Shown here: positions 1 through 64,000 of the stretch, piece after piece
Numbering within the stretch: position 1 is the first letter of the stretch
Layout: each line of letters opens with the position of its first letter
Source: Arcobacter lacus
GTDB lineage: Bacteria; Campylobacterota; Campylobacteria; Campylobacterales; Arcobacteraceae
DNA: 64,000 nt
Reading direction: 5' to 3'
NCBI RefSeq assembly: GCF_003063295.1
Contig: NZ_MUXF01000001.1
Coordinates: forward strand, 1 to 64,000
Translations under genes and position numbers: made by a program
The notes under the pieces: generated by a model
Database searches by the model: none
What the model was told of the DNA's origin: nothing
The model's input: only the letters and a program-made list of their open reading frames with translations

Positions 1-195
1 GGAACTGGAATAACTGCTTTACCTGATAATTTATCTGTTGGTGGAAATTTATACCTTAGTGGAACTGGAATAACTGCTTTACCTGATAATTTATCTGTTG
101 GTGGATATTTAGACCTTGAGGGAACTGGAATAACTACTTTACCTGATAATTTATCTGTTGGTGGAAGTTTAGACCTTAGAGGAACTGGAATAACT
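1..195 (+). repeat. 60-bp tandem coding repeats
   Basis: Units begin at 1, 61 and 121, and a partial unit begins at 181; each starts GGAACTGGAATAACT. The first 45 bases of the full units are nearly identical and differences concentrate in the last 15 bases, which encode the variable face of the leucine-rich repeat. The period is exactly 20 codons, so gain or loss of a unit keeps the frame. The array runs off the left edge. Confidence 0.9.
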
Positions 196-426
196 AACTA
201 TCCTTTAGTACATAATTGTGGTGTAGAAAGAAGAACTATTTATTTAGATTATAACGATAAAAATATTATTTGTTTAGGTTGTTTTAGAGGCACACAAGAC
301 CAAGCAATACAAGCAATAAGTGAAAAATATAAATACAACCATGATGAAAGAGATAAGTACATTCAAAATGTAAAAAATTGTTTTGATTTATGGGAAGAAA
401 TAAAAGGAGCAAAAGATGAAAATTAG
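1..426 (+). CDS. Leucine-rich-repeat protein, 5' end cut by window
   Basis: The reading frame is open from base 1 and stops with TAG at 424-426, giving 141 visible residues. The first part is a series of 20-residue repeats with the core GTGITALPDNLSVGG, a leucine-rich repeat of the short kind common in phage and plasmid proteins. The C-terminal part is different: it has two close cysteines (ICLGC) followed by GTQDQAIQAI and an acidic helical tail. This tail arrangement is often seen after such repeats in phage proteins, from memory. Function is unknown; protein-protein binding is the general role of the fold. The next small gene starts inside its last codons (ATG at 416). Confidence 0.7.
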   Translation, partial: GTGITALPDNLSVGGNLYLSGTGITALPDNLSVGGYLDLEGTGITTLPDNLSVGGSLDLRGTGITNYPLVHNCGVERRTIYLDYNDKNIICLGCFRGTQDQAIQAISEKYKYNHDERDKYIQNVKNCFDLWEEIKGAKDEN

Positions 427-526
427 AGTCTATCTTGATAGTGGTCGGTTTATGCTATTAAATATAACTAAGTTTGAAATGCTCAAAGATTTAGCAGATA
501 AATATAATCGATGGGAGTATTGCTAA
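416..526 (+). CDS. Small hypothetical protein, 36 aa
   Basis: ATG at 416 overlaps the end of the leucine-rich-repeat gene and the frame stops with TAA at 524-526. The product starts MKIRVYLDSGRFMLLNITKF and ends in NRWEYC. A GGAGC sequence lies just upstream of the ATG. The overlap at both ends (the next ATG starts at 526) supports translational coupling in a phage-style operon. No family recognised; it could be a small antirestriction-like or regulatory protein but nothing shows this. Confidence 0.5.
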   Translation: MKIRVYLDSGRFMLLNITKFEMLKDLADKYNRWEYC

Positions 527-615
527 TGGAAAATATATTAATTGGTGCAGTTATGTTGATTGTAGCCTATGGTTATATATTTTTTAGAACAGTAAGGAGT
601 AAAAGAAATGAGTAA
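526..615 (+). CDS. Small single-pass membrane protein, 29 aa
   Basis: The ATG overlaps the previous stop by one base and the frame ends TAA at 613-615. Residues 3-20 are hydrophobic (ILIGAVMLIVAYGYIFF) and are followed by a basic tail RTVRSKRNE, consistent with an inner-membrane peptide with its C-terminus inside. Its end overlaps the next gene, which starts at 608. Function unknown. Confidence 0.5.
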   Translation: MENILIGAVMLIVAYGYIFFRTVRSKRNE

Positions 616-856
616 AAATGAAAGTCTTGATATTGACCTCTTAAAGAAAGAGGAACAAGAAAAATTTACAAAAGAAGATGAAGATAATCTTGATGAGTTT
701 GTCGGAATGTTACAAGATGCTCTTCATTTTGGTAATAAAAATCTTGATGAAGAATTAGTGTATATCTCAATTGAAAAAGTATTTAAAGAATATTTTGATG
801 GTGTAGATATAGAGATAAAAAGAAACTATATAAAAAGACTTTTAAAGGTTGAATAA
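608..856 (+). CDS. Acidic hypothetical protein, 82 aa
   Basis: The product is soluble, rich in Glu, Asp and Lys, and predicted mostly helical, with no cysteine motif or membrane segment. It overlaps the small membrane protein gene upstream, and its stop shares a base with the start of the RecE-like nuclease gene at 856. Position directly before a RecE/RecT pair suggests an accessory protein of the phage recombination module, such as a host nuclease inhibitor, but this is inference from place only. Confidence 0.6.
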   Translation: MSKNESLDIDLLKKEEQEKFTKEDEDNLDEFVGMLQDALHFGNKNLDEELVYISIEKVFKEYFDGVDIEIKRNYIKRLLKVE

Positions 857-1710
857 TGAGTAGTCCAAGAGATGTTATTGATGTTGAAATCCCCTCTTTT
901 AAACCAAAAATCAAAGAGGGAATATTCTTTGATATGCCAAATAAAGAATATCACGAGATAGATGGATTAAGTTCTACACAATTTCAAGATTTAGATTTAA
1001 GTGTAGCTATTTATGACAATAGACATTTGTTCAAATATGATTGTGAAGCTTTTAAAATAGGAACTTTAAATCATACTGCTTTATTAGAACCACATTTATT
1101 AGATGAATATATTGAAACTACAACTAAAACATTAGAAAGTGTAGCAACAGAAAAAATCAAAAAAGATAATCCTAATAAAGAAGTTGTTCCACTTGGAAGT
1201 ATAGCTTTAGCAAAAGAGAGAGCATATAAAGTTAATTTGGTTTATGGACCATATATTGAACAAAGTCTAAAAGAAGTTAGCTTTATTGTATTTGATGAAG
1301 CTTTAGGACTTTATAGAAAATGTAGGGCTGATATTTGGTTGCCAAAACTTGGATTAGTTTTAGATTATAAAACATCAAAAGAACATAGACCAGAGTTATT
1401 TAGAAGAAATAGTATAAGTCAATATAACTATGATATTCAAAGTGCTTGGTACATAGATACTATAAATATGGTGATTGATAAATTTAATTTGCCATATCCA
1501 AAAGTTAGAAATTTTGGTTGGATTGTAAGTCCAAATTATGAACCTTATAAACCTTTTGGTGGTATTGCAATGCCTGATATTGTAGAAAAAGGTCGAGCAA
1601 AATATACAGCTTTAGTTGATAAATATATTTCTGTTAAGTTTGAAAATGGAGAAGATGAACTTTTTAAAGCTTGGTTTACAGATGAATATTTAAGAAATAT
1701 GAATAATTAA
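856..1710 (+). CDS. RecE-like PD-(D/E)XK exonuclease
   Basis: This 284-residue protein has the layout of the RecE C-terminal / exonuclease VIII-like family (DUF3799). The N-terminal motif is MPNKEYHEIDGLSSTQF, followed by GTLNH with His73, then the catalytic strand pair CRADIW (Asp159) and LDYKTS (Asp170, Lys172). Such nucleases resect double-stranded DNA to a single-stranded tail on which the partner RecT anneals. The RecT-like gene follows after 10 bases, so the two are very likely a working pair for phage genome recombination or circularisation. Length and motifs look intact. Confidence 0.82.
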   Translation: MSSPRDVIDVEIPSFKPKIKEGIFFDMPNKEYHEIDGLSSTQFQDLDLSVAIYDNRHLFKYDCEAFKIGTLNHTALLEPHLLDEYIETTTKTLESVATEKIKKDNPNKEVVPLGSIALAKERAYKVNLVYGPYIEQSLKEVSFIVFDEALGLYRKCRADIWLPKLGLVLDYKTSKEHRPELFRRNSISQYNYDIQSAWYIDTINMVIDKFNLPYPKVRNFGWIVSPNYEPYKPFGGIAMPDIVEKGRAKYTALVDKYISVKFENGEDELFKAWFTDEYLRNMNN

Positions 1711-1720
1711 AAGGAAAAAT

Positions 1721-2557
1721 ATGAGTGCAAATGAATTAGTATCTTTAGAAAAAGAAGAAAAACTTTTAGAACTAGAAGTTAAAAGATTTGAGTTAGAACA
1801 AAGACGGGCAACTGCCTTAAGTAAAAGTGCATTTTTCCCAAATGCTTTAAAAAATGATGTTGCAAGTGCAGTTATTATTTATGACTTGGCAAATAGAATG
1901 AATATATCTGTTATGGAAGTTGCCCAAAGTATATTTATTATTTACAATAAGCCAAGCTTTGAAACTAAATTTTTAGTTGCAAGATTGAATGACAGTGGAA
2001 AAATAAAAGGTAGTTTAAGAACTGTTATAGGTGATGATAAAAAAAGTGCTTATTGTGAAGCAACTTGTAGTGTAACAAATGAAATATTAAAAGGTATGAC
2101 TTATACTTTAGATATTGCAAAAGCAGAAGGATTAATTGATAAACAAGGTAGCAAATGGAAAACAATGCCTGAACTTATGCTTAGATATAGAGCACAATCA
2201 AATTTTATAAATGAGTTTTTTCCTGAAATAAAATTTGGTTGCAAAACTAAAGAAGAGATTGAAGATGTGGAAACATTAGATAATTCTAAAATGTCTAATG
2301 AAAATAAAATAAACATCAACGATATTAATGCTTTAGCACTTACTCCAAAAGAAGAAAACAAAGATATAACAGTTGATATTGCTCCTATCAATTCACAACC
2401 ACCAAAAGAACTTTTAAGACAAGAGTTATTAAATCGTGGTGCAACAGATGAAGAAGCAGGAAAGTGGCTTTACAATAAATCAGATGATGTTTACTTACAA
2501 TATCTAAATGACCCAGCAAGTATTGATAATATTTTGATTGATATGAAAGGGTTTTAA
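1721..2557 (+). CDS. RecT-like single-strand annealing protein
   Basis: This 278-residue protein has a charged coiled N-terminus, then a central region with SKWKTMPELMLRYRA and FFPEIKFG, which I recognise as the conserved part of RecT-family annealing proteins. The C-terminal third (about residues 180-278) is acidic, lower in complexity and probably a flexible tail with a small helical end domain. RecT proteins bind single-stranded DNA and catalyse strand annealing and exchange. The gene follows the RecE-like nuclease after 10 bases with an AAGGAAAA ribosome site, and its stop overlaps the next start. Confidence 0.8.
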   Translation: MSANELVSLEKEEKLLELEVKRFELEQRRATALSKSAFFPNALKNDVASAVIIYDLANRMNISVMEVAQSIFIIYNKPSFETKFLVARLNDSGKIKGSLRTVIGDDKKSAYCEATCSVTNEILKGMTYTLDIAKAEGLIDKQGSKWKTMPELMLRYRAQSNFINEFFPEIKFGCKTKEEIEDVETLDNSKMSNENKININDINALALTPKEENKDITVDIAPINSQPPKELLRQELLNRGATDEEAGKWLYNKSDDVYLQYLNDPASIDNILIDMKGF

Positions 2558-2682
2558 TGGAATATGTTTATTGTTTAGGAATATTAGCAGGTAGTTTTTT
2601 TATTATAAGATCTGCAAAAGATAAAAAAATAGATTTAGGTGGCATTCTGTTAGTTGGAATTAGTTTGTATTTTTTATTTTAA
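2557..2682 (+). CDS. Small membrane protein, 41 aa
   Basis: ATG at 2557 overlaps the TAA of the RecT-like gene, and the frame stops at 2680-2682. Two hydrophobic stretches (about residues 4-17 and 28-41) are separated by a basic loop RSAKDKKIDLGG, consistent with a two-pass inner-membrane hairpin. It is the last gene before a 300-base noncoding stretch. Function unknown; small membrane proteins of this kind in phages are sometimes lysis or exclusion factors, but there is no direct sign here. Confidence 0.5.
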   Translation: MEYVYCLGILAGSFFIIRSAKDKKIDLGGILLVGISLYFLF

Positions 2683-2979
2683 AAAAGCAAAATATTAATT
2701 TTATTAACTATCGGGTGCATAAGCTAAGCCCGATATATTCCTTTAGATTTTAGTTGCTTAAATTAGCTTATATATCTAAAAAAATCTTAGTAGCTTTAGA
2801 GCCTTTAGATATTAGTTTAGCAAGATTTGTAAAGTATTCTTTAGCCGATTTGAATATCTTAATAATATCAATGTTAAACAACCAACCAAAAGCCCTTAAT
2901 TGGGCTTTTTTTATTTTTATAAAGTTCACTAAGTGGATTTTTAGAGATAATTAAATCAAACAACAGAAAGAGAAATATA
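2683..2979 (+). other. Intergenic region with hairpins, possible ncRNA
   Basis: About 300 bases separate the recombination genes from the zinc-finger gene at 2980. TATCGGG at 2709-2715 pairs perfectly with CCCGATA at 2729-2735 around a 13-base loop. The stretch 2740-2870 is rich in repeated TTAG and GCTTTAG words. A strong terminator hairpin stands at 2888-2912. A frame of 66 codons crosses the region but runs straight through the terminator and has no ribosome site, so I read this as noncoding. Confidence 0.4.
2888..2912 (+). terminator. Rho-independent terminator
   Basis: AAAAGCCC (2888-2895) and GGGCTTTT (2902-2909) form a perfect 8-bp stem around a six-base TTAATT loop, followed by a T run. 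It closes the upstream transcript or a small RNA made from 2683-2887. Confidence 0.8.
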
Positions 2980-3357
2980 ATGATTTATTCACAAAAGAAA
3001 AATTCTCAAGGCAAAAAAAAGGTAATAGTTAATAATAAGTTGCAGTGTAGCTACTGTAAATATTTGCTAGATATAAGTAATTTTCACAGAGATAAAAATT
3101 CTGCAACAGGCTATAAAAGCGATTGTAAAGTTTGTGCAAAAAGGCATAAAAGAGAAAAACTAAAGAAAGCTAATACATCTGGAATTGTAGGTATATTTTT
3201 AGAGAAATGTGCTTATAAAAGTTGTCAAAAAGATTTCACTACAAAAACTCCTACTAAAGCTTATTGCTCAGCGAAATGTAGAAAAAGAGATTGGTATGAA
3301 AAGAATGAACAGCATAAGTGGAAGACAAGATATAAAACAACAATAAGAGAGGGATAA
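2980..3357 (+). CDS. Phage-type double zinc-finger protein, 125 aa
   Basis: Two zinc sites are visible. The first is CSYC with CKVC further on, around FHRDKNSATGY, a pattern frequent in phage HNH or recombination-endonuclease VII-like N-terminal modules. The second has CAYKSC with YCSAKCRKRDW, a small ribbon. Both are embedded in very basic sequence, which fits nucleic-acid binding. No HNH catalytic core is visible. The gene has its own AGAAAGAG ribosome site and starts an operon that continues to the integrase. Confidence 0.6.
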   Translation: MIYSQKKNSQGKKKVIVNNKLQCSYCKYLLDISNFHRDKNSATGYKSDCKVCAKRHKREKLKKANTSGIVGIFLEKCAYKSCQKDFTTKTPTKAYCSAKCRKRDWYEKNEQHKWKTRYKTTIREG

Positions 3358-3360
3358 AAA

Positions 3361-3470
3361 ATGAAAGCAGTAATTGAACAACTTAACGATAAAAGTGGCT
3401 ATATAGTTACTTGTATTGATGTAGAGAGTTTATAGTTAAAAATATTGATGAAGCGATTAAGAAAAAATAG
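3361..3470 (+). pseudogene. Small ORF interrupted by a frameshift
   Basis: ATG at 3361 follows the upstream stop by three bases and encodes MKAVIEQLNDKSGYIVTCID before the frame closes with TAG at 3433-3435. In the +2 frame the sequence from about 3426 continues as FIVKNIDEAIKKK and ends at 3468-3470, just before a GGAGAAG ribosome site for the next gene. The two halves would make one sensible protein of about 36 residues. A real frameshift, a sequencing error or chance are all possible. Confidence 0.3.
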
Positions 3471-3479
3471 GAGAAGAAA

Positions 3480-3665
3480 ATGAAAACTTGTGAAAATTGT
3501 GGATGTAAAGTTTACGGTGGATATTGTGTTAATTGTAATGAGGAACATTTTATAGAAGAGCAATATATAGAGATGCATATGGAAGTACCAGAGTCTATTT
3601 ATAATAAAAGCAGAAAAGACGATAAAGAAGCTCGTAAAAGGTTAAAAAAATGGACAGAAGCTTAA
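3480..3665 (+). CDS. Zinc-ribbon small protein, 61 aa
   Basis: The N-terminus carries CENCGCKVYGGYCVNC, two CxxC pairs that make a compact zinc ribbon, followed by an acidic helix and a basic tail KSRKDDKEARKRLKKW. A GGAGAAGAAA ribosome site precedes the ATG. The end overlaps the next gene by 16 bases. It is probably an intracellular nucleic-acid or protein-binding adaptor of the element; no finer function can be given. Confidence 0.55.
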   Translation: MKTCENCGCKVYGGYCVNCNEEHFIEEQYIEMHMEVPESIYNKSRKDDKEARKRLKKWTEA

Positions 3666-3916
3666 AAGCATTAGACTTATTAAAAGAGCAATACAATATC
3701 TTAAATAATGGCATAGATGGAATTTGGATTAATCCGAAAAAGTTAGATGAAGCAATTAAAGAGTTAGAAGATTTAGAAAATAGAAGTTGTAATAATTGTT
3801 TATATTTTTCTAATTCAGGACATGGTTTTGGTTTATGTAATAAAGGAGTTTCAAGCGATTTTAAAATAGGAACTTTTTATTGTAATAAATGGGAGGTTAA
3901 AAATGAGTGCAGTTAA
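3650..3916 (+). CDS. Cys-rich hypothetical protein, 88 aa
   Basis: An N-terminal helical part (about residues 1-45) is followed by CNNCLYF, then GFGLC and YCNKW, four to five cysteines that could hold one zinc. This C-terminal pattern recurs in small phage proteins of unknown role. It overlaps the genes on both sides (16 and 14 bases), which argues for translational coupling with the downstream excisionase-like gene. Confidence 0.55.
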   Translation: MDRSLKALDLLKEQYNILNNGIDGIWINPKKLDEAIKELEDLENRSCNNCLYFSNSGHGFGLCNKGVSSDFKIGTFYCNKWEVKNECS

Positions 3917-4196
3917 TTTTGATGTCCTGGACCTACTTCCTAAAATGTTTGAAAAAATGGAAGAAATGCAAACTGAATTAACCGAATTAAGACAGCAGCT
4001 AAAACCTAAATTTGATTTAACTAAAAGGGCAGGAGTAAAAGCATTTTTAGATATTTCAGATGGCACACTAAATAACATGATGAAAGATGGAAGATTTAAA
4101 GAAAATATACATTATACAAAACAAATTAAGGGTAAAAAGATTATGATTTCATTTGTAGAAAATGGAATTTTAGCCTATAAGAAAGGATTAAAATGA
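3903..4196 (+). CDS. Excisionase-like DNA-binding protein
   Basis: The 97 residues split into an N-terminal coiled coil (about 8-35, MFEKMEEMQTELTELRQQL) and a C-terminal winged-helix region (about 38-92) with GVKAFLDISDGTLNNMMKDG as the likely helix-turn-helix and KGKKIMISF as a wing. Its stop overlaps the integrase start by four bases. A small MerR or Xis-like helix-turn-helix protein directly before an integrase is the usual recombination directionality factor; it could also be the element's regulator. Confidence 0.6.
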   Translation: MSAVNFDVLDLLPKMFEKMEEMQTELTELRQQLKPKFDLTKRAGVKAFLDISDGTLNNMMKDGRFKENIHYTKQIKGKKIMISFVENGILAYKKGLK

Positions 4197-5239
4197 CATT
4201 TTATAACCGTAACGGTATGCTATACGCACGAATTAATGGGAAAAGAGTATCAACTAAACTAGAATACTCAAAAGAAAATATAAAGCTTTTTAAAAGCTAT
4301 GCAAAAAATGAAGAGTTCTTTAAAAAATTTGATGTTATGAAGAAGATACCAACTGTGGTAGATTTGTGTAAAGAAGTTCTCGAAGATAAAAAAGATACAC
4401 TAAAAAGAACTTCTTATACAAATTACTTATCTATGTTGAACAGTAGAATTATACCTTTTTTTAATAAAAGAAAAGTAACTGAAATTAAGCCTTTGGATAT
4501 TTTAGAATTCTATAAAACATTTACAGATAGAAGTGCATTGGTAATTTGTGAAGCTATTTTAAGACCATCATTTGAAAAAGCTGTTTTAGGTGAAATTATA
4601 AATCAAACACCTATGAGAATAAGTAAACCAAAGTTTAAAGATACTGGATATGAAATAAATCCATTTACTAAAGATGAATTACAAAAGATACTAGACTATA
4701 ATGATGATAGATTATGTAATTTTATAGCCATTTCTTGTTTTACTGGATTGAGAACTGGTGAAATGTTAGGATTAAGATGGTGTGATGTTGATTTAAATAA
4801 TATGACTATTTCAGTAAAACAACAATTTACTAGATGCTTTTTACAAACTCCAAAAACTAAAAAATCAATGAGTACAATTGAGTTACCTATTGAAGCTTTA
4901 CCATTCTTTGAAAGACAAAGATATAAAACTGGTTTAAGAGAATATGTTTTTTATTCACCAAAAAATAAAGAACCATGGAAGAGTAGTTATTACATAAATA
5001 CATTATTCAAAGAAATGCTTAGAAAGTTAGATATTCCAGAAAGAACAATATATCAAACTAGACATACATTTGCTTCAATTAGATTAACTATGGGTGAAAA
5101 GTTGGAATGGGTATCATATATGATGAGACATGAGAATACTAGTATAACATTAAAAAAATATTTTAAATACATAAAAGAACTAGATGTAAAAAGAGTAGAT
5201 TTAAATTTCGATTTGACACAAAAACGACACACTTGCTAA
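4193..5239 (+). CDS. Tyrosine-family site-specific integrase
   Basis: At 348 residues this is a full-length phage-type integrase. Residues 1-45 look like the arm-site binding domain, about 50-140 the core-binding SAM-like domain, and 155-340 the catalytic domain. Visible catalytic residues are Arg187 in TGLRTGE, Arg290 and His291 in YQTRHTF, His313 in MMRHENTS and the nucleophile Tyr323 in LKKYF. The first catalytic histidine position is Tyr287, a variant known in many phage integrases. The gene overlaps the excisionase-like gene and stops beside the chromosomal junction. Confidence 0.93.
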   Translation: MTFYNRNGMLYARINGKRVSTKLEYSKENIKLFKSYAKNEEFFKKFDVMKKIPTVVDLCKEVLEDKKDTLKRTSYTNYLSMLNSRIIPFFNKRKVTEIKPLDILEFYKTFTDRSALVICEAILRPSFEKAVLGEIINQTPMRISKPKFKDTGYEINPFTKDELQKILDYNDDRLCNFIAISCFTGLRTGEMLGLRWCDVDLNNMTISVKQQFTRCFLQTPKTKKSMSTIELPIEALPFFERQRYKTGLREYVFYSPKNKEPWKSSYYINTLFKEMLRKLDIPERTIYQTRHTFASIRLTMGEKLEWVSYMMRHENTSITLKKYFKYIKELDVKRVDLNFDLTQKRHTC

Positions 5240-5268
5240 GTGTAAGCCGATTTTATAGTATTGCTTGA

Positions 5269-5289
5269 TTAATTTCTACTTAATTTCTA
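5269..5289. repeat. Direct repeat at element-chromosome junction
   Basis: TTAATTTCTA occurs at 5269-5278 and again at 5280-5289, with the stop codon of the lipoprotein gene inside the first copy. It lies between the integrase end and the lipoprotein, exactly where an attachment core is expected. It could be a duplicated att core or a chance repeat in AT-rich DNA. Confidence 0.3.
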
Positions 5290-6469
5290 AAAAACCTACA
5301 TCCGTGCTTTTAAATAATCTTGGAGTATAAACTGCTTGATTATTCTCTATTTTTGTTGGAATTAAAGATGAATTACCATTAGAAAACAGGTAGTTTATTC
5401 CAACTAAAGTTGAATAATCAACCCACTCAAAAGTTATATTTCCACCCATTGTTGCTATTTCATCTTTTAATTTTGAGTCAACATCACCAATAGAATTTGC
5501 GATAACAAGATTTTGTCTATCTCTTTCTTGAGTTAATATCATAAGCATTGGATCAAATAAAATTTGAGTTGCTAAAATAGTGCTTGGGCTAATATCATAA
5601 ACTGTCATTTGAGATAAAATCAAAGAACTTTTAACTAAATCTGTATTTAAAAAAAGTGATGAATTTCTCAATCTTGAATCATTTACTATATTTTTAAAAT
5701 TTGTTTCATTATTTTTAATCTCTTTTCTTAAAGTAGAATATCCAACAATAAAATCATAACTATTCTTTAATTTAGTTCCTAAGTATGTTTCTTGATAAAA
5801 TGTAGTGTTTTTTCCATTTGAATAATAACTTAATTTTTTAAGTTGATCATCATAAGAGATAGAACCAAAAATTAAACTATCATTATTTTCTAAACTATCT
5901 TTTTTTTCAATCAATGGCAAATAAACTTTAAAATCATCTGTAACAATTTTATTTAAATTATTTAAAGCATTTGGAGTAAATAAAGCTATAACATCCGTAA
6001 CTCCTTCTTCTTTTAACTTAGAAAAAGCATTATTTATATTCTCATAACTCTCATTTTTACTATCAACTATAACTAAATTATAGTTTGCTTGTTTATATGA
6101 TAAATATCCAGAAATTGTATTTAAAGAACTTTTTGCATATTTTGAAACTAAAGTTGAAGGATAAACAAAAGCTAATTTAACATTAGCTTTTGCTTCATCA
6201 ATATTTATATTAATACTTTGTTGTGCAACTACTTCTTCATCAGCTTGAGGTTGTACTGTATTCATACTTCCATTATTGTTATTATCAATAACTTCTTCTT
6301 TAATTATAGAATCATTTGAAATAAATTCTTCAACAACAGTTGTTTTATCTTCTTTAACTTTCGTAGGAACACTTTTATTTTGATTTGGCATTTTTAATTG
6401 CACAACTTGCTTTTGGTTACAACCTAAAAAAACAAATACAACAAATAATAAAGTCAATAATTGTCTCAA
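5276..6469 (-). CDS. Lipoprotein with periplasmic-binding-like fold
   Basis: The 397-residue product starts with a signal peptide and lipobox LFVVFVFLGC, so it should be acylated and anchored to a membrane on the periplasmic side. Residues 20-85 are a low-complexity linker. From about residue 95 (VKLAFVYPSTLVSKYAKSS) the pattern of alternating hydrophobic strands and helices, with VTDVIALFTPNALNNL, resembles the type-1 periplasmic-binding fold found in LpoA-like activators of penicillin-binding proteins and amino-acid ABC receptors. It overlaps the upstream glycosylase gene by four bases. Ligand and partner unknown. Confidence 0.6.
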   Translation of the reverse strand: MRQLLTLLFVVFVFLGCNQKQVVQLKMPNQNKSVPTKVKEDKTTVVEEFISNDSIIKEEVIDNNNNGSMNTVQPQADEEVVAQQSININIDEAKANVKLAFVYPSTLVSKYAKSSLNTISGYLSYKQANYNLVIVDSKNESYENINNAFSKLKEEGVTDVIALFTPNALNNLNKIVTDDFKVYLPLIEKKDSLENNDSLIFGSISYDDQLKKLSYYSNGKNTTFYQETYLGTKLKNSYDFIVGYSTLRKEIKNNETNFKNIVNDSRLRNSSLFLNTDLVKSSLILSQMTVYDISPSTILATQILFDPMLMILTQERDRQNLVIANSIGDVDSKLKDEIATMGGNITFEWVDYSTLVGINYLFSNGNSSLIPTKIENNQAVYTPRLFKSTDVGFLEIK

Positions 6470-7134
6470 TTTAACTCCTCCATAAAACTCTTAATTTTTA
6501 ACATATCATAATAAGCATCTTTTTTTGAAGAAGGATTTCTCAATAAAAATGTTGGCGAATATGTTGCTATCAATGTAATTGAATTAAAACTCAGCATTTT
6601 GCCTCTAATTTGAAAAAAATTATCACCATTTTTCATCAAATGTGAATAAGTTTTTTCACCTAAACAAACTATTAATTTTGGTTTTATTAACTCAATTTGT
6701 TTAAGTAAATAATCATTACAGGTATCTAAGCTTAAATTTGTAACTCCATTTAAACTTTTACATTTCACCAAAGTAGTTATATAAACACCTTCTTTTTTAA
6801 TATTTAATACATTTTCAATCATTTTAGATAATAATTCACCACTATTTCCAACATAAAAAGTTCCTAATTCATCTTCACTTTTTGTTGGTTCATCACAAAC
6901 AAACATAATTTTTGAATTTTTATTTCCATATCCAAAAAGAACATTTTTACGAACCTTACAAAGTTCACATAAATAACAGTGCTTTACACTATTTTCTAAC
7001 TCATTTATGTCATTTGGTAATTTAAAATTTTTTATCTCTTTAGAAAAAATTTCAAAGGTTTCGTGATAATTAAATCCAAATGATTTTAAATTATATAAAT
7101 ATCTTAAAACTTGATTCTTAACTGATTTTGTCAT
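6466..7134 (-). CDS. Family 4-type uracil-DNA glycosylase
   Basis: The 222-residue protein has the family-4 iron-sulfur layout: CYLCELC at residues 53-59, Cys125 in LVKCKS and Cys139 in LDTC could provide four ligands for a 4Fe-4S cluster. Motif 1 is CDEPTKSEDELG, in place of the common GEAPG form, and motif 2 is TYSPTFLLRNP, where the usual histidine is Ser193. It removes uracil from DNA in base excision repair if active. An extra N-terminal helical stretch of about 50 residues is present. It lies just downstream of infA on the same strand but after a terminator-like hairpin. Confidence 0.8.
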   Translation of the reverse strand: MTKSVKNQVLRYLYNLKSFGFNYHETFEIFSKEIKNFKLPNDINELENSVKHCYLCELCKVRKNVLFGYGNKNSKIMFVCDEPTKSEDELGTFYVGNSGELLSKMIENVLNIKKEGVYITTLVKCKSLNGVTNLSLDTCNDYLLKQIELIKPKLIVCLGEKTYSHLMKNGDNFFQIRGKMLSFNSITLIATYSPTFLLRNPSSKKDAYYDMLKIKSFMEELN

Positions 7135-7187
7135 ATGTGATTCTACAAAAATATTACTTTAGTACAATTTATGTAGTTTAGAAGATT

Positions 7188-7210
7188 AAATAAGGAGTAA
7201 ATCCTTATTT
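7188..7210 (-). terminator. Candidate terminator of the ribosomal operon
   Basis: AAATAAGGA (7188-7196) and TCCTTATTT (7202-7210) form a 9-bp stem with a five-base loop, 13 bases after the infA stop. The trailing sequence on the minus strand is AT-rich but not a clean T run, so termination may be partial. Confidence 0.55.
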
Positions 7211-7222
7211 AAATTTTAGATA

Positions 7223-7441
7223 CTATTTGTATCTATGAGTAATTCTACCTTTATCTAATGAATAAGGTGTAATTTCTACTTTTACAGTATCGTTAGGTAA
7301 AATTTTAATGTAGTGCATTCTCATTTTTCCTGAGATATGACATAAAACTACATGTCCATTATCTAACTCTACTCGAAACATTGCATTAGGCAAAGCTTCT
7401 ATTACTTTACCATCAACTACGATTACATCATCTTTTGCCAC
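7223..7441 (-). CDS. infA: Translation initiation factor IF-1
   Basis: The 72-residue product is the normal length for IF-1 and shows the S1/OB-fold signature, ending in [18 protein letters not shown]-1 binds the 30S A site and helps IF-2 and IF-3 select the initiator tRNA. It is the last gene of the ribosomal operon here, nine bases after map, with GGGG upstream of its ATG. In many relatives rpmJ and the rpsM-rpsK-rpsD-rpoA-rplQ block follow; they are absent here. Confidence 0.95.
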
Positions 7442-7450
7442 ATTTTCCCC

Positions 7451-8215
7451 TTAATTTTCCGAATTACTTAAAATAACAGCTCTACCATCAATAACAGCAA
7501 CTGTATGTTCATAATGACTACCTCTTAAACCATCAGCTGAGACAACATCCCAACCATTTTTTAGAATAACAGGATTTCTGTCTTTACAACAAATCATTGG
7601 TTCTATACAAAATACCATTCCATTTTTAATTTTTGGTCCAGATTTTGTATCTCCATTTTCTAAATAATTTGGAATTTCTGGCTCTTCATGTGGTTTTTTA
7701 CCAATACCATGACCACAAAATCTAACTAGTGGTTGATATCCTCGAGCAACAATAAAGTCTTCGATTTTTTTAGATAACTCTTTAAATCTCATGCCTTCTC
7801 TTATAATATCAATTGCATAATATAAAGAGTCTTTCGAACAAGCAATTAAAGCTTCATCTTCTTTTGAAATTTTACCAATTGGCATAGTAATAGCACTATC
7901 ACCATACCAACCATCAACCTCTGTACCAATATCAAGCCCAAGTATATCACCTTCTTTCAAGATAACATCACTTGGTATTCCGTGTATTATAACTTCATTT
8001 AAAGAAGTACAAATAGCATTAGGAAAACCATATAAACCTTTAAATGCAGGTCTTGCACCTAAATCTCTTATAAATTTTTCTCCTATTGCATCAACTTCTT
8101 TTAAAGTCATTCCTGCTTTTACATTATCTCTTAAATAATTCAAAGTTTTTGCAACAGCAATATTTGCTACACGAAGTTTTTCAATCTCATTTGGTTTTCT
8201 CAATGGAATTGCCAT
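7451..8215 (-). CDS. map: Type I methionine aminopeptidase
   Basis: Removes the N-terminal methionine from new proteins. The five metal ligands are visible: two Asp in LDIGTEVDGWYGDSA, His in CGHGIGKKPHEEP, Glu in FCIEPM and Glu in YEHTVAV. I start it at the ATG at 8215 (MAIPLRKPNEIEKL, 254 residues), which is the usual family start; an upstream GTG at 8233 would add six residues and overlap secY. The TAA of secY sits one base before this ATG, so the two are coupled. Confidence 0.95.
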   Translation of the reverse strand: MAIPLRKPNEIEKLRVANIAVAKTLNYLRDNVKAGMTLKEVDAIGEKFIRDLGARPAFKGLYGFPNAICTSLNEVIIHGIPSDVILKEGDILGLDIGTEVDGWYGDSAITMPIGKISKEDEALIACSKDSLYYAIDIIREGMRFKELSKKIEDFIVARGYQPLVRFCGHGIGKKPHEEPEIPNYLENGDTKSGPKIKNGMVFCIEPMICCKDRNPVILKNGWDVVSADGLRGSHYEHTVAVIDGRAVILSNSEN

Positions 8216-8216
8216 T

Positions 8217-9479
8217 TTAAAGTCCAACTGCACTTAATGTTTGATATTTATTCATATATTGTTGTGCTTCTATTTTTCTCATAGTATCAATTGCAACTTG
8301 AACAACGATTAAAACAGAAACTCCTCCAAAATAGAAAGGAACTCCCATAGCTTTTACTATAAGCCAAGGTAAAGTCGAAATTAGTCCCATATAGATTGCA
8401 CCCCAAAAAGTTAATCTACCTGCAACTTCATTTAAAAAATCTGCTGTACTTGCTCCTGGTCTAACACCTGGAATAAATCCACCTTGTTTTTTTAAATTCT
8501 CTGAAATATCTTTTGCATTAAATGTTATTGAAGCATAGAAAAATGCAAAGAAAACAACAAATAAAAACATAAATATATTAAATGTATATGAATTTGGATT
8601 AAGATAGTCTGCAATCATAACTAAGTATTTATTTTGACTTCCTTGTAAAACTGTTGCAGGGAACATCAAAATAGCACTTGCAAAAATTGCAGGAATTACT
8701 CCACTTAAATTTACTTTAATAGGAATATAATTCATAACTCTTCTTTTTTGATTCTGCATCATAACTTTTCTAGAATATGAAACAGGAACTCTTCTCTCAC
8801 CTAATTCAACATAAATAATAGCTCCAACTGTTGCTAAAATAACAACTAAAATTCCGATTACTGTTAAGAAGTTCATTTGACCATTATTAACTAAGTCAAC
8901 TGTACCACCAATAGCACTAGGAATTGCTGAAACGATACCAGCAAAGATAATTAATGAAATACCATTTCCTATACCTTTTTGAGTGATTTGTTCACCAATC
9001 CACATTAAAAGCATAGTTCCAGTTAACATTGAAATTGCAGAAACTGCAATAAAAGTATTCATATCAATAGAAATTGCACCTTGTCCACCTTGTCCAGTTA
9101 ATGAATTAAGACCAACAGAAACACCAATTGATTGAATTAATGTAATTACTATAGTTGTATATCTGATGATTTGCATATATTTTTGCATACCATCTCTTTC
9201 TTTTTTCATTTTACCAAGTGTTGGGAAAGTTGCTGCTAGAAGTTCCATAATAATAGAAGCAGTAATGTAAGGCATAATTCCTAGTGAAATAATACTTAGT
9301 CTTGAAACTGCATTTCCACTAAACATATTTACAAGACCTAATGCATTATGTGCATTTGAGTCAAAAAATTCTTTAACTACATCTATATTAACTCCAGGTA
9401 CTGGCACGTATGCCAGTAATCTGTAAAGAAAAATAAAGCCTAATGTAATAAGAATCTTATTTATTAGATCTTTACTCAT
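8217..9479 (-). CDS. secY: Preprotein translocase subunit SecY
   Basis: The 420-residue product is the main channel of the Sec translocon in the inner membrane. Ten hydrophobic helices can be traced, starting at ILITLGFIFLYRLLAYVPVPG, with the plug region near residues 50-75 and the conserved cytosolic loop GERRVPVSYSRK. It works with SecE, SecG, SecA and the ribosome. It follows rplO after two bases. Confidence 0.97.
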   Translation of the reverse strand: MSKDLINKILITLGFIFLYRLLAYVPVPGVNIDVVKEFFDSNAHNALGLVNMFSGNAVSRLSIISLGIMPYITASIIMELLAATFPTLGKMKKERDGMQKYMQIIRYTTIVITLIQSIGVSVGLNSLTGQGGQGAISIDMNTFIAVSAISMLTGTMLLMWIGEQITQKGIGNGISLIIFAGIVSAIPSAIGGTVDLVNNGQMNFLTVIGILVVILATVGAIIYVELGERRVPVSYSRKVMMQNQKRRVMNYIPIKVNLSGVIPAIFASAILMFPATVLQGSQNKYLVMIADYLNPNSYTFNIFMFLFVVFFAFFYASITFNAKDISENLKKQGGFIPGVRPGASTADFLNEVAGRLTFWGAIYMGLISTLPWLIVKAMGVPFYFGGVSVLIVVQVAIDTMRKIEAQQYMNKYQTLSAVGL

Positions 9480-9481
9480 AA

Positions 9482-9880
9482 TTATTTTCCAGTAGTTGTA
9501 ACGTTTTCGTCTTTAATCTTAGCTACTAAATTTTTTGCAGTTGTTCCAATTAATTTAACTTTTTCAACAGATTTAGATAATTTATACACAGATTTAATTG
9601 AATCTAATGTAATTTCATCTAAAGTTGAAATTTGAGTTATTCTATCAACATTAATTGAATAAGGTTTTACTGTTCTTGAAGTAAATCCGATTTTTGGAAG
9701 TCTTCTAGCTAATGGCTGTTGACCACCTTCAAATCCTCTTTTTACATTATAACCAGATCTTGCTTTTTGACCTTTGTTACCTTTTCCAGCAGTTTTACCT
9801 GTACCGCTTCCTTGACCTCTACCAATTCTTTTTACATTTTTTGTGCTACCAGGAGCTGGTTGTAAGTTTTCTAATACCAT
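9482..9880 (-). CDS. rplO: 50S ribosomal protein L15
   Basis: 132 residues with the basic glycine-rich N-terminus [20 protein letters not shown] that threads into 23S rRNA. L15 is a late-assembly protein of the large subunit. It directly follows rpsE with no rpmD (L30) gene between them, as expected for Campylobacterota. Confidence 0.95.
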
Positions 9881-9883
9881 ATC

Positions 9884-10324
9884 TTATCCTTTTATCTTAG
9901 CTAATGCTTCAACAGTAGCTTGTACAAGGTTGTTAGGATTATTTGAACCTAAAGATTTCGCAATAATATCTTTAACACCTGAAAGCTCAAGAACAGGTCT
10001 TGCAGCTCCTCCAGCGATTAGCCCAGTACCCTCAGATGCTGGTTTTAATAAGATTTTACTTGCATTATATTTATGCTCAATATCATGTGCTATTGTAGTT
10101 CCTTTAATAGAAACAGTAACTAAGCTTTTAAATGCATCATCTAACGCTTTTTTAATTGCATCAGGAACCTCTTTTGCTTTACCTGTTCCAAATCCTACTG
10201 TACCGTTTTTATCACCAACAACAACTAAAGCTGTAAATCTGAATCTTCTTCCACCTTTTACAACTTTTGTTACTCTACCGATCTTAACGATTGCTTCTTG
10301 AAAGTCTTCTCTATTTACTGCCAT
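9884..10324 (-). CDS. rpsE: 30S ribosomal protein S5
   Basis: 146 residues with the double-stranded-RNA-binding-like N-terminal half ([16 protein letters not shown], then GGRRFRF) and the C-terminal S5 fold; S5 contributes to decoding accuracy and mRNA unwinding. Two ATGs stand in tandem (10327 and 10324); the second has the better distance to the AAGGG ribosome site, so I use it. Confidence 0.95.
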
Positions 10325-10333
10325 CATTAACCC

Positions 10334-10693
10334 TTATAATTTAATACCATTTGCTCTTAATCCGTCAGCAAATGCTGCTACAACACCATGATAAAGATAA
10401 CCGTTTCTATCATAAACTACTGATTCAATACCAGCAGATTTTAGATTTTCAGCAAGTTGTGCTGCAACTTTTCCAGCATTTTCTTTATTTACATTTAAAC
10501 CCATAGTTTTAGAGCTAACTGCTGTTAAAGTTACACCTTCAACATCATTAATAGCTTGTGCACTAACGTATTTGTTAGATTTAAAAATTGATACTCTTGG
10601 TTTTTCAGCAGTACCAAAGATGTTACTTCTAACTCTTTTTTTTCTTTTGATTCTTAAAGCAACTTTTTTTGCTAAATCTTTTTCTCTACTCAT
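10334..10693 (-). CDS. rplR: 50S ribosomal protein L18
   Basis: 119 residues, normal length, with the basic N-terminus ALRIKRKKRVRSNIFGT and the conserved RNGYLYHGVVAAFADG. L18 binds 5S rRNA together with L5 and places it in the central protuberance. Ten bases separate it from rplF. Confidence 0.95.
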   Translation of the reverse strand: MSREKDLAKKVALRIKRKKRVRSNIFGTAEKPRVSIFKSNKYVSAQAINDVEGVTLTAVSSKTMGLNVNKENAGKVAAQLAENLKSAGIESVVYDRNGYLYHGVVAAFADGLRANGIKL

Positions 10694-10702
10694 AGTTACA
10701 CC

Positions 10703-11239
10703 TTACTTCTTAGAAGTTTTTCCGGCTTTTCTGATGATTTTTTCATCAGTATACTTAACACCTTTACCTTTGTAAGGTTCTGGTTTTCTAAAGCCTCTAA
10801 TAATTGCAGCAGCCTGACCAACTTGTTGTTTGTCCGCACCTTTTACACTAACTATATTTTTTTCAACAGTAATTTCTAATCCTTTTGGGATTTCATAGTT
10901 GATTGGGTGTGAGTAACCTAATGCTAACTCTAAAACATCACCTTTTAATGTTGCTCTATACCCAACTCCGTTGATTTCTAAAGATTTAGTGAATCCTTCA
11001 TGTAAACCATTAATTGCATTTGCAGTTAAAGCTCTATAAGTTCCCCAAAATGCAGAAGACTCTTTTGTATCACCATTTCTAGTTAATACAACTTGTCCAT
11101 TTGCAATTTCAATACCAACTCTTCCATGAGTTTCAACAGTAGAAACGTTGTTTCCTTTTTTTACACTAATTAGTGTTCCATTTACTGTTACTTCAATTCC
11201 TGCTGGAATTGTGATAGGTTTTTTACCAATTCTTGACAT
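10703..11239 (-). CDS. rplF: 50S ribosomal protein L6
   Basis: 178 residues with the usual start [17 protein letters not shown] and the C-terminal signature [12 protein letters not shown]6 lies near the factor-binding site and the sarcin-ricin loop. It follows rpsH after nine bases in the conserved spc order. Confidence 0.96.
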
Positions 11240-11248
11240 TACACTCTC

Positions 11249-11647
11249 CTACCATACAGTACAAAGTACTTCACCACCAACATTAGCTGCATATGCTTCA
11301 TCATTAGCAATAACACCTTTGTTAGTTGAAACGATAATAGTACCGTACCCATTTTTAAAGTTTTTAATTTCAGAAGCACTTTTATAAACTCTTCTTCCTG
11401 GTTTAGAAACTCTTGTTATTTCATTAATTACTGATTTCTCATTATCATCATATTTTAATTCAACTTGAATTGTTTTTTTATTGTTTTGACCGTCAATAAC
11501 TTTGAATCCAGCAATATACTCTTTTTGTAATAAAACGTTTAAAACACCTACTACAGTATTTGAGTGTAATAATGTTGCAACTTCTAATCTTCTCATTGCA
11601 GCATTTCTAATTCTAGTTAAAGCATCTGCGATTATATCATTCATCAT
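11249..11647 (-). CDS. rpsH: 30S ribosomal protein S8
   Basis: 132 residues with the family C-terminus ([15 protein letters not shown], ending EVLCTVW). S8 binds the central domain of 16S rRNA and, in E. coli, is the repressor of the spc operon through a site in the L5 region; whether that holds here is not shown. A TAGGAG ribosome site lies upstream of tandem ATGs. Confidence 0.96.
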
Positions 11648-11659
11648 AGCTTATATCTC

Positions 11660-11845
11660 CTACCAACTAGCTTTTCTAACACCAGGTAATAAACCTTCGT
11701 TAGCCATTTTTCTTAAACAAACTCTACATAAACCAAAATCTCTGTAAACAGAGTGAGGTCTTCCACAAACAGAACATCTTGTGTATGCTCTTACAGCAAA
11801 CTTAGGTGTTCTTTGTTGTTTAGCGATCATAGATTTCTTTGCCAT
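11660..11845 (-). CDS. rpsN: 30S ribosomal protein S14, zinc type
   Basis: 61 residues, the short C+ form. The zinc-binding pairs are in CSVCGRP and CRVC (four cysteines), followed by [12 protein letters not shown]14 helps assemble the head of the small subunit. Its start overlaps the rplE stop by one base. Confidence 0.96.
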
Positions 11846-12393
11846 TACGCTCTTCCTTTTGTAAATGGAATTCCTACTAATTCTAATAATCTGTATGCTT
11901 CAGCATCATTAGTTGCACTAGTAGCAATTGAAATATTCATACCGTGTGTTTTAATGATGTTATCATAAACTACTTCAGGGAACATTAATTGCTCATCTAG
12001 TCCAAAGTTAAAGTTTCCTCTACCATCAAATCCATTTTTATTAAGACCTCTAAAGTCTTTAACTCTTGGTAATGCAACATTGCATAGTTTATCTAAGAAA
12101 TGATACATTTGTTCACCTCTTAAAGTAACTTTAACACCTACAGGCATACCTTCTCTTACTTTAAATCCAGCTACTGATTTTTTAGCAATAACTTTAACCG
12201 CTTTTTGACCAGCAATTAAAGAGATTGTATCTTCAATATTTTGAATTAATTTAGAATCTTTCATAGCTTCACCAGCACCAACAGAGATAACAACTTTCTC
12301 TACTTTTGCTGTTAAAGTTTTGTTTTTTGGAAATTCAGTTTCTAAAACTGGTTTAATTTCTGATTTATATTTTTCAAATAATCTTGATGCCAT
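11845..12393 (-). CDS. rplE: 50S ribosomal protein L5
   Basis: 182 residues ending FTKGRA, with the conserved [15 protein letters not shown] and [11 protein letters not shown]5 binds 5S rRNA and contacts the P-site tRNA. Overlaps rpsN by one base and follows rplX by one base, so translation is likely coupled. Confidence 0.96.
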
Positions 12394-12394
12394 A

Positions 12395-12634
12395 TTAGTT
12401 ACCCTCTACTTTTGCTACATTTGAAATATCAATTGGCATTTCTTTGTTTACAAACCCACCTTCTGGATTTTTTTCTTGATCAGGTTTAACTGTTTTTTTA
12501 GCAACTTTGCAATCTTTTACAATTACTTTTTTTTCTTTTGGTAATACTTTTAAAACTTCTCCAGTTTTACCTTTATCATCACCAGCGATGATTTTTACAG
12601 TATCACCTTTTTTAATTTTTAATTTAATTGCCAT
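12395..12634 (-). CDS. rplX: 50S ribosomal protein L24
   Basis: 79 residues with the KOW motif [21 protein letters not shown]24 is one of the two assembly initiators of the large subunit, binding the 5' domain of 23S rRNA. It is somewhat shorter than the E. coli protein (about 104), as in related epsilon-type bacteria. Overlaps rplN by one base. Confidence 0.95.
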
Positions 12635-13002
12635 TATAATACCTCCGGTGCAAGTGAAACGATTTTCATGAAACCTGAATATCTTACTTCCCTAGCAACT
12701 GGTCCAAAAATTCTTGTTCCAACTGGTTCTCTTTTTGCATCAAGAATAACAGCTGCATTATCATCAAATCTAATTAATGAACCATTTTCTCTTTGAACTT
12801 CTTTATGAGTTCTAACAACAACAGCTTTTACAACTTGACCTTTTTTAATTTTTCCAGTTGGTAGAGCTTTTTTAACTGAAGCAACAATTACATCACCAAC
12901 AGTTGCGTATCTTCTTTTAGAACCACCTAAAACTTTGATACACATAATCTCTTTAGCACCTGTGTTGTCAGCTACATTTAATCTTGTAAAACTTTGAATC
13001 AT
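12634..13002 (-). CDS. rplN: 50S ribosomal protein L14
   Basis: 122 residues, the invariant length, beginning [19 protein letters not shown]14 sits at the subunit interface and contacts 16S rRNA helix 14. It shares one base with both neighbours rpsQ and rplX. Confidence 0.97.
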
Positions 13003-13253
13003 TATTTAACTCCTGTAGCAACTATCGTCTTTAATCTAAAAGATTTAGTTTTTGACAATGGTCTACACTCAATAGCGATAACACTATCACCAACATTTAA
13101 CTCATTTTTTTCATCGTGAATTAAATATTTTTTAAATCTTTTTACTGTTTTGTGATATTTTGGGTGTAAAACAGATCTTGTAACTAATACAGAAGCAGTT
13201 TTATCACCTGATCTTTTTACCACTACACCTTGAATCTCTCTTTTATGTGTCAT
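13002..13253 (-). CDS. rpsQ: 30S ribosomal protein S17
   Basis: 83 residues with the OB-fold pattern [18 protein letters not shown] and [12 protein letters not shown]17 binds the 5' domain of 16S rRNA early in assembly. Eleven bases separate it from rpmC. Confidence 0.96.
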
Positions 13254-13263
13254 ACTTAGATCC

Positions 13264-13455
13264 TTAGTTAGCTTTTACAGCAGTTAAAGCTGTTTGAATT
13301 TTTGCAATATCTTTTTTTGTTGCTCTTAATTCAGAAGTGTTTGTTAACTGCATAGTTTTTAGCTTAGCTTTTAATTCAAAAAGAAGCACCTTTTTCTCTT
13401 TTAATAATACTTGTAATTCATTCAAGTTTTTGTCTTTTAAATCAGTATAGTTCAT
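13264..13455 (-). CDS. rpmC: 50S ribosomal protein L29
   Basis: 63 residues forming the two-helix hairpin of L29 ([17 protein letters not shown] then [16 protein letters not shown]). It lies beside the polypeptide exit tunnel near L23, where trigger factor and SRP dock. Its start overlaps the end of rplP by 14 bases. Confidence 0.95.
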
Positions 13456-13867
13456 TTTCGCTATCTCTTGTTACAATTTTAGTTTTGAATGGTAATTTGT
13501 GCATAGCTAAAGCTAAAGCTTCTCTTGCTAATTCTTCACCAACACCTGCCATCTCAAAACAAATTCTTCCAGGCTTAATGTTCATAACCCATTTATCAAC
13601 GCTACCTTTACCTTTACCCATTCTTGTTTCTAATGGTTTAGCAGTAAGTGGTTTGTCTGGGAATACCATAATCCAAACTTTAGCTTGTCTTTTTACTTTT
13701 CTTGTCATAGCAATTCTTGACGCTTCAATTTGTCTTGAATCGATTCTTCCATGCTCAACAGCTTTAATTCCGAAATCTCCGTACGCTAAAGAGTTACCTC
13801 TATGAGCCATACCTCTATTTCGTCCTTTCATCATTTTTCTAAATTTAGTTCTTTTAGGCATTAACAT
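13442..13867 (-). CDS. rplP: 50S ribosomal protein L16
   Basis: 141 residues starting [19 protein letters not shown], the standard family start. L16 organises the aminoacyl-tRNA site of the peptidyl transferase centre. The conserved [11 protein letters not shown] loop is present. An AGAGG ribosome site stands before the first ATG, inside the end of rpsC. Confidence 0.96.
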
Positions 13868-13869
13868 AA

Positions 13870-14574
13870 TTATTTACCTCTTTTCTTTGCTGGTCTTCTT
13901 TTTGGTTTAGAAGTTGTTTCTTCAGCTTTTTCAGTAGGAATACCTTTTGCTAATACTTCACCTTTAAAAATCCAAACTTTAATACCAATACAACCATAAG
14001 TTGTATGAGCTTCAGCAAAACCATAATCAATTCTTGCTCTTAAAGTATGTAATGGAACTCTTCCTTCTAAATACCACTCAGTTCTTGCCATTTCAGCACC
14101 ACCAAGTCTTCCAGAAACAGATACTTTAATACCTTTTGCTCCACCTTTTAATGCATTTTGCATAACTCTTTTCATAGCTCTTCTGAATGCAACTCTTCTT
14201 TCTAATTGTTGAGCAACATTTTCAGCAGATAATTGAGCAGAAATTTGTGGTTTTCTTTCTTCTTTGATGTTAACAGCGATTTCTTTACCAACTAATTTTG
14301 AAAGTGCATCTTTAAGTTTTTCAACATCTGCACCTTTTTTACCGATAATAATACCAGGTCTAGCAGCAACAACTGTAACTCTTACTTTTTTAGCAGTTCT
14401 TTCAACAACAGTTTGAGCAATTCCAGCGTAGTATAACTCTTTTTTTACATACTTTCTGATTTTGTCATCTTCTGCAACGTTTGCAGGCATAGTTTCAAAT
14501 TTAGGAAACCATCTTGATTCCCAGTTTCTATTAATACCTAATCTTAGTCCAATTGGATTAACTTTTTGACCCAT
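13870..14574 (-). CDS. rpsC: 30S ribosomal protein S3
   Basis: 234 residues. The N-terminal KH domain carries [14 protein letters not shown] with the GKKG loop, and the C-terminal domain ends in a basic tail [13 protein letters not shown]3 forms part of the mRNA entry channel and its helicase. It shares one base with rplV. Confidence 0.97.
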
Positions 14575-14906
14575 TATTTGTCTCCTTTAGTTGCAGCAGC
14601 TACTTCAATCATAATATGTGCAGTTGGTTTATGCTTTGGTGAAGCTGAACCTCTTGCTCTTGGAGTAAATCTTTTTAGAACTGGACCTTTATCAACTCTA
14701 GCTGATGTAATAACTGCATCAACTGGATCTAAACCTGCATTTGCAACAGCAGATGCTATAACTTTAGAGATAATTCCAGCAGCTTTATTTGGAGTGAATT
14801 GTAAAGATGCAATAGCATACTCTGCATTCATTCCTTGAACTTCTCTTGCAATAAGTCTTGCTTTAATAGGAGAAACTCTAATAAATTTTAATATTGCTTT
14901 AGCCAT
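14574..14906 (-). CDS. rplV: 50S ribosomal protein L22
   Basis: 110 residues with the exit-tunnel hairpin tip region [20 protein letters not shown], which contacts the nascent chain and is a site of macrolide resistance changes in other species. Two bases separate it from rpsS. Confidence 0.96.
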
Positions 14907-14908
14907 TC

Positions 14909-15184
14909 TTATGCCTTTCTTTGAACAGAACCTTTATGGCCCTTAAATGTTCTAGTTGGTGCAAACTCACCTAATTTATATCCAACATGGTTCTCTGTAA
15001 TTAATACAGGAACAAAGTTTCTTCCATTGTGCACATTAAAAGTTATTCCAATCATATCTGGTAATACAGTTGATCTTCTTGACCAAGTTTTAATTGGTTT
15101 TTTATCATTAGTACTATTTGCACTAAGAACTTTTTTCATTAGGTGTGCGTCTACAAATGGTCCTTTTTTTATCGATCTTGCCAT
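14909..15184 (-). CDS. rpsS: 30S ribosomal protein S19
   Basis: 91 residues with [19 protein letters not shown] and the C-terminal [16 protein letters not shown]-like signature (here [19 protein letters not shown]). S19 sits in the head of the small subunit with S13. Confidence 0.97.
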
Positions 15185-15193
15185 CTTAAACCC

Positions 15194-16021
15194 TTACTTC
15201 TTTCTTTTTGAAATGATTAGTTTGTCACTAGCTTTTTTCTTTCTAGTTTTATAACCTTTAGTTGGCATACCCCATGGAGTAACAGGATGTCTACCAGAGT
15301 TAGTTTTACCTTCCCCTCCACCGTGTGGGTGATCTATAGGGTTCATTGCAGATCCTCTTGTTTGAGGTCTAATACCAAGGTGTCTACTTCTACCAGCTTT
15401 ACCAACAACCATATTTGTATAATCTTCATTTCCAACTACACCAACTGTAGCCATACAAACACCAAGAATTTTTCTCATTTCACCAGAAGGTAATCTTAAG
15501 ATAACATATTTGTCTTCTCTACCCATAATTTGAGCATATCCACCAGCAGCTCTAGCAATTTGAGCACCTTTTCCTGGTTTTAATTCAATATTATGAACCA
15601 TAGTTCCAACAGGAATATTACTTAATTGCATTGCATTTCCAGGTAAAATATCTAATCCTGATTCAGCAGCTTGAACTTTATCACCAATTTTTAATCCAGA
15701 AGGTTGAATAATATATCTTTTATCACCATCTAAATATGAAACTAAACAAATTCTGCAGTTTCTATATGGATCATATTCAACAGTTGCTACTGTACCTTCA
15801 ATACCGAATTTATTTCTTTTAAAATCAATAATTCTGTATAATTTTTTAGCACCTGCTTCTTTGTGTCTTGATGTAATTCTACCGTTATTATTTCTACCAG
15901 CTGCTGCTTTTACTCTTACAAGTAAAGATCTAACTGTTGGTTTTGAAGTAATATCAGAAGTATCCATTACAGACATAAATCTTCTTGCAGGAGTTATTGG
16001 TCTAAATTTTTTAATTGCCAT
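15194..16021 (-). CDS. rplB: 50S ribosomal protein L2
   Basis: 275 residues. The conserved C-terminal [18 protein letters not shown] holds the histidine near the peptidyl transferase centre, and [13 protein letters not shown] is intact. L2 is needed for subunit joining and tRNA binding. It follows rplW after ten bases in canonical S10 order. Confidence 0.97.
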
Positions 16022-16031
16022 TTTTTACTCC

Positions 16032-16313
16032 TTAAGCTGATAGGTTCGCAATAGCTGCGCCCTCTGGTAATGTTACATAGAATTTCTTGAAATCAGCTCT
16101 TTTACCAATTTTCCCTCTAAATCTTTTAACTTTACCATCTTGTCTTAAAGAATTAACTTTTGAAGGTGTTACTCCAAAATACTCTTTAAATACTTCTTTT
16201 AAACCGCTTTTAGTCATTCTTGGACTAGTTTGAACAACGATTACACCATTTTCTTGAAGCTCAATTGTTTTTTCTGTATATAATATTGCTTTAATATCTG
16301 TAATATCTGCCAT
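16032..16313 (-). CDS. rplW: 50S ribosomal protein L23
   Basis: 93 residues with the RNA-binding strand pair [17 protein letters not shown] and [16 protein letters not shown]23 is the docking site for trigger factor and SRP at the tunnel exit. One base separates it from rplD. Confidence 0.95.
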
Positions 16314-16314
16314 C

Positions 16315-16926
16315 TTAAGCCTCTTTTGTTAATGCATCAAGTACTGATTTTTCAATTAGTACTGAGTGGTAAACAGCAATTAAATAAGCGTTAACTTCTT
16401 GCTTTTCAACCATATAACAGTTTTTAATATTTCTAAATGCTAAATAAGTTTTTTCATCAATAACATCACATACTATTAATGTATCTCTCTTATTTATTTT
16501 ACTTAAAACTGCAACTGCTTCTTTTGTTTTACCTGATTCAATTTTTAATGAATCAACAACAAATAACGAACCATTATTAGCTTGTGCATTTAAAGCATAT
16601 TTTAATGCTAAAGCTTTTTGTTTTTTATTTACTTTTTGGTTATAGTTTCTTTTTGTAGGACCAAATGCTTGTCCTCCACCAACAAATAATGGTGATCTTT
16701 TTGAACCCCATCTAGCTGCTCCAGAACCTTTTTGTGCTTTAGGTTTTTTACCACCACCACTTACTTCTGCTCTAGTTTTAGCTCTTGCAGTGTTTGCTCT
16801 TAATGAAGCTAAATATGATTTTACATATAAATATAAGTTGTGAGAGTTAATCTCTTCATAACTTGCTGGTAAAACTACTTCACCATTATTTTCAAATTTT
16901 TCATTTAATACTATAGCTTTGCTCAT
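16315..16926 (-). CDS. rplD: 50S ribosomal protein L4
   Basis: 203 residues with the extended tunnel loop [19 protein letters not shown] between two globular halves. In E. coli L4 also represses the S10 operon through the leader RNA; the leader here is only about 60 bases, so that mechanism is not evident. Start overlaps the rplC stop by four bases. Confidence 0.96.
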
Positions 16927-17498
16927 TTAGCAACCTTTATTTTTCCTAATGAACCATTTGCACCAGATACTGAACCTTTTAAAACTAAAATTCCTGTTTC
17001 AGCATCAAATGAAATAATTTCATTTTTTACAGATACATTTGTATTTCCGTATTGCCCTGGCATTTTTTTACCTGGCTGAACTCTTCCTGGCCATTCGCAG
17101 TTACCGATTGAACCAGTTCTTTTACCCATTCTGTGACCATGAGATGCTCTACCACCAGCAAAATTCCATCTTTTAACAGCACCAGAGAAACCTCTACCTT
17201 TTGTTTTAAAAGTTGATTTTACTACTTTAGCTTCACCTAATCCAGAAACATCTAAATCACCAGCTTCAGCATTTGCTACAGTAATTGTTGCAAATCTATT
17301 AAACTCTTTAGATAAGTTGAATTTTTTTTGTTGACCTTCAATAGCTTTGTTAAATTTTTTACCATTGCTATAAGAAACTAGTGCTACACCTTCAGTTACT
17401 TCACATACTTTTGTATCAAGAACTCTTAAAAGTGTAACAGCTGTACTTGGAACAGAAACTGTTCTACTCATACCGATTTTTTGAACTATAAATTCCAT
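16923..17498 (-). CDS. rplC: 50S ribosomal protein L3
   Basis: 191 residues, with the long loop [18 protein letters not shown] and [14 protein letters not shown], whose glutamine is methylated in other bacteria. L3 initiates large-subunit assembly with L24. It follows rpsJ after 18 bases. Confidence 0.96.
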
Positions 17499-17516
17499 CT
17501 TGTATTACCCTTTCTT

Positions 17517-17831
17517 TTATTCTTGACCCATTGATCTAACTTCAACATCAACTTCAGGAGCTAAGTCAAGTTTCATTAATGAATCTACTGTTTCAGGAGT
17601 TGCAACTATGATATCAATAATTCTTGAATGAACTCTGATTTCAAATTGTTCTCTTGAATCTTTATTTACGTGAGGACCTTTAATAACTGTGTATCTTCTG
17701 ATTTTTGTTGGAAGAGGGATTGGACCTCTTAAATCAGCACCAGTTCTTTTTACGGCTTCAACAATTGAAGCAACACTTCTGTCTAAAACTCTATGATCAT
17801 AAGCTTTAAGCTTTAATCTGATTTTTTCCAT
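17517..17831 (-). CDS. rpsJ: 30S ribosomal protein S10
   Basis: 104 residues, first gene of the operon. The conserved [14 protein letters not shown] and [12 protein letters not shown] are present. S10 is part of the small-subunit head and in other bacteria pairs with NusB in antitermination. The leader from the promoter at 17898-17926 to its ATG is about 60 bases. Confidence 0.97.
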
Positions 17832-17897
17832 TTAATTTCCTTTAAAGAACTCGTTAGATGTGTAAAATTACACCCTAACCACATTTAGTGGACGCGG

Positions 17898-17926
17898 ATT
17901 ATAACTTAATTTGAGTTAAATGTCAA
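17898..17926 (-). promoter_or_regulatory. Consensus sigma70 promoter of S10-spc operon
   Basis: On the minus strand TTGACA (17921-17926) and TATAAT (17898-17903) are both perfect and separated by exactly 17 bases. It points at rpsJ and is the only strong promoter seen before the 20-gene operon. Confidence 0.9.
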
Positions 17927-18023
17927 GTATTATGGGAGTTTGATTGAAAATATAATAAATTTATTTCCTTATAAAAAGGAACAATATATAAAATAGTAGC
18001 TAAAAAAGATATATTTTAAGTTT

Positions 18024-18050
18024 CATTAAAGAGCAATTTACTCTTTAATG
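18024..18050 (-). terminator. Hairpin at the end of the membrane zinc-ribbon gene
   Basis: CATTAAAGAG (18024-18033) and CTCTTTAATG (18041-18050) form a perfect 10-bp stem around seven bases, overlapping the stop codon at 18038. There is no T run after it on either strand, so a role in termination is only likely, not certain. Confidence 0.45.
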
Positions 18051-19255
18051 TTATTTCCACAATTCATGCAAAAATCTAATACACTTATGGTCTGCTTATT
18101 ACATATTTTACATTCAATTTTTAACTGATTTTTACAACAAGGACAATAATTCATAAAAATATAATCAACTTTATTTCCACAAATATTACAAATGTTTTTA
18201 TTATAAGAATCATACATTGATATTTTGTTATTTTTTAATTTTTCATTTTCTTCTTTAAATCTTTTTTGTATTCTAATTATAATAAAAATAAATAATAAGA
18301 TTGCAATTGCTATAGCAAAATAATAGACAATAAAAGGCACTTCTAAGTTATAAAAAAACATCAAAAGTTTTTCTAAAAATATCTTTGGAATAAATATATT
18401 TATCAAACTAAAAATAGAAATTAAAGTTGGTATCATAGTAACAACTAAAATGTTTTTATATATGATGTATAAAACATATTTATCTTTTTTTAAATAGTTT
18501 TTCATTAGATAAAAGAAGATTAAAACTAAAGGGATTAAAAATAATAAAATTACAAACTCATATTTAATTGAATAATATTTTTCAACTTTTTTAATATCAT
18601 TTAATACTGAAGTTTTGTTTGAATTTATGTAAGAACTTAAATCATTTACTAAATTTTCTTCTTTAAATTTATTAGATAAATCATCTTTTTCTTTAATTAT
18701 TTTTTCTAATTCTAATGATAGATTTTCATATTTTTCTTTGATATTTTGAGCTGTTAAATTACCTTCAACAATAGATTTATCTACTTCTTGATTACTGATT
18801 TTTTCAAATAATAAAGTATTATAATTTTCTTTTAAATATGATATTTGATTATTTAATTCATAAGATTTATTTGATAACTCATCGTTTTTCTTTTTTAAAC
18901 TTTTAATATCTATATTCTTTTTAATTGAATTTATTTTTTCAAATATTAAGCTACATCTACTATCTAATTCCAAATCTTTAATATTTTGATACTTCGAATT
19001 ATAATTTTGAGCATTGTAAATATAGTTGTTAAAGTCATCTACATTTAAATTGTAAGTAAAAATATCTCTACAATCGTATGGGAATTTTGTCATTGGATTA
19101 TTTAAAACTCTTGTTTGAAAATCTATTCCTTTATCAAGAATAAATAAAACTAAAATATTTAAAATAATTAAAGACAAAATAGTAAGTTTTGAGAGTTTTT
19201 CTTTTCCTTTATAAACAAAATTGTTTGAAAAGAAATTCTTAATTTGATTTTTCAA
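18038..19255 (-). CDS. Membrane coiled-coil protein with C-terminal zinc ribbons
   Basis: Family not recognised. The 405 residues have a transmembrane helix near residues 25-42 (LTILSLIILNILVLFIL), a long helical coiled coil around residues 115-205, three further hydrophobic helices between about 230 and 335, and a C-terminal tail with CNICGNKVDYIF, CPCC, CKIC and CMNC, enough for two zinc ribbons. The coiled coil should lie in the periplasm and the ribbons in the cytosol if the topology is as read. The gene is alone, between the ribosomal promoter and the HIT gene. It could be a membrane sensor or scaffold. Confidence 0.65.
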   Translation of the reverse strand: MKNQIKNFFSNNFVYKGKEKLSKLTILSLIILNILVLFILDKGIDFQTRVLNNPMTKFPYDCRDIFTYNLNVDDFNNYIYNAQNYNSKYQNIKDLELDSRCSLIFEKINSIKKNIDIKSLKKKNDELSNKSYELNNQISYLKENYNTLLFEKISNQEVDKSIVEGNLTAQNIKEKYENLSLELEKIIKEKDDLSNKFKEENLVNDLSSYINSNKTSVLNDIKKVEKYYSIKYEFVILLFLIPLVLIFFYLMKNYLKKDKYVLYIIYKNILVVTMIPTLISIFSLINIFIPKIFLEKLLMFFYNLEVPFIVYYFAIAIAILLFIFIIIRIQKRFKEENEKLKNNKISMYDSYNKNICNICGNKVDYIFMNYCPCCKNQLKIECKICNKQTISVLDFCMNCGNNIKE

Positions 19256-19342
19256 AATAGTTCCTAATAAATTTTCTTATTATTTTACTATTTTTTCCTT
19301 ATTTTATACTCGATAAATTTTTATATAAAATTTTAAAAAGAT

Positions 19343-19831
19343 TTATACAAAATATTTAGAAGCGTTATCTTTTAGTTTTTTAAATATTTCATCAAAAGAA
19401 GCAGGATAAACTCTAGTTCCACCAATCGTACTTATAAAATTTGTATCACCAATCCATCTTGGTAAAATATGATAATGAACGTGTTGTTCTATTCCAGCAC
19501 CTGCTGCACGTCCAAGATTCATTCCAATATTACAACCTTCACAAGGCATAACTTCTTTTAAAAGCTTAACAGCCTGTCTTACTCTAATACTTACTTTTAA
19601 CCAAACATTTTCATCCAAATCTTCGATATTACAAGTATGAAAATAAGGAATAACCATAATATGACCTGGACTATACGGATATTTATTCATAACAACATAA
19701 CAATATTCATCACTAAATATTACTTGTAGTTTTTCATCCTTTAAGTTTTTTCCAATATGACAAAAAACACAACCTTCTATTTTATCTTCGCTTACATATT
19801 CATATCGCCAAGGTGCATAAAGGTGTTCCAT
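19343..19831 (-). CDS. HIT family nucleotide hydrolase
   Basis: 162 residues with the histidine triad HVHYHILPRW, preceded by NLGRAAGAGIEQ. An N-terminal zinc-binding CVFC and a later H in YFHTCNI match the HIT branch related to Ap4A phosphorylase/hydrolase. The likely substrates are dinucleoside polyphosphates or AMP-linked compounds. It is 10 bases downstream of murF on the same strand. Confidence 0.88.
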   Translation of the reverse strand: MEHLYAPWRYEYVSEDKIEGCVFCHIGKNLKDEKLQVIFSDEYCYVVMNKYPYSPGHIMVIPYFHTCNIEDLDENVWLKVSIRVRQAVKLLKEVMPCEGCNIGMNLGRAAGAGIEQHVHYHILPRWIGDTNFISTIGGTRVYPASFDEIFKKLKDNASKYFV

Positions 19832-19841
19832 TTAAAAAACC

Positions 19842-21278
19842 TTATATAAAATTTGGTGCATCGTTTGCAAATAAAATTAAATCACCAGTTCTTGTGAGTT
19901 CTGCTAAAACTTCTTGCATTTTTGATTTATCTTTTAAAATATAGACTTTATTTTCATTTATATTTGTTTTTAAAAGTTGAGTATTTAAACTTCCAGTCAA
20001 AATAACATAATCAAAATTTTCATCTATTGCTTTTGCTAAAAGTATATTTGCTTCGTCAGTTGATTCTACAAGCCCAGGAGTTATGATAACTTTTCTACCT
20101 TCATAACTTGAACAGATATTTACAGCTTCAAGCATTCCTTCAAGATTTCCATTAAAAGAGTCATCTACGATAATTTTTCCGTTTGCTTCTATTTTTTGCA
20201 ACCTATGTTCAACTTGAGGTAAAGTTGTAAGTGCTGCTTTTATCTCTAAAATATCCATTCCTAGATAATGTGCAACTAAAATAACAGCTGTTAAATTTAT
20301 AGCATTAAAACTTCCTAAAATTGGTGCATAAAAATGTTCAATATTTCCACTAACTTCAACATCAAACCAAATACCATCTAAATTACTTTTTACTATATGT
20401 AAACTATTTGGGAATTTTGTGATATTTTGACTATTTGAAATTGGAACTGATTCATGTACAAATCCCATTTTCATATTTGGAGATTTTAAAATCTCCATTT
20501 TTGTATTTATGATATTTTCTAAAGTTTTAAAATACTCAATATGTTGTTCTCCTACACTTCCAATAACACAAATTTGAGGTTCTAAAAACATAGTTATTTC
20601 TTCAATATCACCTTTTACTCTAGCCCCTGCTTCTGCTATATAAATTTGAGTATCAGCTGGTAAATCTTTATTTACATCAAGAACTATTCCTGCAATAGTA
20701 TTTACACTTCTTGGTGTTTTATAAACTTTATATTTATTTTTCAAAATATGATAAAGATAATTTTTAATTGAAGTTTTACCAAAAGATGCAGTGATTTCTA
20801 CTATTTTTAAATCTTTTATACTTTTTACTCTTTTTTTACCTTTGTGCTTAAAAGAGATAAAAAACAGTTTTTCTAATAGTGTAGAAAAAATATAAGCCAA
20901 AAGTAATGGAGTAAAAATAAATAAATTTGTACAATTTGGATTAGATAAACAAAGAGAAATTATAGCAAATGCACTCAACAATAAAATCACTAAAAATCTT
21001 TTAACTCTTGAAGTTAAAACTAATCCACGATCTAATTTTTTATTCCATAAAACAAAACTTGTCAAAAATACTAGAAAAAAATAAATAGTAAAATAAGGCT
21101 CAGGAATGATATAAAATAAAACAATAGGAGAAAGAAAGTATGTGATATGCCATTGCCATTTATGATGTTTAAAGATAACTCTATCTAATTTATAATTGTA
21201 CCATTGTAGATTAGTTATCAAATACCAACCTAAACTCATTATTAAAACAATGTGTGTGATTATATTAATATATTCCAT
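19842..21278 (-). CDS. murF: MurF, UDP-MurNAc-tripeptide D-Ala-D-Ala ligase
   Basis: Adds D-Ala-D-Ala to the peptidoglycan precursor. The 478 residues begin with a membrane region of four to five hydrophobic helices (about 1-135), as in Campylobacter MurF, followed by the Mur ligase domain: ATP loop EITASFGKTSIKNYL, central NTIAGIVLDV and the C-terminal domain with DDSFNGNLEGM. The P-loop is GKTS as usual. It overlaps the upstream hydrolase gene by 14 bases and lies with ddl, which supplies its dipeptide. Confidence 0.9.
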   Translation of the reverse strand: MEYINIITHIVLIMSLGWYLITNLQWYNYKLDRVIFKHHKWQWHITYFLSPIVLFYIIPEPYFTIYFFLVFLTSFVLWNKKLDRGLVLTSRVKRFLVILLLSAFAIISLCLSNPNCTNLFIFTPLLLAYIFSTLLEKLFFISFKHKGKKRVKSIKDLKIVEITASFGKTSIKNYLYHILKNKYKVYKTPRSVNTIAGIVLDVNKDLPADTQIYIAEAGARVKGDIEEITMFLEPQICVIGSVGEQHIEYFKTLENIINTKMEILKSPNMKMGFVHESVPISNSQNITKFPNSLHIVKSNLDGIWFDVEVSGNIEHFYAPILGSFNAINLTAVILVAHYLGMDILEIKAALTTLPQVEHRLQKIEANGKIIVDDSFNGNLEGMLEAVNICSSYEGRKVIITPGLVESTDEANILLAKAIDENFDYVILTGSLNTQLLKTNINENKVYILKDKSKMQEVLAELTRTGDLILFANDAPNFI

Positions 21279-21984
21279 TTTCTATTCTTTCACAAATATT
21301 TTTTGCTTTTTTTATAAAAAAGTAATGATCCCCTTCAAAAGCTTCAAAAGTAGATTTTTTTATCAAATTTGCTATTTTTTGTCCAGATTCTAAAGAAGTT
21401 GCTTTATCATCTTTCCCCCAAAAAATAAAAGCCTTATTTGAAAAATCTGAAAAATGAGAAGAAAAATCTTCATTTACAACATTTTTAAAAGTTGCATACA
21501 TATTTTCACTCATTTTATCTACATCTTTACTTCTAAATCTTTTTGTTATATTTTTTAAACCTAAAAAATTTAAAACTTTTGCAAAAAAGATTTTTAGTTT
21601 CACATCAAAAGGTTTTTCCTCTAAAATTCCAGCACTGCTTAAAAGTACAAGATTTTGTGGATTAAGTAAAGTTGCTACTTTTCCACCATAAGAGTGTCCT
21701 GCTATAAACTCTTTAGAAGAGTGAAGAAGTTTTAAAAATTCTGAAGTTATATTTACATAATCATTTGTAGTTAAAACATATTCATTTGGACTTTTTCCAA
21801 AACCTGGTAAATCAATATAAATATGTCTAAAATCTTTTAGATATCTAGAAAATGCACTTTTCATAATATCTTTATTTGAACCCCAGCCATGAAGAAAGAT
21901 TATATCCTTTGTTGCACTTGGATTTATAATCTCGTAAGAAATATCAAAAATTTTATTATCAATAACTATATTTTTGATTGCCAA
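21265..21984 (-). CDS. Alpha/beta hydrolase
   Basis: 239 residues with the oxyanion motif FLHGWGSN and nucleophile elbow GHSYGG; a late Asp in FWGKDDKATS and a His in EGDHYFF complete a plausible Ser-Asp-His triad. Substrate unknown. The position between ddl and murF is conserved in Campylobacter, from memory, which hints at a cell-wall link, but enzymes of this fold are diverse. Confidence 0.8.
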   Translation of the reverse strand: MAIKNIVIDNKIFDISYEIINPSATKDIIFLHGWGSNKDIMKSAFSRYLKDFRHIYIDLPGFGKSPNEYVLTTNDYVNITSEFLKLLHSSKEFIAGHSYGGKVATLLNPQNLVLLSSAGILEEKPFDVKLKIFFAKVLNFLGLKNITKRFRSKDVDKMSENMYATFKNVVNEDFSSHFSDFSNKAFIFWGKDDKATSLESGQKIANLIKKSTFEAFEGDHYFFIKKAKNICERIENGIY

Positions 21985-21986
21985 AG

Positions 21987-23030
21987 TTATTTTCCTTTAG
22001 CTGAATGAATTTTATTTACATACTCGTAAGTTATTGGAATATGTTTTTTTCTAGGAAGATTTTTTGCTACTTGATCAAATAAAGATTGAAAATCTTCAAA
22101 TAAATAGTTTGCCATAGATCCAGGAATTGAGTTGATTTCATTTAAATAAATCTCATCATTAATCACAAAAAAATCACATCTTATGATTGAACCTTCAAAC
22201 AGTGTATTATAAAGTCTTTTAAATGACTCTTTTATTTCGTTATTTAGCTTCTCACCTAAATCAACCTCTTTTGCTTTTGATGTTCTTGAAAAGTCTAAAT
22301 ATTTTTTATCAAAATCTAAAAATTCAGCTTTTTGTGGCTCTTCAATAATTGAAAATTTAAACTCTCCATTTACTTTTGTTCCAGCTAAGTTATACTCTTT
22401 TACTCCACTAATAAAAGGTTCAATTATAATTGCATCATCAAATTCAAAAGCAACATCTAAAGCATATTGAAGTTCTTCTTGAGATTTAACTATTGCTACA
22501 CCAATTGAACTTCCCAGTTTTACAGGTTTTAAAATAACAGGGAAACTATCTACTTCAATTTTGTCATCTTTTGTAAAATATTTGTAATCTAAAGTATTAA
22601 CATTAACGCTTTTTGCATAACCTTTTGTCAAAAATTTGTTTGAACTAACAACACAAGCTTCTGTTCTTGGAGCAATAAAAGGAATAGAATAAAAATCTAA
22701 AACAGAAGATAAAATACCATCTTCTCCATCTCCACCATGAGAAAGATTTAAAACAACATCAAAATCTATATTTTTATCTTTTGAAAAAACTCCACCTTTT
22801 TTATAAAAACCACCTTTTTGAAAATAAACTTTATCAAATTTTTTGTATTCACCACTGCTAAAAAGTTTTGATTTTATAATATTTGTCGGAATATGATACA
22901 TCTGTCTTGAAGAGTCTAAAAATAAATAGATTAATTCATCTTTTTTTAAAACATCTTTTAATGCAATTGAACTTACTATCGAAATTTCATGTTCAAAACT
23001 TATTCCACCAAAAACTACTGCTACTTTCAT
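21987..23030 (-). CDS. ddl: D-alanine-D-alanine ligase
   Basis: 347 residues of the ATP-grasp fold. Visible are the N-terminal VVFGGISFEHEISIVS, the loop SHGGDGEDG, ATP-binding PVILKPVKLGSSIGVAIV and the metal-site NEINSIPGSMANYLF. It makes the D-Ala-D-Ala used by MurF, two genes downstream. The distance to the hydrolase is two bases and to ruvA 18. Confidence 0.95.
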   Translation of the reverse strand: MKVAVVFGGISFEHEISIVSSIALKDVLKKDELIYLFLDSSRQMYHIPTNIIKSKLFSSGEYKKFDKVYFQKGGFYKKGGVFSKDKNIDFDVVLNLSHGGDGEDGILSSVLDFYSIPFIAPRTEACVVSSNKFLTKGYAKSVNVNTLDYKYFTKDDKIEVDSFPVILKPVKLGSSIGVAIVKSQEELQYALDVAFEFDDAIIIEPFISGVKEYNLAGTKVNGEFKFSIIEEPQKAEFLDFDKKYLDFSRTSKAKEVDLGEKLNNEIKESFKRLYNTLFEGSIIRCDFFVINDEIYLNEINSIPGSMANYLFEDFQSLFDQVAKNLPRKKHIPITYEYVNKIHSAKGK

Positions 23031-23048
23031 TAATAAACCTTTTTTATA

Positions 23049-23606
23049 CTATTTTTGTAATTTTTTTAATGCTTCTTTTACTAAATCACTTGTATTTGAG
23101 CTAACACAAGTTTTTAATACACTTGATACTAAATCTTTTTTAAATCCTAAAGATTCTAAAGCTAAGGCAGCTTCTAAAGCTGAAGATGAACCACCTGTTT
23201 CATCATTTGAATCAATAATAAATCCAGATAATTCTACTAAAATTCTACTAGCACCTTTAGGTCCAATTCCTGGAACTCTTTTGAGCATAGAAACGTCATT
23301 TGAACTTACTATTTGTGCAAATGATGTTGGTGTAAAAGTAGAACAAATTGCAAGTGCAACTTTAGGTCCAACACCATTTATTTTGATAACTGTATCGAAA
23401 AGTTTTTTTTCATTTGAATCCAAAAAGCCATATAAACTTTGAGCATCTTCTCTTATGATATGCGTTATTTCTAAGTTTACATCATCTGAAACAATCTTTG
23501 AACTACAGTTTAATGAAACAAAAACCTCATAAATAACTCCATTTACATTTACATTTAACAGTGTTGGCTCTTTTTTTGTTATTTTTCCTATAAGTCCTAC
23601 TATCAT
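23049..23606 (-). CDS. ruvA: Holliday junction branch-migration protein RuvA
   Basis: 185 residues. The N-terminal OB domain starts [17 protein letters not shown], and two helix-hairpin-helix motifs are seen in [15 protein letters not shown] and [14 protein letters not shown]. The C-terminal domain that touches RuvB is present (about residues 140-185). RuvA tetramers load RuvB on four-way junctions. ruvB is not adjacent. This is the first gene of the ruvA-ddl-hydrolase-murF-HIT run. Confidence 0.95.
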
Positions 23607-23677
23607 AAACTATTTTTTCTCTTTGTAAAAATTATAATTTTTATTTAAAATTAATATTTAATAAATAAACTTCATTA

Positions 23678-23683
23678 TATAAT
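23678..23683 (+). promoter_or_regulatory. Likely -10 box of the chemoreceptor gene
   Basis: TATAAT lies 30 bases before the ATG at 23713, in AT-rich DNA without a clear -35 box, as is common in Campylobacterota promoters. Confidence 0.5.
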
Positions 23684-23712
23684 AAATACACTTAAATAAA
23701 AAGGCTTATACG

Positions 23713-25899
23713 ATGTTTGAAATTATAACTAAAAAGATTAGTAATAAAATCATAGTTGCTCTATTTGCATTGATGTTCATTAGCAGTTCCACTATTGTAT
23801 ATATAACTACATCTAAAGTTACCAAAGATTCTATTGCAAATGCTAAAGAAAATTTAGGGATGCTAAATGCCTCTATGTTTCAAACACTAAGAAATACTAT
23901 GAATACAGGAGATCCAGCTTTAATTGCTAAGGCTGAAGAAGAAGCTAGACAAATAAAAGGTGTAAAAAATCTAACTGTTGCGAAAAGTCAAGCTTTACTT
24001 GAACTATATCCTTCAAATACTCAATTTACTACAGACAAAGAGATTTTAAAAACTTTTGAGACAAAACAGCCAGCGATTATTCAAACTGATGATAAAAATG
24101 GTCATGCTTTAAGAATGATTAAACCTATGATTGCATCAAGTGAATGTTTAATGTGTCATGCAAATCAAAATGAAGGTGATGTTATTGGAGTTATGGATTT
24201 AACTTTCTCTTTAGATGAAGTAGATGTTTCTATTGGTCGTCTAGTAACTGATATTTCAATAATATCATTAATCTTAGGTTTAATCACTATTGGTCTTATT
24301 TTTATAATTGTTAGAAAAGCAACAAATCCTATAGATGATTTAAAAGATGGTTTTTCAAATCTTTTAAATTCAAATGATTCTAATATTAATTTAAACATTA
24401 AATCAAATGACGAGATTGGTGATGTTGCAAAACTGTTTAATGCCTATATGGATAAAGTAAGAGATGGTTTAAAACAAGATGAAAAAGTTATTGAAGAAGT
24501 TAGCAATGTTATTGAAAAAACATCTAATGGATTCTTCGTTTATAATGTTAATGCAAAGGCTTCAAATCCTCATGTAGAAGACTTAAAAAATAAATTAAAT
24601 ATTATGATAACTACCATAAAAGAGACTTTAGATAAAATAAATGAAACACTAAGACACTATTCTGAATCAAAATATGATTTTATTATGAATGATAGTATTC
24701 ATGGAAATTTAGGTTCTTTAGTATCTGGTATAAAATTGGTTGGTAATAATACTTCTGAAATTTTAGCTATGATTATGAATGCAGGAAATGCATTAAACCA
24801 AAATAGTCAAACTTTAACTGAAGCTTCAAAAAATTTATCTCTTTCATCAAACGAACAGTCTGCATCTTTAGTTGAAACTGCAGCTGCTATTGAAGAGATA
24901 ACTGCTACAATTCACAATAATACAACTGCTACAGTTGAAATGTCAAAACTTGCACAGAATCTTATTGATTCTGCAAAAAATGGACAAGTTCTAGCAAATC
25001 AAACAGCATTATCAATGGATGAAATAAATAAAGAAGTAAGTTCAATAAATGATGCTATTGAAGTAATTGATCAAATTGCATTCCAAACAAATATTCTTTC
25101 TCTAAATGCTGCTGTTGAAGCAGCAACTGCAGGTGAAGCAGGAAAAGGATTTGCAGTTGTTGCAGCAGAAGTAAGAAACCTTGCTAATAGAAGTGCAGAA
25201 GCTGCTAAACAAATAAAAGATATAGTTGAAAATGCAACAAATAAAGCTAAAGAAGGTAAAAAGATTTCTGATAATATGATTCAAGGATATACTGAATTAA
25301 GTGATAATATAGCTACTACTCTTGAAACAATTGATGATGTTTCAAATTCATCAAAAGAGCAAGAAAAAGGTATTGTTCAAATTGGTGATGCAATTACATT
25401 ATTAGATCAAGTAATACATAGAAATACTGAAATTGCAAAACAAATTTCAACAATTACATCAAATATCAGTTCAATGTCAAATTCGCTTATCACTGTAGCA
25501 TCAAGAGCATCATTTTTACAAGATTCACTTGACAAAGTTTGTGATATTGATTTAGTTTATGATACAGCTTTATTAAAAGTAGATTTATTAAATACAAAAG
25601 ATGGAATTTATGGAAAACTTGGAAATTATAATAATTTTAGAGTTGAGAAAAACCAAAATTTAAAAAATTGGTTGAGTAACGTTTCTACATCTAATGATAA
25701 AATAAATCCTGAATTTATAGAAGAGTTAAACAATTTAGATGAAAGTTTCCATAAAACACTTCAAGAATTGGTTGAAGTAAATTCAAATAAAAATAAAAAT
25801 GAACTTTTAAATAATAAAGCTAAACAAGTTGAAGATAAATTGGCTGAAATATTTGAGAACCTAAACAATCTAAAGAAATATCACTGCAAAGATAAATAA
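23713..25899 (+). CDS. Methyl-accepting chemotaxis protein, haem-type sensor
   Basis: 728 residues. A first membrane helix (about 12-33) and a second (about 175-198) enclose a periplasmic domain with a CxxCH motif at Cys145-Cys148-His149, suggesting a covalently bound c-type haem as in DUF3365/Tll0287-like sensors. A HAMP-like linker follows, then the signalling hairpin with [24 protein letters not shown]. The C-terminal 130 residues resemble a zinc-binding CZB domain ([16 protein letters not shown]) but keep few histidines. It should sense redox state, oxygen or NO and signal to CheA. It faces a CheZ-like gene across a shared terminator. Confidence 0.88.
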
Positions 25900-25900
25900 T

Positions 25901-25929
25901 CAATAAAAGAAGATTTTCTTCTTTTATTG
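25901..25929. terminator. Bidirectional terminator
   Basis: CAATAAAAGAAG (25901-25912) and CTTCTTTTATTG (25918-25929) form a 12-bp stem with a five-base loop, between two convergent genes and including the end of the minus-strand gene. T-rich arms serve either direction. Confidence 0.8.
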
Positions 25930-26277
25930 TTGCATTTGTTTGATTAAAGTTTCCAACTCTTCATCAGACAAAGTATCTTCTGTTTTTTCTATCATTTTCG
26001 CACTTGGTGCTAAATTATATTGACTTTTATCAATATCGTTTTTTTCACACACATAATTTACTACTCTTTCAATTTTTTGTCTATGTAAATCTTGATGTTG
26101 CAGTAAACCATAAATATTTGAAATCAAATTAGTCATTTTTTCTTTTTTATATAAAGGGATTTCTAATTCATCAATCATACTTCCTATATCTTCAGTATTA
26201 CTGAAAATTTGTTCTGCATCATTTTCAGACTCTTTTATCACTTCACAAAGTTGTGTTATCAACTCTTCATATTTCAT
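25924..26277 (-). CDS. Short CheZ-like chemotaxis phosphatase
   Basis: 117 residues, helical. The motif LLQHQDLHRQKIERVVNYV holds Asp63 and Gln67 in the D-x3-Q spacing of CheZ catalytic residues that dephosphorylate CheY-P. The end, SDEELETLIKQMQQ, resembles the C-terminal helix of CheZ that grips CheY. It is much shorter than E. coli CheZ (about 214), so the long helical hairpin is cut down; distant CheZ homologues are known in Helicobacter and Campylobacter. Neighbouring the chemoreceptor fits. An unrelated helical protein is the alternative. Confidence 0.65.
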   Translation of the reverse strand: MKYEELITQLCEVIKESENDAEQIFSNTEDIGSMIDELEIPLYKKEKMTNLISNIYGLLQHQDLHRQKIERVVNYVCEKNDIDKSQYNLAPSAKMIEKTEDTLSDEELETLIKQMQQ

Positions 26278-26329
26278 TTTTTCCCTTTATGTGTAATTTA
26301 AAAAGTCTAACTTATTTTAACTTAATAAA

Positions 26330-27394
26330 TTAATGAATTATTTCTGCAATTACCTCAGTTGCATAAGAACCTTTTGGAAGGTAAAATTGTAATTCCATCC
26401 AATTTTTATCCTCTTTATAGTTGCTTTCTAATTCTTCAGGAAAAATCCAAGCAAATCTTCTTGCTCCATCTTCGCCTACTTTTTCTTCATACTCTTTTTC
26501 AATTTCGTATGCTAAACCTTCAGAATTTTTAACTCTTTTCCCACATAAAAGTCCAGTTGGGACTCTATCTCTTTCAAAAAATTTATCTGATTCAGTTTCT
26601 AAATCTTCAATTGTAAAGATTTTTCCAAAAGGATAATGAGATAATAAATCACCAGTGATTAGTTTAAAAGGGTGTTTTTGTTTTTTCATTCTTTTTACTA
26701 CATCTAAAGGAAGATTCAATTTCTCATAGATCTCTTTTGGTTCAAAAGCATCAACCAATTTTGATATTTCTATTCTTTTTGAAAGCCAAGAATTAAATAA
26801 AAAACTTTGATAAGCATTTATATACATTTGCTTTAAATTTCTTCTTTTTTCAATTAGTTTTCCATCAATAATATCTTTTCCTTTTTTATAATTATCACCC
26901 TCTATTCCAAATCTTTGAAAACCAAAATAGTTTGGAATACCTAAAGTTGCGATTTGCCCTAAAGCTTCTTCTATTTTTCTTTTTTCAACAAGCCCTACTC
27001 TTTTAAGTCTAATAAAAAATTTATTCCCTTTTAGATGCCCTATTTTTATCTTATTATTATGATAAGTTGTTTCAAGGATTTTTATATTTTCATGTTGAAA
27101 ATTTTGCAATTTTTCTTCAAATTTTCTATGAATTGAAATAGATTGAATTGTCATTGCATTTTTATCTTTAAGTCCTGCATATCCAAACTCTCTTGTACTA
27201 CACTCTAAATATCTTGCTAAGATTTCAATAGCATCCCAAGTAGCTAAATCTTTTTTTCTAAGTTTTAAAATAAGATGTTCACCTTCACCTGAAAATTCAT
27301 AAAGTGGTATTTCTGTAACCACAAAATCATCTTTACTTTGTTTAAATACCACATCAATTTTAGAGTGATTTAAATATCTTTGTAACTGTTCCAA
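26330..27394 (-). CDS. truD: tRNA pseudouridine(13) synthase TruD
   Basis: 354 residues with the TruD signature EFGYAGLKDKNAMTIQ (catalytic Asp in KDK) and the later GIPNYFGFQRFG. It isomerises U13 of tRNA-Glu. The inserted TRUD domain lies at about residues 150-290. It follows thiL after 18 bases on the same strand. Confidence 0.95.
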   Translation of the reverse strand: MEQLQRYLNHSKIDVVFKQSKDDFVVTEIPLYEFSGEGEHLILKLRKKDLATWDAIEILARYLECSTREFGYAGLKDKNAMTIQSISIHRKFEEKLQNFQHENIKILETTYHNNKIKIGHLKGNKFFIRLKRVGLVEKRKIEEALGQIATLGIPNYFGFQRFGIEGDNYKKGKDIIDGKLIEKRRNLKQMYINAYQSFLFNSWLSKRIEISKLVDAFEPKEIYEKLNLPLDVVKRMKKQKHPFKLITGDLLSHYPFGKIFTIEDLETESDKFFERDRVPTGLLCGKRVKNSEGLAYEIEKEYEEKVGEDGARRFAWIFPEELESNYKEDKNWMELQFYLPKGSYATEVIAEIIH

Positions 27395-27412
27395 ATAATT
27401 ATCCTTTGCATT

Positions 27413-28234
27413 TTAAAAATGGTGATTTTTACAATCTGTTTTATATTTACCTTTTACGGCTTTTGCAAAAAGATTTAATTTTACTTTATATTTTTTTGCA
27501 ATTTTTTTGATTTTATCTAAATTTTTTTCATTAAATGAAAAAAGTATTTCATACTCTTCTCCTGAAGTTCCTATCTTTTCATCAATCTCATGAAAAAATT
27601 CAAATCCAATACTACTAGCTTTTGATAATCTTTCAAGTTCAAAAAATAGTCCATCTGAAATATCTAAAGAAGCTGTAACATAAGAAGAAATTTCATAAAA
27701 AAATTCTGGATTTAAAATAGGCTTTATAAATTTTGATTTTTTTGAAATTTTTTCATTTTGAAAAAGTTTTTCTAAATCTTCTTTTGTACTTCCTAATTCC
27801 CCTGTATAACAAAGAATATCACCTTTTTTTATTCCATTTCTAAATATTGGATTTTGTGTTTTTGAAATAATTGTAACTGAAATATCAAGCTTTTCATTTG
27901 CTATTGTATCACCACCAATTATCTCTATATCAAACTCATTTGCAGCTTTTTTAAAACCTCTTGCTAATTCTTTTAAATCATCTTCACTATATGATTTAGG
28001 AATTGCAACACTTAAAAGTGCATATTTAGGTTTTGCATTCATTACAATTGCATCTGAGATATTAACAATCATTGATTTATAAGCAATTTGCTTTAAACTC
28101 ATCCACTCTTTTTTGAAATGCACATTTTCAAAAAAAGCATCCATCGAGTAAACAAATCCATCAATAAATGCACCATCATCACCAATAAATTTATTATTTG
28201 AAAATTGTTTTATAAAATACTCTTCTTTATTCAT
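27413..28234 (-). CDS. thiL: Thiamine-monophosphate kinase
   Basis: 273 residues of the PurM/ThiL fold: GDDGAFIDG near the N-terminus, the Mg-binding VNISDAIVMNAKP and the GGDT motif (IIGGDTIANEKLDI), then a SLDISDGL-like loop (ASLDISDGL). It phosphorylates TMP to thiamine diphosphate. I start at ATG 28234 (MNKEEYFIKQF); a TTG at 28252 would lie before the expected transcription start, given the promoter at 28255-28284. Confidence 0.9.
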   Translation of the reverse strand: MNKEEYFIKQFSNNKFIGDDGAFIDGFVYSMDAFFENVHFKKEWMSLKQIAYKSMIVNISDAIVMNAKPKYALLSVAIPKSYSEDDLKELARGFKKAANEFDIEIIGGDTIANEKLDISVTIISKTQNPIFRNGIKKGDILCYTGELGSTKEDLEKLFQNEKISKKSKFIKPILNPEFFYEISSYVTASLDISDGLFFELERLSKASSIGFEFFHEIDEKIGTSGEEYEILFSFNEKNLDKIKKIAKKYKVKLNLFAKAVKGKYKTDCKNHHF

Positions 28235-28254
28235 GCTTGCGATTGTATCCAAAT

Positions 28255-28284
28255 ATTATATAAAGATACTCTTTTATTTAACAA
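28255..28284 (-). promoter_or_regulatory. Promoter of thiL-truD
   Basis: On the minus strand TTGTTA (28279-28284) and TATAAT (28255-28260) are separated by 18 bases. The expected start of transcription lies about 15 bases before the ATG at 28234. Confidence 0.6.
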
Positions 28285-28303
28285 AAAATTAACACCTTTT
28301 ATA

Positions 28304-28309
28304 TATAAT
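28304..28309 (+). promoter_or_regulatory. Likely -10 box of the NosL-type gene
   Basis: TATAAT followed by TTAG lies 27 bases before the ATG at 28336. It is back to back with the thiL promoter. Confidence 0.5.
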
Positions 28310-28335
28310 TTAGCATTTTAAAACAAAGGAAATTT

Positions 28336-29037
28336 ATGAAAAAAAGTATACTTTTCATGTTTGTTGCTTCATTATTTACAAGCTTAAATGCACATGATAT
28401 GATGTCTCATTCTACTCATATGGAAGAGACTTCTAAAAAGATTGATGTTAAACAAACTTTAGTTGCAAAAAAAGGTAAAAAGATATTTGAAGAAATGTGT
28501 GATAAAAATCAAATTAAAGATTTTAATTCACAAGATGAAGCAAAAGATTTTTTAACAAAAAATTCTATTTGTAAGAATTTAGATGAAGATAAAATAGAAG
28601 CTGTAACTCTTTATTTATCAAATCCAATTTTAGCAAATGACAAATCTCAAATTATTGATGTTCCAAAAGATGCTAAATGTCCAGTTTGTGGAATGTATGT
28701 TTCAAAATATCCAAAATGGGTAGCAAAAATTTCGGCAAAAGATGAAAACTCTTACTACTTTGATGGGGTAAAAGATATGTTAAAATTTTATTTTAATCCA
28801 TCAAAATATAGTAAAAATGAAGTTACTATAAATGAAATAACTGTAACAGATTATTATTCTCTTGAATCAATCAATGCAAAAAATGCTTATTTTGTAACAG
28901 ATTCTAATGTTTATGGTCCGATGGGAAAAGAAATCATTCCTTTTAAAGATGAAAATCAAGCTAAAAAATTTATGCAAGACCACTCTGGAAAAAAAGTTTT
29001 AAAATTTGAAGAATTAGATAAAACTATCATAGAATAA
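28336..29037 (+). CDS. Exported NosL-domain protein
   Basis: 233 residues with a signal peptide (FMFVASLFTSLNAHD). A Met/His-rich stretch HDMMSHSTHM follows cleavage, then a region (about 40-100) that looks like a c-type cytochrome fold, KKGKKIFEEMCDK, but without the CxxCH haem motif. The C-terminal half has CPVCGMYV (Cys115, Cys118, Met120), the copper-binding signature of NosL, and NosL-like FDGVKDMLKFYFNP. It probably binds copper in the periplasm as a chaperone for cuproenzymes. No nos genes are next to it. Confidence 0.8.
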   Translation: MKKSILFMFVASLFTSLNAHDMMSHSTHMEETSKKIDVKQTLVAKKGKKIFEEMCDKNQIKDFNSQDEAKDFLTKNSICKNLDEDKIEAVTLYLSNPILANDKSQIIDVPKDAKCPVCGMYVSKYPKWVAKISAKDENSYYFDGVKDMLKFYFNPSKYSKNEVTINEITVTDYYSLESINAKNAYFVTDSNVYGPMGKEIIPFKDENQAKKFMQDHSGKKVLKFEELDKTIIE

Positions 29038-29045
29038 TTTACATT

Positions 29046-29068
29046 ACAATGCGATTCTTTCGCATTGT
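29046..29068. terminator. Hairpin between convergent genes
   Basis: ACAATGCGA (29046-29054) and TCGCATTGT (29060-29068) form a 9-bp stem with a five-base loop between the NosL-type gene and ppnP. There is no direct T run, so termination is likely but unproven. Confidence 0.55.
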
Positions 29069-29078
29069 TAGTAAAAAA

Positions 29079-29393
29079 TTAATTTTTAATAAAAGAACAA
29101 CAATAATCAGTTAAATTATGTACTCTAAGTTTAAATTTTGAATTTCCTGGAATTTCAAAAGAAGCAGGAGCATCATATTTTTTCCACTCTTGTGCTGGTA
29201 ATAGAACTTCTAAAGAACCTACTTGAATATCAATAATCTCTTTATTTACTGTATTTAATTCATACTCACCTGGAAGCATAATTCCTAAAGTTTTTTTAGA
29301 ACCATCTTCAAATGTGATTGATCTACTTGTAATATTTCCTCCATAAAGAATGTTTGCTGCTTTTGCAATAGAAACACCTTTGAACTGTGCCAT
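29079..29393 (-). CDS. ppnP: Pyrimidine/purine nucleoside phosphorylase (DUF1255)
   Basis: 104 residues forming the single cupin domain of this family, with LGIMLPGEYELNT and LLPAQEWKKYDAPASFEIPG. Family members split nucleosides to base and ribose-1-phosphate. It stands alone, convergent with the NosL-type gene. Confidence 0.88.
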   Translation of the reverse strand: MAQFKGVSIAKAANILYGGNITSRSITFEDGSKKTLGIMLPGEYELNTVNKEIIDIQVGSLEVLLPAQEWKKYDAPASFEIPGNSKFKLRVHNLTDYCCSFIKN

Positions 29394-29509
29394 ATATTCT
29401 CCTTAATATCCAATATGTTGTATTTTATCACAAATATTATACTAAATAATTGAAGCAAAAGGGTAACTCTTTTTTGTTATAATTACTAAATTTAAAAAAA
29501 GGTGTAAAA

Positions 29510-29764
29510 ATGAGCATTCAAAAAGAGTTAGAAAAGTTAATAAAAGATGAAGTTCTTATAGAAATAGAAGATTATATTGATGATTTATTTGAAGTAATCG
29601 CTTCAAAAAAAGATGATGAGAATGTGAAAGAAGAATTAAAACATATGCAAGAAATGAAAAAAGATTTTGAGAATATGTTAGAAGATTTAAAAAATAATGA
29701 AATTGACGATGAAGAGTGTCAAGAAATAATAGAAGAAATACAAGAGATGCTAAAAGAAGATTAA
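29510..29764 (+). CDS. Acidic helical protein before recO
   Basis: 84 residues, almost all helix and strongly acidic (MKKDFENMLEDLKNNEIDDEE, EIIEEIQEML). No domain recognised; it reads as a small two-helix coiled coil in the cytosol. Its TAA overlaps the ATG of recO by one base, so the two are translationally coupled and may be linked in function. Confidence 0.65.
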   Translation: MSIQKELEKLIKDEVLIEIEDYIDDLFEVIASKKDDENVKEELKHMQEMKKDFENMLEDLKNNEIDDEECQEIIEEIQEMLKED

Positions 29765-30381
29765 TGCAAGGTTATGTAATAGATATAAAACCTGTAAAAG
29801 ACGATGATTTAATAGTAACTATTTTAACAGAAAATGAACTTCTAACAACTTATCGATTTTATGGTGCTAGACACTCAAATATAAATATTGGATATAAAAT
29901 TGATTTTGAATTAGAAAAAACAAAATCAAGTATTGCAAGACTAAAAGATGTTTTGCAATTAGGTTTTCCTTGGATACTTGATAATGAAAAAATGTATTGC
30001 TGGCAAAGATACATAAAACTATTTTATCCTCATTTAAAAGATTTAGAACAAGTTGATAGTTTCTACTTCTATTCTTTAGATAATTTAGTTCATGTTATTT
30101 CAAAACAGAATGTATTGAGAGCAATTTGTGAATCTTATATATCTTTGATAGAGTTTGAAGGAAGATTACACAATGATTTTGAGTGTTTATTATGTGAATT
30201 ACCAATAGATAATGAAGTTTCTTTAATTCGTGGATTTATTCCTGTTCACTCAAAATGTATCTTAAAATCAAGAGTTTTTGAAATTTCTAAAGTTAAAGAG
30301 TTATTTGAAGAAAAAAAAAGCATCAACCTAAATGATAATGAAGTAGAATACTTATGGAATATTCTACTTCAAGGCTTATAA
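29764..30381 (+). CDS. recO: RecO-like recombination mediator
   Basis: 205 residues from the ATG at 29764 (MQGYVIDIKPVKDDDLIVTIL). The N-terminal OB-fold and a C-terminal helical domain with a CxxC-type site (ECLLCELP, later HSKCIL) match RecO, though it is shorter than the E. coli protein, as usual in epsilon-type bacteria. RecO loads RecA with RecR at gaps. Its end overlaps the convergent HDOD gene by six bases. Confidence 0.82.
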   Translation: MQGYVIDIKPVKDDDLIVTILTENELLTTYRFYGARHSNINIGYKIDFELEKTKSSIARLKDVLQLGFPWILDNEKMYCWQRYIKLFYPHLKDLEQVDSFYFYSLDNLVHVISKQNVLRAICESYISLIEFEGRLHNDFECLLCELPIDNEVSLIRGFIPVHSKCILKSRVFEISKVKELFEEKKSINLNDNEVEYLWNILLQGL

Positions 30382-31197
30382 TATATTTTCCATTCTATCT
30401 TTTAATGTTTCAATAGCATTTTTTAAGTTATTTATATCAAGATTATATTTAGTAGCTTTTTCTATTGCTTTTTTAATATTTTCATCACTTAAAGGATTTG
30501 TTATATAAGCTGCTGTTTTTATAACTTCCAAAATTTGTGTTTGCTTTTTATATTCAGCATTTACATTTTGAATACTATCAACATTTTCAATCATATTCAC
30601 TAATTTATCACTTAATTTCCAATGTTTAAATATTTGTGCGGTAATTTGTGAAGTTGTAACTCCTAAAAGATCTTTTTCAACATCTTCAATTAACTCGCCA
30701 GCATCTATTTTTACTCTAAATGTTTCAGATAAATTTTCTTGTTTAATATAATCAGCTAAAATAAATTTTCCAGTTTCTTGTAATAAAGCAGGTAATACTA
30801 TTTCTTCTTTCAGATTTGAATCAACTTTTGAAAGCCATAAATTTGCTAAAATTGAAGCAGTATTTGAAGCTTTCATAAAATCATTTACATTTATACCATA
30901 AGGTTCTAAATCCGATTTTAATAAATTTTGTACAGTTCCTGCTATCGCAATAGAAATTGTGAAATTAATTCCAAGTAAACTCACAGCACGAGCTGGTGTT
31001 TCAACTCTTGATCTAAACCCAAACATTGCTGAATTTGATATTTTCAATAAAGTAGAAACAATCAAAGCATCTTTTTCAATGATTTTTAATAAATCAACTA
31101 TTTCTTTATTTGGTTTTTTTCTAAATTCTTCAACTTCTATTATCGTTTTTGGTAATGGAGGTAAAGAATCTATTTTATTTAGAATACTTGAAAACAA
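30376..31197 (-). CDS. HDOD-domain regulatory protein
   Basis: 273 residues matching one HDOD domain: LPPLPKTIIEVEEFRKKP at the start, then LLKISNSAMFGFRSRVETPARAVSLLG, with ALLQETGKFIL further on. HDOD is related to HD phosphohydrolases but lacks the catalytic pair; such proteins act in signalling, often with chemotaxis or c-di-GMP systems. It lies 9 bases downstream of ychF. The partner is unknown. Confidence 0.82.
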   Translation of the reverse strand: MFSSILNKIDSLPPLPKTIIEVEEFRKKPNKEIVDLLKIIEKDALIVSTLLKISNSAMFGFRSRVETPARAVSLLGINFTISIAIAGTVQNLLKSDLEPYGINVNDFMKASNTASILANLWLSKVDSNLKEEIVLPALLQETGKFILADYIKQENLSETFRVKIDAGELIEDVEKDLLGVTTSQITAQIFKHWKLSDKLVNMIENVDSIQNVNAEYKKQTQILEVIKTAAYITNPLSDENIKKAIEKATKYNLDINNLKNAIETLKDRMENIL

Positions 31198-31206
31198 TTT
31201 TAATTC

Positions 31207-32310
31207 CTATACATTAAATCTAAAGTGCATTACATCACCATCTTGAACAACGTAATCTTTTCCTTCAAGTCTTAATTTACCTGATTCTTTACATTTTGTT
31301 TCACCACCAAAAGTTATATAATCTTCATAAGATATAACTTCAGCTTTGATAAATCCTTTTTCAAAATCATTATGAATAACTGCTGCTGCTTGTGGAGCTT
31401 TTGTATTTTTTCTAATAGTCCAAGCACGAACTTCTACTTTTCCAGCTGTAAAATATGATTGTAAACCTAATTTATCAAATGCTTTATGAATAATTTGCTC
31501 TAAACCTGATTCTTTTACACCTAAATCAGATAAAAATTCACTAGCTTCTTCATCTGAAAGCCCAACAAGTTCTTCTTCTATTTTTGCACAAAGTATAATC
31601 ACATCAGCATTTACATTTGATGCATGCTCTTTTACCATATCAACATATTTATTTCCACCATCTGCTAATGAATCTTCATCAACATTTGCTCCATAAATTA
31701 CATCTTTATTTGATAAAAATCTCAACTCTTTATCTAAAGCTTTAAATGCTTCATCTTCAAGTTTTTCAAATGTTTTAACAGGTTGTAATTCACCAATATG
31801 AGAATATAACTCTTCTGCAATTACAAGTTGAGAAGCAGCTTCTTTACTACCTTTTGCTTGTTTTTTAAGTCTATCAATTTTCTTTTCTAATTGAGAAATA
31901 TCAGCATAAATAAGTTCTGTTTCAATAATTTCAATATCTCTTAAAGGATTTACATCACCTTCAACGTGAGTTATGTTTCCATCTTCAAAACATCTTACCA
32001 TATGTAAGATAACTTCAACTTCTCTAATATTTGATAAAAATTGATTTCCTAATCCTTCACCTTTTGAAGCTCCTCTTACAAGTCCTGCAATATCAACAAA
32101 ATCAATAGTTGAATGTTGAATTTTATTTGGATTTACAATTTTTGCTAACTCATCAAGTCTCTTATCAGGTACTGGAACAACTGCTTTATTTGGTTCAATA
32201 GTACAGAAAGGATAATTTTGAGCCTCTGCATTTTGTGCTTTTGTTAAAGCATTAAAAGTTGTTGATTTACCAACATTTGGAAGTCCTACTATTCCTACAC
32301 CTAATCCCAT
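31207..32310 (-). CDS. ychF: Redox-regulated ATPase YchF
   Basis: 367 residues. The OBG-type G domain has GLPNVGKSTTFNAL and DIAGLVRGASKGEGLGNQ; the usual NKxD is replaced by the ATP-specific form NVDE, seen here as YGANVDEDS. The C-terminal TGS domain ends in VVQDGDVMHFRFNV. YchF binds ribosomes and ATP and affects the oxidative stress response. Confidence 0.95.
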   Translation of the reverse strand: MGLGVGIVGLPNVGKSTTFNALTKAQNAEAQNYPFCTIEPNKAVVPVPDKRLDELAKIVNPNKIQHSTIDFVDIAGLVRGASKGEGLGNQFLSNIREVEVILHMVRCFEDGNITHVEGDVNPLRDIEIIETELIYADISQLEKKIDRLKKQAKGSKEAASQLVIAEELYSHIGELQPVKTFEKLEDEAFKALDKELRFLSNKDVIYGANVDEDSLADGGNKYVDMVKEHASNVNADVIILCAKIEEELVGLSDEEASEFLSDLGVKESGLEQIIHKAFDKLGLQSYFTAGKVEVRAWTIRKNTKAPQAAAVIHNDFEKGFIKAEVISYEDYITFGGETKCKESGKLRLEGKDYVVQDGDVMHFRFNV

Positions 32311-32342
32311 ATTTATCCTTTTAGCTACTTTAATTTTGGCTG

Positions 32343-32348
32343 ATTATA
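32343..32348 (-). promoter_or_regulatory. Likely -10 box of ychF
   Basis: TATAAT on the minus strand 33 bases before the ychF ATG, within TTTAGCTATAATCAGCC. No clear -35 box. Confidence 0.45.
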
Positions 32349-32504
32349 GCTAAAATTGACAAAAAAAAAGATAAATTTATATTTAATTTATTTTTGTTAC
32401 TTTTTGTACTCTCATATTCGATTTTCTGCCTTTTTGATTAAATTTTTTTATAATAATGTGTTATACTAAATTGTGATTTTAAAATTAATAAAAAAGGTTA
32501 AGTT

Positions 32505-34604
32505 ATGAACAAAATTCTATGGTTTTTTGTTGCTTTACTTGGAGCTGTTTGCTTTGGGTATTTAGCACTACAAAACGGTGAAACTGTTTCAGCTATGTAC
32601 TTAGTTGTTGCAGCAGTTTGTATCTATATGATTGGATATAGATTTTATGGTAGATTTATTGCCTATAAAGTTTTAGAACTTGATAAAAACAGAGCAACTC
32701 CTGCTGTAGTTCAAGATGATGGAAGGGACTTTGTACCTACAAATAAATCTGTTTTATTTGGTCATCACTTTGCTGCTATTGCTGGTGCTGGTCCACTTGT
32801 AGGTCCTATTTTAGCAGCTCAAATGGGATATTTACCTTCTATGTTATGGATACTAGTTGGTGGAGTATTTGCAGGAGCTGTTCATGACTTCGTTGTTTTA
32901 TTTATTTCAACAAGAAGAAATGGAAGATCTTTAGGTGAAATGATAAAAGATGAATTAGGAACATTCACTGGTGGTGTTGCAATGATTGCAATATTTGGTA
33001 TTATGCTTATTATTATTGCTATTTTAGCAATGGTTGTTGTGAAAGCACTTGCTGAATCACCTTGGGGATTATTTACTATTGCTATGACTATACCTATTGC
33101 TATTTTCATGGGAATTTATATGAGATATTTAAGACCAGGAAAAGTTGGAGAAGCTTCAGTTATAGGATTTGTTCTTTTAATTTTAGCAATTCACTACGGA
33201 AGTGTTATTGCAGCTGATCCAGTATGGGCAGCTAGATTTACTTTTGATGCTCCAACTTTAGCAATTATTATGATGGCTTATGGATTTATAGCTGCTGTTT
33301 TACCTGTATGGTTTTTATTAGCGCCTAGAGATTATCTTTCAACATTCTTAAAAATCGGTGTTATCGTACTTATGGCTATTGCAATTGTTATTGTTGCACC
33401 TGAAATTCAAATGCCAAAAACAAACTCTCAATATTTTGATGGTACTGGTCCAGTATTTGCTGGTGCATTATTCCCATTCTTATTTATAACAATTGCTTGT
33501 GGAGCTATTAGTGGATTCCATGCTTTAATTTCAAGTGGAACAACTCCAAAAATGCTTGAAAATGAAACTCATGCTCTTCCTGTTGGTTATGGATCAATGC
33601 TTATGGAAAGTGCTGTTGCAATTATGGCTTTAATTTGTGCAACTATTTTACATCCAGGTCTTTACTTTGCTGTAAACTCATCAGCTGCATTTATTGGAAC
33701 TGATATAACACAAGTTGCAACTACAATTTCAAGCTGGGGATTTACAGTTAGTCCTGAAGAAATTATTTCATTAACAACAAATATTGGTGAACAAACAATT
33801 TTATCAAGAACAGGTGGAGCTCCAACATTTGCTATTGGAGTTGCATTAGTTTTACATGAGATTTTTGGTGGAGTTGATATGATGGCATTTTGGTATCACT
33901 TTGCTATTTTATTTGAAGCTTTATTTATTTTAACTGCAGTTGATGCTGGAACAAGAGCTTGTAGATTTATGGTACAAGATATTTTAGGAAATATTTATAA
34001 ACCATTAGGAAATATTCATAACTATCCAGCAGGAATACTTGCAACTGCATTAAGTGTTGCAGGATGGGGATATTTCTTATATCAAGGTGCAATCGATCCT
34101 AAAGGTGGAATTTATTCACTTTGGCCATTATTTGGAGTAAGTAACCAAATGCTTGCAGGTATGGCTTTACTTTTAGCAACTGCAATTTTAGTAAAAATGG
34201 GGAAAGCAAAATATACTTGGGTTACAGTAGTTCCTGCTGTTTTTGTTTTAACTGCTACAATGTATGGTGGAATCCAAAAAGTATTACCATTCAAAGAGGG
34301 TGATAGAGTACACAATGCAGTAAGTCACGTTGCAGTTGCACAAATTCAATCTAAAAAAATCCAAGATCTTGAAGCTACACTTTCAACTATGACTGATCAA
34401 GCAGAAATTGAAAAAACACAAAAAGCAATCTCAGCAGCAAGTAAAATCAAGTTTTCTAATATAGTAAATGCAATTTTATGTGTATTCTTTATGATTACTA
34501 CACTTTTTGTTATCATTGCAACTATTGGTATTTGTTTTGGGAAAATAAAAATTCCTCTAAAAGAATCTCCATATGTAAAACTTGATAGTCTTCAAAAGGC
34601 TTAA
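32505..34604 (+). CDS. cstA: CstA-type carbon starvation transporter
   Basis: 699 residues with about 16 hydrophobic helices, starting MNKILWFFVALLGAVCFGYLA. The family landmarks FGHHFAAIAGAGPLVGPILA and GFHALISSGTTPKMLENE are intact. CstA proteins take up peptides or pyruvate at the inner membrane. The small YbdD-like protein follows after two bases, the usual partner. A TATACT at 32462-32467 is a possible -10 box. Confidence 0.93.
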   Translation: MNKILWFFVALLGAVCFGYLALQNGETVSAMYLVVAAVCIYMIGYRFYGRFIAYKVLELDKNRATPAVVQDDGRDFVPTNKSVLFGHHFAAIAGAGPLVGPILAAQMGYLPSMLWILVGGVFAGAVHDFVVLFISTRRNGRSLGEMIKDELGTFTGGVAMIAIFGIMLIIIAILAMVVVKALAESPWGLFTIAMTIPIAIFMGIYMRYLRPGKVGEASVIGFVLLILAIHYGSVIAADPVWAARFTFDAPTLAIIMMAYGFIAAVLPVWFLLAPRDYLSTFLKIGVIVLMAIAIVIVAPEIQMPKTNSQYFDGTGPVFAGALFPFLFITIACGAISGFHALISSGTTPKMLENETHALPVGYGSMLMESAVAIMALICATILHPGLYFAVNSSAAFIGTDITQVATTISSWGFTVSPEEIISLTTNIGEQTILSRTGGAPTFAIGVALVLHEIFGGVDMMAFWYHFAILFEALFILTAVDAGTRACRFMVQDILGNIYKPLGNIHNYPAGILATALSVAGWGYFLYQGAIDPKGGIYSLWPLFGVSNQMLAGMALLLATAILVKMGKAKYTWVTVVPAVFVLTATMYGGIQKVLPFKEGDRVHNAVSHVAVAQIQSKKIQDLEATLSTMTDQAEIEKTQKAISAASKIKFSNIVNAILCVFFMITTLFVIIATIGICFGKIKIPLKESPYVKLDSLQKA

Positions 34605-34606
34605 AA

Positions 34607-34804
34607 GTGTTTGATAAAATAAAAACTTTTTATGAAAAATCCGAAAGGTTTTTTCATCCCCTTGTGGGACTTTCAAGCTATGATAAGTATCTAGAACATA
34701 TGAAAAGAGTTCATCCTGACAAAGAAGTTTTGAGTCGAGGTGAATTTTTCAAAGAATGTATAGAAAAAAAATATAATAGCGGTGGAATTAATAAGTGTTG
34801 TTAG
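34607..34804 (+). CDS. YbdD/YjiX family protein
   Basis: 65 residues, starting at GTG two bases after cstA. It has FHPLVGLSSYDKYLEHMKRVHPD and the C-terminal FFKECIEKKYNSGG, both typical of this family, which nearly always follows cstA or btsT and is needed for transport in some species. It ends in a CC pair after the core. Confidence 0.88.
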   Translation: MFDKIKTFYEKSERFFHPLVGLSSYDKYLEHMKRVHPDKEVLSRGEFFKECIEKKYNSGGINKCC

Positions 34805-34820
34805 ATTTTACTAACTTATA

Positions 34821-34856
34821 AAAAAAGGAAGAAGTTTTACAGCTTCTTCCTTTTTT
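34821..34856. terminator. Bidirectional terminator
   Basis: A 14-bp stem pairs 34821-34834 with 34843-34856 (core GGAAGAAG against CTTCTTCC) with A and T tracts on the two sides, between convergent cstA and PepSY transcripts. Confidence 0.88.
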
Positions 34857-34865
34857 AATTTAAGA

Positions 34866-36176
34866 TTATATCTTTTGCTTTTGAGTTTTTGAATTTTTCT
34901 TTTTATGTCTGTTTATATACAACATATATCCAGTAACCGTAAACAATATCATAAGTAAACAAGAAATAAACATCAAAGTTTGTCCTATAATACCAAAATA
35001 TTCTCCAGAATGAAGAGGTAATATACTTTTAAGTAATTGTTCATTTAATCCTAGATTTTCAAATCTATCATGTTTTATCATCTTTTCAGTATTTATATCT
35101 ACTTCTAAACTATTTGTTTCTCTAAAATGAGTTGCATTTGCATCTAAATAATTAAATTTATATACTGTACCTTTTTGAGGGAAAGTAACACTTGCATTTG
35201 AATAAGCTCTTTGCACAAAATTATTAAATAATAAAACAGCTTTTTCATGATTCTCAAAATTTGGTTTAGGTATTTCTCTTACTTGATTATCAGAGTTTTG
35301 TCCTCTATCCCATTGAGTTTTTTGTTCATTATTTACCCTATCAGGTCTTTGCCCTTTTTGAGTTTGAACTTCATCTTCATCATTTTCATTTGTAGCTTTT
35401 TCAGGTCTATTATTTTGAGATTTTTCACCTTGCATTTTTTGCATATTTTGTTGATTTGGTTGTTGCTGATTTCTAACAGGTTTTTCAACACCTGCTATCT
35501 TATATAACATCGTATTATACCAATCATAAGACCAATAAAGTCCAGTTAAAGAAGCTAATAAATAAAAGATTAATACCCACATACCAACTGCACTATGCAT
35601 AGTTGATAAAAATGCTCTTCCATTATGCTTAAAACTAAAAGTAAAACTTTTGAAAAATGATCTTTTTACTCTTGGCCAATAAATAATTAATCCTGTGATA
35701 GATAAAATTATTAAACAGATAGTTGAGATAGCAACAACTTGCTTTCCAATAGCTCTTAAATCACCTTCTAAAGCAAACCATCTATGAAACATTCTTATAA
35801 AAGTAAAAAACTCATTTCCTTTTACATCAGGTAGTATCTCACCATCATAAGGATTTACATAATATCTTTTTCCACCTCTTGCATTTTTATCTTTAGATTC
35901 AACACTAATAATAGAAGAAGATTCTACATCACTTGAAAATGTTATACCACTTATTTTTGCTTCAGGGAATTTTGTTTGAAAATTATTTAATAATTCTGTT
36001 GTTGATAATCTTGCTTTATTTTCAGGTACTGTTATATAAAAACTATCTTGATTTATAAATTTTGTTATCTCTTTTTGAAAAGATAAAATAGCCCCACTTA
36101 CTCCAATAAGTAACAGGAAAACTCCTGCTACAACTCCTAAAATCCAGTGGATTTTAAACCATAATTTTTTATGCAT
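34866..36176 (-). CDS. PepSY-associated membrane protein
   Basis: 436 residues of the PepSY_TM family: first helix WILGVVAGVFLLLIGVSGAIL, a periplasmic PepSY segment, HRWFALEGDLRA before the second helix, then two more helices, LHSGEYFGIIGQ before the last. Family members are often iron-regulated and may reduce ferric siderophores. A hydrophilic insert at about residues 230-305 is rich in Asn, Gln, Glu and Lys and unlike the rest. It follows the DUF4198 gene by 10 bases. Confidence 0.85.
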   Translation of the reverse strand: MHKKLWFKIHWILGVVAGVFLLLIGVSGAILSFQKEITKFINQDSFYITVPENKARLSTTELLNNFQTKFPEAKISGITFSSDVESSSIISVESKDKNARGGKRYYVNPYDGEILPDVKGNEFFTFIRMFHRWFALEGDLRAIGKQVVAISTICLIILSITGLIIYWPRVKRSFFKSFTFSFKHNGRAFLSTMHSAVGMWVLIFYLLASLTGLYWSYDWYNTMLYKIAGVEKPVRNQQQPNQQNMQKMQGEKSQNNRPEKATNENDEDEVQTQKGQRPDRVNNEQKTQWDRGQNSDNQVREIPKPNFENHEKAVLLFNNFVQRAYSNASVTFPQKGTVYKFNYLDANATHFRETNSLEVDINTEKMIKHDRFENLGLNEQLLKSILPLHSGEYFGIIGQTLMFISCLLMILFTVTGYMLYINRHKKKNSKTQKQKI

Positions 36177-36186
36177 TTGCTACCTT

Positions 36187-36852
36187 TTATTTTTTAGTTT
36201 CCCAAGTTAGACCTTGACTATTTTCAATAGTATAAGTCATAACATGAGATGTTTTATCATAGGCTTTTCCATCAACTTCACCTTTTGCTTCATCTTCAAA
36301 TTTTGCTTGAATTAAATATGAACCTTTCCAAGGTGTAGAAATAGTAAACTCCCCATTGTCATCTGTCATAAAAGTTTTTTCCCATCCAGTTGGAGAAACA
36401 ACTTTGATTTCTGATTTTTTCACTACTTGATTGTTATATACCAATTTAAAAGTATTACTATTTTTTTCAACTGGTACTATATCAAATGTTGTTATAGCCT
36501 CAGTAGTTGTTCTACCTGCTTTTATATATGCTATTCTTTTCGTAGTTATACCTGTGTCTCTATTTTTTCTAGGTTCACCTTCTTGAACTACTACTATATC
36601 ACTTTTTTTAGAAAGAGTATAAGTAATATTATCATTATTTCTTTTAGTCTCTTTTACTAAATCTTTTGGATAAGTAACACCTTCTTTTATTCTCTCAAAT
36701 TTTTCACCGCTTTCTTTTTGATTGTCAGCAAAATGTCCAAAAAATAACTGTGCTTCATTTTTTTTATCATCCAATTTTAACCAAATTTCATGAGCATTTG
36801 CTCCTAAAACTACTACTGATGATAACATCATCATATATACTAATTTTTTCAA
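36187..36852 (-). CDS. Exported DUF4198-type protein
   Basis: 221 residues with a signal peptide ending near GANAHEIWLKL. The mature N-terminus starts with His, and two Ig-like strands regions follow (residues 40-120 and 125-215), as in the DUF4198 family linked to metal transport, nickel or cobalt in some cases. Here it lies in one transcription unit with a PepSY membrane protein and beside a TonB receptor, so iron or siderophore handling in the periplasm is a fair inference. Confidence 0.75.
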   Translation of the reverse strand: MKKLVYMMMLSSVVVLGANAHEIWLKLDDKKNEAQLFFGHFADNQKESGEKFERIKEGVTYPKDLVKETKRNNDNITYTLSKKSDIVVVQEGEPRKNRDTGITTKRIAYIKAGRTTTEAITTFDIVPVEKNSNTFKLVYNNQVVKKSEIKVVSPTGWEKTFMTDDNGEFTISTPWKGSYLIQAKFEDEAKGEVDGKAYDKTSHVMTYTIENSQGLTWETKK

Positions 36853-36919
36853 GATAAACTCCTTTTTTTATAAAATAAATAAGATTTTAACATACCAATT
36901 TTAATGGTTTTTTAACAAA

Positions 36920-36935
36920 TTGAGAATTGTTATTA
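36920..36935. promoter_or_regulatory. Weak Fur-like operator
   Basis: TTGAGAATTGTTATTA lies upstream of the DUF4198 gene, close to a TAAAAT -10 candidate (36884-36889, minus strand). The match to a Fur box is partial. Confidence 0.35.
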
Positions 36936-36951
36936 AAAGATTATTCATAAA

Positions 36952-36982
36952 AAAAGATAAGTAGAAATTCTACTTATCTTTT
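36952..36982 (-). terminator. Terminator of the TonB-dependent receptor gene
   Basis: Bases 36952-36966 and 36968-36982 are perfect inverse copies (core GATAAGTAGAA). The hairpin with flanking A and T tracts stands 22 bases after the receptor stop on the minus strand. Confidence 0.85.
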
Positions 36983-37004
36983 CAAACTTTTTTTAATTAT
37001 TCTT

Positions 37005-39023
37005 TTAGAATTTCAAATTCATAGCAACGCTATATCTTCTACCATCTAAAATATAATCGTATCCATCGTCAGTTGTAACCTCTTTATTTTGTAGATTATA
37101 AACACCTGCTGTAAATTGTAAATTTTTGTCATATTTATAAACTGCACCTAAATCAACAAAAGTATAAGAAGGGTTTTTATCATCAGAATCTGTACTTGTT
37201 CCTCCTGTTTTACCTCTATAATTTGCTTGTGTCCACAACAATAATTTAGAAGTTGCATCCCAATCTAATCCAGCATTAAACATGTGTTTTGAAATATCAT
37301 TTAAAGGATTCCCTTTATTTGCTCCTGATTTTTGCTCACTATCAGTATATGTATAAGAGTGTCTATATTTTAAATTTTCTAAGATATAGTAATCTGTTGT
37401 AAGTTCAATACCTTTAATTTCTGCTTCATCAATATTTATAACATTTTTCCAACCATTTGAATTATGTGGCAAATTTGGATTATCTATATAAAATTGACTT
37501 CCTGCTGTTTCACTTCCCTCAAGTTTAGATGAACTACTTATTTTATCTTTAAACTCTGTTTGAAAAGCAACTAAACTTCCTGCCAAACCAATATCAGGAT
37601 TATCATAAGCAAATCCAACTTCATAATTTATACTTTTTTCTGGTTTTATATCAGGATTACCAATCGTACCACCACCTCGAGAAGTTGAACCAAAATCAAG
37701 AGCACCTTGTCTTAGAGTGGGAGCCTTATATCCAGTTGTAACTCCACCTTTTAAATTTAAATTATCTGTTAAACTATAAACAGCATAAGCTTTAGGACTA
37801 AACTCTCCACCAAAATCTTCATTATCATCATATCTTCCACTTAAAGTTAAAGCCAAATCATCAATTACATTCCAAGTATCTTCAGCAAATAAAGCATATT
37901 GATATCTTTCTAATGTTGAAATATCACCACCTGACAAACCATTAGTAGCACCATCTTCAAGTTTTTCTTTTTTATAATTTGCTCCTAATGTTAAAGAATT
38001 TGTATCAAAAAAATATGTACCTTGAGAGTTAGCAGTAACAGTTTGATTTTCTATACCATAACCTTTACTTCCTACTCTTGAAGGGTTTTTGTCTTTTTCA
38101 TATTGTAAATATGAATCAATTAAAAATTTACTCTCTTTAAATTGATGTGTCAAATTATAATTATATTTTTCTAATTTAGAAGTTGAGCCTTCTGTAGTAT
38201 CTGATATACTTTTTCCAGGAGTTGTTGTTCTTTCTTGAATTCTATAATCATAACCTGCTTTAATAACATTATTCTCATCAGGAGTAAAAATTAATTTTCC
38301 ACCTAAATTTTTTCTATCAAACTCTGGATCACTTCCCGATTTTGTTGATCCACCACCATTAAAATTACTTTCATCTTGATTTAAGAATGCACCTGTTAAT
38401 TGTAAAGATAAAAGTTTATCAATAAGTGGTGCATTAATAAATATATTTGTGTTTGTACTATCATCGTTTACTTTGTTAGAAGAATCTGCTTTAATATACT
38501 CCACATTTATACTTGCTGTTGCCTTATCAGAATGTTTTTTTGTGATAATGTTAATAACTCCACCCATAGCATCAGAACCATATAAAGATGATGCAGGTCC
38601 TCTTATAACTTCAATTCTTTCAATAGCTTCTAATGGTGGTAAGAAATTAATTGGTGCTCCTCCATAACTACCGTTAGGACTAAAAGCGTCATTTCCTTGC
38701 ATAGGTCTACCATCTATTAGATATAAAGTATATGAAGAACTCATCCCTCTAATCATTACAGATTGATTACTACCTCCTCCAGTAACATAAACACCTGGCA
38801 CATTCTTAAGTGCATCTGTGATATCCACATATGATTTCTTTTCAATTTCTTCTGCTGTTATAACAGAAATAGTTGCTGCTGCATCTGCAATATTTTGTTC
38901 ATATCCTGAAGCAGTTGTTACCACTTTTACATCATCTAAAGTTGTAGTTTCATTTGCACTTAAACAATGTGCCCCTGTAACTAATAATACAGCAAGAGAT
39001 TTTGCAATTTTTATTTTTTTCAT
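37005..39023 (-). CDS. TonB-dependent outer-membrane receptor
   Basis: 672 residues. After a signal peptide (SLAVLLVTGAHCLSANE) comes a plug domain with a TonB-box-like TTLDDVKVVTTASG, then VTDALKNVPGVYV-like sequence, SLYGSDAMGGVINIITKK, and a 22-strand barrel ending in YSVAMNLKF with terminal Phe. It imports ferric siderophores, haem or another metal complex, energised by ExbB-ExbD-TonB (genes at 54.2-55.7 kb). The region RGGGTIGNPDIKPEKS is the usual colicin-receptor signature. Substrate not deducible; a Fur-like box stands upstream. Confidence 0.93.
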   Translation of the reverse strand: MKKIKIAKSLAVLLVTGAHCLSANETTTLDDVKVVTTASGYEQNIADAAATISVITAEEIEKKSYVDITDALKNVPGVYVTGGGSNQSVMIRGMSSSYTLYLIDGRPMQGNDAFSPNGSYGGAPINFLPPLEAIERIEVIRGPASSLYGSDAMGGVINIITKKHSDKATASINVEYIKADSSNKVNDDSTNTNIFINAPLIDKLLSLQLTGAFLNQDESNFNGGGSTKSGSDPEFDRKNLGGKLIFTPDENNVIKAGYDYRIQERTTTPGKSISDTTEGSTSKLEKYNYNLTHQFKESKFLIDSYLQYEKDKNPSRVGSKGYGIENQTVTANSQGTYFFDTNSLTLGANYKKEKLEDGATNGLSGGDISTLERYQYALFAEDTWNVIDDLALTLSGRYDDNEDFGGEFSPKAYAVYSLTDNLNLKGGVTTGYKAPTLRQGALDFGSTSRGGGTIGNPDIKPEKSINYEVGFAYDNPDIGLAGSLVAFQTEFKDKISSSSKLEGSETAGSQFYIDNPNLPHNSNGWKNVINIDEAEIKGIELTTDYYILENLKYRHSYTYTDSEQKSGANKGNPLNDISKHMFNAGLDWDATSKLLLWTQANYRGKTGGTSTDSDDKNPSYTFVDLGAVYKYDKNLQFTAGVYNLQNKEVTTDDGYDYILDGRRYSVAMNLKF

Positions 39024-39146
39024 TTTAATCCTTGTTATTTTAAAATTTTATTTTATCCATACATAAAATTACGTCTTTATTAAAAATTACCTAATAGTTA
39101 TTTTAATAATGAATGTTAGAATTATATTTTTCTAAAATGACAACAT

Positions 39147-39167
39147 AATGATATTATGATAATCACT
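39147..39167 (-). promoter_or_regulatory. Fur-like operator of the TonB receptor
   Basis: AATGATATTATGATAATCACT overlaps the -35 region of a minus-strand promoter whose -10 TATAAT is at 39121-39126. Hexamer pattern fits Fur. Confidence 0.5.
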
Positions 39168-39241
39168 ATTAAATAATTAATAAAAAATAAACAATTCATT
39201 AATACATTATAAAAAAATTAAAGTAATTTTAGCTAAAATAC

Positions 39242-39260
39242 TGATAATAATTATTATATC
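39242..39260 (+). promoter_or_regulatory. Fur-like operator of the two-component system
   Basis: TGATAATAATTATTATATC contains the palindrome ATAATAATTATTAT. It lies 20 bases before the response regulator start, where bound Fur would block transcription. Confidence 0.5.
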
Positions 39261-39279
39261 TATATTATAGGGGGAAATC

Positions 39280-40014
39280 TTGTCAAGTAATCTATTTTCA
39301 AAAAAACATTTTGATATATTGATTGTTGAAGATGAGCCGATATTGGCTATGGCTATGGAAGTAAGATTAAAAAGACTTGGGTTTGGTATAGCTGGAATAG
39401 CTACAACACCTGACAATGCGATTTTACATACAAATAACCATCATCCAGATCTTGCAATCATTGATATAAATTTAAATGCTTCAAAAAATGGCATTGATGT
39501 AGCTAGTTATATGTGGAAAAATTTTAATATACCTATTATATTTTTAACTTCATATTACAATGATAAAATTTTAAGTCAAGCTATGGAGGCTGAACCTTAT
39601 GCGTATTTGATAAAACCTTGTAAAAATGAAGAATTAAAAGTCGCAATTAATACAGTTTTACATAAACATCAATTCTTTTTTAAAAATAAAAATTTAATAA
39701 AAACTACTAAAAATAAATTTATTCAAATTGATGAAAATATAAAATTTGATTTAATAAATTTAGAACTTTATGTTAATGAAGAGATTATAAAACTTACAAA
39801 AACAGAAAAAAAACTTTTTGAAATACTTGCATCTCAAAATGGCAAAATAGTAAGCTTTGACGCAATTTTTAACTATATTTGGAGAGAAGACGTATATGAT
39901 TTATCAAAATTGCGTTCTTTAATATATAGAGTTAAAACAAAACTAAATTTCAATCCTTTTGAAAACTTATATGAAGAGGGTTATAGGATAAGAATTTTTG
40001 AAAAAACTAACTAA
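39280..40014 (+). CDS. Response regulator, winged-helix output
   Basis: 244 residues. The receiver domain (about 10-125) has the acidic pair in VEDEP, the phosphorylated Asp in LAIIDINLNA, Thr/Ser in FLTSYY and Lys in LIKPC. The C-terminal domain (about 150-240) is a short OmpR-like winged helix with LTKTEKKLFEILASQNGKIVS. It starts at TTG (39280) behind a strong GGGGGAAA ribosome site; no better start is near. The kinase gene overlaps its end by 17 bases. Divergent from the TonB receptor, which is a likely target. Confidence 0.88.
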   Translation: MSSNLFSKKHFDILIVEDEPILAMAMEVRLKRLGFGIAGIATTPDNAILHTNNHHPDLAIIDINLNASKNGIDVASYMWKNFNIPIIFLTSYYNDKILSQAMEAEPYAYLIKPCKNEELKVAINTVLHKHQFFFKNKNLIKTTKNKFIQIDENIKFDLINLELYVNEEIIKLTKTEKKLFEILASQNGKIVSFDAIFNYIWREDVYDLSKLRSLIYRVKTKLNFNPFENLYEEGYRIRIFEKTN

Positions 40015-41845
40015 ACTTTTTAATTCTTATTCATTTTTAACAAAAATCATTTGTTCTTTGATTTTATTTAGTATATTTTTTATTTTTATTAAAGTTGCAT
40101 TGACTAGCATAAAAATAGAAAATAGAAAACTAAATGATGAAATTAAATATATAACAAAATCTTTACTTTTAACAAAAGAAGAAATCAAAATAATAGGTAA
40201 ATCTTTGAGAATGCAAGGAGAACTTGAAGTAGATTTAACAAAAAAAAATATTGAAAATGAAATAAAAAATATTGATTTAAAAGCAGATAAACAAACTTCT
40301 AAAGAGCATATAATTGATATCTTACAAAAGAGTATTATCCCAAATTATTGTTCTTACAAAATATCAAATGATATAAAATATATAAAAGAAAATGATTATT
40401 TTGAAAAAAATGATATTAATATATTGGAAAATTGGCAAACTGTTAAAATAGGAGATATAAATAAAGCTTTTTACCAAAAAGATTATTTTTTCTATAATTA
40501 TTTATTAAAAGATTTAAATCTTTTAGTTGAAATTGGTTGTAATAAATCATTTTTAAATCTAAATCATATGGGATTTGAAATGAGTTTAAAAGAACATTTA
40601 AAACCTACTTTATTGATGGATTCTAGTTTAGATAGTACAAAAATGGCTGTTTTTTGGATAAATCCAAAAATTATGGAAGATTTAGATTCAGTTCTTTTTG
40701 AAGAAAATAAAGAGACTAGAAAAACTAAATACACTATTAGTATGTTGTCAAATGTAGAAAATATTCCAACAGGAAATTTAACTTTAAAAGAAATTTTAAA
40801 ACAAAAAAATATAAATGAACCTATAATTCATAAAATAAATGAAAAAGAAGTTTTAACTTGGATAATAGATTTAAGTTCAAATAACAACTCAAGAGAACTA
40901 TTGCTTGCATATAGTATTGATAAAAAACAATTAGAAGAAAAAAATCATTTACAAATACTTTTTTTACTTCCAGAAACACTTTTAGCTATTGGTATTAGCT
41001 TTTTATTAATATTATTTTTCTTTAGAAGAATCATAAATAATATAAATACTTTGACTAAAACAGCAATTAAAGTAAATAATGGCGAAAAAAACATCAGAAG
41101 TAATGTAAAAGGCGATGATGCGATAGGAATACTTGGTAAATCTTTTGATTGTATGCTTGATAATTTCGAAAATAATATTAAAATTTTGGATGAAAAAGTT
41201 ATAGAAAGAACAAAAGAAATCACAAAATCTTTGGAAGAAAAAGAAATTTTACTTAAAGAAATTCATCATAGAGTGAAAAATAATCTTGCATTAACAATTA
41301 GCTTAATTGAACTACAAGAGGAAGAGATAGAAGATAAAAAAACCAAAAAAGTTTTAGTTGATATTACAGAACGAATCTACACTATGGAACTTTTACATAG
41401 AAAACTTTATGAATCTACAAATTTAAACAAAATTCCTTTTGATTCTTATGTTATGGATTTAATAGAAACTATCTCAAAATCTTACGATAAAGAAAAAAAT
41501 GTGAGAATAAAAGCTTCAATAGAAAATATTGATTTAAATATTGAAACAGCTATGCCTTATGGAATTATTTTAAATGAACTTATAACAAACTCATTTAAAT
41601 ATGCATTTAAAAAGCAAAATGAACCAAAACTTGAAATAACTATTTCAAAACAAAATAATGATGAAATATTACTTATTTTAAAAGACAATGGAGAAGGTTT
41701 ATCTAAAGACTTTTCTAAACTAAGTAATGAAACGCTAGGGTTAAGGCTTATAAATATGATAGTAAGTTTTCAACTTATGGGAAAAATAACTTATGAATTT
41801 GATAATGGTGCTAAGTTTACTATTTTGGGTAAGATTAAAGAATAA
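39998..41845 (+). CDS. Sensor histidine kinase, HisKA_2 type
   Basis: 615 residues, starting at TTG with AGGATAAG upstream. Two membrane helices (about 14-33 and 318-345) flank a 285-residue periplasmic domain that I do not recognise. A HAMP-like segment follows (INTLTKTAIKVNNGEKNIRS), then the phosphoacceptor region LLKEIHHRVKNNLALTISL with His423/His424, and an ATPase domain with LNELITNSFKYAF and DNGEGL. HisKA_2 kinases usually act with other regulator types, so pairing with an OmpR-like regulator is notable. Confidence 0.88.
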   Translation: MKKLTKLFNSYSFLTKIICSLILFSIFFIFIKVALTSIKIENRKLNDEIKYITKSLLLTKEEIKIIGKSLRMQGELEVDLTKKNIENEIKNIDLKADKQTSKEHIIDILQKSIIPNYCSYKISNDIKYIKENDYFEKNDINILENWQTVKIGDINKAFYQKDYFFYNYLLKDLNLLVEIGCNKSFLNLNHMGFEMSLKEHLKPTLLMDSSLDSTKMAVFWINPKIMEDLDSVLFEENKETRKTKYTISMLSNVENIPTGNLTLKEILKQKNINEPIIHKINEKEVLTWIIDLSSNNNSRELLLAYSIDKKQLEEKNHLQILFLLPETLLAIGISFLLILFFFRRIINNINTLTKTAIKVNNGEKNIRSNVKGDDAIGILGKSFDCMLDNFENNIKILDEKVIERTKEITKSLEEKEILLKEIHHRVKNNLALTISLIELQEEEIEDKKTKKVLVDITERIYTMELLHRKLYESTNLNKIPFDSYVMDLIETISKSYDKEKNVRIKASIENIDLNIETAMPYGIILNELITNSFKYAFKKQNEPKLEITISKQNNDEILLILKDNGEGLSKDFSKLSNETLGLRLINMIVSFQLMGKITYEFDNGAKFTILGKIKE

Positions 41846-41871
41846 AAAAGAGAGTAACTTCTCTCTTTTTT
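41844..41871. terminator. Bidirectional terminator
   Basis: AAAAAAGAGAG (41844-41854) and CTCTCTTTTTT (41861-41871) pair around TAACTT, directly after the kinase stop and before the convergent small gene. Confidence 0.88.
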
Positions 41872-41875
41872 TAAA

Positions 41876-42121
41876 TTAAGAACTCTCTTTTGCATTTTTT
41901 AGAAGATTTACATACCAATCATCATTGATATCTTCTGTTTCTAAATCAGCTAGAATTATCTCTAACTCATCATCTTTCATATTTAACTCTTCTATTTTAT
42001 CATCAGGAATAAAAAGAACTTCTGTACAATAGTCAAACAATTGTTCTTCGCTTTCTACATTTTCCATTCCCCAACCAGATTCAAATTCATCAATTATAAA
42101 ATATTTTTCAAACTCTTTCAT
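41876..42121 (-). CDS. Acidic hypothetical protein, 81 aa
   Basis: A small soluble protein with no cysteine cluster or membrane segment, very acidic (EIILADLETEDINDDWYVNLL). It follows fumC on the same strand after 18 bases and may be co-transcribed. No family recognised. Confidence 0.65.
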   Translation of the reverse strand: MKEFEKYFIIDEFESGWGMENVESEEQLFDYCTEVLFIPDDKIEELNMKDDELEIILADLETEDINDDWYVNLLKNAKESS

Positions 42122-42139
42122 TAGTTAACTGTACCTTTT

Positions 42140-43537
42140 TTATAAACTAGGTTTTATCATATTTTCTGGTTTTACATAAGAGTCAAACTCTTTTTCACTT
42201 AAAATACCAAGACTTATAGCTTCTTGTTTAAGTGTTGTTCCATTTTTATGTGCTGTTTTTGCTATAAGTGCAGCTTTTTCATATCCAATATATGGATTAA
42301 GTGCAGTTACAAGCATAAGCGAATCATTCAAGTATTTATTAATATTTGTCATATTTGGTTCTATTCCAACTGCACAATTATCGTTAAATGCTAACATTGT
42401 ATCACTTAAAAGTCTTATTGATTGTAAAAGATTTAATGCAATTACAGGTTTAAATACATTTAATTCAAAGTTTCCTTGTGATGCAGCTATACTTATAGTT
42501 GAATGATTTCCCATAACTTGAACAGCAACCATTGTCATAGCTTCACTTTGAGTTGGGTTTACTTTTCCTGGCATTATTGAACTTCCTGGTTCATTTTCTG
42601 GAATATTAAGTTCACCTATTCCACATCTTGGACCTGATGAAAGCCATCTAATATCATTTGCTATTTTCATAAGATTTGAAGCAAGTGCATTTAATGCTCC
42701 ACTTAAGAATACTTCTCCATCATGAGCTGTTAAAGCATGAAATTTATTTGGATGAGATTTAAAAGCATATTTTGTTTTTGTTAAATCATTTAAAGCATCA
42801 CAAACCATTGGTGAAAAATCTGGATGAGAATTAAGTCCAGTTCCAACAGCAGTTCCTCCAATAGCAAGTTCAACAATATATTTCATGGCATCATCAACTT
42901 GTGCTAAAGCTTTATTTAACATATCAACATATCCAGAAATTTCTTGTCCTAATGTAAGAGGTGTTGCATCTTGAAGATGAGTTCTTCCTATCTTTACAAT
43001 ATTTTCAAACTCTTTTGCTTTTTTTTCTAAAGTAGTTTTTAAAATATTTATTGCAGGAATTAATCTTTTTTGTACATCAAGAACAAAAGCAACTCTCATT
43101 GCAGTTGGATAAGTATCATTTGAACTTTGTCCTTTATTTACATCATCATTTGGATGAATAAGTTTTTTTGTTCTAAAATCTTCTCCTAAAATTTCTGTTG
43201 CTCTTGAAGATATAACTTCATTTACATTCATATTTGATTGAGTTCCAGAACCTGTTTGCCAAACAACTAAAGGAAATTCACCATCAAGTTTTTTTTCAAT
43301 GATTTCATCACAAGCTTGGCTAATAACTCTTGTTTTTTCATCATCAAGTCTTTTTAACTTATTATTTACAATTGCACAAGCTTTTTTCAAATATGCAAAA
43401 CCTTCGATAACTTCTTTTGGCATTTTTTCATCACCAATTGGAAAATTTTCAACACTTCTTTCTGTTTGTGCTTGCCAGTATCTATCTTTAGGTACTTTGA
43501 TTTCACCCATCGTATCTTTTTCTATTCTGTAATCCAT
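42140..43537 (-). CDS. fumC: Class II fumarate hydratase
   Basis: 465 residues, the normal length for the iron-independent fumarase. The superfamily signature [13 protein letters not shown] is intact, as are the substrate loop [12 protein letters not shown] and [16 protein letters not shown]. It interconverts fumarate and malate in the TCA cycle. The lack of an iron-sulfur cluster suits a region devoted to iron limitation, though this may be coincidence. Confidence 0.96.
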
Positions 43538-43559
43538 ACTTTTCCTTTTTTTGATTTAA

Positions 43560-43952
43560 CTATAAACGAATATTTTTTTGTAAATAAGAAATCATATCTT
43601 TATTTACTAAATTTAGTGCATTTTTATCAATTTTTTCATTTTGGCTAAATTTATTTAGTCTATTTAGATAATCTTCAATTTTATTTTCTAAATTTCTATC
43701 ATTCACCAAAAGGATGATTTTTGCACATGTTCTTTTTATCTCTTTAATTTGTGTTTGAAAATTCTCTAAATCAACCACTATTATTTCTTCTGTTAATTTT
43801 GAGAAAAGTTCTAATTTTGTACTTCTTAACCATTTATTTTGTTCAAATTTATTATTAATTTTTGTAGAAACGAAAGTATCCACCAATTTAGTAGCAACTG
43901 CACCAACTAAAGCACTTTTTGCAACTGATGTTAAAACTGTAATATTTAGCAT
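43560..43952 (-). CDS. Hypothetical protein with N-terminal hydrophobic segment
   Basis: 130 residues from the ATG at 43952, chosen because AAAGGA stands just upstream; an earlier in-frame start at 43982 lacks this. Residues 3-28 (ITVLTSVAKSALVGAVATKLVD) are mildly hydrophobic and could attach to the membrane; the rest is helical and basic. Not recognised. It is divergent from the Fur-family gene, with the Fur-like palindrome in the shared upstream region. Confidence 0.6.
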   Translation of the reverse strand: MLNITVLTSVAKSALVGAVATKLVDTFVSTKINNKFEQNKWLRSTKLELFSKLTEEIIVVDLENFQTQIKEIKRTCAKIILLVNDRNLENKIEDYLNRLNKFSQNEKIDKNALNLVNKDMISYLQKNIRL

Positions 43953-44013
43953 AAAAAATCCTTTATAAAATTTTTTTGTCATTATTAGATATAAAAAATT
44001 AATTTACTCTTAA

Positions 44014-44032
44014 AGTGATAATTAAAATCACT
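44014..44032. promoter_or_regulatory. Fur-family operator before the regulator gene
   Basis: AGTGATAATTAAAATCACT is a 19-base 9-1-9 inverted repeat with seven of nine pairs matching. It ends at the -35 position of a promoter whose -10 TAGAAT is at 44055-44060, suggesting autoregulation of the Fur-family gene at 44105. Confidence 0.55.
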
Positions 44033-44104
44033 ACTTTATTAAGAATAATAATGCTAGAATGAAATTTATTGTATAATTTATTTCAAATTAAAAGGTTTTA
44101 TGAA

Positions 44105-44572
44105 GTGGAAAACAATCAAGAAATGGCATTTAACATCTTTTTAGATAGTTTTAAAAAAAACGTCTCAAAAGTTGGATTTAAAAATACAATTCAAAAAGAT
44201 TATATTTTAAAAACTCTATATCTTTCAGAAAAACATTTAACTGCTGAAGATATTTTGCTTGAAATAAAAGAAAAATATAATATGAGTGTTGGAATGGCTA
44301 CTATTTATAATGCTATAAAATTTTTTCATGAAATGCACCTTGTAAATCTACTAAATATTGGTGATGGAACTATTCGATATGAATTCAATCACGAAATTCA
44401 TCACGATCATTTAATTTGTACAAACTGCAGTTCAATTATTGAATTTACAGATGAAATTATAGAAGAACAACAAAATATAATTGCTAAAACATATGACTTT
44501 TATTTGAAAGAACATATAATGATACTTTATGGAATTTGTGAAAAATGCCAAAAAGTTGATAGTAATTCTTAA
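44105..44572 (+). CDS. Fur-family metalloregulator
   Basis: 155 residues from GTG 44105, chosen for the AAAAGG site eight bases before it; a TTG at 44069 would add 12 residues. The DNA-binding half has QKDYILKTLYLSEKHLTAEDIL and the recognition helix SVGMATIYNAI, where the common Fur ATVYR arginine is Asn. The metal half has HHDHLICTNC and CEKC, a structural zinc site with two CxxC pairs. It most likely senses iron. It may be the main Fur or a paralogue; the cluster that follows starts 62 bases downstream. Confidence 0.85.
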   Translation: MENNQEMAFNIFLDSFKKNVSKVGFKNTIQKDYILKTLYLSEKHLTAEDILLEIKEKYNMSVGMATIYNAIKFFHEMHLVNLLNIGDGTIRYEFNHEIHHDHLICTNCSSIIEFTDEIIEEQQNIIAKTYDFYLKEHIMILYGICEKCQKVDSNS

Positions 44573-44633
44573 TTTATAATAAGTTAAATTTAATATTAGA
44601 AAAGAAAAAATACGATTTAGAGAAAGGATTATT

Positions 44634-44948
44634 GTGATACAAACAGAAGATATTATAAAAATTGCTAGTTTTTTTTCTATTATTGCACATACTCCTGGAA
44701 GATTAAGAGTAAGAGTTAATCCAAAAATTACTCAAACTTCTGGAAATATAACTTTGAGCGATATAGAAGATTTACCAAATAAAATAGATGGAATAGAAAA
44801 TATTAAAATAAATAAAATTATTGCATCTGTTACTATTCATTATAACCCAGATATTTTCCAACCAAAACTTTGGGAAGATTTGGTTAAAAATGAAAATATT
44901 GAAGAGTTATCAATTTTAATAAATAAACTTGCAAAGGAGGTTATTTGA
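44634..44948 (+). CDS. HMA-like domain protein without metal cysteines
   Basis: 104 residues from GTG 44634 with AAAGGA just upstream. A hydrophobic N-terminal stretch (IIKIASFFSIIAHTP) leads into AHTPGRLRVRVNPKI and a ferredoxin-like beta-alpha-beta pattern that ends IASVTIHYNPD, the HMA_2-like fold. The CxxC of true HMA domains is missing and TPGRLR stands in its place. The same TPxRxR motif opens the P1B ATPase at 46605, so the two probably work together. It may correspond to the HMA-type protein of ferrosome clusters. Confidence 0.65.
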   Translation: MIQTEDIIKIASFFSIIAHTPGRLRVRVNPKITQTSGNITLSDIEDLPNKIDGIENIKINKIIASVTIHYNPDIFQPKLWEDLVKNENIEELSILINKLAKEVI

Positions 44949-45631
44949 TGAATGAAAATCTTGATGAACAACTTTTAATTAGTGCAAGAGTTGATATAAA
45001 TAGTCCTATTCCAATTAGAACACAAATTTTAAGAATAGCTGTTTATGATGAATTTAAAGCATATGAAACTTATTCAAAAATTATTGAAAAGTTTGGTTTA
45101 GTTCAACCTTTTGTAAATATAAAAGAGGCTGAAGCTATTCATTATTCTGCACTTATTCAATTAATGCAAAAATACAATATTGAAGTTCCTTTTAATAATT
45201 GGGCAACTAAAGTAGAAATACCAAATACTTTAATTGAGTGTTGCGAAATGGGAGTTGCAGCAGAGATAAATAATATTGCTATGTACAATAATCTATTATC
45301 TTATGCAACTGATACAGACGTAAGAGATGTTATATTTAGACTTCAAGCAGCTTCTTATAATAATCATTTACCAGCATTTAGAAATTGTGTTTTAACTCAT
45401 TACAATACTAGTGTAAACAATGGTGATTTTTCTCAAACAAATATAATGGAAAAATTAGGAGAATATCAAGTAATACTTGATGATATTATGTCTGGAAATA
45501 TTGATGAAAGTTCTATTTCACAAATTTTTTCAAAACTAAATATGTCTATGGTTAGTGGAGCAGCTTTTGGTGGTGCAATAATTGCACTTTTAAATAACTA
45601 TATTTCAAAACAAAATCAAGAAGAGGAGTAA
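44948..45631 (+). CDS. Membrane-anchored DUF2202 ferritin-like protein
   Basis: 227 residues from ATG 44948, with GGAGG seven bases upstream and overlap with the previous stop. A four-helix bundle with candidate di-iron ligands is seen: DEFKAYETY, EAEAIHYSAL, VAAEINNIAMYNNL and ASYNNHLPAF, the DUF2202 pattern. Near the C-terminus is a glycine-rich hydrophobic helix, MVSGAAFGGAIIALLNNY, that could anchor the protein in a membrane. It may oxidise or hold iron for the ATPase encoded downstream. Redox protection is an alternative role. Confidence 0.7.
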   Translation: MNENLDEQLLISARVDINSPIPIRTQILRIAVYDEFKAYETYSKIIEKFGLVQPFVNIKEAEAIHYSALIQLMQKYNIEVPFNNWATKVEIPNTLIECCEMGVAAEINNIAMYNNLLSYATDTDVRDVIFRLQAASYNNHLPAFRNCVLTHYNTSVNNGDFSQTNIMEKLGEYQVILDDIMSGNIDESSISQIFSKLNMSMVSGAAFGGAIIALLNNYISKQNQEEE

Positions 45632-45634
45632 ATT

Positions 45635-45889
45635 ATGGCTTTACCATTTCTATTAGGATTGGCTTTAGGTGCTGGTGCTGTTGTAGCTTATAACAAAAGT
45701 GATAAATTAAAAGATAAAACTTCAAAAATACTTGAAAAAACAAAAGATGGTCTTGAAGAGGTAAAAGAAAAAATTAATTCTACAAAAGAGACTATCAAAG
45801 AAAAATTTGAAAAAAAAGAAGAAAAAGCTGAACAAACAAAGACAAAAAGAAAATATGTAAGAAAACCAAAAGCTAAGGAAACAAAATAA
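45635..45889 (+). CDS. Small membrane protein with basic helical tail
   Basis: 84 residues. Residues 2-19 form one Gly/Ala-rich helix (ALPFLLGLALGAGAVVAY), followed by a long charged helix of Lys and Glu and a basic end KRKYVRKPKAKETK. The architecture is YtxH-like. Its stop overlaps the next start by one base. With the two following genes it makes a set of three small membrane proteins of similar type. Confidence 0.65.
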   Translation: MALPFLLGLALGAGAVVAYNKSDKLKDKTSKILEKTKDGLEEVKEKINSTKETIKEKFEKKEEKAEQTKTKRKYVRKPKAKETK

Positions 45890-46239
45890 TGAAAGATTTA
45901 ACAATCAACACAGGAACACCTAGAAATGTTTTAGGACATGTAATAAGTGGAGCAATTGCAAGTGCTGTTGTAAGTAGTGCAATTAACTATAAAAAAGTTC
46001 AAAGCAAACAAATTTCAAGAAATGATGCGATAAAAGATACAGTAAAAAGAACTTCTCAAGGTGCTATTGCAACTGGAAGTGCTATTGCAACTGCAAATTA
46101 TATTGGTCAAAATAGTTGGCTTAAAGCAATGACTGCTCTTAGTATTGGAGCTGCTGGAATTTATGCACTAGAAGTAATAGAAGAAAAAATTGAACAAAAA
46201 TATTTAACAAATCAAAATATAGAAATTGAAGGAGAATAA
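45889..46239 (+). CDS. Small glycine-zipper membrane protein
   Basis: 116 residues. Three weakly hydrophobic stretches rich in Gly, Ala and Ser are seen: VLGHVISGAIASAVVSSAI, GAIATGSAIATANYIG and ALSIGAAGIYALEVI. Repeated GxxxG/AxxxG spacing favours helix packing and curved or crowded membranes. The ends are charged. No family recognised. The start overlaps the previous stop and the next gene begins two bases after its end. Confidence 0.6.
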   Translation: MKDLTINTGTPRNVLGHVISGAIASAVVSSAINYKKVQSKQISRNDAIKDTVKRTSQGAIATGSAIATANYIGQNSWLKAMTALSIGAAGIYALEVIEEKIEQKYLTNQNIEIEGE

Positions 46240-46240
46240 A

Positions 46241-46603
46241 ATGGCTACAAATCAAAACCAAAATCAATATGATTTAAACATAGATAATACAAGAAATCAA
46301 AATGGACAAACAGGAATAAATATAAATCAAAATCCTTATTTAAATCAAAATGTTAACCAAACTACACAACAAACAGTACCAACAAATAATACAACAACAC
46401 AAAATGGATTTTTCAATGGTGATTTTGTAAAAGGTGCATTAATAGGTGCAGCAGTTACATATTTACTTACTAATAAAAATGCTCAAGAAACAATTTTTAA
46501 AGTTTTTGGAAAAGGAAGTGAACTTTTCTCTGCAGGAATGGAAGAGTTAAAAGAAAGATACGAAGACGCAAAAGCACAAATACAAGCACAACAAGAACAG
46601 TAA
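46241..46603 (+). CDS. N/Q-rich membrane protein
   Basis: 120 residues from ATG 46241 (MATNQNQNQYDLNI). The first 65 residues are dominated by Asn, Gln and Thr with almost no charge, a prion-like low-complexity tract. A helix FVKGALIGAAVTYLLTN (about 68-84) crosses the membrane, and a charged helical tail ELKERYEDAKAQIQAQQ follows, again YtxH-like. It ends one base before the P1B ATPase gene. A scaffold or condensate role is inference from composition only. Confidence 0.65.
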   Translation: MATNQNQNQYDLNIDNTRNQNGQTGININQNPYLNQNVNQTTQQTVPTNNTTTQNGFFNGDFVKGALIGAAVTYLLTNKNAQETIFKVFGKGSELFSAGMEELKERYEDAKAQIQAQQEQ

Positions 46604-46604
46604 A

Positions 46605-48716
46605 ATGAAAAATAAATTTGAAAAAGTACACCAAACTCCTTCAAGAGTTCGTTATAAATTTGCTTTATTAAAAGAGAAATTTATTGATGAAGATATTTTA
46701 AAAAACTATTTTCTTAAAATAGATGGTGTACAAAGTGTTAGAATAAATAAAAAAGCTTTTAGTATTATTTTTGAATTAGATAAAGATATTACAAATTCTT
46801 TAGAAAAAATTCTAAACTCTTTATCTGTTGAAGAATTATTAAAATCTTGTGAAAATGAAATGGCAAGTGTTTGCGTATCTTGTGTAAGTAGTGATGAACC
46901 ATCTATGAATAGTACTATTAGAGCAACTAGTGCATTAGTAGCTGAAAGATTTATTACAAATGATACTTTAAAGGCTGGTGTTACAACAGTAGCTTCTATT
47001 CCTTTATTAATTGAAGGTTCAAAAGAGTTATTAAATGAAGGATTAACTTCAAAAGTTTTAGAAAGTGCAGCCGTTGCAATTTCAATATATAGAAAAGACT
47101 ATTTAGCAGCAAATTCAACAAATGCAATGATTGAGCTTGGTGAATATATAGAAGAAACAACTGTACATAAAAGTGATGATTTATTAAAAGAGTTATCAAA
47201 ACCAAACGTTGAAGAAGCTTGGGTAGAGAAAAAAATTGATGGCAAAATAACTGAAATTTTAGTAAAAAGTGAAGATATCAAAGTTGGCGATATTGTTGTA
47301 GTTGGTGTTGGAAATACAATAGCTGTTGATGGTCATATAGTTGAAGGAAGTGGTAGCGTAAATCAAGTTTCTATGACAGGAGAAGCACAACCAGTTGTTA
47401 AATACAGAGGAGATAGAGTAATCTCTGGAACTATTGTTGAAGAAGGAAGATTTAGAATTTGGGCTGAACATGTTGGAGCAAATACAGCAACTCAAAGAAT
47501 AAAACACTACATAGAAAACTCTTTAAATGAAAAATCATCAGTTCAACTAAAAGCAAATCGTCTTGCTGATAAACTTGTTCCGGTAACATTGGGACTTGCT
47601 GGAGTTTCATATATTTTTACAAAAGATTTTGAAAGAGTAGCTTCAATATTGCAAGCTGATTATTCTTGTGCCTTAAAACTTGCAACTCCAGTTGCTTTTA
47701 AGTCAACTATTTCAAAAGCTGGTCATAATGGAATTATGATAAAAGGTGCAAAATCTATTGAAGCTTTAAGTAGCGCTGATACTTTTGTATTTGATAAAAC
47801 TGGAACTTTAACTGGTGGAGAGCTTGAAGTAATAAGTGTAGAATCATATAATCCCAAATGGACGGAAGATGAAATACTAAATCTTACTGCTTCAACAGAA
47901 GAACACTATTTTCATCCAGTAGCGGAAGCTGTTGTAAAAGCAGCAAAACAAAGAGGCTTTGTACATATGCATCATGAAGAAGTTGAATTTATAGTTGCAC
48001 ATGGAGTAAAAACTGAAGTTAATGGGAAATCTGTAATTATTGGAAGTCGTCATTTTTTAGAAGATGATGAAAAAATTGATTTTAGTGAACATAAAGCTAA
48101 TATTGAGAACTCATTAAAAGATGGAAAAACTTTACTTTATGTTGGTTATGATGGAAAATTATTAGGAACTATTGGACTTTCTGATGAGTTAAGATCTAAT
48201 GCTAAAGAATCTATTTCAAGACTAAAAAAACTTGGTGTAAAAGAGATAATTATGCTAACTGGTGATACAAAAGAAAAAGCACATAGAATTGCAAAAGAGT
48301 TAGGAATAGACGAAGTAAGAGCAGAACTTTTACCTCAAGACAAAGCAAGCATAGTAAAAGAATTTATGCTTAAAGGTAAAAAAGTTGCATTTGTAGGAGA
48401 TGGAATAAATGATGCTCCTGCTTTAATTTCAGCTCATGTTGGTATTTCTATGAGTAGAGGTGCAGATATAGCAAAAGCAACTGCTGATATTAGTTTATTA
48501 AAAGATGATATAGCAGCAGTTGTTGAAGCAAAAGAGTATGCAAATAAAACAATGAATTTGATAAATAACAATTTCAATGCAACAGTTGGTATAAACTCTG
48601 CTATTTTAGCAGGAGCAACATTTGGAGTGTTTTCTCCAATAGTTACAGCAGTACTTCACAATGGTACAACAATTGGTTTATTGTTAAATTCAATAAAAGG
48701 TGTAAATATTAAATAA
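46605..48716 (+). CDS. P1B-type metal ATPase, possible FezB (P1B-6) homologue
   Basis: 703 residues. The N-terminal domain (about 1-80) has VHQTPSRVRYKF, HMA-like without CxxC. The actuator motif is TGEA at 258-261 (usual TGES). The transport helix has Tyr353-Ser354-Cys355 followed by ALKLATP, where most P1B pumps have Cys-Pro-Cys. The phosphorylation site DKTGTLTGG begins at Asp397, His437-Pro438 is the P1B His-Pro motif, and GDGINDAP begins at Gly598. The core is intact, so it should pump a metal with ATP. The Cys-only transport motif and neighbours suggest the iron-linked P1B-6 class of ferrosomes. Confidence 0.8.
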   Translation: MKNKFEKVHQTPSRVRYKFALLKEKFIDEDILKNYFLKIDGVQSVRINKKAFSIIFELDKDITNSLEKILNSLSVEELLKSCENEMASVCVSCVSSDEPSMNSTIRATSALVAERFITNDTLKAGVTTVASIPLLIEGSKELLNEGLTSKVLESAAVAISIYRKDYLAANSTNAMIELGEYIEETTVHKSDDLLKELSKPNVEEAWVEKKIDGKITEILVKSEDIKVGDIVVVGVGNTIAVDGHIVEGSGSVNQVSMTGEAQPVVKYRGDRVISGTIVEEGRFRIWAEHVGANTATQRIKHYIENSLNEKSSVQLKANRLADKLVPVTLGLAGVSYIFTKDFERVASILQADYSCALKLATPVAFKSTISKAGHNGIMIKGAKSIEALSSADTFVFDKTGTLTGGELEVISVESYNPKWTEDEILNLTASTEEHYFHPVAEAVVKAAKQRGFVHMHHEEVEFIVAHGVKTEVNGKSVIIGSRHFLEDDEKIDFSEHKANIENSLKDGKTLLYVGYDGKLLGTIGLSDELRSNAKESISRLKKLGVKEIIMLTGDTKEKAHRIAKELGIDEVRAELLPQDKASIVKEFMLKGKKVAFVGDGINDAPALISAHVGISMSRGADIAKATADISLLKDDIAAVVEAKEYANKTMNLINNNFNATVGINSAILAGATFGVFSPIVTAVLHNGTTIGLLLNSIKGVNIK

Positions 48717-48768
48717 AAATTCCAATAATAGTTATCAGTTCTATTTAAGTTTTTCTTGATAGAATTTC

Positions 48769-48781
48769 GATAATTATTATC
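48769..48781. promoter_or_regulatory. Fur-like operator, GATAATTATTATC
   Basis: This 13-mer, identical to the one at 54194-54206, lies just after a TAGAAT -10 candidate (48759-48764) and 12 bases before the small gene at 48794. Confidence 0.55.
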
Positions 48782-48793
48782 AAAGGAATTATT

Positions 48794-48913
48794 ATGCCAA
48801 TATTATTACCAATTGCAACTGCTTTAACAGCAATTTTAACAATTAAAACAGTAAATAAAACTATAAAAACAGTAGAAAGAAGAAAAAAAAGGAACCAAAG
48901 ATATGAAATTTGA
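48794..48913 (+). CDS. Small membrane protein, 39 aa
   Basis: ATG 48794 with CAAAGGAATT upstream; the frame ends TGA at 48911-48913. Residues 2-18 (PILLPIATALTAILTIK) are hydrophobic and the tail TVERRKKRNQRYEI is basic. It overlaps the next gene by 11 bases. The separate Fur-like operator makes this a metal-regulated unit apart from the ATPase operon. Too short to classify. Confidence 0.55.
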   Translation: MPILLPIATALTAILTIKTVNKTIKTVERRKKRNQRYEI

Positions 48914-49133
48914 TTTAGAAATGCAAAAAGAAGTTGCTAAAATAGGAATGACTGCAACGCTAGGTGCAACAGTTGTAACTTCTATGTTTATGAAAAATAG
49001 TCTTGCTAAAAAAACTCATATTGTTGCTGGTGTTGCATTATGTGGTTTTGCTTTATGGCATCATATGCTTTATCAACCTAAAACATCTAAAAAATTTAAA
49101 AAATCAAAAGAAGAAAATCTACAATTAAATTAA
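48903..49133 (+). CDS. Small two-helix membrane protein, 76 aa
   Basis: 76 residues with two hydrophobic helices, GMTATLGATVVTSMFM (about 13-28) and HIVAGVALCGFALWHHMLY (about 35-54), and a basic C-terminus KTSKKFKKSKEEN. Two histidines (LWHHML) at the membrane edge could bind metal or haem, but this is speculative. It is translationally coupled to the 39-residue gene before it. Confidence 0.6.
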   Translation: MKFDLEMQKEVAKIGMTATLGATVVTSMFMKNSLAKKTHIVAGVALCGFALWHHMLYQPKTSKKFKKSKEENLQLN

Positions 49134-49168
49134 TGTTTTTAAATTCATTTTAAGTTTCTTTATATTAC

Positions 49169-49187
49169 GATACTAATTATCATTAAT
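49169..49187 (+). promoter_or_regulatory. Fur-like operator before the ankyrin gene
   Basis: GATACTAATTATCATTAATA-type sequence with the core AATTATCATTA, 15 bases before the ATG at 49202 and after a TATATT -10 candidate (49161-49166). Confidence 0.45.
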
Positions 49188-49201
49188 ATAAAGGATTTAA
49201 A

Positions 49202-49681
49202 ATGTCTAATAACTTTCTCTTAGACAAAAATATAAACAAACAGATTGTTTCAAATATATTTTCATCATTAATTACAGGTGAAAAATGGGTTATGTTGATT
49301 GAAATGTTTAGATTAAAAATTTTAGACATAAATGCTAGAGATTGTAAAGGAAGAAATGCTTTATATTGGGCAATTTTAAAAAATAAAACAGATGTAATCA
49401 AAGAATTAATAGAATTAGATATAAGTACAGAAGTATCTCCAAACTTCTTAGCAATGAATTTTGCAGTTTATAATGACAATATAAAAGTTATGAAATGTTT
49501 AAAGAATTGTGGTTTGAATATCAATGTAATTGATGATATTAATTCTACTCCATTAATTTATGCAATTTTATATAACAAACAAAATAGTATAAAGTATTTA
49601 ATTGAAAATGGTGCAAACTTAGAACACGAAGATTTTTTGGGGAATAGCCCATCAAATTTATTAAAAAGTTTAAATAAATAG
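49202..49681 (+). CDS. Ankyrin-repeat protein
   Basis: 159 residues. Three ankyrin repeats can be read: DCKGRNALYWAILKNKTDVIKEL, then FLAMNFAVYNDNIKVM and NSTPLIYAILYNKQNSIKYL, ending with a partial GANLEHEDFLGNSP. No signal peptide. Ankyrin proteins bind other proteins; in bacteria some sit beside catalase or metal genes. Here the upstream Fur-like box links it to iron. Partner unknown. Confidence 0.8.
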   Translation: MSNNFLLDKNINKQIVSNIFSSLITGEKWVMLIEMFRLKILDINARDCKGRNALYWAILKNKTDVIKELIELDISTEVSPNFLAMNFAVYNDNIKVMKCLKNCGLNINVIDDINSTPLIYAILYNKQNSIKYLIENGANLEHEDFLGNSPSNLLKSLNK

Positions 49682-49702
49682 ATATCTAAAAGATATCTAT
49701 TT
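49676..49702. terminator. Bidirectional terminator
   Basis: AAATAGATATC (49676-49686) and GATATCTATTT (49692-49702) pair around TAAAA, overlapping the ankyrin stop and the end of the convergent permease gene. Confidence 0.85.
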
Positions 49703-50913
49703 TATTCATATCTTAAAGCATCTATTGGATTTAATCTTGCTGCTTTTCTCGCAGGGAAATAACCAAAAACAATACCTATCAAAGTTGAAAATACAAAAGA
49801 TATTATAATAATTTGATTATTTAATATAAAAGGTAATTGCATCATATTTACAATTGCATAACCTACACCTAAACCTAAAAATATTCCTATTATTCCACCC
49901 CAAGTAGATAAAACCACTGCTTCTACTAAAAATTGTAATAAAACTTCACTTTCCATAGCTCCAATTGCAAGTCTAGTTCCTATTTCTCTTGTTCTTTCAG
50001 TTACAGAAACCAACATAATATTCATAATACCTATTCCACCAACTAATAAAGAAATTGCTGCTATTGAACCCAAAAGATATGTTAACATATTTGTAGTTGA
50101 AGTCATAGTATCTAATATATCTTTCATATCTCTAATATGAAAATTATCTGGTTCACCTATTTTTACAGCACGTCTTTCTTGCATTAAAGATGTAATTTCT
50201 GTTTTTGCATTTTCTATATATCTCTCTTCTGTTATTGAAATAATAATAGAAGATATATCTTTATCGCCTTTGATTTTTCTTTGATACATTTTTAAAGGAA
50301 CTATAACTATTTCATCTTGATCATTTCCAAAAGCTGCAGCTCCTTTTGAAGCTAAAACACCAATAACACTACAAGTCATATTTTTTAGTCTGATACTTGC
50401 ACCTATTGGATTTTCATCCCCAAAAAGTTGATTTACAATCGTTGTTCCTATAATACAAGAAGATTTTCCACTACTTAATTCGCTATCATCAAAATTTCTA
50501 CCATCTGTTATTGCCCAATCTTTAATTATAAAATAATCATTGCTAGTTCCAATAACAGAAGAACTATGGCTTTTATTTCCATAAACTATATTTATTTTTG
50601 TTGAATTTTCAGCTGCAACAGCTTTAATATTTTGTATCTCATTTTTAATTGCAGTTATATCTTCATTTTGAAAAGATTTTGAACTATTATCTTCTCTTGG
50701 AGCTCCTCTTCTTTCTTGCCCGACTCTTAAAGTTAGCATATTAGTTCCAAGTTTAGTAATACTATCTTTTACACTAGCTGTTGTTCCATCACCAATCATA
50801 ACCATTGCAATAACTGAAGCAACTCCAATTACAATTCCTAAAATTGTAAGAATCGAACGTAAAATATTTCTTCTTATTTCTTTGATTGCTATTAAAAAGG
50901 CATTTGATAACAT
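49702..50913 (-). CDS. MacB-like ABC transporter permease
   Basis: 403 residues in the MacB/FtsX layout: one helix at the start (LRSILTILGIVIGVASVIAMV), a large periplasmic domain (about 45-275), then three helices, with the conserved GIMNIMLVSVTERTREIGTRLAIGA and a C-terminal PARKAARLNPIDALRYE. It lacks the fused ATPase domain of E. coli MacB; that is the separate gene upstream. Part of a tripartite exporter with the adaptor and TolC-like protein. Substrate unknown; siderophore or peptide export fits the surroundings. Confidence 0.88.
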   Translation of the reverse strand: MLSNAFLIAIKEIRRNILRSILTILGIVIGVASVIAMVMIGDGTTASVKDSITKLGTNMLTLRVGQERRGAPREDNSSKSFQNEDITAIKNEIQNIKAVAAENSTKINIVYGNKSHSSSVIGTSNDYFIIKDWAITDGRNFDDSELSSGKSSCIIGTTIVNQLFGDENPIGASIRLKNMTCSVIGVLASKGAAAFGNDQDEIVIVPLKMYQRKIKGDKDISSIIISITEERYIENAKTEITSLMQERRAVKIGEPDNFHIRDMKDILDTMTSTTNMLTYLLGSIAAISLLVGGIGIMNIMLVSVTERTREIGTRLAIGAMESEVLLQFLVEAVVLSTWGGIIGIFLGLGVGYAIVNMMQLPFILNNQIIIISFVFSTLIGIVFGYFPARKAARLNPIDALRYE

Positions 50914-51617
50914 TATTTATATCCTTTTTTTAAACTATCTTCTATGTGCCCATCTCTAAAATATATTATTCTATCTGCATAAGAAGCCATTTCTTCTTCA
51001 TGCGTCACCATAATAACTGTAATACCAGATTCTTTATTTAATTGTTTTAATAAATTCATAATCTCTATACTTTTTATACTATCAAGATTTCCAGTTGGTT
51101 CATCTGCAAGTAAAACTAAAGGATTTGTTACTATTGCTCTTGCTATAGCAACACGTTGTTGTTGACCACCTGAAAGTTCTGCTGGAGTATTTTTTATAAC
51201 ACTTCCAAGTCCTACTTTATCTAAAGCTTCCGTGGCTAAAATTTCTCTTTCTTTTGCTGGAATTTTTCTATAAATTAAAGGTAATTCAACATTTTCTAAA
51301 GCAGAAGTTCTACCTAAAAGATTAAACCCTTGAAAAACAAAACCCAAATAATTTCTTCTTAACAAAGCCATTTGATTTCTATTTAGTTTTTCTACATTTA
51401 TTCCATTAAATAGATACTCTCCACTAGTTGGTTTATCTAAACAACCTATCATATTCATAGAGGTAGATTTTCCACTTCCACTAGCTCCCATTATTGCTAC
51501 AAATTCACCTTTATATATTTTTAAATCCACTCCATTTAAAGCATGAGTTTGAGTATCACCAGAACCATAAGTTTTTATAATCTTTTTAAACTCTATGATA
51601 ACTTTTCTATTTTCCAT
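50913..51617 (-). CDS. MacB-like ABC transporter ATPase
   Basis: About 234 residues with Walker A GASGSGKSTSMNMIG, signature LSGGQQQRVAIARA, Walker B LLADEPTGNLDS and the switch histidine in VTHEEEMA. This is the LolD/MacB branch. Start choice lies among GTG 51623 and ATGs at 51620 and 51617; I take the last for its spacing to AAGAG. It overlaps the adaptor gene upstream and touches the permease gene. Confidence 0.93.
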   Translation of the reverse strand: MENRKVIIEFKKIIKTYGSGDTQTHALNGVDLKIYKGEFVAIMGASGSGKSTSMNMIGCLDKPTSGEYLFNGINVEKLNRNQMALLRRNYLGFVFQGFNLLGRTSALENVELPLIYRKIPAKEREILATEALDKVGLGSVIKNTPAELSGGQQQRVAIARAIVTNPLVLLADEPTGNLDSIKSIEIMNLLKQLNKESGITVIMVTHEEEMASYADRIIYFRDGHIEDSLKKGYK

Positions 51618-52869
51618 CATCACTCTTTTGTGAAATTATTACCTCATCATCTACTTTTAGTTGCTCAGATTCTATTGATGTTAATTTTCCATCACTATCC
51701 AAAACTTTAACCATAACTCTTTTTGGTTGATTATTTTCTAAAATAAATATAGGAGATAACTCTTTTTTAGTTAAATCTCTTGCAACATTTGCAGGTCTAT
51801 TCATATTTGGTCCAACTAAATTTACACCACCATTTTTTTGCTCTTGCATCTTTGGCTTGAATCTTAATGCACCATTTGGAATAAGAAGTTTATTTTTACT
51901 CTCTTTTGTAATAATTTTTGCAGTTGCTGTCATACCTGGTTTTAAAAGTAAATCTTCATTATCAACAGAAACAACAGTTTCATAAGTTACAACTCCATTT
52001 GTATCAACTGGATTAAGTCTTACTTGTTTAACTTTTCCATTAAATGTTCTATTTGCATATGCATCAACTGTAAATGTTACAGGTAAATCTTTTTTTATAT
52101 CAGCAACATCAGCTTCATCTATACTTACAATCAAATCCATATTTGTCAAATCTTTTGCTATTGTAAATAGTTTTGGAGCAGACATAGTTGCTGCTAAAGT
52201 TTGTCCAACTTCAACTTCTCTATTTAATACAATTCCATCAATTGAAGATTTAACTGAAGCTTTTTCAAGATTTTGTTTATCTGTTTTTAAATTTGATTGA
52301 GATTGAAGAACTTTTGCTTTTGCAGCTTCTAAAGACTCTATTGCAGCTTCATAAGAAAATCTTGTATCATCTAGTTCATTTTTTGAAGGATATTTTCCTC
52401 CAGAATTTTTATACATATTTAATGTTCTATCATAAAGTGTTTTTTTATTATTTAATGTTACTTGGCTCTCTTTTTGATTTGCAACTGCTATTGCTAAAGC
52501 TGCTGTTGAACTATCAACTTGTGATTGAAGTTTAACTGTATCGATTTTTGCTAAAATTTGTCCAGCTTTTACTTCATCATTAAAATCAACAAAAATTTCT
52601 TTTAAAGTTCCTGAAACTTCAATTCCTATTTCAACACTATTTGTTGGATTTAAATTTCCTGTTGTACTTACAACTACACTTAAATCACCTTGTGTCACTT
52701 TTTTTGTTGTATATTCAACTTTATTTGATTTATCACTTCCATTAAATATAAAAAATAAAACTATTACTATAAATGAAACAATAGCAATTGCTATATAAAT
52801 AAGCTTTTTATTTACTCTTTTTTTAGTACTAAAAGATTCTAACTCTTCTAATAAATCTTTATTTTGCAT
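51607..52869 (-). CDS. MacA-like periplasmic adaptor
   Basis: 420 residues of the membrane fusion protein family: a membrane helix near 23-43 (LIYIAIAIVSFIVIVLFFIF), lipoyl-type half motifs around VSGTLKEIFVDFNDEVKAGQILAKID and KSSIDGIVLNREVEVGQTL, a coiled-coil hairpin between them and a beta-barrel LLKPGMTATAKI. A loop at about 335-365 (NGGVNLVGPNMNRP) looks like an insert. It bridges the permease and the outer-membrane channel. Confidence 0.92.
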   Translation of the reverse strand: MQNKDLLEELESFSTKKRVNKKLIYIAIAIVSFIVIVLFFIFNGSDKSNKVEYTTKKVTQGDLSVVVSTTGNLNPTNSVEIGIEVSGTLKEIFVDFNDEVKAGQILAKIDTVKLQSQVDSSTAALAIAVANQKESQVTLNNKKTLYDRTLNMYKNSGGKYPSKNELDDTRFSYEAAIESLEAAKAKVLQSQSNLKTDKQNLEKASVKSSIDGIVLNREVEVGQTLAATMSAPKLFTIAKDLTNMDLIVSIDEADVADIKKDLPVTFTVDAYANRTFNGKVKQVRLNPVDTNGVVTYETVVSVDNEDLLLKPGMTATAKIITKESKNKLLIPNGALRFKPKMQEQKNGGVNLVGPNMNRPANVARDLTKKELSPIFILENNQPKRVMVKVLDSDGKLTSIESEQLKVDDEVIISQKSDDGK

Positions 52870-52875
52870 TTTATG

Positions 52876-54090
52876 TTACCCTTTTATTTTAAAATATAAT
52901 TTTGAATATTGTAATTTTATGTTAATGTCATTTATCATTAAATCATATTCATTTATCTGTTTTGTATTTCTTAGAATATCTAAATCATAAACTGAAGTCA
53001 TTCCCGCTTCATTTGATATTTTATTTGCAGCAATTAAATCATCATATAATCTAATATTTTCAGCAATTGTTTTATTTTGTTTTTCATAAGTATCAATTTC
53101 ATTCAAAATTTGCTCATAATCATAAGCTACTTCATTTTTTAAATCATTTACACTACTTTTTTGTTTTAAATAGTTTAATTTTGCTTCTTGAAGTTTATTT
53201 GATTTATTATAATCATATAAAGGCATACTTAAAGTCAAACTAGCACTTGATTGAGCATCATCTTTGTTGGTATCTCTTATCATAATATTTTCTTTTTCAT
53301 CTGAATTACTATAACTTGCTTTTGTAGATAATGCAACTTTTGGTAAATAGTTTGTTTTTATTTTTTTATAATTTGTATTTAACATTTCAACTTTTGAATC
53401 TTCTTGTAAAATATCTAAGTTTTGATTTATAAAATCCTCTTTTGAGACATTATTAAAATCCAATATTTCAATCTCATCATATTTTAAATCTGTATATTTT
53501 GATAATTCAAACTCTTTATCTTTTAAAGAGTTTTCTAAAGCTATATTACTTTTTATTTGAGTATTTTTACTCATAACTGCATTATTTAACTCCACAATAT
53601 CAGTTTTACCAGCTTCATATTGTATTTTTTTTATAATTAGCTCTATATCTTTATTTTCAAGTTGATATTTACCTTGAATGATTTGAAATTTCAATTTAGA
53701 TATTTCTAATAAAGTATCATATATAGATTGTAAGATTTGAGAATTTTGATTTTCCCAAGATAATAAATCGTATTTTAATTTATCTTTTGCATATTGAATT
53801 GTGAACTCTATTCCACCAGATTCATAAATACTTTGTGTAAATCCTATTGATGCAGATTTTCCAAATTTATTACTTTTATTTTTATCACTTTCATCTGAAA
53901 AAGAGTGAGTTTGAGATAGCCCTGAACTAAAATCTATCGAACCTATCCAATCATTTTTCAAGCTTTCATAACTTGACTCTATATATTGTTTTTCAAGCTC
54001 TCTTGATTCTTTTTTATCTTTTTGCAAAAGGTCTAAATTATCTGCAAAAGATAAACTAAAAAAAAGAGAACATACTATGATTTTACGCAA
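52876..54090 (-). CDS. TolC-like outer-membrane efflux protein
   Basis: 404 residues with a signal peptide (IIVCSLFFSLSFADN) and two homologous halves of long helices with beta segments, the TolC/OEP plan; it is rather short for the family. It starts at TTG 54090 behind AAGGAAAA. It leads the four-gene export operon and is divergent from exbB, sharing an upstream region with a Fur-like box. Confidence 0.82.
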   Translation of the reverse strand: MRKIIVCSLFFSLSFADNLDLLQKDKKESRELEKQYIESSYESLKNDWIGSIDFSSGLSQTHSFSDESDKNKSNKFGKSASIGFTQSIYESGGIEFTIQYAKDKLKYDLLSWENQNSQILQSIYDTLLEISKLKFQIIQGKYQLENKDIELIIKKIQYEAGKTDIVELNNAVMSKNTQIKSNIALENSLKDKEFELSKYTDLKYDEIEILDFNNVSKEDFINQNLDILQEDSKVEMLNTNYKKIKTNYLPKVALSTKASYSNSDEKENIMIRDTNKDDAQSSASLTLSMPLYDYNKSNKLQEAKLNYLKQKSSVNDLKNEVAYDYEQILNEIDTYEKQNKTIAENIRLYDDLIAANKISNEAGMTSVYDLDILRNTKQINEYDLMINDINIKLQYSKLYFKIKG

Positions 54091-54193
54091 ATTGTTTTCC
54101 TTGTATTTTAATTAGTGAAGATTTACTGGTGAAATTTTACATAATCTCTTTTAATGATTATTTAACAAATTTTTAATTTTTTCTTACAATTAA

Positions 54194-54222
54194 GATAATT
54201 ATTATCACTATAGTAGTATAAT
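54194..54222 (+). promoter_or_regulatory. Fur-like operator and -10 box of exbB-exbD-tonB
   Basis: GATAATTATTATC at 54194-54206 lies at the -35 position of a promoter with TATAAT at 54217-54222, 26 bases before exbB. The same 13-mer is found at 48769. It could also govern the divergent export operon. Confidence 0.6.
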
Positions 54223-54247
54223 AACACAAATTTTTTTAAGGACGCAT

Positions 54248-54676
54248 ATGGAAAATATTGAAACGTTACAACATTTAGTTGATTATGGAGTTATCGTTCT
54301 ACTTGTAATTATGAGTTTTATAGCTGTTTTATTTTTTGTTGAAAGAATCATTTTTTATAGAAATATAGATATAAAATCTTATAAAAACAAAAAACACTTA
54401 GACATTGCATTAACAAAACACTTAACAATTATTGGAACTATTGCTTCTAATTCACCATATATTGGTTTACTTGGAACTGTTTTAGCAATTATGCTTACGT
54501 TTATGAATATGGGAAATGGTGACATAGAAGCTGCAAAAATTATGGAATCTTTAGCATTAGCATTAAAAGCAACTGCTGTTGGTCTTGTTGTTGCAATTAT
54601 TTCTATGGTATTTTATAATATATTAAGTAGATATGTAGAAGTTACGGAGAGTTTATATGAAGCTGAAGAAATATGA
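54248..54676 (+). CDS. exbB: ExbB-type proton channel subunit
   Basis: 142 residues, the short form of ExbB. Three membrane helices are visible: about 13-35, 60-85 (IIGTIASNSPYIGLLGTVLAIML) and 100-130 (LKATAVGLVVAIISMVFY). It uses the proton gradient to drive TonB together with ExbD. Its end overlaps exbD by 20 bases. Confidence 0.93.
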   Translation: MENIETLQHLVDYGVIVLLVIMSFIAVLFFVERIIFYRNIDIKSYKNKKHLDIALTKHLTIIGTIASNSPYIGLLGTVLAIMLTFMNMGNGDIEAAKIMESLALALKATAVGLVVAIISMVFYNILSRYVEVTESLYEAEEI

Positions 54677-55034
54677 TTCAATAAATGTTATTCCATTCAT
54701 TGATGTATTACTTGTACTTTTAGCTATAGTTTTATTAACTTCAACTTTTATTACAAGAGGTATTATTCCAATTTCATTACCAAATGCTTCAAATGCAGAT
54801 AATTTAAAACCTGATAAAGAGGTAATACTTGTAATTCAAGAAGATGGTCAATTAATGATTGAAGATAGAGTTGCTACTTTAGAAAGTATTGAAAGTGAAA
54901 TTTTACAAAAAACTAAAGAGACACCAATTCACATAAACACAGATAAAAATACGAGATTCGAATCATTCGTACAAGTACTTGATATGCTAAAAAAGAATCA
55001 ATATTCTAATGTATCAATAGTAACAAAAAAGTGA
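54657..55034 (+). CDS. exbD: ExbD-type proton channel subunit
   Basis: 125 residues. The single membrane helix holds the essential aspartate in NVIPFIDVLLVLLAIVLL (Asp about 16), followed by the periplasmic domain (LIVIQEDGQL-like sequence and PIHINTDKNTRFE). Starts inside exbB and precedes tonB by seven bases. Confidence 0.94.
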   Translation: MKLKKYDSINVIPFIDVLLVLLAIVLLTSTFITRGIIPISLPNASNADNLKPDKEVILVIQEDGQLMIEDRVATLESIESEILQKTKETPIHINTDKNTRFESFVQVLDMLKKNQYSNVSIVTKK

Positions 55035-55041
55035 TAAGAAG

Positions 55042-55737
55042 ATGAAAAGATATTTAAACTCTTTTTTTATTACAAGTGGTATTTATTCTATTGCAGCTTT
55101 TTTTCTATTATTTGTATTTGCTGATATTTTTGTTACACCACCAGCAAAAGAGGAAGTAGTTACAAAAATATCATTAAATAGTGTATCAATCGTTGAGCCT
55201 CAGCCAGTTAGTGAACCAGAACCAACACCGCCAGAGCCTGAACCTGAGCCAATAGTAGAAAAACCAACTCCAATAAAAAAGAAACATGATAAACCAAAAA
55301 AAGAACATAAAGAACATCATAAGAAACATCATGAAAAGCCTATTGAAAAAATTGTAGAAAAAAAACATGAAGATGTTAAAGAAGTTGCAAATATTCAACC
55401 AACAGAACAAGTATCAGCTCCAACTATCAACCAAAATCAAATTGATAGTATAGAAGCAAAATACTTAGCAAAAGTAAGAGCTACTGTTGAAAAGAATAAA
55501 GTCTATCCAAAGGCTGCAAAAAGATTAAATCAAACAGGAAAAGTTCATGTTAATTTTGATATTTTGAAAAATGGTGAAATTAAAAATGTTAAAGTTTTAG
55601 GTAAATCTTCGTTTGAAAAACTTGATGAAGCTTCTATTGAACTTCTAATTAAAATAAGCAATTTCGATGAAATTCCAGAAGAATTGAAAAAAAGTGTTTG
55701 GAATGTTACTATTCCAATAGACTATCAAATAAATTAA
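55042..55737 (+). CDS. tonB: TonB energy transducer with His/Lys-rich linker
   Basis: 231 residues. N-terminal anchor helix (SGIYSIAAFFLLFVFADIF), a Pro-Glu segment EPEPTPPEPEPEP, then a Lys/His linker KEHKEHHKKHHEKP, and the C-terminal TonB domain (about 140-231) with KVYPKAAKRLNQTGKVHVNF. It spans the periplasm and pulls on the TonB box of receptors such as the one at 37005. The linker has at least ten histidines, which could bind metal. Confidence 0.93.
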   Translation: MKRYLNSFFITSGIYSIAAFFLLFVFADIFVTPPAKEEVVTKISLNSVSIVEPQPVSEPEPTPPEPEPEPIVEKPTPIKKKHDKPKKEHKEHHKKHHEKPIEKIVEKKHEDVKEVANIQPTEQVSAPTINQNQIDSIEAKYLAKVRATVEKNKVYPKAAKRLNQTGKVHVNFDILKNGEIKNVKVLGKSSFEKLDEASIELLIKISNFDEIPEELKKSVWNVTIPIDYQIN

Positions 55738-55763
55738 AAAGGAAGATTATAATCTTCCTTTTT
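55736..55763. terminator. Bidirectional terminator
   Basis: A perfect 28-base palindrome around GGAAGATTATAATCTTCC, overlapping the stop codons of both tonB and the convergent pepA, with A and T tracts at the ends. Confidence 0.88.
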
Positions 55764-57174
55764 ATAATAGCTCTTGTAAAAGTTTTATAGTTGTTCTAAC
55801 ACCTGCACCACTTGCTCCATAAGGATTATATCCCCAAGCTTTTTCAACATATGCAGGACCTGCTATATCAAAATGTATCCATTTATTTTTATTTTCTTCA
55901 TATATAAAGTTATCTAAAAACATTCCAGCTGTTATTGCTCCACCATATCTAGTATTTGCAACATTACAAATATCTGCAATTTCTGATTTTATACATTTTT
56001 TCAAATATCTATTAAAATCAAGTGCAGTTGCATATTCTCCTGCATCTAAAGCACTAGAAACAGCTTTTCTTTTTAAAGTTTCACAATTTCCCATAACTCC
56101 AGTTGTATATTCGCCAACTCCAACAACACAAGCTCCTGTTAAAGTTGCATAATCAAATATATAATCAATATTTTTGATTTCATCTTGAGCATAACATAAA
56201 CAATCAGCAAGAACAAGTCTTCCTTCAGCATCAGTATTTCTTACTTCTATTGTTTTACCATTTTTAGCTTTAAGTATATCATCTGGTTTATAGGCATTTC
56301 CACCAATCATATTTTCAACAGCACCTAAAATAGCATGAACTTCAATAGGAAGTTCAAGTTTAGCAATAGCCCAAATGGTTGCTAATACTGCACAAGCTCC
56401 TGATTTATCTGCTTTCATTGTAACCATAAAATCACTTGGTTTTAAAGATAAACCACCTGAATCATAAGTTAAACCTTTACCAACAAGTACTACTTTATGT
56501 TTAGGTTTTTTGGGTTTATATGTTAAGTGAATAAGTTTTGATTCGTGAACTGAGGCTCTTCCTACACTATGCATTGCCATCATTTTATTTTTTTCTAAAA
56601 ATTTTTCACCAAAAACTTCACAAGATATAGCTACATCTTGCGCTAATTTTTCTGCCATTTGTGCCATAATTTGTGGATAAAAATCTGCTGGAGCACTATT
56701 TACCATATCTCTTGCTTTATTTACTGCTTTTGAAATTATTGTTGATTCTTTTAAAATATCTTCTAATTTAGAATTTTTATTTTCAACAATAAAACTTAAT
56801 TCAATTTTTTTTGTCTCTTTTTCACTTTTGTATTCATCAAATGTATATTGACCTAAAAGTGCTCCTTCAACTAAAGCTTTGAAATTATCTTCTAAACATC
56901 TATCTAAAATTACTTTTGCACTTTTAAATTTTGTTGATTTTAATTTTTTAACTGCTGTTGCTGTTGCAATTGCTAAACTATCATATGAAGATTCTTCATA
57001 TCCAACATATATTTTTTTTGATTCAGCTAATAATACACAACTTTCATCTTTTGCTTTAAACTCTAAAATTTCTAAAAGTTCTTTATCTTCTTTTAAAGTT
57101 TCAATATCTTTTACAAAAATTATTTCTGTATCAAAACTCTTTTTTTTATTTATTTCAACAATATTAATTTTCAT
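55762..57174 (-). CDS. pepA: Leucyl aminopeptidase
   Basis: 470 residues of the M17 family. The catalytic C-terminal domain has the signature NTDAEGRLVLADCL, metal ligands in VLVGKGLTYDSGGLSLKP, MKADKSGACAV, and ENMIGGNAYKPDDI. The N-terminal macro-like domain is shorter than in E. coli. It releases N-terminal residues from peptides in the cytosol. Its start overlaps the DedA gene by 11 bases. Confidence 0.94.
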   Translation of the reverse strand: MKINIVEINKKKSFDTEIIFVKDIETLKEDKELLEILEFKAKDESCVLLAESKKIYVGYEESSYDSLAIATATAVKKLKSTKFKSAKVILDRCLEDNFKALVEGALLGQYTFDEYKSEKETKKIELSFIVENKNSKLEDILKESTIISKAVNKARDMVNSAPADFYPQIMAQMAEKLAQDVAISCEVFGEKFLEKNKMMAMHSVGRASVHESKLIHLTYKPKKPKHKVVLVGKGLTYDSGGLSLKPSDFMVTMKADKSGACAVLATIWAIAKLELPIEVHAILGAVENMIGGNAYKPDDILKAKNGKTIEVRNTDAEGRLVLADCLCYAQDEIKNIDYIFDYATLTGACVVGVGEYTTGVMGNCETLKRKAVSSALDAGEYATALDFNRYLKKCIKSEIADICNVANTRYGGAITAGMFLDNFIYEENKNKWIHFDIAGPAYVEKAWGYNPYGASGAGVRTTIKLLQELL

Positions 57175-57865
57175 TTCTCATCCTTTTTTCAACTTTTTGT
57201 GTTGCTTTATGAAAATAGTAAACAATACTTCCTCCAACTACTGCTGCAATAGGAATTGCCATATACCAATGCTGTTTTGCCCAATGTAATACAATCATAA
57301 TTTGTTCTCCAAAATACCAAACAGGTACTATCGTAAGAGCAGCCCAACACCAAGCTGAGATTAGATTTATAAAGGCAAACTTTCTAGCATCATATCTTGT
57401 TAATCCTATTGAAATTGGAATTATTGTTCTCATTCCATACATATATCTTTGAATAAAAATAATAGGCCAACCATGTCTTTTTAATAAAAGGTGAGCAAAT
57501 GCAAATTTTCTTCTTTGCCCTCTAAATTTTCTATGAACAGACTCTTTATTAAATCTTCCTATGTAAAAATATACTTGATCACCTGCAAAGCCACCAAGAC
57601 CTGCAACAAATATAGCCAAATACAAATTCATCATCTCTTTATGAGCTAATAATCCTGCCATAACAAGCCCAGCTTCACCCTCAAGCATTCCCCAAACAAA
57701 AAGTATTATATATCCATGCTTTTCAAGTAAATATTTGAATTTCTCATCAATCCCTTCAACTGGAGCTTGAGATAAGCTATATATTAGAAAAGATATAAAT
57801 AATACTAAAAATATTGCAAATATTTTTCCTGAGTAGGGTTGGATTTTTTTAAAGAGCTCTTTCAT
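57164..57865 (-). CDS. DedA family membrane protein
   Basis: 233 residues. Family features: VWGMLEGEAGLVMAGLLAH, GGFAGDQVYFYIGR and FIQRYMYGMRTIIPISIGLTRYD, with about five hydrophobic helices including a final one near 195-215. DedA proteins carry undecaprenyl phosphate or phosphatidylethanolamine across the inner membrane. Between trpB and pepA on the minus strand. Confidence 0.9.
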   Translation of the reverse strand: MKELFKKIQPYSGKIFAIFLVLFISFLIYSLSQAPVEGIDEKFKYLLEKHGYIILFVWGMLEGEAGLVMAGLLAHKEMMNLYLAIFVAGLGGFAGDQVYFYIGRFNKESVHRKFRGQRRKFAFAHLLLKRHGWPIIFIQRYMYGMRTIIPISIGLTRYDARKFAFINLISAWCWAALTIVPVWYFGEQIMIVLHWAKQHWYMAIPIAAVVGGSIVYYFHKATQKVEKRMRNEN

Positions 57866-57882
57866 ACAAAATATTCCTTTTT

Positions 57883-59091
57883 TTAATTGAAATTCAGCAA
57901 ACTTTTTGCTTGAACCATATCTTTATCTCCCCTACCCGATAAACACACAATAACTGTTTTCCCTTTTATTTTATCTTTTGCTTTTTTTAAATATGCAATT
58001 GCATGAGATGATTCAAATGCGGGAATAATTCCTTCACTTCTACTTAACCACACAAATGCATCTATTGCTTCTTTATCTGTTATTGAATCATATTTCACAC
58101 TTTTATTATCCTTGTGAAAAGAATGTTCTGGACCAATTCCTGGATAATCTAAACCTGCACTTATACTATGAGCTTCCAAAATTTGTCCATCTTCATCTTG
58201 AAGTAAATATGAGCATTGTCCATGAAGAACTCCAGGACTTCCTTTTTCTAAAGAACATCCATGTTTATCTGTATCAAGACCAAGTCCTCCTGCTTCTATT
58301 CCAACACAAGTTACATCCTTATCTTCTAAAAAATGAGAAAACATACCAATAGCATTTGAACCTCCACCAATACATGCAACAACATAATCAGGAAGTTTGC
58401 CCTCTTTTTCTAAAATCTGTTTTCTTGATTCATAACCAATAACAGCTTGAAAATCTCTCACCATCATAGGATATGGATGAGGACCTGCAACTGTACCAAT
58501 TATGTAAAAAGTATCTCGTGCATTTGTAACCCAATATCTTATTGCATCATTCATAGCATCTTTTAAAGTTTTACTTCCACTTTCAACTGCTATTACTTTT
58601 GCACCTAAAAGTTTCATTCTAAATACATTTAACTCTTGTCTTTCAACATCTTTTGCACCCATAAAAACAGTACATTCTAAACCCATAAGTGCAGCAATTG
58701 TTGCTGTTGCAACTCCATGTTGTCCAGCTCCTGTTTCTGCAATGACTTTTGTTTTTCCCATTCTTTTTGCTAACAAACCTTGAGCAATAACATTATTTAC
58801 CTTATGAGCACCTGTATGGTTTAAATCTTCTCTTTTTAAATAAACTTTTGCATCAAGTTCTTTACTTATATTTGAAGCAAAATATAATGGATTTTCTCTA
58901 CCTACATAATCTTTTAATAAAGCATTTACTTCTGCCCAAAACTCTTTATCAAACCTATATTTTTTATACTCATTTTCTAATTCTTTTAAAATTGGCATTA
59001 AAGTTTCAGGAACATATTGTCCACCAAAAATACCAAACTGCCCTTTTTCATCTGGGTCAAAAACACTAGGTTTTGGGATATAATTACTCAT
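57883..59091 (-). CDS. trpB: Tryptophan synthase beta chain
   Basis: 402 residues, the canonical TrpB1 form. PLP lysine is in [12 protein letters not shown], with [14 protein letters not shown], the phosphate loop [12 protein letters not shown] and the C-terminal [10 protein letters not shown]. It joins indole and serine to make tryptophan. trpA is not adjacent, so the trp genes are split in this genome or trpA lies elsewhere. Confidence 0.95.
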
Positions 59092-59107
59092 TTTTTTTCT
59101 TCTTTTT

Positions 59108-59665
59108 TCAAATTTCTAATACACAATAAACTGGTGATATTTCACTTAATTTTTTTGCACCATCTAAAATAGCAATATTCATTAAAAAACATGATTCAAC
59201 TAAATTTACATTCAATTTTTTTATTAAATTAGCAGCGGCATAAGCTGTACCACCACTAACAATAATATCATCAATCAATAAAACATTTACATTCTTTTCA
59301 TTATTAAAAGCATCAAGATGAAGTTCAACTTCACTAAAACCATACTCTAATTCATATTTCTCACATATTGTTGTACTTGGTAATTTTCCTTTTTTTCTAA
59401 CTGGAACAAAACCAATTTTCAATCTACTAGCAAGTGCCGAAGCAAAGAAAAAACCTCTTGCTTCAACTCCTGCAATATAGTCTAAATTGTATGATTTGTA
59501 TCTTTCTTCTAAATGGTCCATTAAAAGATTAAATGCATTTTTATTATTCAATAAAGTAGTGATATCTTTGAAAATAATTCCAGGTTTTGGATAATCATTT
59601 ATAGTTCTTATGCTATCAAGTAATGTATTTTTGCTATTTTCATCTAACACAATTTTTTCACTCAA
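59108..59665 (-). CDS. apt: Adenine phosphoribosyltransferase
   Basis: 185 residues with the PRPP-binding motif [35 protein letters not shown] and the start region [21 protein letters not shown]. It salvages adenine to AMP. It stands 17 bases upstream of trpB on the same strand. Confidence 0.95.
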
Positions 59666-59729
59666 AGTAAGTCCTTATATAATATTTGTGAAAAGCGATT
59701 TATTTTAACCAAATATTTATTAGGGTTTT

Positions 59730-60584
59730 ATGATGTTTTTTAAGAATATTAAAAATATAATAAATTTATTTGGTGGTTTAATTATGAAACTTTTATTATA
59801 TTTTTTTCTTACAATTTATGGATTTTCTTTTGAACTACAAAAAGCAAATATTTATGATGAAAAAAAAGACAATATAAATAACTGGTATATGAGTGAAAAA
59901 TTAGATGGAATAAGAGCTTACTGGAATGGTAAAGAACTCTTAAGCAAAAATGGTAATAAAATTTATGCGCCAAGTTGGTTTATACAAAATCTTCCACCGT
60001 TTGAACTAGATGGTGAACTTTATACAAAAATAAATGACTTTGAAAATATTCAAAGTATAGTTTTAAATACAAAACCTTCAAAAGCTTGGGAACAAATAAC
60101 TTATAATATTTTTGAAGTTCCTAATACAAAAGGTGATTTTGACACCAGACTAAAAAAATTAGAAGATTGGCTAAAAATAAATCCAAATAATTTTATTAAA
60201 ATTATTCCTCAAATAGTTTGTAAAGATAAAGAGCATTTAAACAAATTTTTAAATCAAATGCTAGAAAAAAAAGCTGAAGGAGTTATGGTAAAAAATCCGT
60301 TTTTAGAGTATCAAGAAGGACGAAACTCAAATATACTCAAAGTAAAAACTTTTTTTGATGAAGAAGGAGTTGTGATTTCTCACAACTATAAAAATGGAAA
60401 ATTTAAAAGTTTAGTTATAAAACAAAAAGATGGAATAACTTTCAATTTAGGAAATGGTTTTACAAATAAAGATAGAGAAAATCCACCAAAAATTGGAGAT
60501 ATTGTAACTTTTAAATATTATGGTTTAACAAAAAATAACAAACCAAAATTCGCTTCATTTTTAAGAGTTAGAAAAGAAGAATAA
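59730..60584 (+). CDS. ATP-dependent DNA ligase with export signal
   Basis: 284 residues. The nucleotidyltransferase motif I is SEKLDGIRAYW with nucleophile Lys57; the other motifs FELDGELY, EGVMVKNP and LKVKTF are in order, followed by an OB-fold (VISHNYKNGKFKSLVI). A hydrophobic stretch LLLYFFLTIYGFSFE before the core looks like a signal peptide, as in LigE-type ligases that act in the periplasm on incoming DNA. ATG 59784 is a second possible start that gives a cleaner signal peptide; ATG 59730 has the AGGG ribosome site. Confidence 0.88.
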   Translation: MMFFKNIKNIINLFGGLIMKLLLYFFLTIYGFSFELQKANIYDEKKDNINNWYMSEKLDGIRAYWNGKELLSKNGNKIYAPSWFIQNLPPFELDGELYTKINDFENIQSIVLNTKPSKAWEQITYNIFEVPNTKGDFDTRLKKLEDWLKINPNNFIKIIPQIVCKDKEHLNKFLNQMLEKKAEGVMVKNPFLEYQEGRNSNILKVKTFFDEEGVVISHNYKNGKFKSLVIKQKDGITFNLGNGFTNKDRENPPKIGDIVTFKYYGLTKNNKPKFASFLRVRKEE

Positions 60585-60587
60585 AAT

Positions 60588-60986
60588 CTAATATAACTCT
60601 ACACTTTTAGAAACTAATCCTGCATCCCTTAATTTTTTGCATATTGTTGTCTCTTTTGTAGAATCAACAACTAATTCGATGTTTTTTGTTTCATTTGAAG
60701 ATGTTTTTACTTCAATAGTTAAACAAGAGTTTTTATCAGTTAATTTTAAATCTTCTACTTTCCAGTTTGAATCACTTATTTCCATAGCATCTGTTAGTTT
60801 TTCTATTTTTTGATTTAGTAGATAGTAACTTTGTATAGAATTTATAGCTGTATTTACATCTCTTTTTATAGTCGATACTAAAGCACTATCTCTAGTATCT
60901 AAAAACTTTGGAACTGCTACAGATACTATAATTCCTAAAACAACTATGGCAAAAATCAATTCAAGTAAAGAAAAAGCAGGCTTCAT
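60588..60986 (-). CDS. Type IV pilin-like / pseudopilin protein
   Basis: 132 residues with the prepilin N-terminus MKPAFSLLELIFAIVVLGII, where the cleavage site lies before Phe5 with Glu at +5 and a long hydrophobic helix. The Gly at -1 is replaced by Ala here. The rest is a small globular domain with two cysteines (SCLTIE and ICKKL) that may form a disulfide. It likely belongs to a type II secretion or type IV pilus machine encoded elsewhere. Convergent with the ligase, three bases apart. Confidence 0.8.
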   Translation of the reverse strand: MKPAFSLLELIFAIVVLGIIVSVAVPKFLDTRDSALVSTIKRDVNTAINSIQSYYLLNQKIEKLTDAMEISDSNWKVEDLKLTDKNSCLTIEVKTSSNETKNIELVVDSTKETTICKKLRDAGLVSKSVELY

Positions 60987-61047
60987 AACTAATCCTCAAT
61001 ATATTATTAATGATATTGATTATAATTTATATTATATTAAATATTTA

Positions 61048-62790
61048 TTAGTTATTTAGCCTATGCTCAAATTCTGGAACAATCTCTTTTAATTTTGCTA
61101 CTTTATCTTCACAAATTAACAACTCTTCTATTTTTTTATTTAGTTCATTTATATCAAACTTCGTAGAATTTGCAACTGTGATTGACTCATATTTTGTTTT
61201 TTGATCACTATCATTTATTAATAATTCTTCATACAACTTTTCACCAAGTCTTAATCCACAAAACTCTATATTTATATCACTTCTACCACTTAGTTCAATC
61301 ATTTTCTTAGCTAAATCCACGATCTTAATTGGTTCTCCCATATCAAGAATGAATATCTCTCCACCATTTCCAATACTTGCAGCTTGAAGCACAAGTTCAC
61401 AAGCTTCAGGAATAAGCATAAAATATCTTGTAATTTCTGGATGAGTTACCGTGATATTTTTACCTTGTTCAATTTGAGATTTAAATTTTGGAATAACACT
61501 TCCACTACTTCCTAAAACATTTCCAAATCTAACTGCTACAATTTCTGTATTTTTTGACTCTACATTTTGAGCATAAAGTTCACAAATTCGTTTTGTTGTT
61601 CCCATAATATTTGTTGGACGAACTGCTTTATCTGTTGATATAAGAACAAATTTTTGAGCACCATATTTTATAGATAAATCTATACAATTTTTTGTTCCAA
61701 TTATATTATTTGTAATACCTTCTAAGATATTGTATTCAACTAAAGGTACGTGTTTATAAGCTGCTGCATGAATAACTATTTGTGGTTTATACTTTTCAAA
61801 AGAACTTTCTAAAGCTTTTATATCTCTCACACTTTGCATAATAGGAACTACATTTTCACCTTTTAATTCTTCTAAAATCGAATAAAGATTAAATTCACTA
61901 TGATCTAAAAGTATTAGTTGTTTTGCTCCATATGTTTTACACTGTCTTGATATTTCACTTCCTATACTTCCACCTGCACCTGTAATTAAAACTATTTTAT
62001 CTTTTATAAAGTTTTCTATTTGTTTTTTATCCAAATCTTTTGGATAACGTGCTAGTAAATCTTCAACTCCAATATCTTTAAGTTGTTTTGTGAATTCTTC
62101 TTTTTTTAGAATATTATTCATCGAAGGCAAAATTTTTATTTTTTCAAATTTATCTTGCATAAATTCATAAATTATTTTTATTTGTTCTTGAGAAGCTGAT
62201 GGCATAGCAATAATCATCAAATCAAATTTTTGATTTTCAAATAAACTACAATATTTTTCTTTTGAATATATAGAAATACCATCAATACTTCTGTGATGTA
62301 AAATTTCATCATCATCTATAAAACAAATAAGTTTGTATTCGCTACTTAAAAACTCTCTTTGAAGTTGAAGTCCAGCTTTTCCTGCTCCATATATTACTAA
62401 GTTTTTTGTTTTTTTGTTTTTTCCAATTGAGTGATAATATTTGTACACGTAAACTAAAATATTTATTATAAATGTATAAAAAATCAAATCGATAAATAAA
62501 AGGTTGAAAGAAATATGATAAAAATAATATAGGATAGGCATATAAATTATAAAACTTATCAATGCAAGTAAAATTTTCATCAAACCTGTTTTTGTAGATG
62601 CTTTTGACCAAGAAAGTTTATAATCATCAAAAAGTAAAAATGAAAAAACAGTTCTAGTGATAATTATAGTGCTTAAAGCTATCAAAGATATATTTTTGTT
62701 AATTAAAAAAGTAACTAAGTAAAGAGAAAATGTAGATATAACAATAGTTACTATAATTCCTAAAAATCGTTTATCCCATAAATAGTTCAT
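61048..62790 (-). CDS. pglF: UDP-GlcNAc 4,6-dehydratase, PglF/FlaA1-like
   Basis: 580 residues. Four membrane helices (about 10-110) precede a CoA-binding-like domain (NLVIYGAGKAGLQLQ), then the catalytic SDR domain with VLITGAGGSIGSEISRQ, VHAAAYKHVPLVE and SVTHPEITRYFMLIPEA-like sequence. It makes the 4-keto-6-deoxy sugar that starts bacillosamine synthesis for N-linked glycans. The aminotransferase gene precedes it by three bases. Confidence 0.88.
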   Translation of the reverse strand: MNYLWDKRFLGIIVTIVISTFSLYLVTFLINKNISLIALSTIIITRTVFSFLLFDDYKLSWSKASTKTGLMKILLALISFIIYMPILYYFYHISFNLLFIDLIFYTFIINILVYVYKYYHSIGKNKKTKNLVIYGAGKAGLQLQREFLSSEYKLICFIDDDEILHHRSIDGISIYSKEKYCSLFENQKFDLMIIAMPSASQEQIKIIYEFMQDKFEKIKILPSMNNILKKEEFTKQLKDIGVEDLLARYPKDLDKKQIENFIKDKIVLITGAGGSIGSEISRQCKTYGAKQLILLDHSEFNLYSILEELKGENVVPIMQSVRDIKALESSFEKYKPQIVIHAAAYKHVPLVEYNILEGITNNIIGTKNCIDLSIKYGAQKFVLISTDKAVRPTNIMGTTKRICELYAQNVESKNTEIVAVRFGNVLGSSGSVIPKFKSQIEQGKNITVTHPEITRYFMLIPEACELVLQAASIGNGGEIFILDMGEPIKIVDLAKKMIELSGRSDINIEFCGLRLGEKLYEELLINDSDQKTKYESITVANSTKFDINELNKKIEELLICEDKVAKLKEIVPEFEHRLNN

Positions 62791-62793
62791 AAA

Positions 62794-64000
<1,207 letters not shown>

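Follow-up and report, generated by a model that had tools for sequence, protein, structure and literature searches.

A probable Fur-controlled ferrosome-type gene cluster of the Campylobacterota encodes a membrane protein with a predicted ferritin-like head

Introduction

Does a compact set of genes next to a Fur-family regulator in Arcobacter lacus encode an iron-storing organelle, and if so, what would a ferritin-like protein be doing in it? Ferrosomes are membrane-bound iron-storage compartments, a bacterial organelle that was found recently and is known from few model species. Judging by title or abstract, none of the ferrosome papers surveyed is about Arcobacter. We analyzed a 64,000-nt stretch of DNA (the window), for which a preliminary description had proposed a ferrosome (fez) cluster. 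Judged from its genes, the locus is very likely a Fur-controlled fez-type cluster of a kind found in Campylobacterota, with a ferritin-like head on one of its membrane proteins.

Results

An ORF check of the window confirmed six ORFs packed end to end at 44634-48716, and thus the preliminary reading of six tightly packed genes behind a Fur-family regulator (Table 1). Of 36 Campylobacterota loci, 31 share the order HMA, ferritin-like, 84-aa, MamC-like, YtxH-like, ATPase, with median gaps between cluster genes of -4 to +3 bases. The ATPase was found in 64/104 genomes of the Arcobacter family and in 135/397 sampled genomes of the phylum. Because the gene order is conserved and the ATPase is widespread, the cluster genes are more than chance ORFs. 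The six genes stood as described, but a 39-aa ORF, a FezC-like gene and Fur boxes had been overlooked; these carry the cluster past the ATPase, so that the functional unit covers approximately 44105-49133. Related clusters without the ferritin head were found in Azospirillum, Vibrio and Rhodomicrobium, in a Desulfarculaceae MAG and in a phototroph (G563) whose reaction centre is of the PufC type. An assignment of G563 to Rhodopseudomonas was considered and rejected, as its reaction-centre M chain lacks a near-identical counterpart in the PDB and PufC is present.

Table 1. Features of the candidate fez-type locus (positions in the window).
Feature	Position	Strand	Remarks
Candidate Fur box	44016..44030	+	2 mismatches to TGATAATNATTATCA; upstream of Fur-family gene
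Fur-family regulator	44105..44572	+	PF01475, 104.9 bits
HMA_2-like protein without cysteines	44634..44948	+	HTPGRLRVRV motif; conserved first cluster gene
Ferritin-like (DUF2202) protein	44948..45631	+	Head at residues ~20-160; C-terminal fez-type membrane anchor at ~165-227
84-aa protein	45635..45889	+	N-terminal GxxxG membrane helix, Lys/Glu-rich tail
MamC-like two-helix membrane protein	45889..46239	+	NCBIfam NF038051
YtxH-like protein	46241..46603	+	N/Q-rich head, GxxxG membrane helix, amphipathic C-terminus; weak YtxH match (E 0.0043)
FezB-type P1B ATPase	46605..48716	+	TM4 DYSCALKLATP, TM6 LHNGTT, N-terminal HMA_2 domain, CxxC
Fur box CGATAATTATTATCA	48768..48782	+	Precedes second transcription unit
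39-aa ORF	48794..48913	+	From direct sequence reading; one hydrophobic stretch, basic tail, overlaps following start
FezC-like two-helix membrane protein	48903..49133	+	76 aa; two conserved histidines, LHI..G.....WHH

The P1B ATPase matched TIGR01525 at 494 bits, and its TM4 motif makes it non-CPC, as the preliminary description had read it. Its clade is marked by DYSCALK in TM4 and HNGTT in TM6 and is separate from the CPC/CPH pumps. HNG[TS]T occurs in 66/71 such ATPases and in 0/87 others. Whether the protein would group with Cu, Zn or Co exporters had been raised as a check, and it does not: all 39 SC(A/P)-motif ATPases in our tree form a single clade (SH-aLRT 98), with CPC, CPH and CPG pumps outside. 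For the experimentally proven FezB proteins of D. magneticus, R. palustris, S. putrefaciens and C. difficile, the tree uses proxies; the nearest of them, the ATPases of Mailhella and of the phototroph G563, both fall within the SC(A/P) clade. The ATPase therefore appears to be of the FezB/P1B-6 type, a label that we take from the literature, and not a Cu, Zn or Co exporter.

The first protein of the cluster contains no cysteine, consistent with the earlier claim of an HMA-like protein lacking metal cysteines. It matched PF19991 (HMA_2) at 26.7 bits, slightly below the cut-off of 30, and its AF2 model (pLDDT 78) consists of strands and helices. FezC has been characterized as a DUF4405-like haem b cytochrome (PMC11334425), and the reading of FezC as a plain HMA protein was dropped on that account. 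The gene at 48903-49133 encodes a putative FezC, that is, a DUF4405-like membrane protein with predicted haem-ligand histidines. The histidine pair is conserved across the protein family. Against DUF4405 the window protein scores weakly (E 0.1); the Hahella fusion reaches E 0.0049. In Azospirillum, Hahella and Duodenibacillus, a single protein combines the FezC-like hairpin with HMA_2.

The N/Q-rich and zipper proteins had been taken for new parts of such a cluster. This part of the preliminary description did not hold, because homologues of the small membrane proteins adjoin the same ATPase in other phyla. YtxH-like homologues do so in Alpha-, Gamma- and Desulfo-type loci, and in Duodenibacillus and Mailhella the profile of the 84-aa protein also picks out the small gene that immediately precedes the ATPase; small GxxxG membrane proteins are thus encoded together with the FezB-type ATPase. 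The MamC-like protein matched NF038051 over 86 residues at 29.9 bits (E 5e-7), short of the equivalog cut-off of 100. Of 16 homologues of the protein, 14 matched as well (best 5.6e-15), and none of 14 control genomes gave a match. By these scores, the protein is a distant MamC homologue only.

For the second protein of the cluster, both the DUF2202 assignment (PF09968, 24.1 bits, above the cut-off of 22) and the C-terminal membrane helix were confirmed. AF2 modeled the helices of the head with a pLDDT of ~90, and comparison of the modeled fold gave Z 14.6 against MJ0754 and Z ~14 over 133-143 residues against bacterioferritins. The DUF2202 head is therefore predicted to adopt the four-helix ferritin fold. 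MJ0754 is also the best sequence match of the head (E 1.6e-7) and, by spacing and alignment, has the ligands E35, E62, H65, E106 and H140 in common with it. Five of the six positions of the ferroxidase set E, ExxH, E, ExxH are present in the window protein, and Tyr replaces Glu in the second ExxH. Most relatives retain these five predicted ferroxidase-type ligands, and some lineages have lost them. Because the sixth position is Tyr and the ligands decay in Helicobacter/Campylobacter-like relatives, iron chemistry by the head may not be universal.

The anchor of the ferritin-like protein is homologous to that of a Gly/Pro-rich protein from other clusters of this type; the comparison scored 39.9, where shuffled sequences reached at most 19.7. 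It therefore seems, from these alignments, that a ferritin-like domain took the place of a disordered head on a fez-type anchor. The head swap came to light through 'FTN' matches in G540, G698, G657 and G749, which were rejected as ferritins and are Gly/Pro-rich proteins with the common anchor. The ferritin-like protein had likewise been put forward as a new part, which is correct for the head, special to this lineage, but not for the anchor.

The Fur-family regulator is a paralogue, one of four Fur-family genes over cut-off in the genome, and a Fur-family gene lies adjacent or a few kb away in many related loci. Fur boxes show no excess in the 64-kb window alone (20 found, 21.3 expected), so the box at 44016 is weak by itself, and a promoter scan was at chance level. 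The signal comes only from conservation across loci. Boxes with at most two mismatches precede the HMA gene in 14 of 38 loci (0.46 expected); before fezC, boxes with at most one mismatch occur in 10/27 regions and a perfect box in 6/27 orthologous intergenic regions (0.00 expected in each case). The conserved boxes and the neighboring Fur paralogue together suggest that the cluster is under Fur and iron control. Near-identical boxes were also seen at 54193, preceding exbB-exbD-tonB, and at 39242, where a TonB receptor gene lies on one side and a response-regulator gene on the other.

Discussion

The ATPase clade, the FezC-like di-histidine protein, the HMA_2 domains and the conserved Fur boxes all support the fez identity first proposed for this locus. 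In the working that we envisage, iron starvation would release Fur from the observed boxes and the proteins would be made. The MamC-like, YtxH-like and 84-aa GxxxG proteins would pack in the vesicle membrane and shape the vesicle, and the HMA_2 protein, with the HMA_2 domain of the ATPase, could guide the pump or pass metal on. Once iron returns, the FezB-type pump would, to judge from its family, move Fe(II) into the vesicle. The FezC-like protein may bind haem, as shown for another FezC, and transfer electrons across the membrane, which would allow iron to be stored oxidized and released reduced. The ferritin-like head, presumably tethered at the cytosolic face, could, given its fold and ligands, collect or oxidize iron beside the pump. 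We offer, tentatively, a hybrid store in which a tethered ferritin-like ferroxidase or collector on the ferrosome feeds the FezB-type pump, making protein and lipid iron storage one device, together with a MamC-type protein common to ferrosomes and magnetosomes by descent.

It is also possible, if somewhat doubtful, that the cluster is a genuine fez cluster whose ferritin-like head performs no iron chemistry and serves as a spacer or persists as a structural leftover, the anchor alone being of importance. Across 35 sequences of the protein, the anchor glycines are invariant whereas conservation of H66 and H141 (leading Met counted) drops to 80%, Campylobacter/Helicobacter-type members having lost these histidines; moreover, a disordered head sits on the same anchor in other phyla. 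On the other hand, the five ligands are invariant down to 28% identity in an 11-sequence set of Arcobacteraceae, related families, one Gammaproteobacterial and one Betaproteobacterial member, and this indicates selection on the site.

No organelle would be involved if the genes formed a plain operon for export or detoxification of Fe(II) or Fe/Mn, with an ATPase in the cell membrane expelling metal. We consider this unlikely, even though export is what most P1B ATPases do (PMC7558416), nine related loci have another P1B pump immediately upstream, and the evidence for a vesicle is genomic. Export pumps have no need of the GxxxG, FezC-like and MamC-like proteins that accompany this ATPase across phyla, and the Fur boxes suggest expression during iron starvation, the opposite of what a detoxification pump requires. 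That the pump serves another metal (Cu, Zn or Co) is scarcely credible: generic P-type profiles (TIGR01525, CadA and CopA families) do score highest, but the metal site is neither CPC nor SPC, the clade stands apart from CPC/CPH pumps, the HMA partner lacks metal-binding Cys, and Fur boxes are present.

If our preferred reading of a fez-type cluster is right, ferrosome-type clusters are common in the Campylobacterota sampled (135/397), a phylum with many animal-associated members. As far as gene neighborhoods tell, the small membrane proteins are already known beside the ATPase elsewhere and the ferritin-like head is the unusual part. Carried on a compartment membrane protein, this head may bring together the two known bacterial strategies for iron storage, and a protein with a swappable head would provide a concrete handle on iron delivery to the organelle. 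The relation to MamC opens a shared origin of ferrosome and magnetosome membrane proteins to testing by sequence.

Comparison with known systems

Grant et al. reportedly described six-gene fez operons in Rhodopseudomonas palustris (RPA2333-2338) and Shewanella putrefaciens in 2022. In R. palustris CGA009, ferrosomes are the product of six fez genes (PMC12016538). The window cluster is very probably of the same kind. Like the window, the Alpha- and Gammaproteobacterial clusters in this analysis carry HMA_2, MamC-like and YtxH-like proteins with the ATPase; in the clusters of this analysis, a Gly/Pro/His-rich disordered head stands in place of the ferritin-like head.

The Fez set of Desulfovibrio magneticus comprises three proteins, FezB, FezC and a third. 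Mailhella (Desulfovibrionaceae) and Duodenibacillus resemble this set, in that an ATPase with the SCA motif is accompanied by a small GxxxG gene and by an HMA_2 gene; in Duodenibacillus, HMA_2 is fused to the FezC-like hairpin, whereas the window has separate genes. Relative to the D. magneticus set, the window adds MamC-like, YtxH-like and ferritin-like proteins. Clostridioides difficile FezA/FezB, a small membrane protein and a transporter under Fur repression (PMC12574912), resembles the window in these points but has far fewer genes.

MamC itself has weak homology with the window MamC-like protein, and no further magnetosome genes were seen. MJ0754, a DUF2202 ferritin-like protein (PDB 3q4n/3q4r), has the pattern E, ExxH, E, NH in common with the window head, and beyond MJ0754 the window protein has the fez-type C-terminal membrane anchor.

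A predicted ferrosome-type cluster with a ferritin-like gene

Sequence comparisons indicate that the cluster is probably a variant of the known ferrosome type, bearing a ferritin-like domain. The ORF positions of the preliminary description were confirmed in the window sequence, and two further ORFs, encoding a 39-aa protein and a FezC-like protein, lie outside its range. Family searches gave weak matches at best for the three small proteins encoded between the ferritin-like gene and the ATPase.

Features of the cluster and its surroundings in the window
Feature	Position	Match or remark
TonB-dependent receptor, PepSY_TM protein nearby	37005-39023	iron-uptake neighbourhood
Near-perfect Fur box	39242	between TonB receptor and response-regulator genes
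Fur-family regulator	44105-44572	PF01475, 104.9 bits
HMA_2-like protein without Cys	44634-44948	26.7 bits (cut-off 30)
DUF2202 ferritin-like protein	44948-45631	24.1 bits (cut-off 22)
84-aa protein	45635-45889	
MamC-like protein (116 aa)	45889-46239	
YtxH-like protein	46241-46603	
P1B ATPase	46605-48716	TIGR01525, 494 bits
39-aa ORF	48794-48913	hydrophobic stretch, basic tail; between ATPase and fezC
FezC-like protein (76 aa)	48903-49133	weak DUF4405 match
Fur-box-like site	49168	weak
Small ankyrin-repeat protein	49202-49681	directly 3' of fezC
Near-perfect Fur box	54193	before exbB-exbD-tonB
exbB/exbD-like genes and tonB	54249-55737	iron-uptake neighbourhood; exbB and exbD named from sequence reading and the adjoining tonB

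The ATPase and FezC-like protein

The TM4 motif of the window ATPase is DYSCALKLATP. An HNG[TS]T motif near the C-terminus was found in 66/71 of the D[YF][SA]C[AP]-type ATPases collected versus 0/87 other pumps. In a quick IQ-TREE run without bootstrap, which contained long-branch rows among the other pumps, 39 sampled D[YF][SA]C[AP]-type ATPases formed one group (SH-aLRT 98) next to a cyanobacterial/Deinococcus DFGTGIR group. Pumps of the CPC (Cu, Zn), CPH and CPG types fall outside it. FezB is a P1B-6 ATPase in the literature, and a review gives P1B-6 as Fe(II) (PMC7558416); the window ATPase may likewise transport Fe(II). A CxxC (CVSC) lies at residues about 89-92, just past the N-terminal HMA_2 domain, and is present in 15/71 FezB-type pumps, all 15 from Arcobacteraceae-type loci.

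Nine Campylobacterota loci (L140, L142, L144, L147, L152, L153, L156, L157 and L163) encode, immediately 5' of the cluster's HMA gene, another P1B ATPase that has the motif MSCPC(A/S)T and begins with an HMA_2-like region. These ATPases form a clade of their own in the tree. The window genome gave just three further P1B matches (30-35% identity), and no MSCPC(A/S)T-type copy was seen among its P1B matches.

A 2024 study showed FezC to be a haem b cytochrome of the DUF4405-like kind whose histidines are conserved (PMC11334425). Two histidines in LHI..G.....WHH are conserved in the window protein, which is predicted to bind haem, and in almost all of its relatives. Azospirillum, Hahella and Duodenibacillus encode the FezC-like hairpin and an HMA_2 domain as one fused protein. 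The hairpin's fusion partner is SpoIIAA-like in several Campylobacterota, including loci L147, L152 and L153 (assigned by alignment), and in a Gammaproteobacteria MAG (L061; Pfam 68.1 bits). These fusions place the hairpin in a single system with HMA_2 and the ATPase.

Counterparts of the small membrane proteins

The small proteins, first proposed as new parts, are not new: counterparts stand beside the ATPase in several other clusters. The Azospirillum cluster comprises two HMA-type genes, one small gene and MamC-like, YtxH-like and ATPase genes; in Vibrio and its order, a divergent HMA_2 gene is followed by HMA_2, long YtxH-like, MamC-like, YtxH-like and ATPase genes. Eight such genes occur in a phototroph genome (G563), and a Desulfarculaceae MAG has Gly/Pro/Met-rich, MamC-like, YtxH-like, FezC-like and ATPase genes followed by a 242-aa ORF. 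The 116-aa window protein matched the MamC profile at E 5e-7 (29.9 bits, cut-off 100), as did 14/16 of its homologues (best 5.6e-15). None of 14 control genomes gave a match, and the single match in the window genome lies in this cluster. These matches mark the protein as a homologue of MamC that stands outside the equivalog.

The ferritin-like protein and a probable shared membrane module

An AF2 model of the ferritin-like protein, built from three sequences, had a pLDDT of 74 overall, about 90 in the helices and <50 at the C-terminus. It matched MJ0754, a DUF2202 protein of known structure, with Z 14.6 over 143 residues and bacterioferritins with Z about 14, although helical bundles can reach Z 13-14 through arrangement alone. 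A profile search on sequence also picked out MJ0754 (E 1.6e-7); E, ExxH, E and NH line up between the two. A set of 11 sequences shows no variation at E35, E62, H65, E106 and H140; across 35 sequences, E107 is kept in 100% and H66 and H141 in 80% (E106, H65 and H140 counted with the leading Met). Most ligands are missing in Campylobacter/Helicobacter-type members. The sixth ligand position is Tyr, and the candidate site is therefore near-complete but unproven.

Over 48 columns, the C-terminal part (DIMSGNIDESSISQIFSKLNMSMVSGAAFGGAIIALLNN) aligns with the C-terminus of the Gly/Pro/His-rich protein found in Alpha- and Gammaproteobacterial clusters, at an hhalign probability of 93.9 and a score of 39.9 (maximum of 60 column shuffles, 19.7; reversed, 16.5). 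The segment before the membrane helix alone scored 17.2 versus 11.2 for shuffles. A Desulfarculaceae protein bridges both types, with a Gly/Pro/Met-rich head and then NDIMNGNADPSTLAKFLDTSDPRFWKGLLVGAALTFVLTN; the ferritin-family profile matches it at 1e-13, this iterative profile having itself drawn in that sequence. Taken alone, the membrane helix is also similar to the helices of the 84-aa and YtxH-like proteins. Together, the alignment, bridge and helix resemblance suggest that several cluster proteins share one membrane module and differ in their cytosolic parts, one of which here appears to be a ferritin domain. The ferritin head is predicted to lie on the cytosolic side and may collect or oxidise iron there, and it would have taken the place of a disordered head.

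Spread and Fur boxes

The ATPase is present in 64/104 family and 135/397 phylum genomes, with two copies in one (G016). The order HMA, ferritin-like, 84-aa, MamC-like, YtxH-like, ATPase is kept in 31/36 Campylobacterota loci, with median gaps of -4 to +3 bases, and same-order sets occur in the Gammaproteobacteria MAG and in Pseudothauera (L054). Plasmid CP129951.1 of Arcobacter sp. DSM 115972 (L049) carries the entire ferritin-headed cluster and a fezC-like gene; a tyrosine recombinase gene lies within a few kb of them.

Fur-box counts inside the window were at chance level. Across loci, a site with ≤2 mismatches lies upstream of HMA in 14/38 (0.46 expected), and the ATPase-fezC intergenic region has a perfect box in 6/27 and one with ≤1 mismatch in 10/27 (0.00 expected); these figures are a guide, as shuffling preserved single-base composition alone and some of the loci are closely related. 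The window's own site upstream of HMA has 3 mismatches. The same box, near-perfect, at two iron-uptake loci of the window provides natural positive controls. Some other clusters have FeoA-type genes or TonB receptors nearby.

Comparison with known ferrosome systems

Six fez genes of Rhodopseudomonas palustris CGA009 give rise to ferrosomes (PMC12016538), and C. difficile requires FezA and FezB, under Fur (PMC12574912). The window cluster, whose gene content, order, motifs, fold and boxes are established from sequence, bears the same marks as both systems and may similarly form vesicles.
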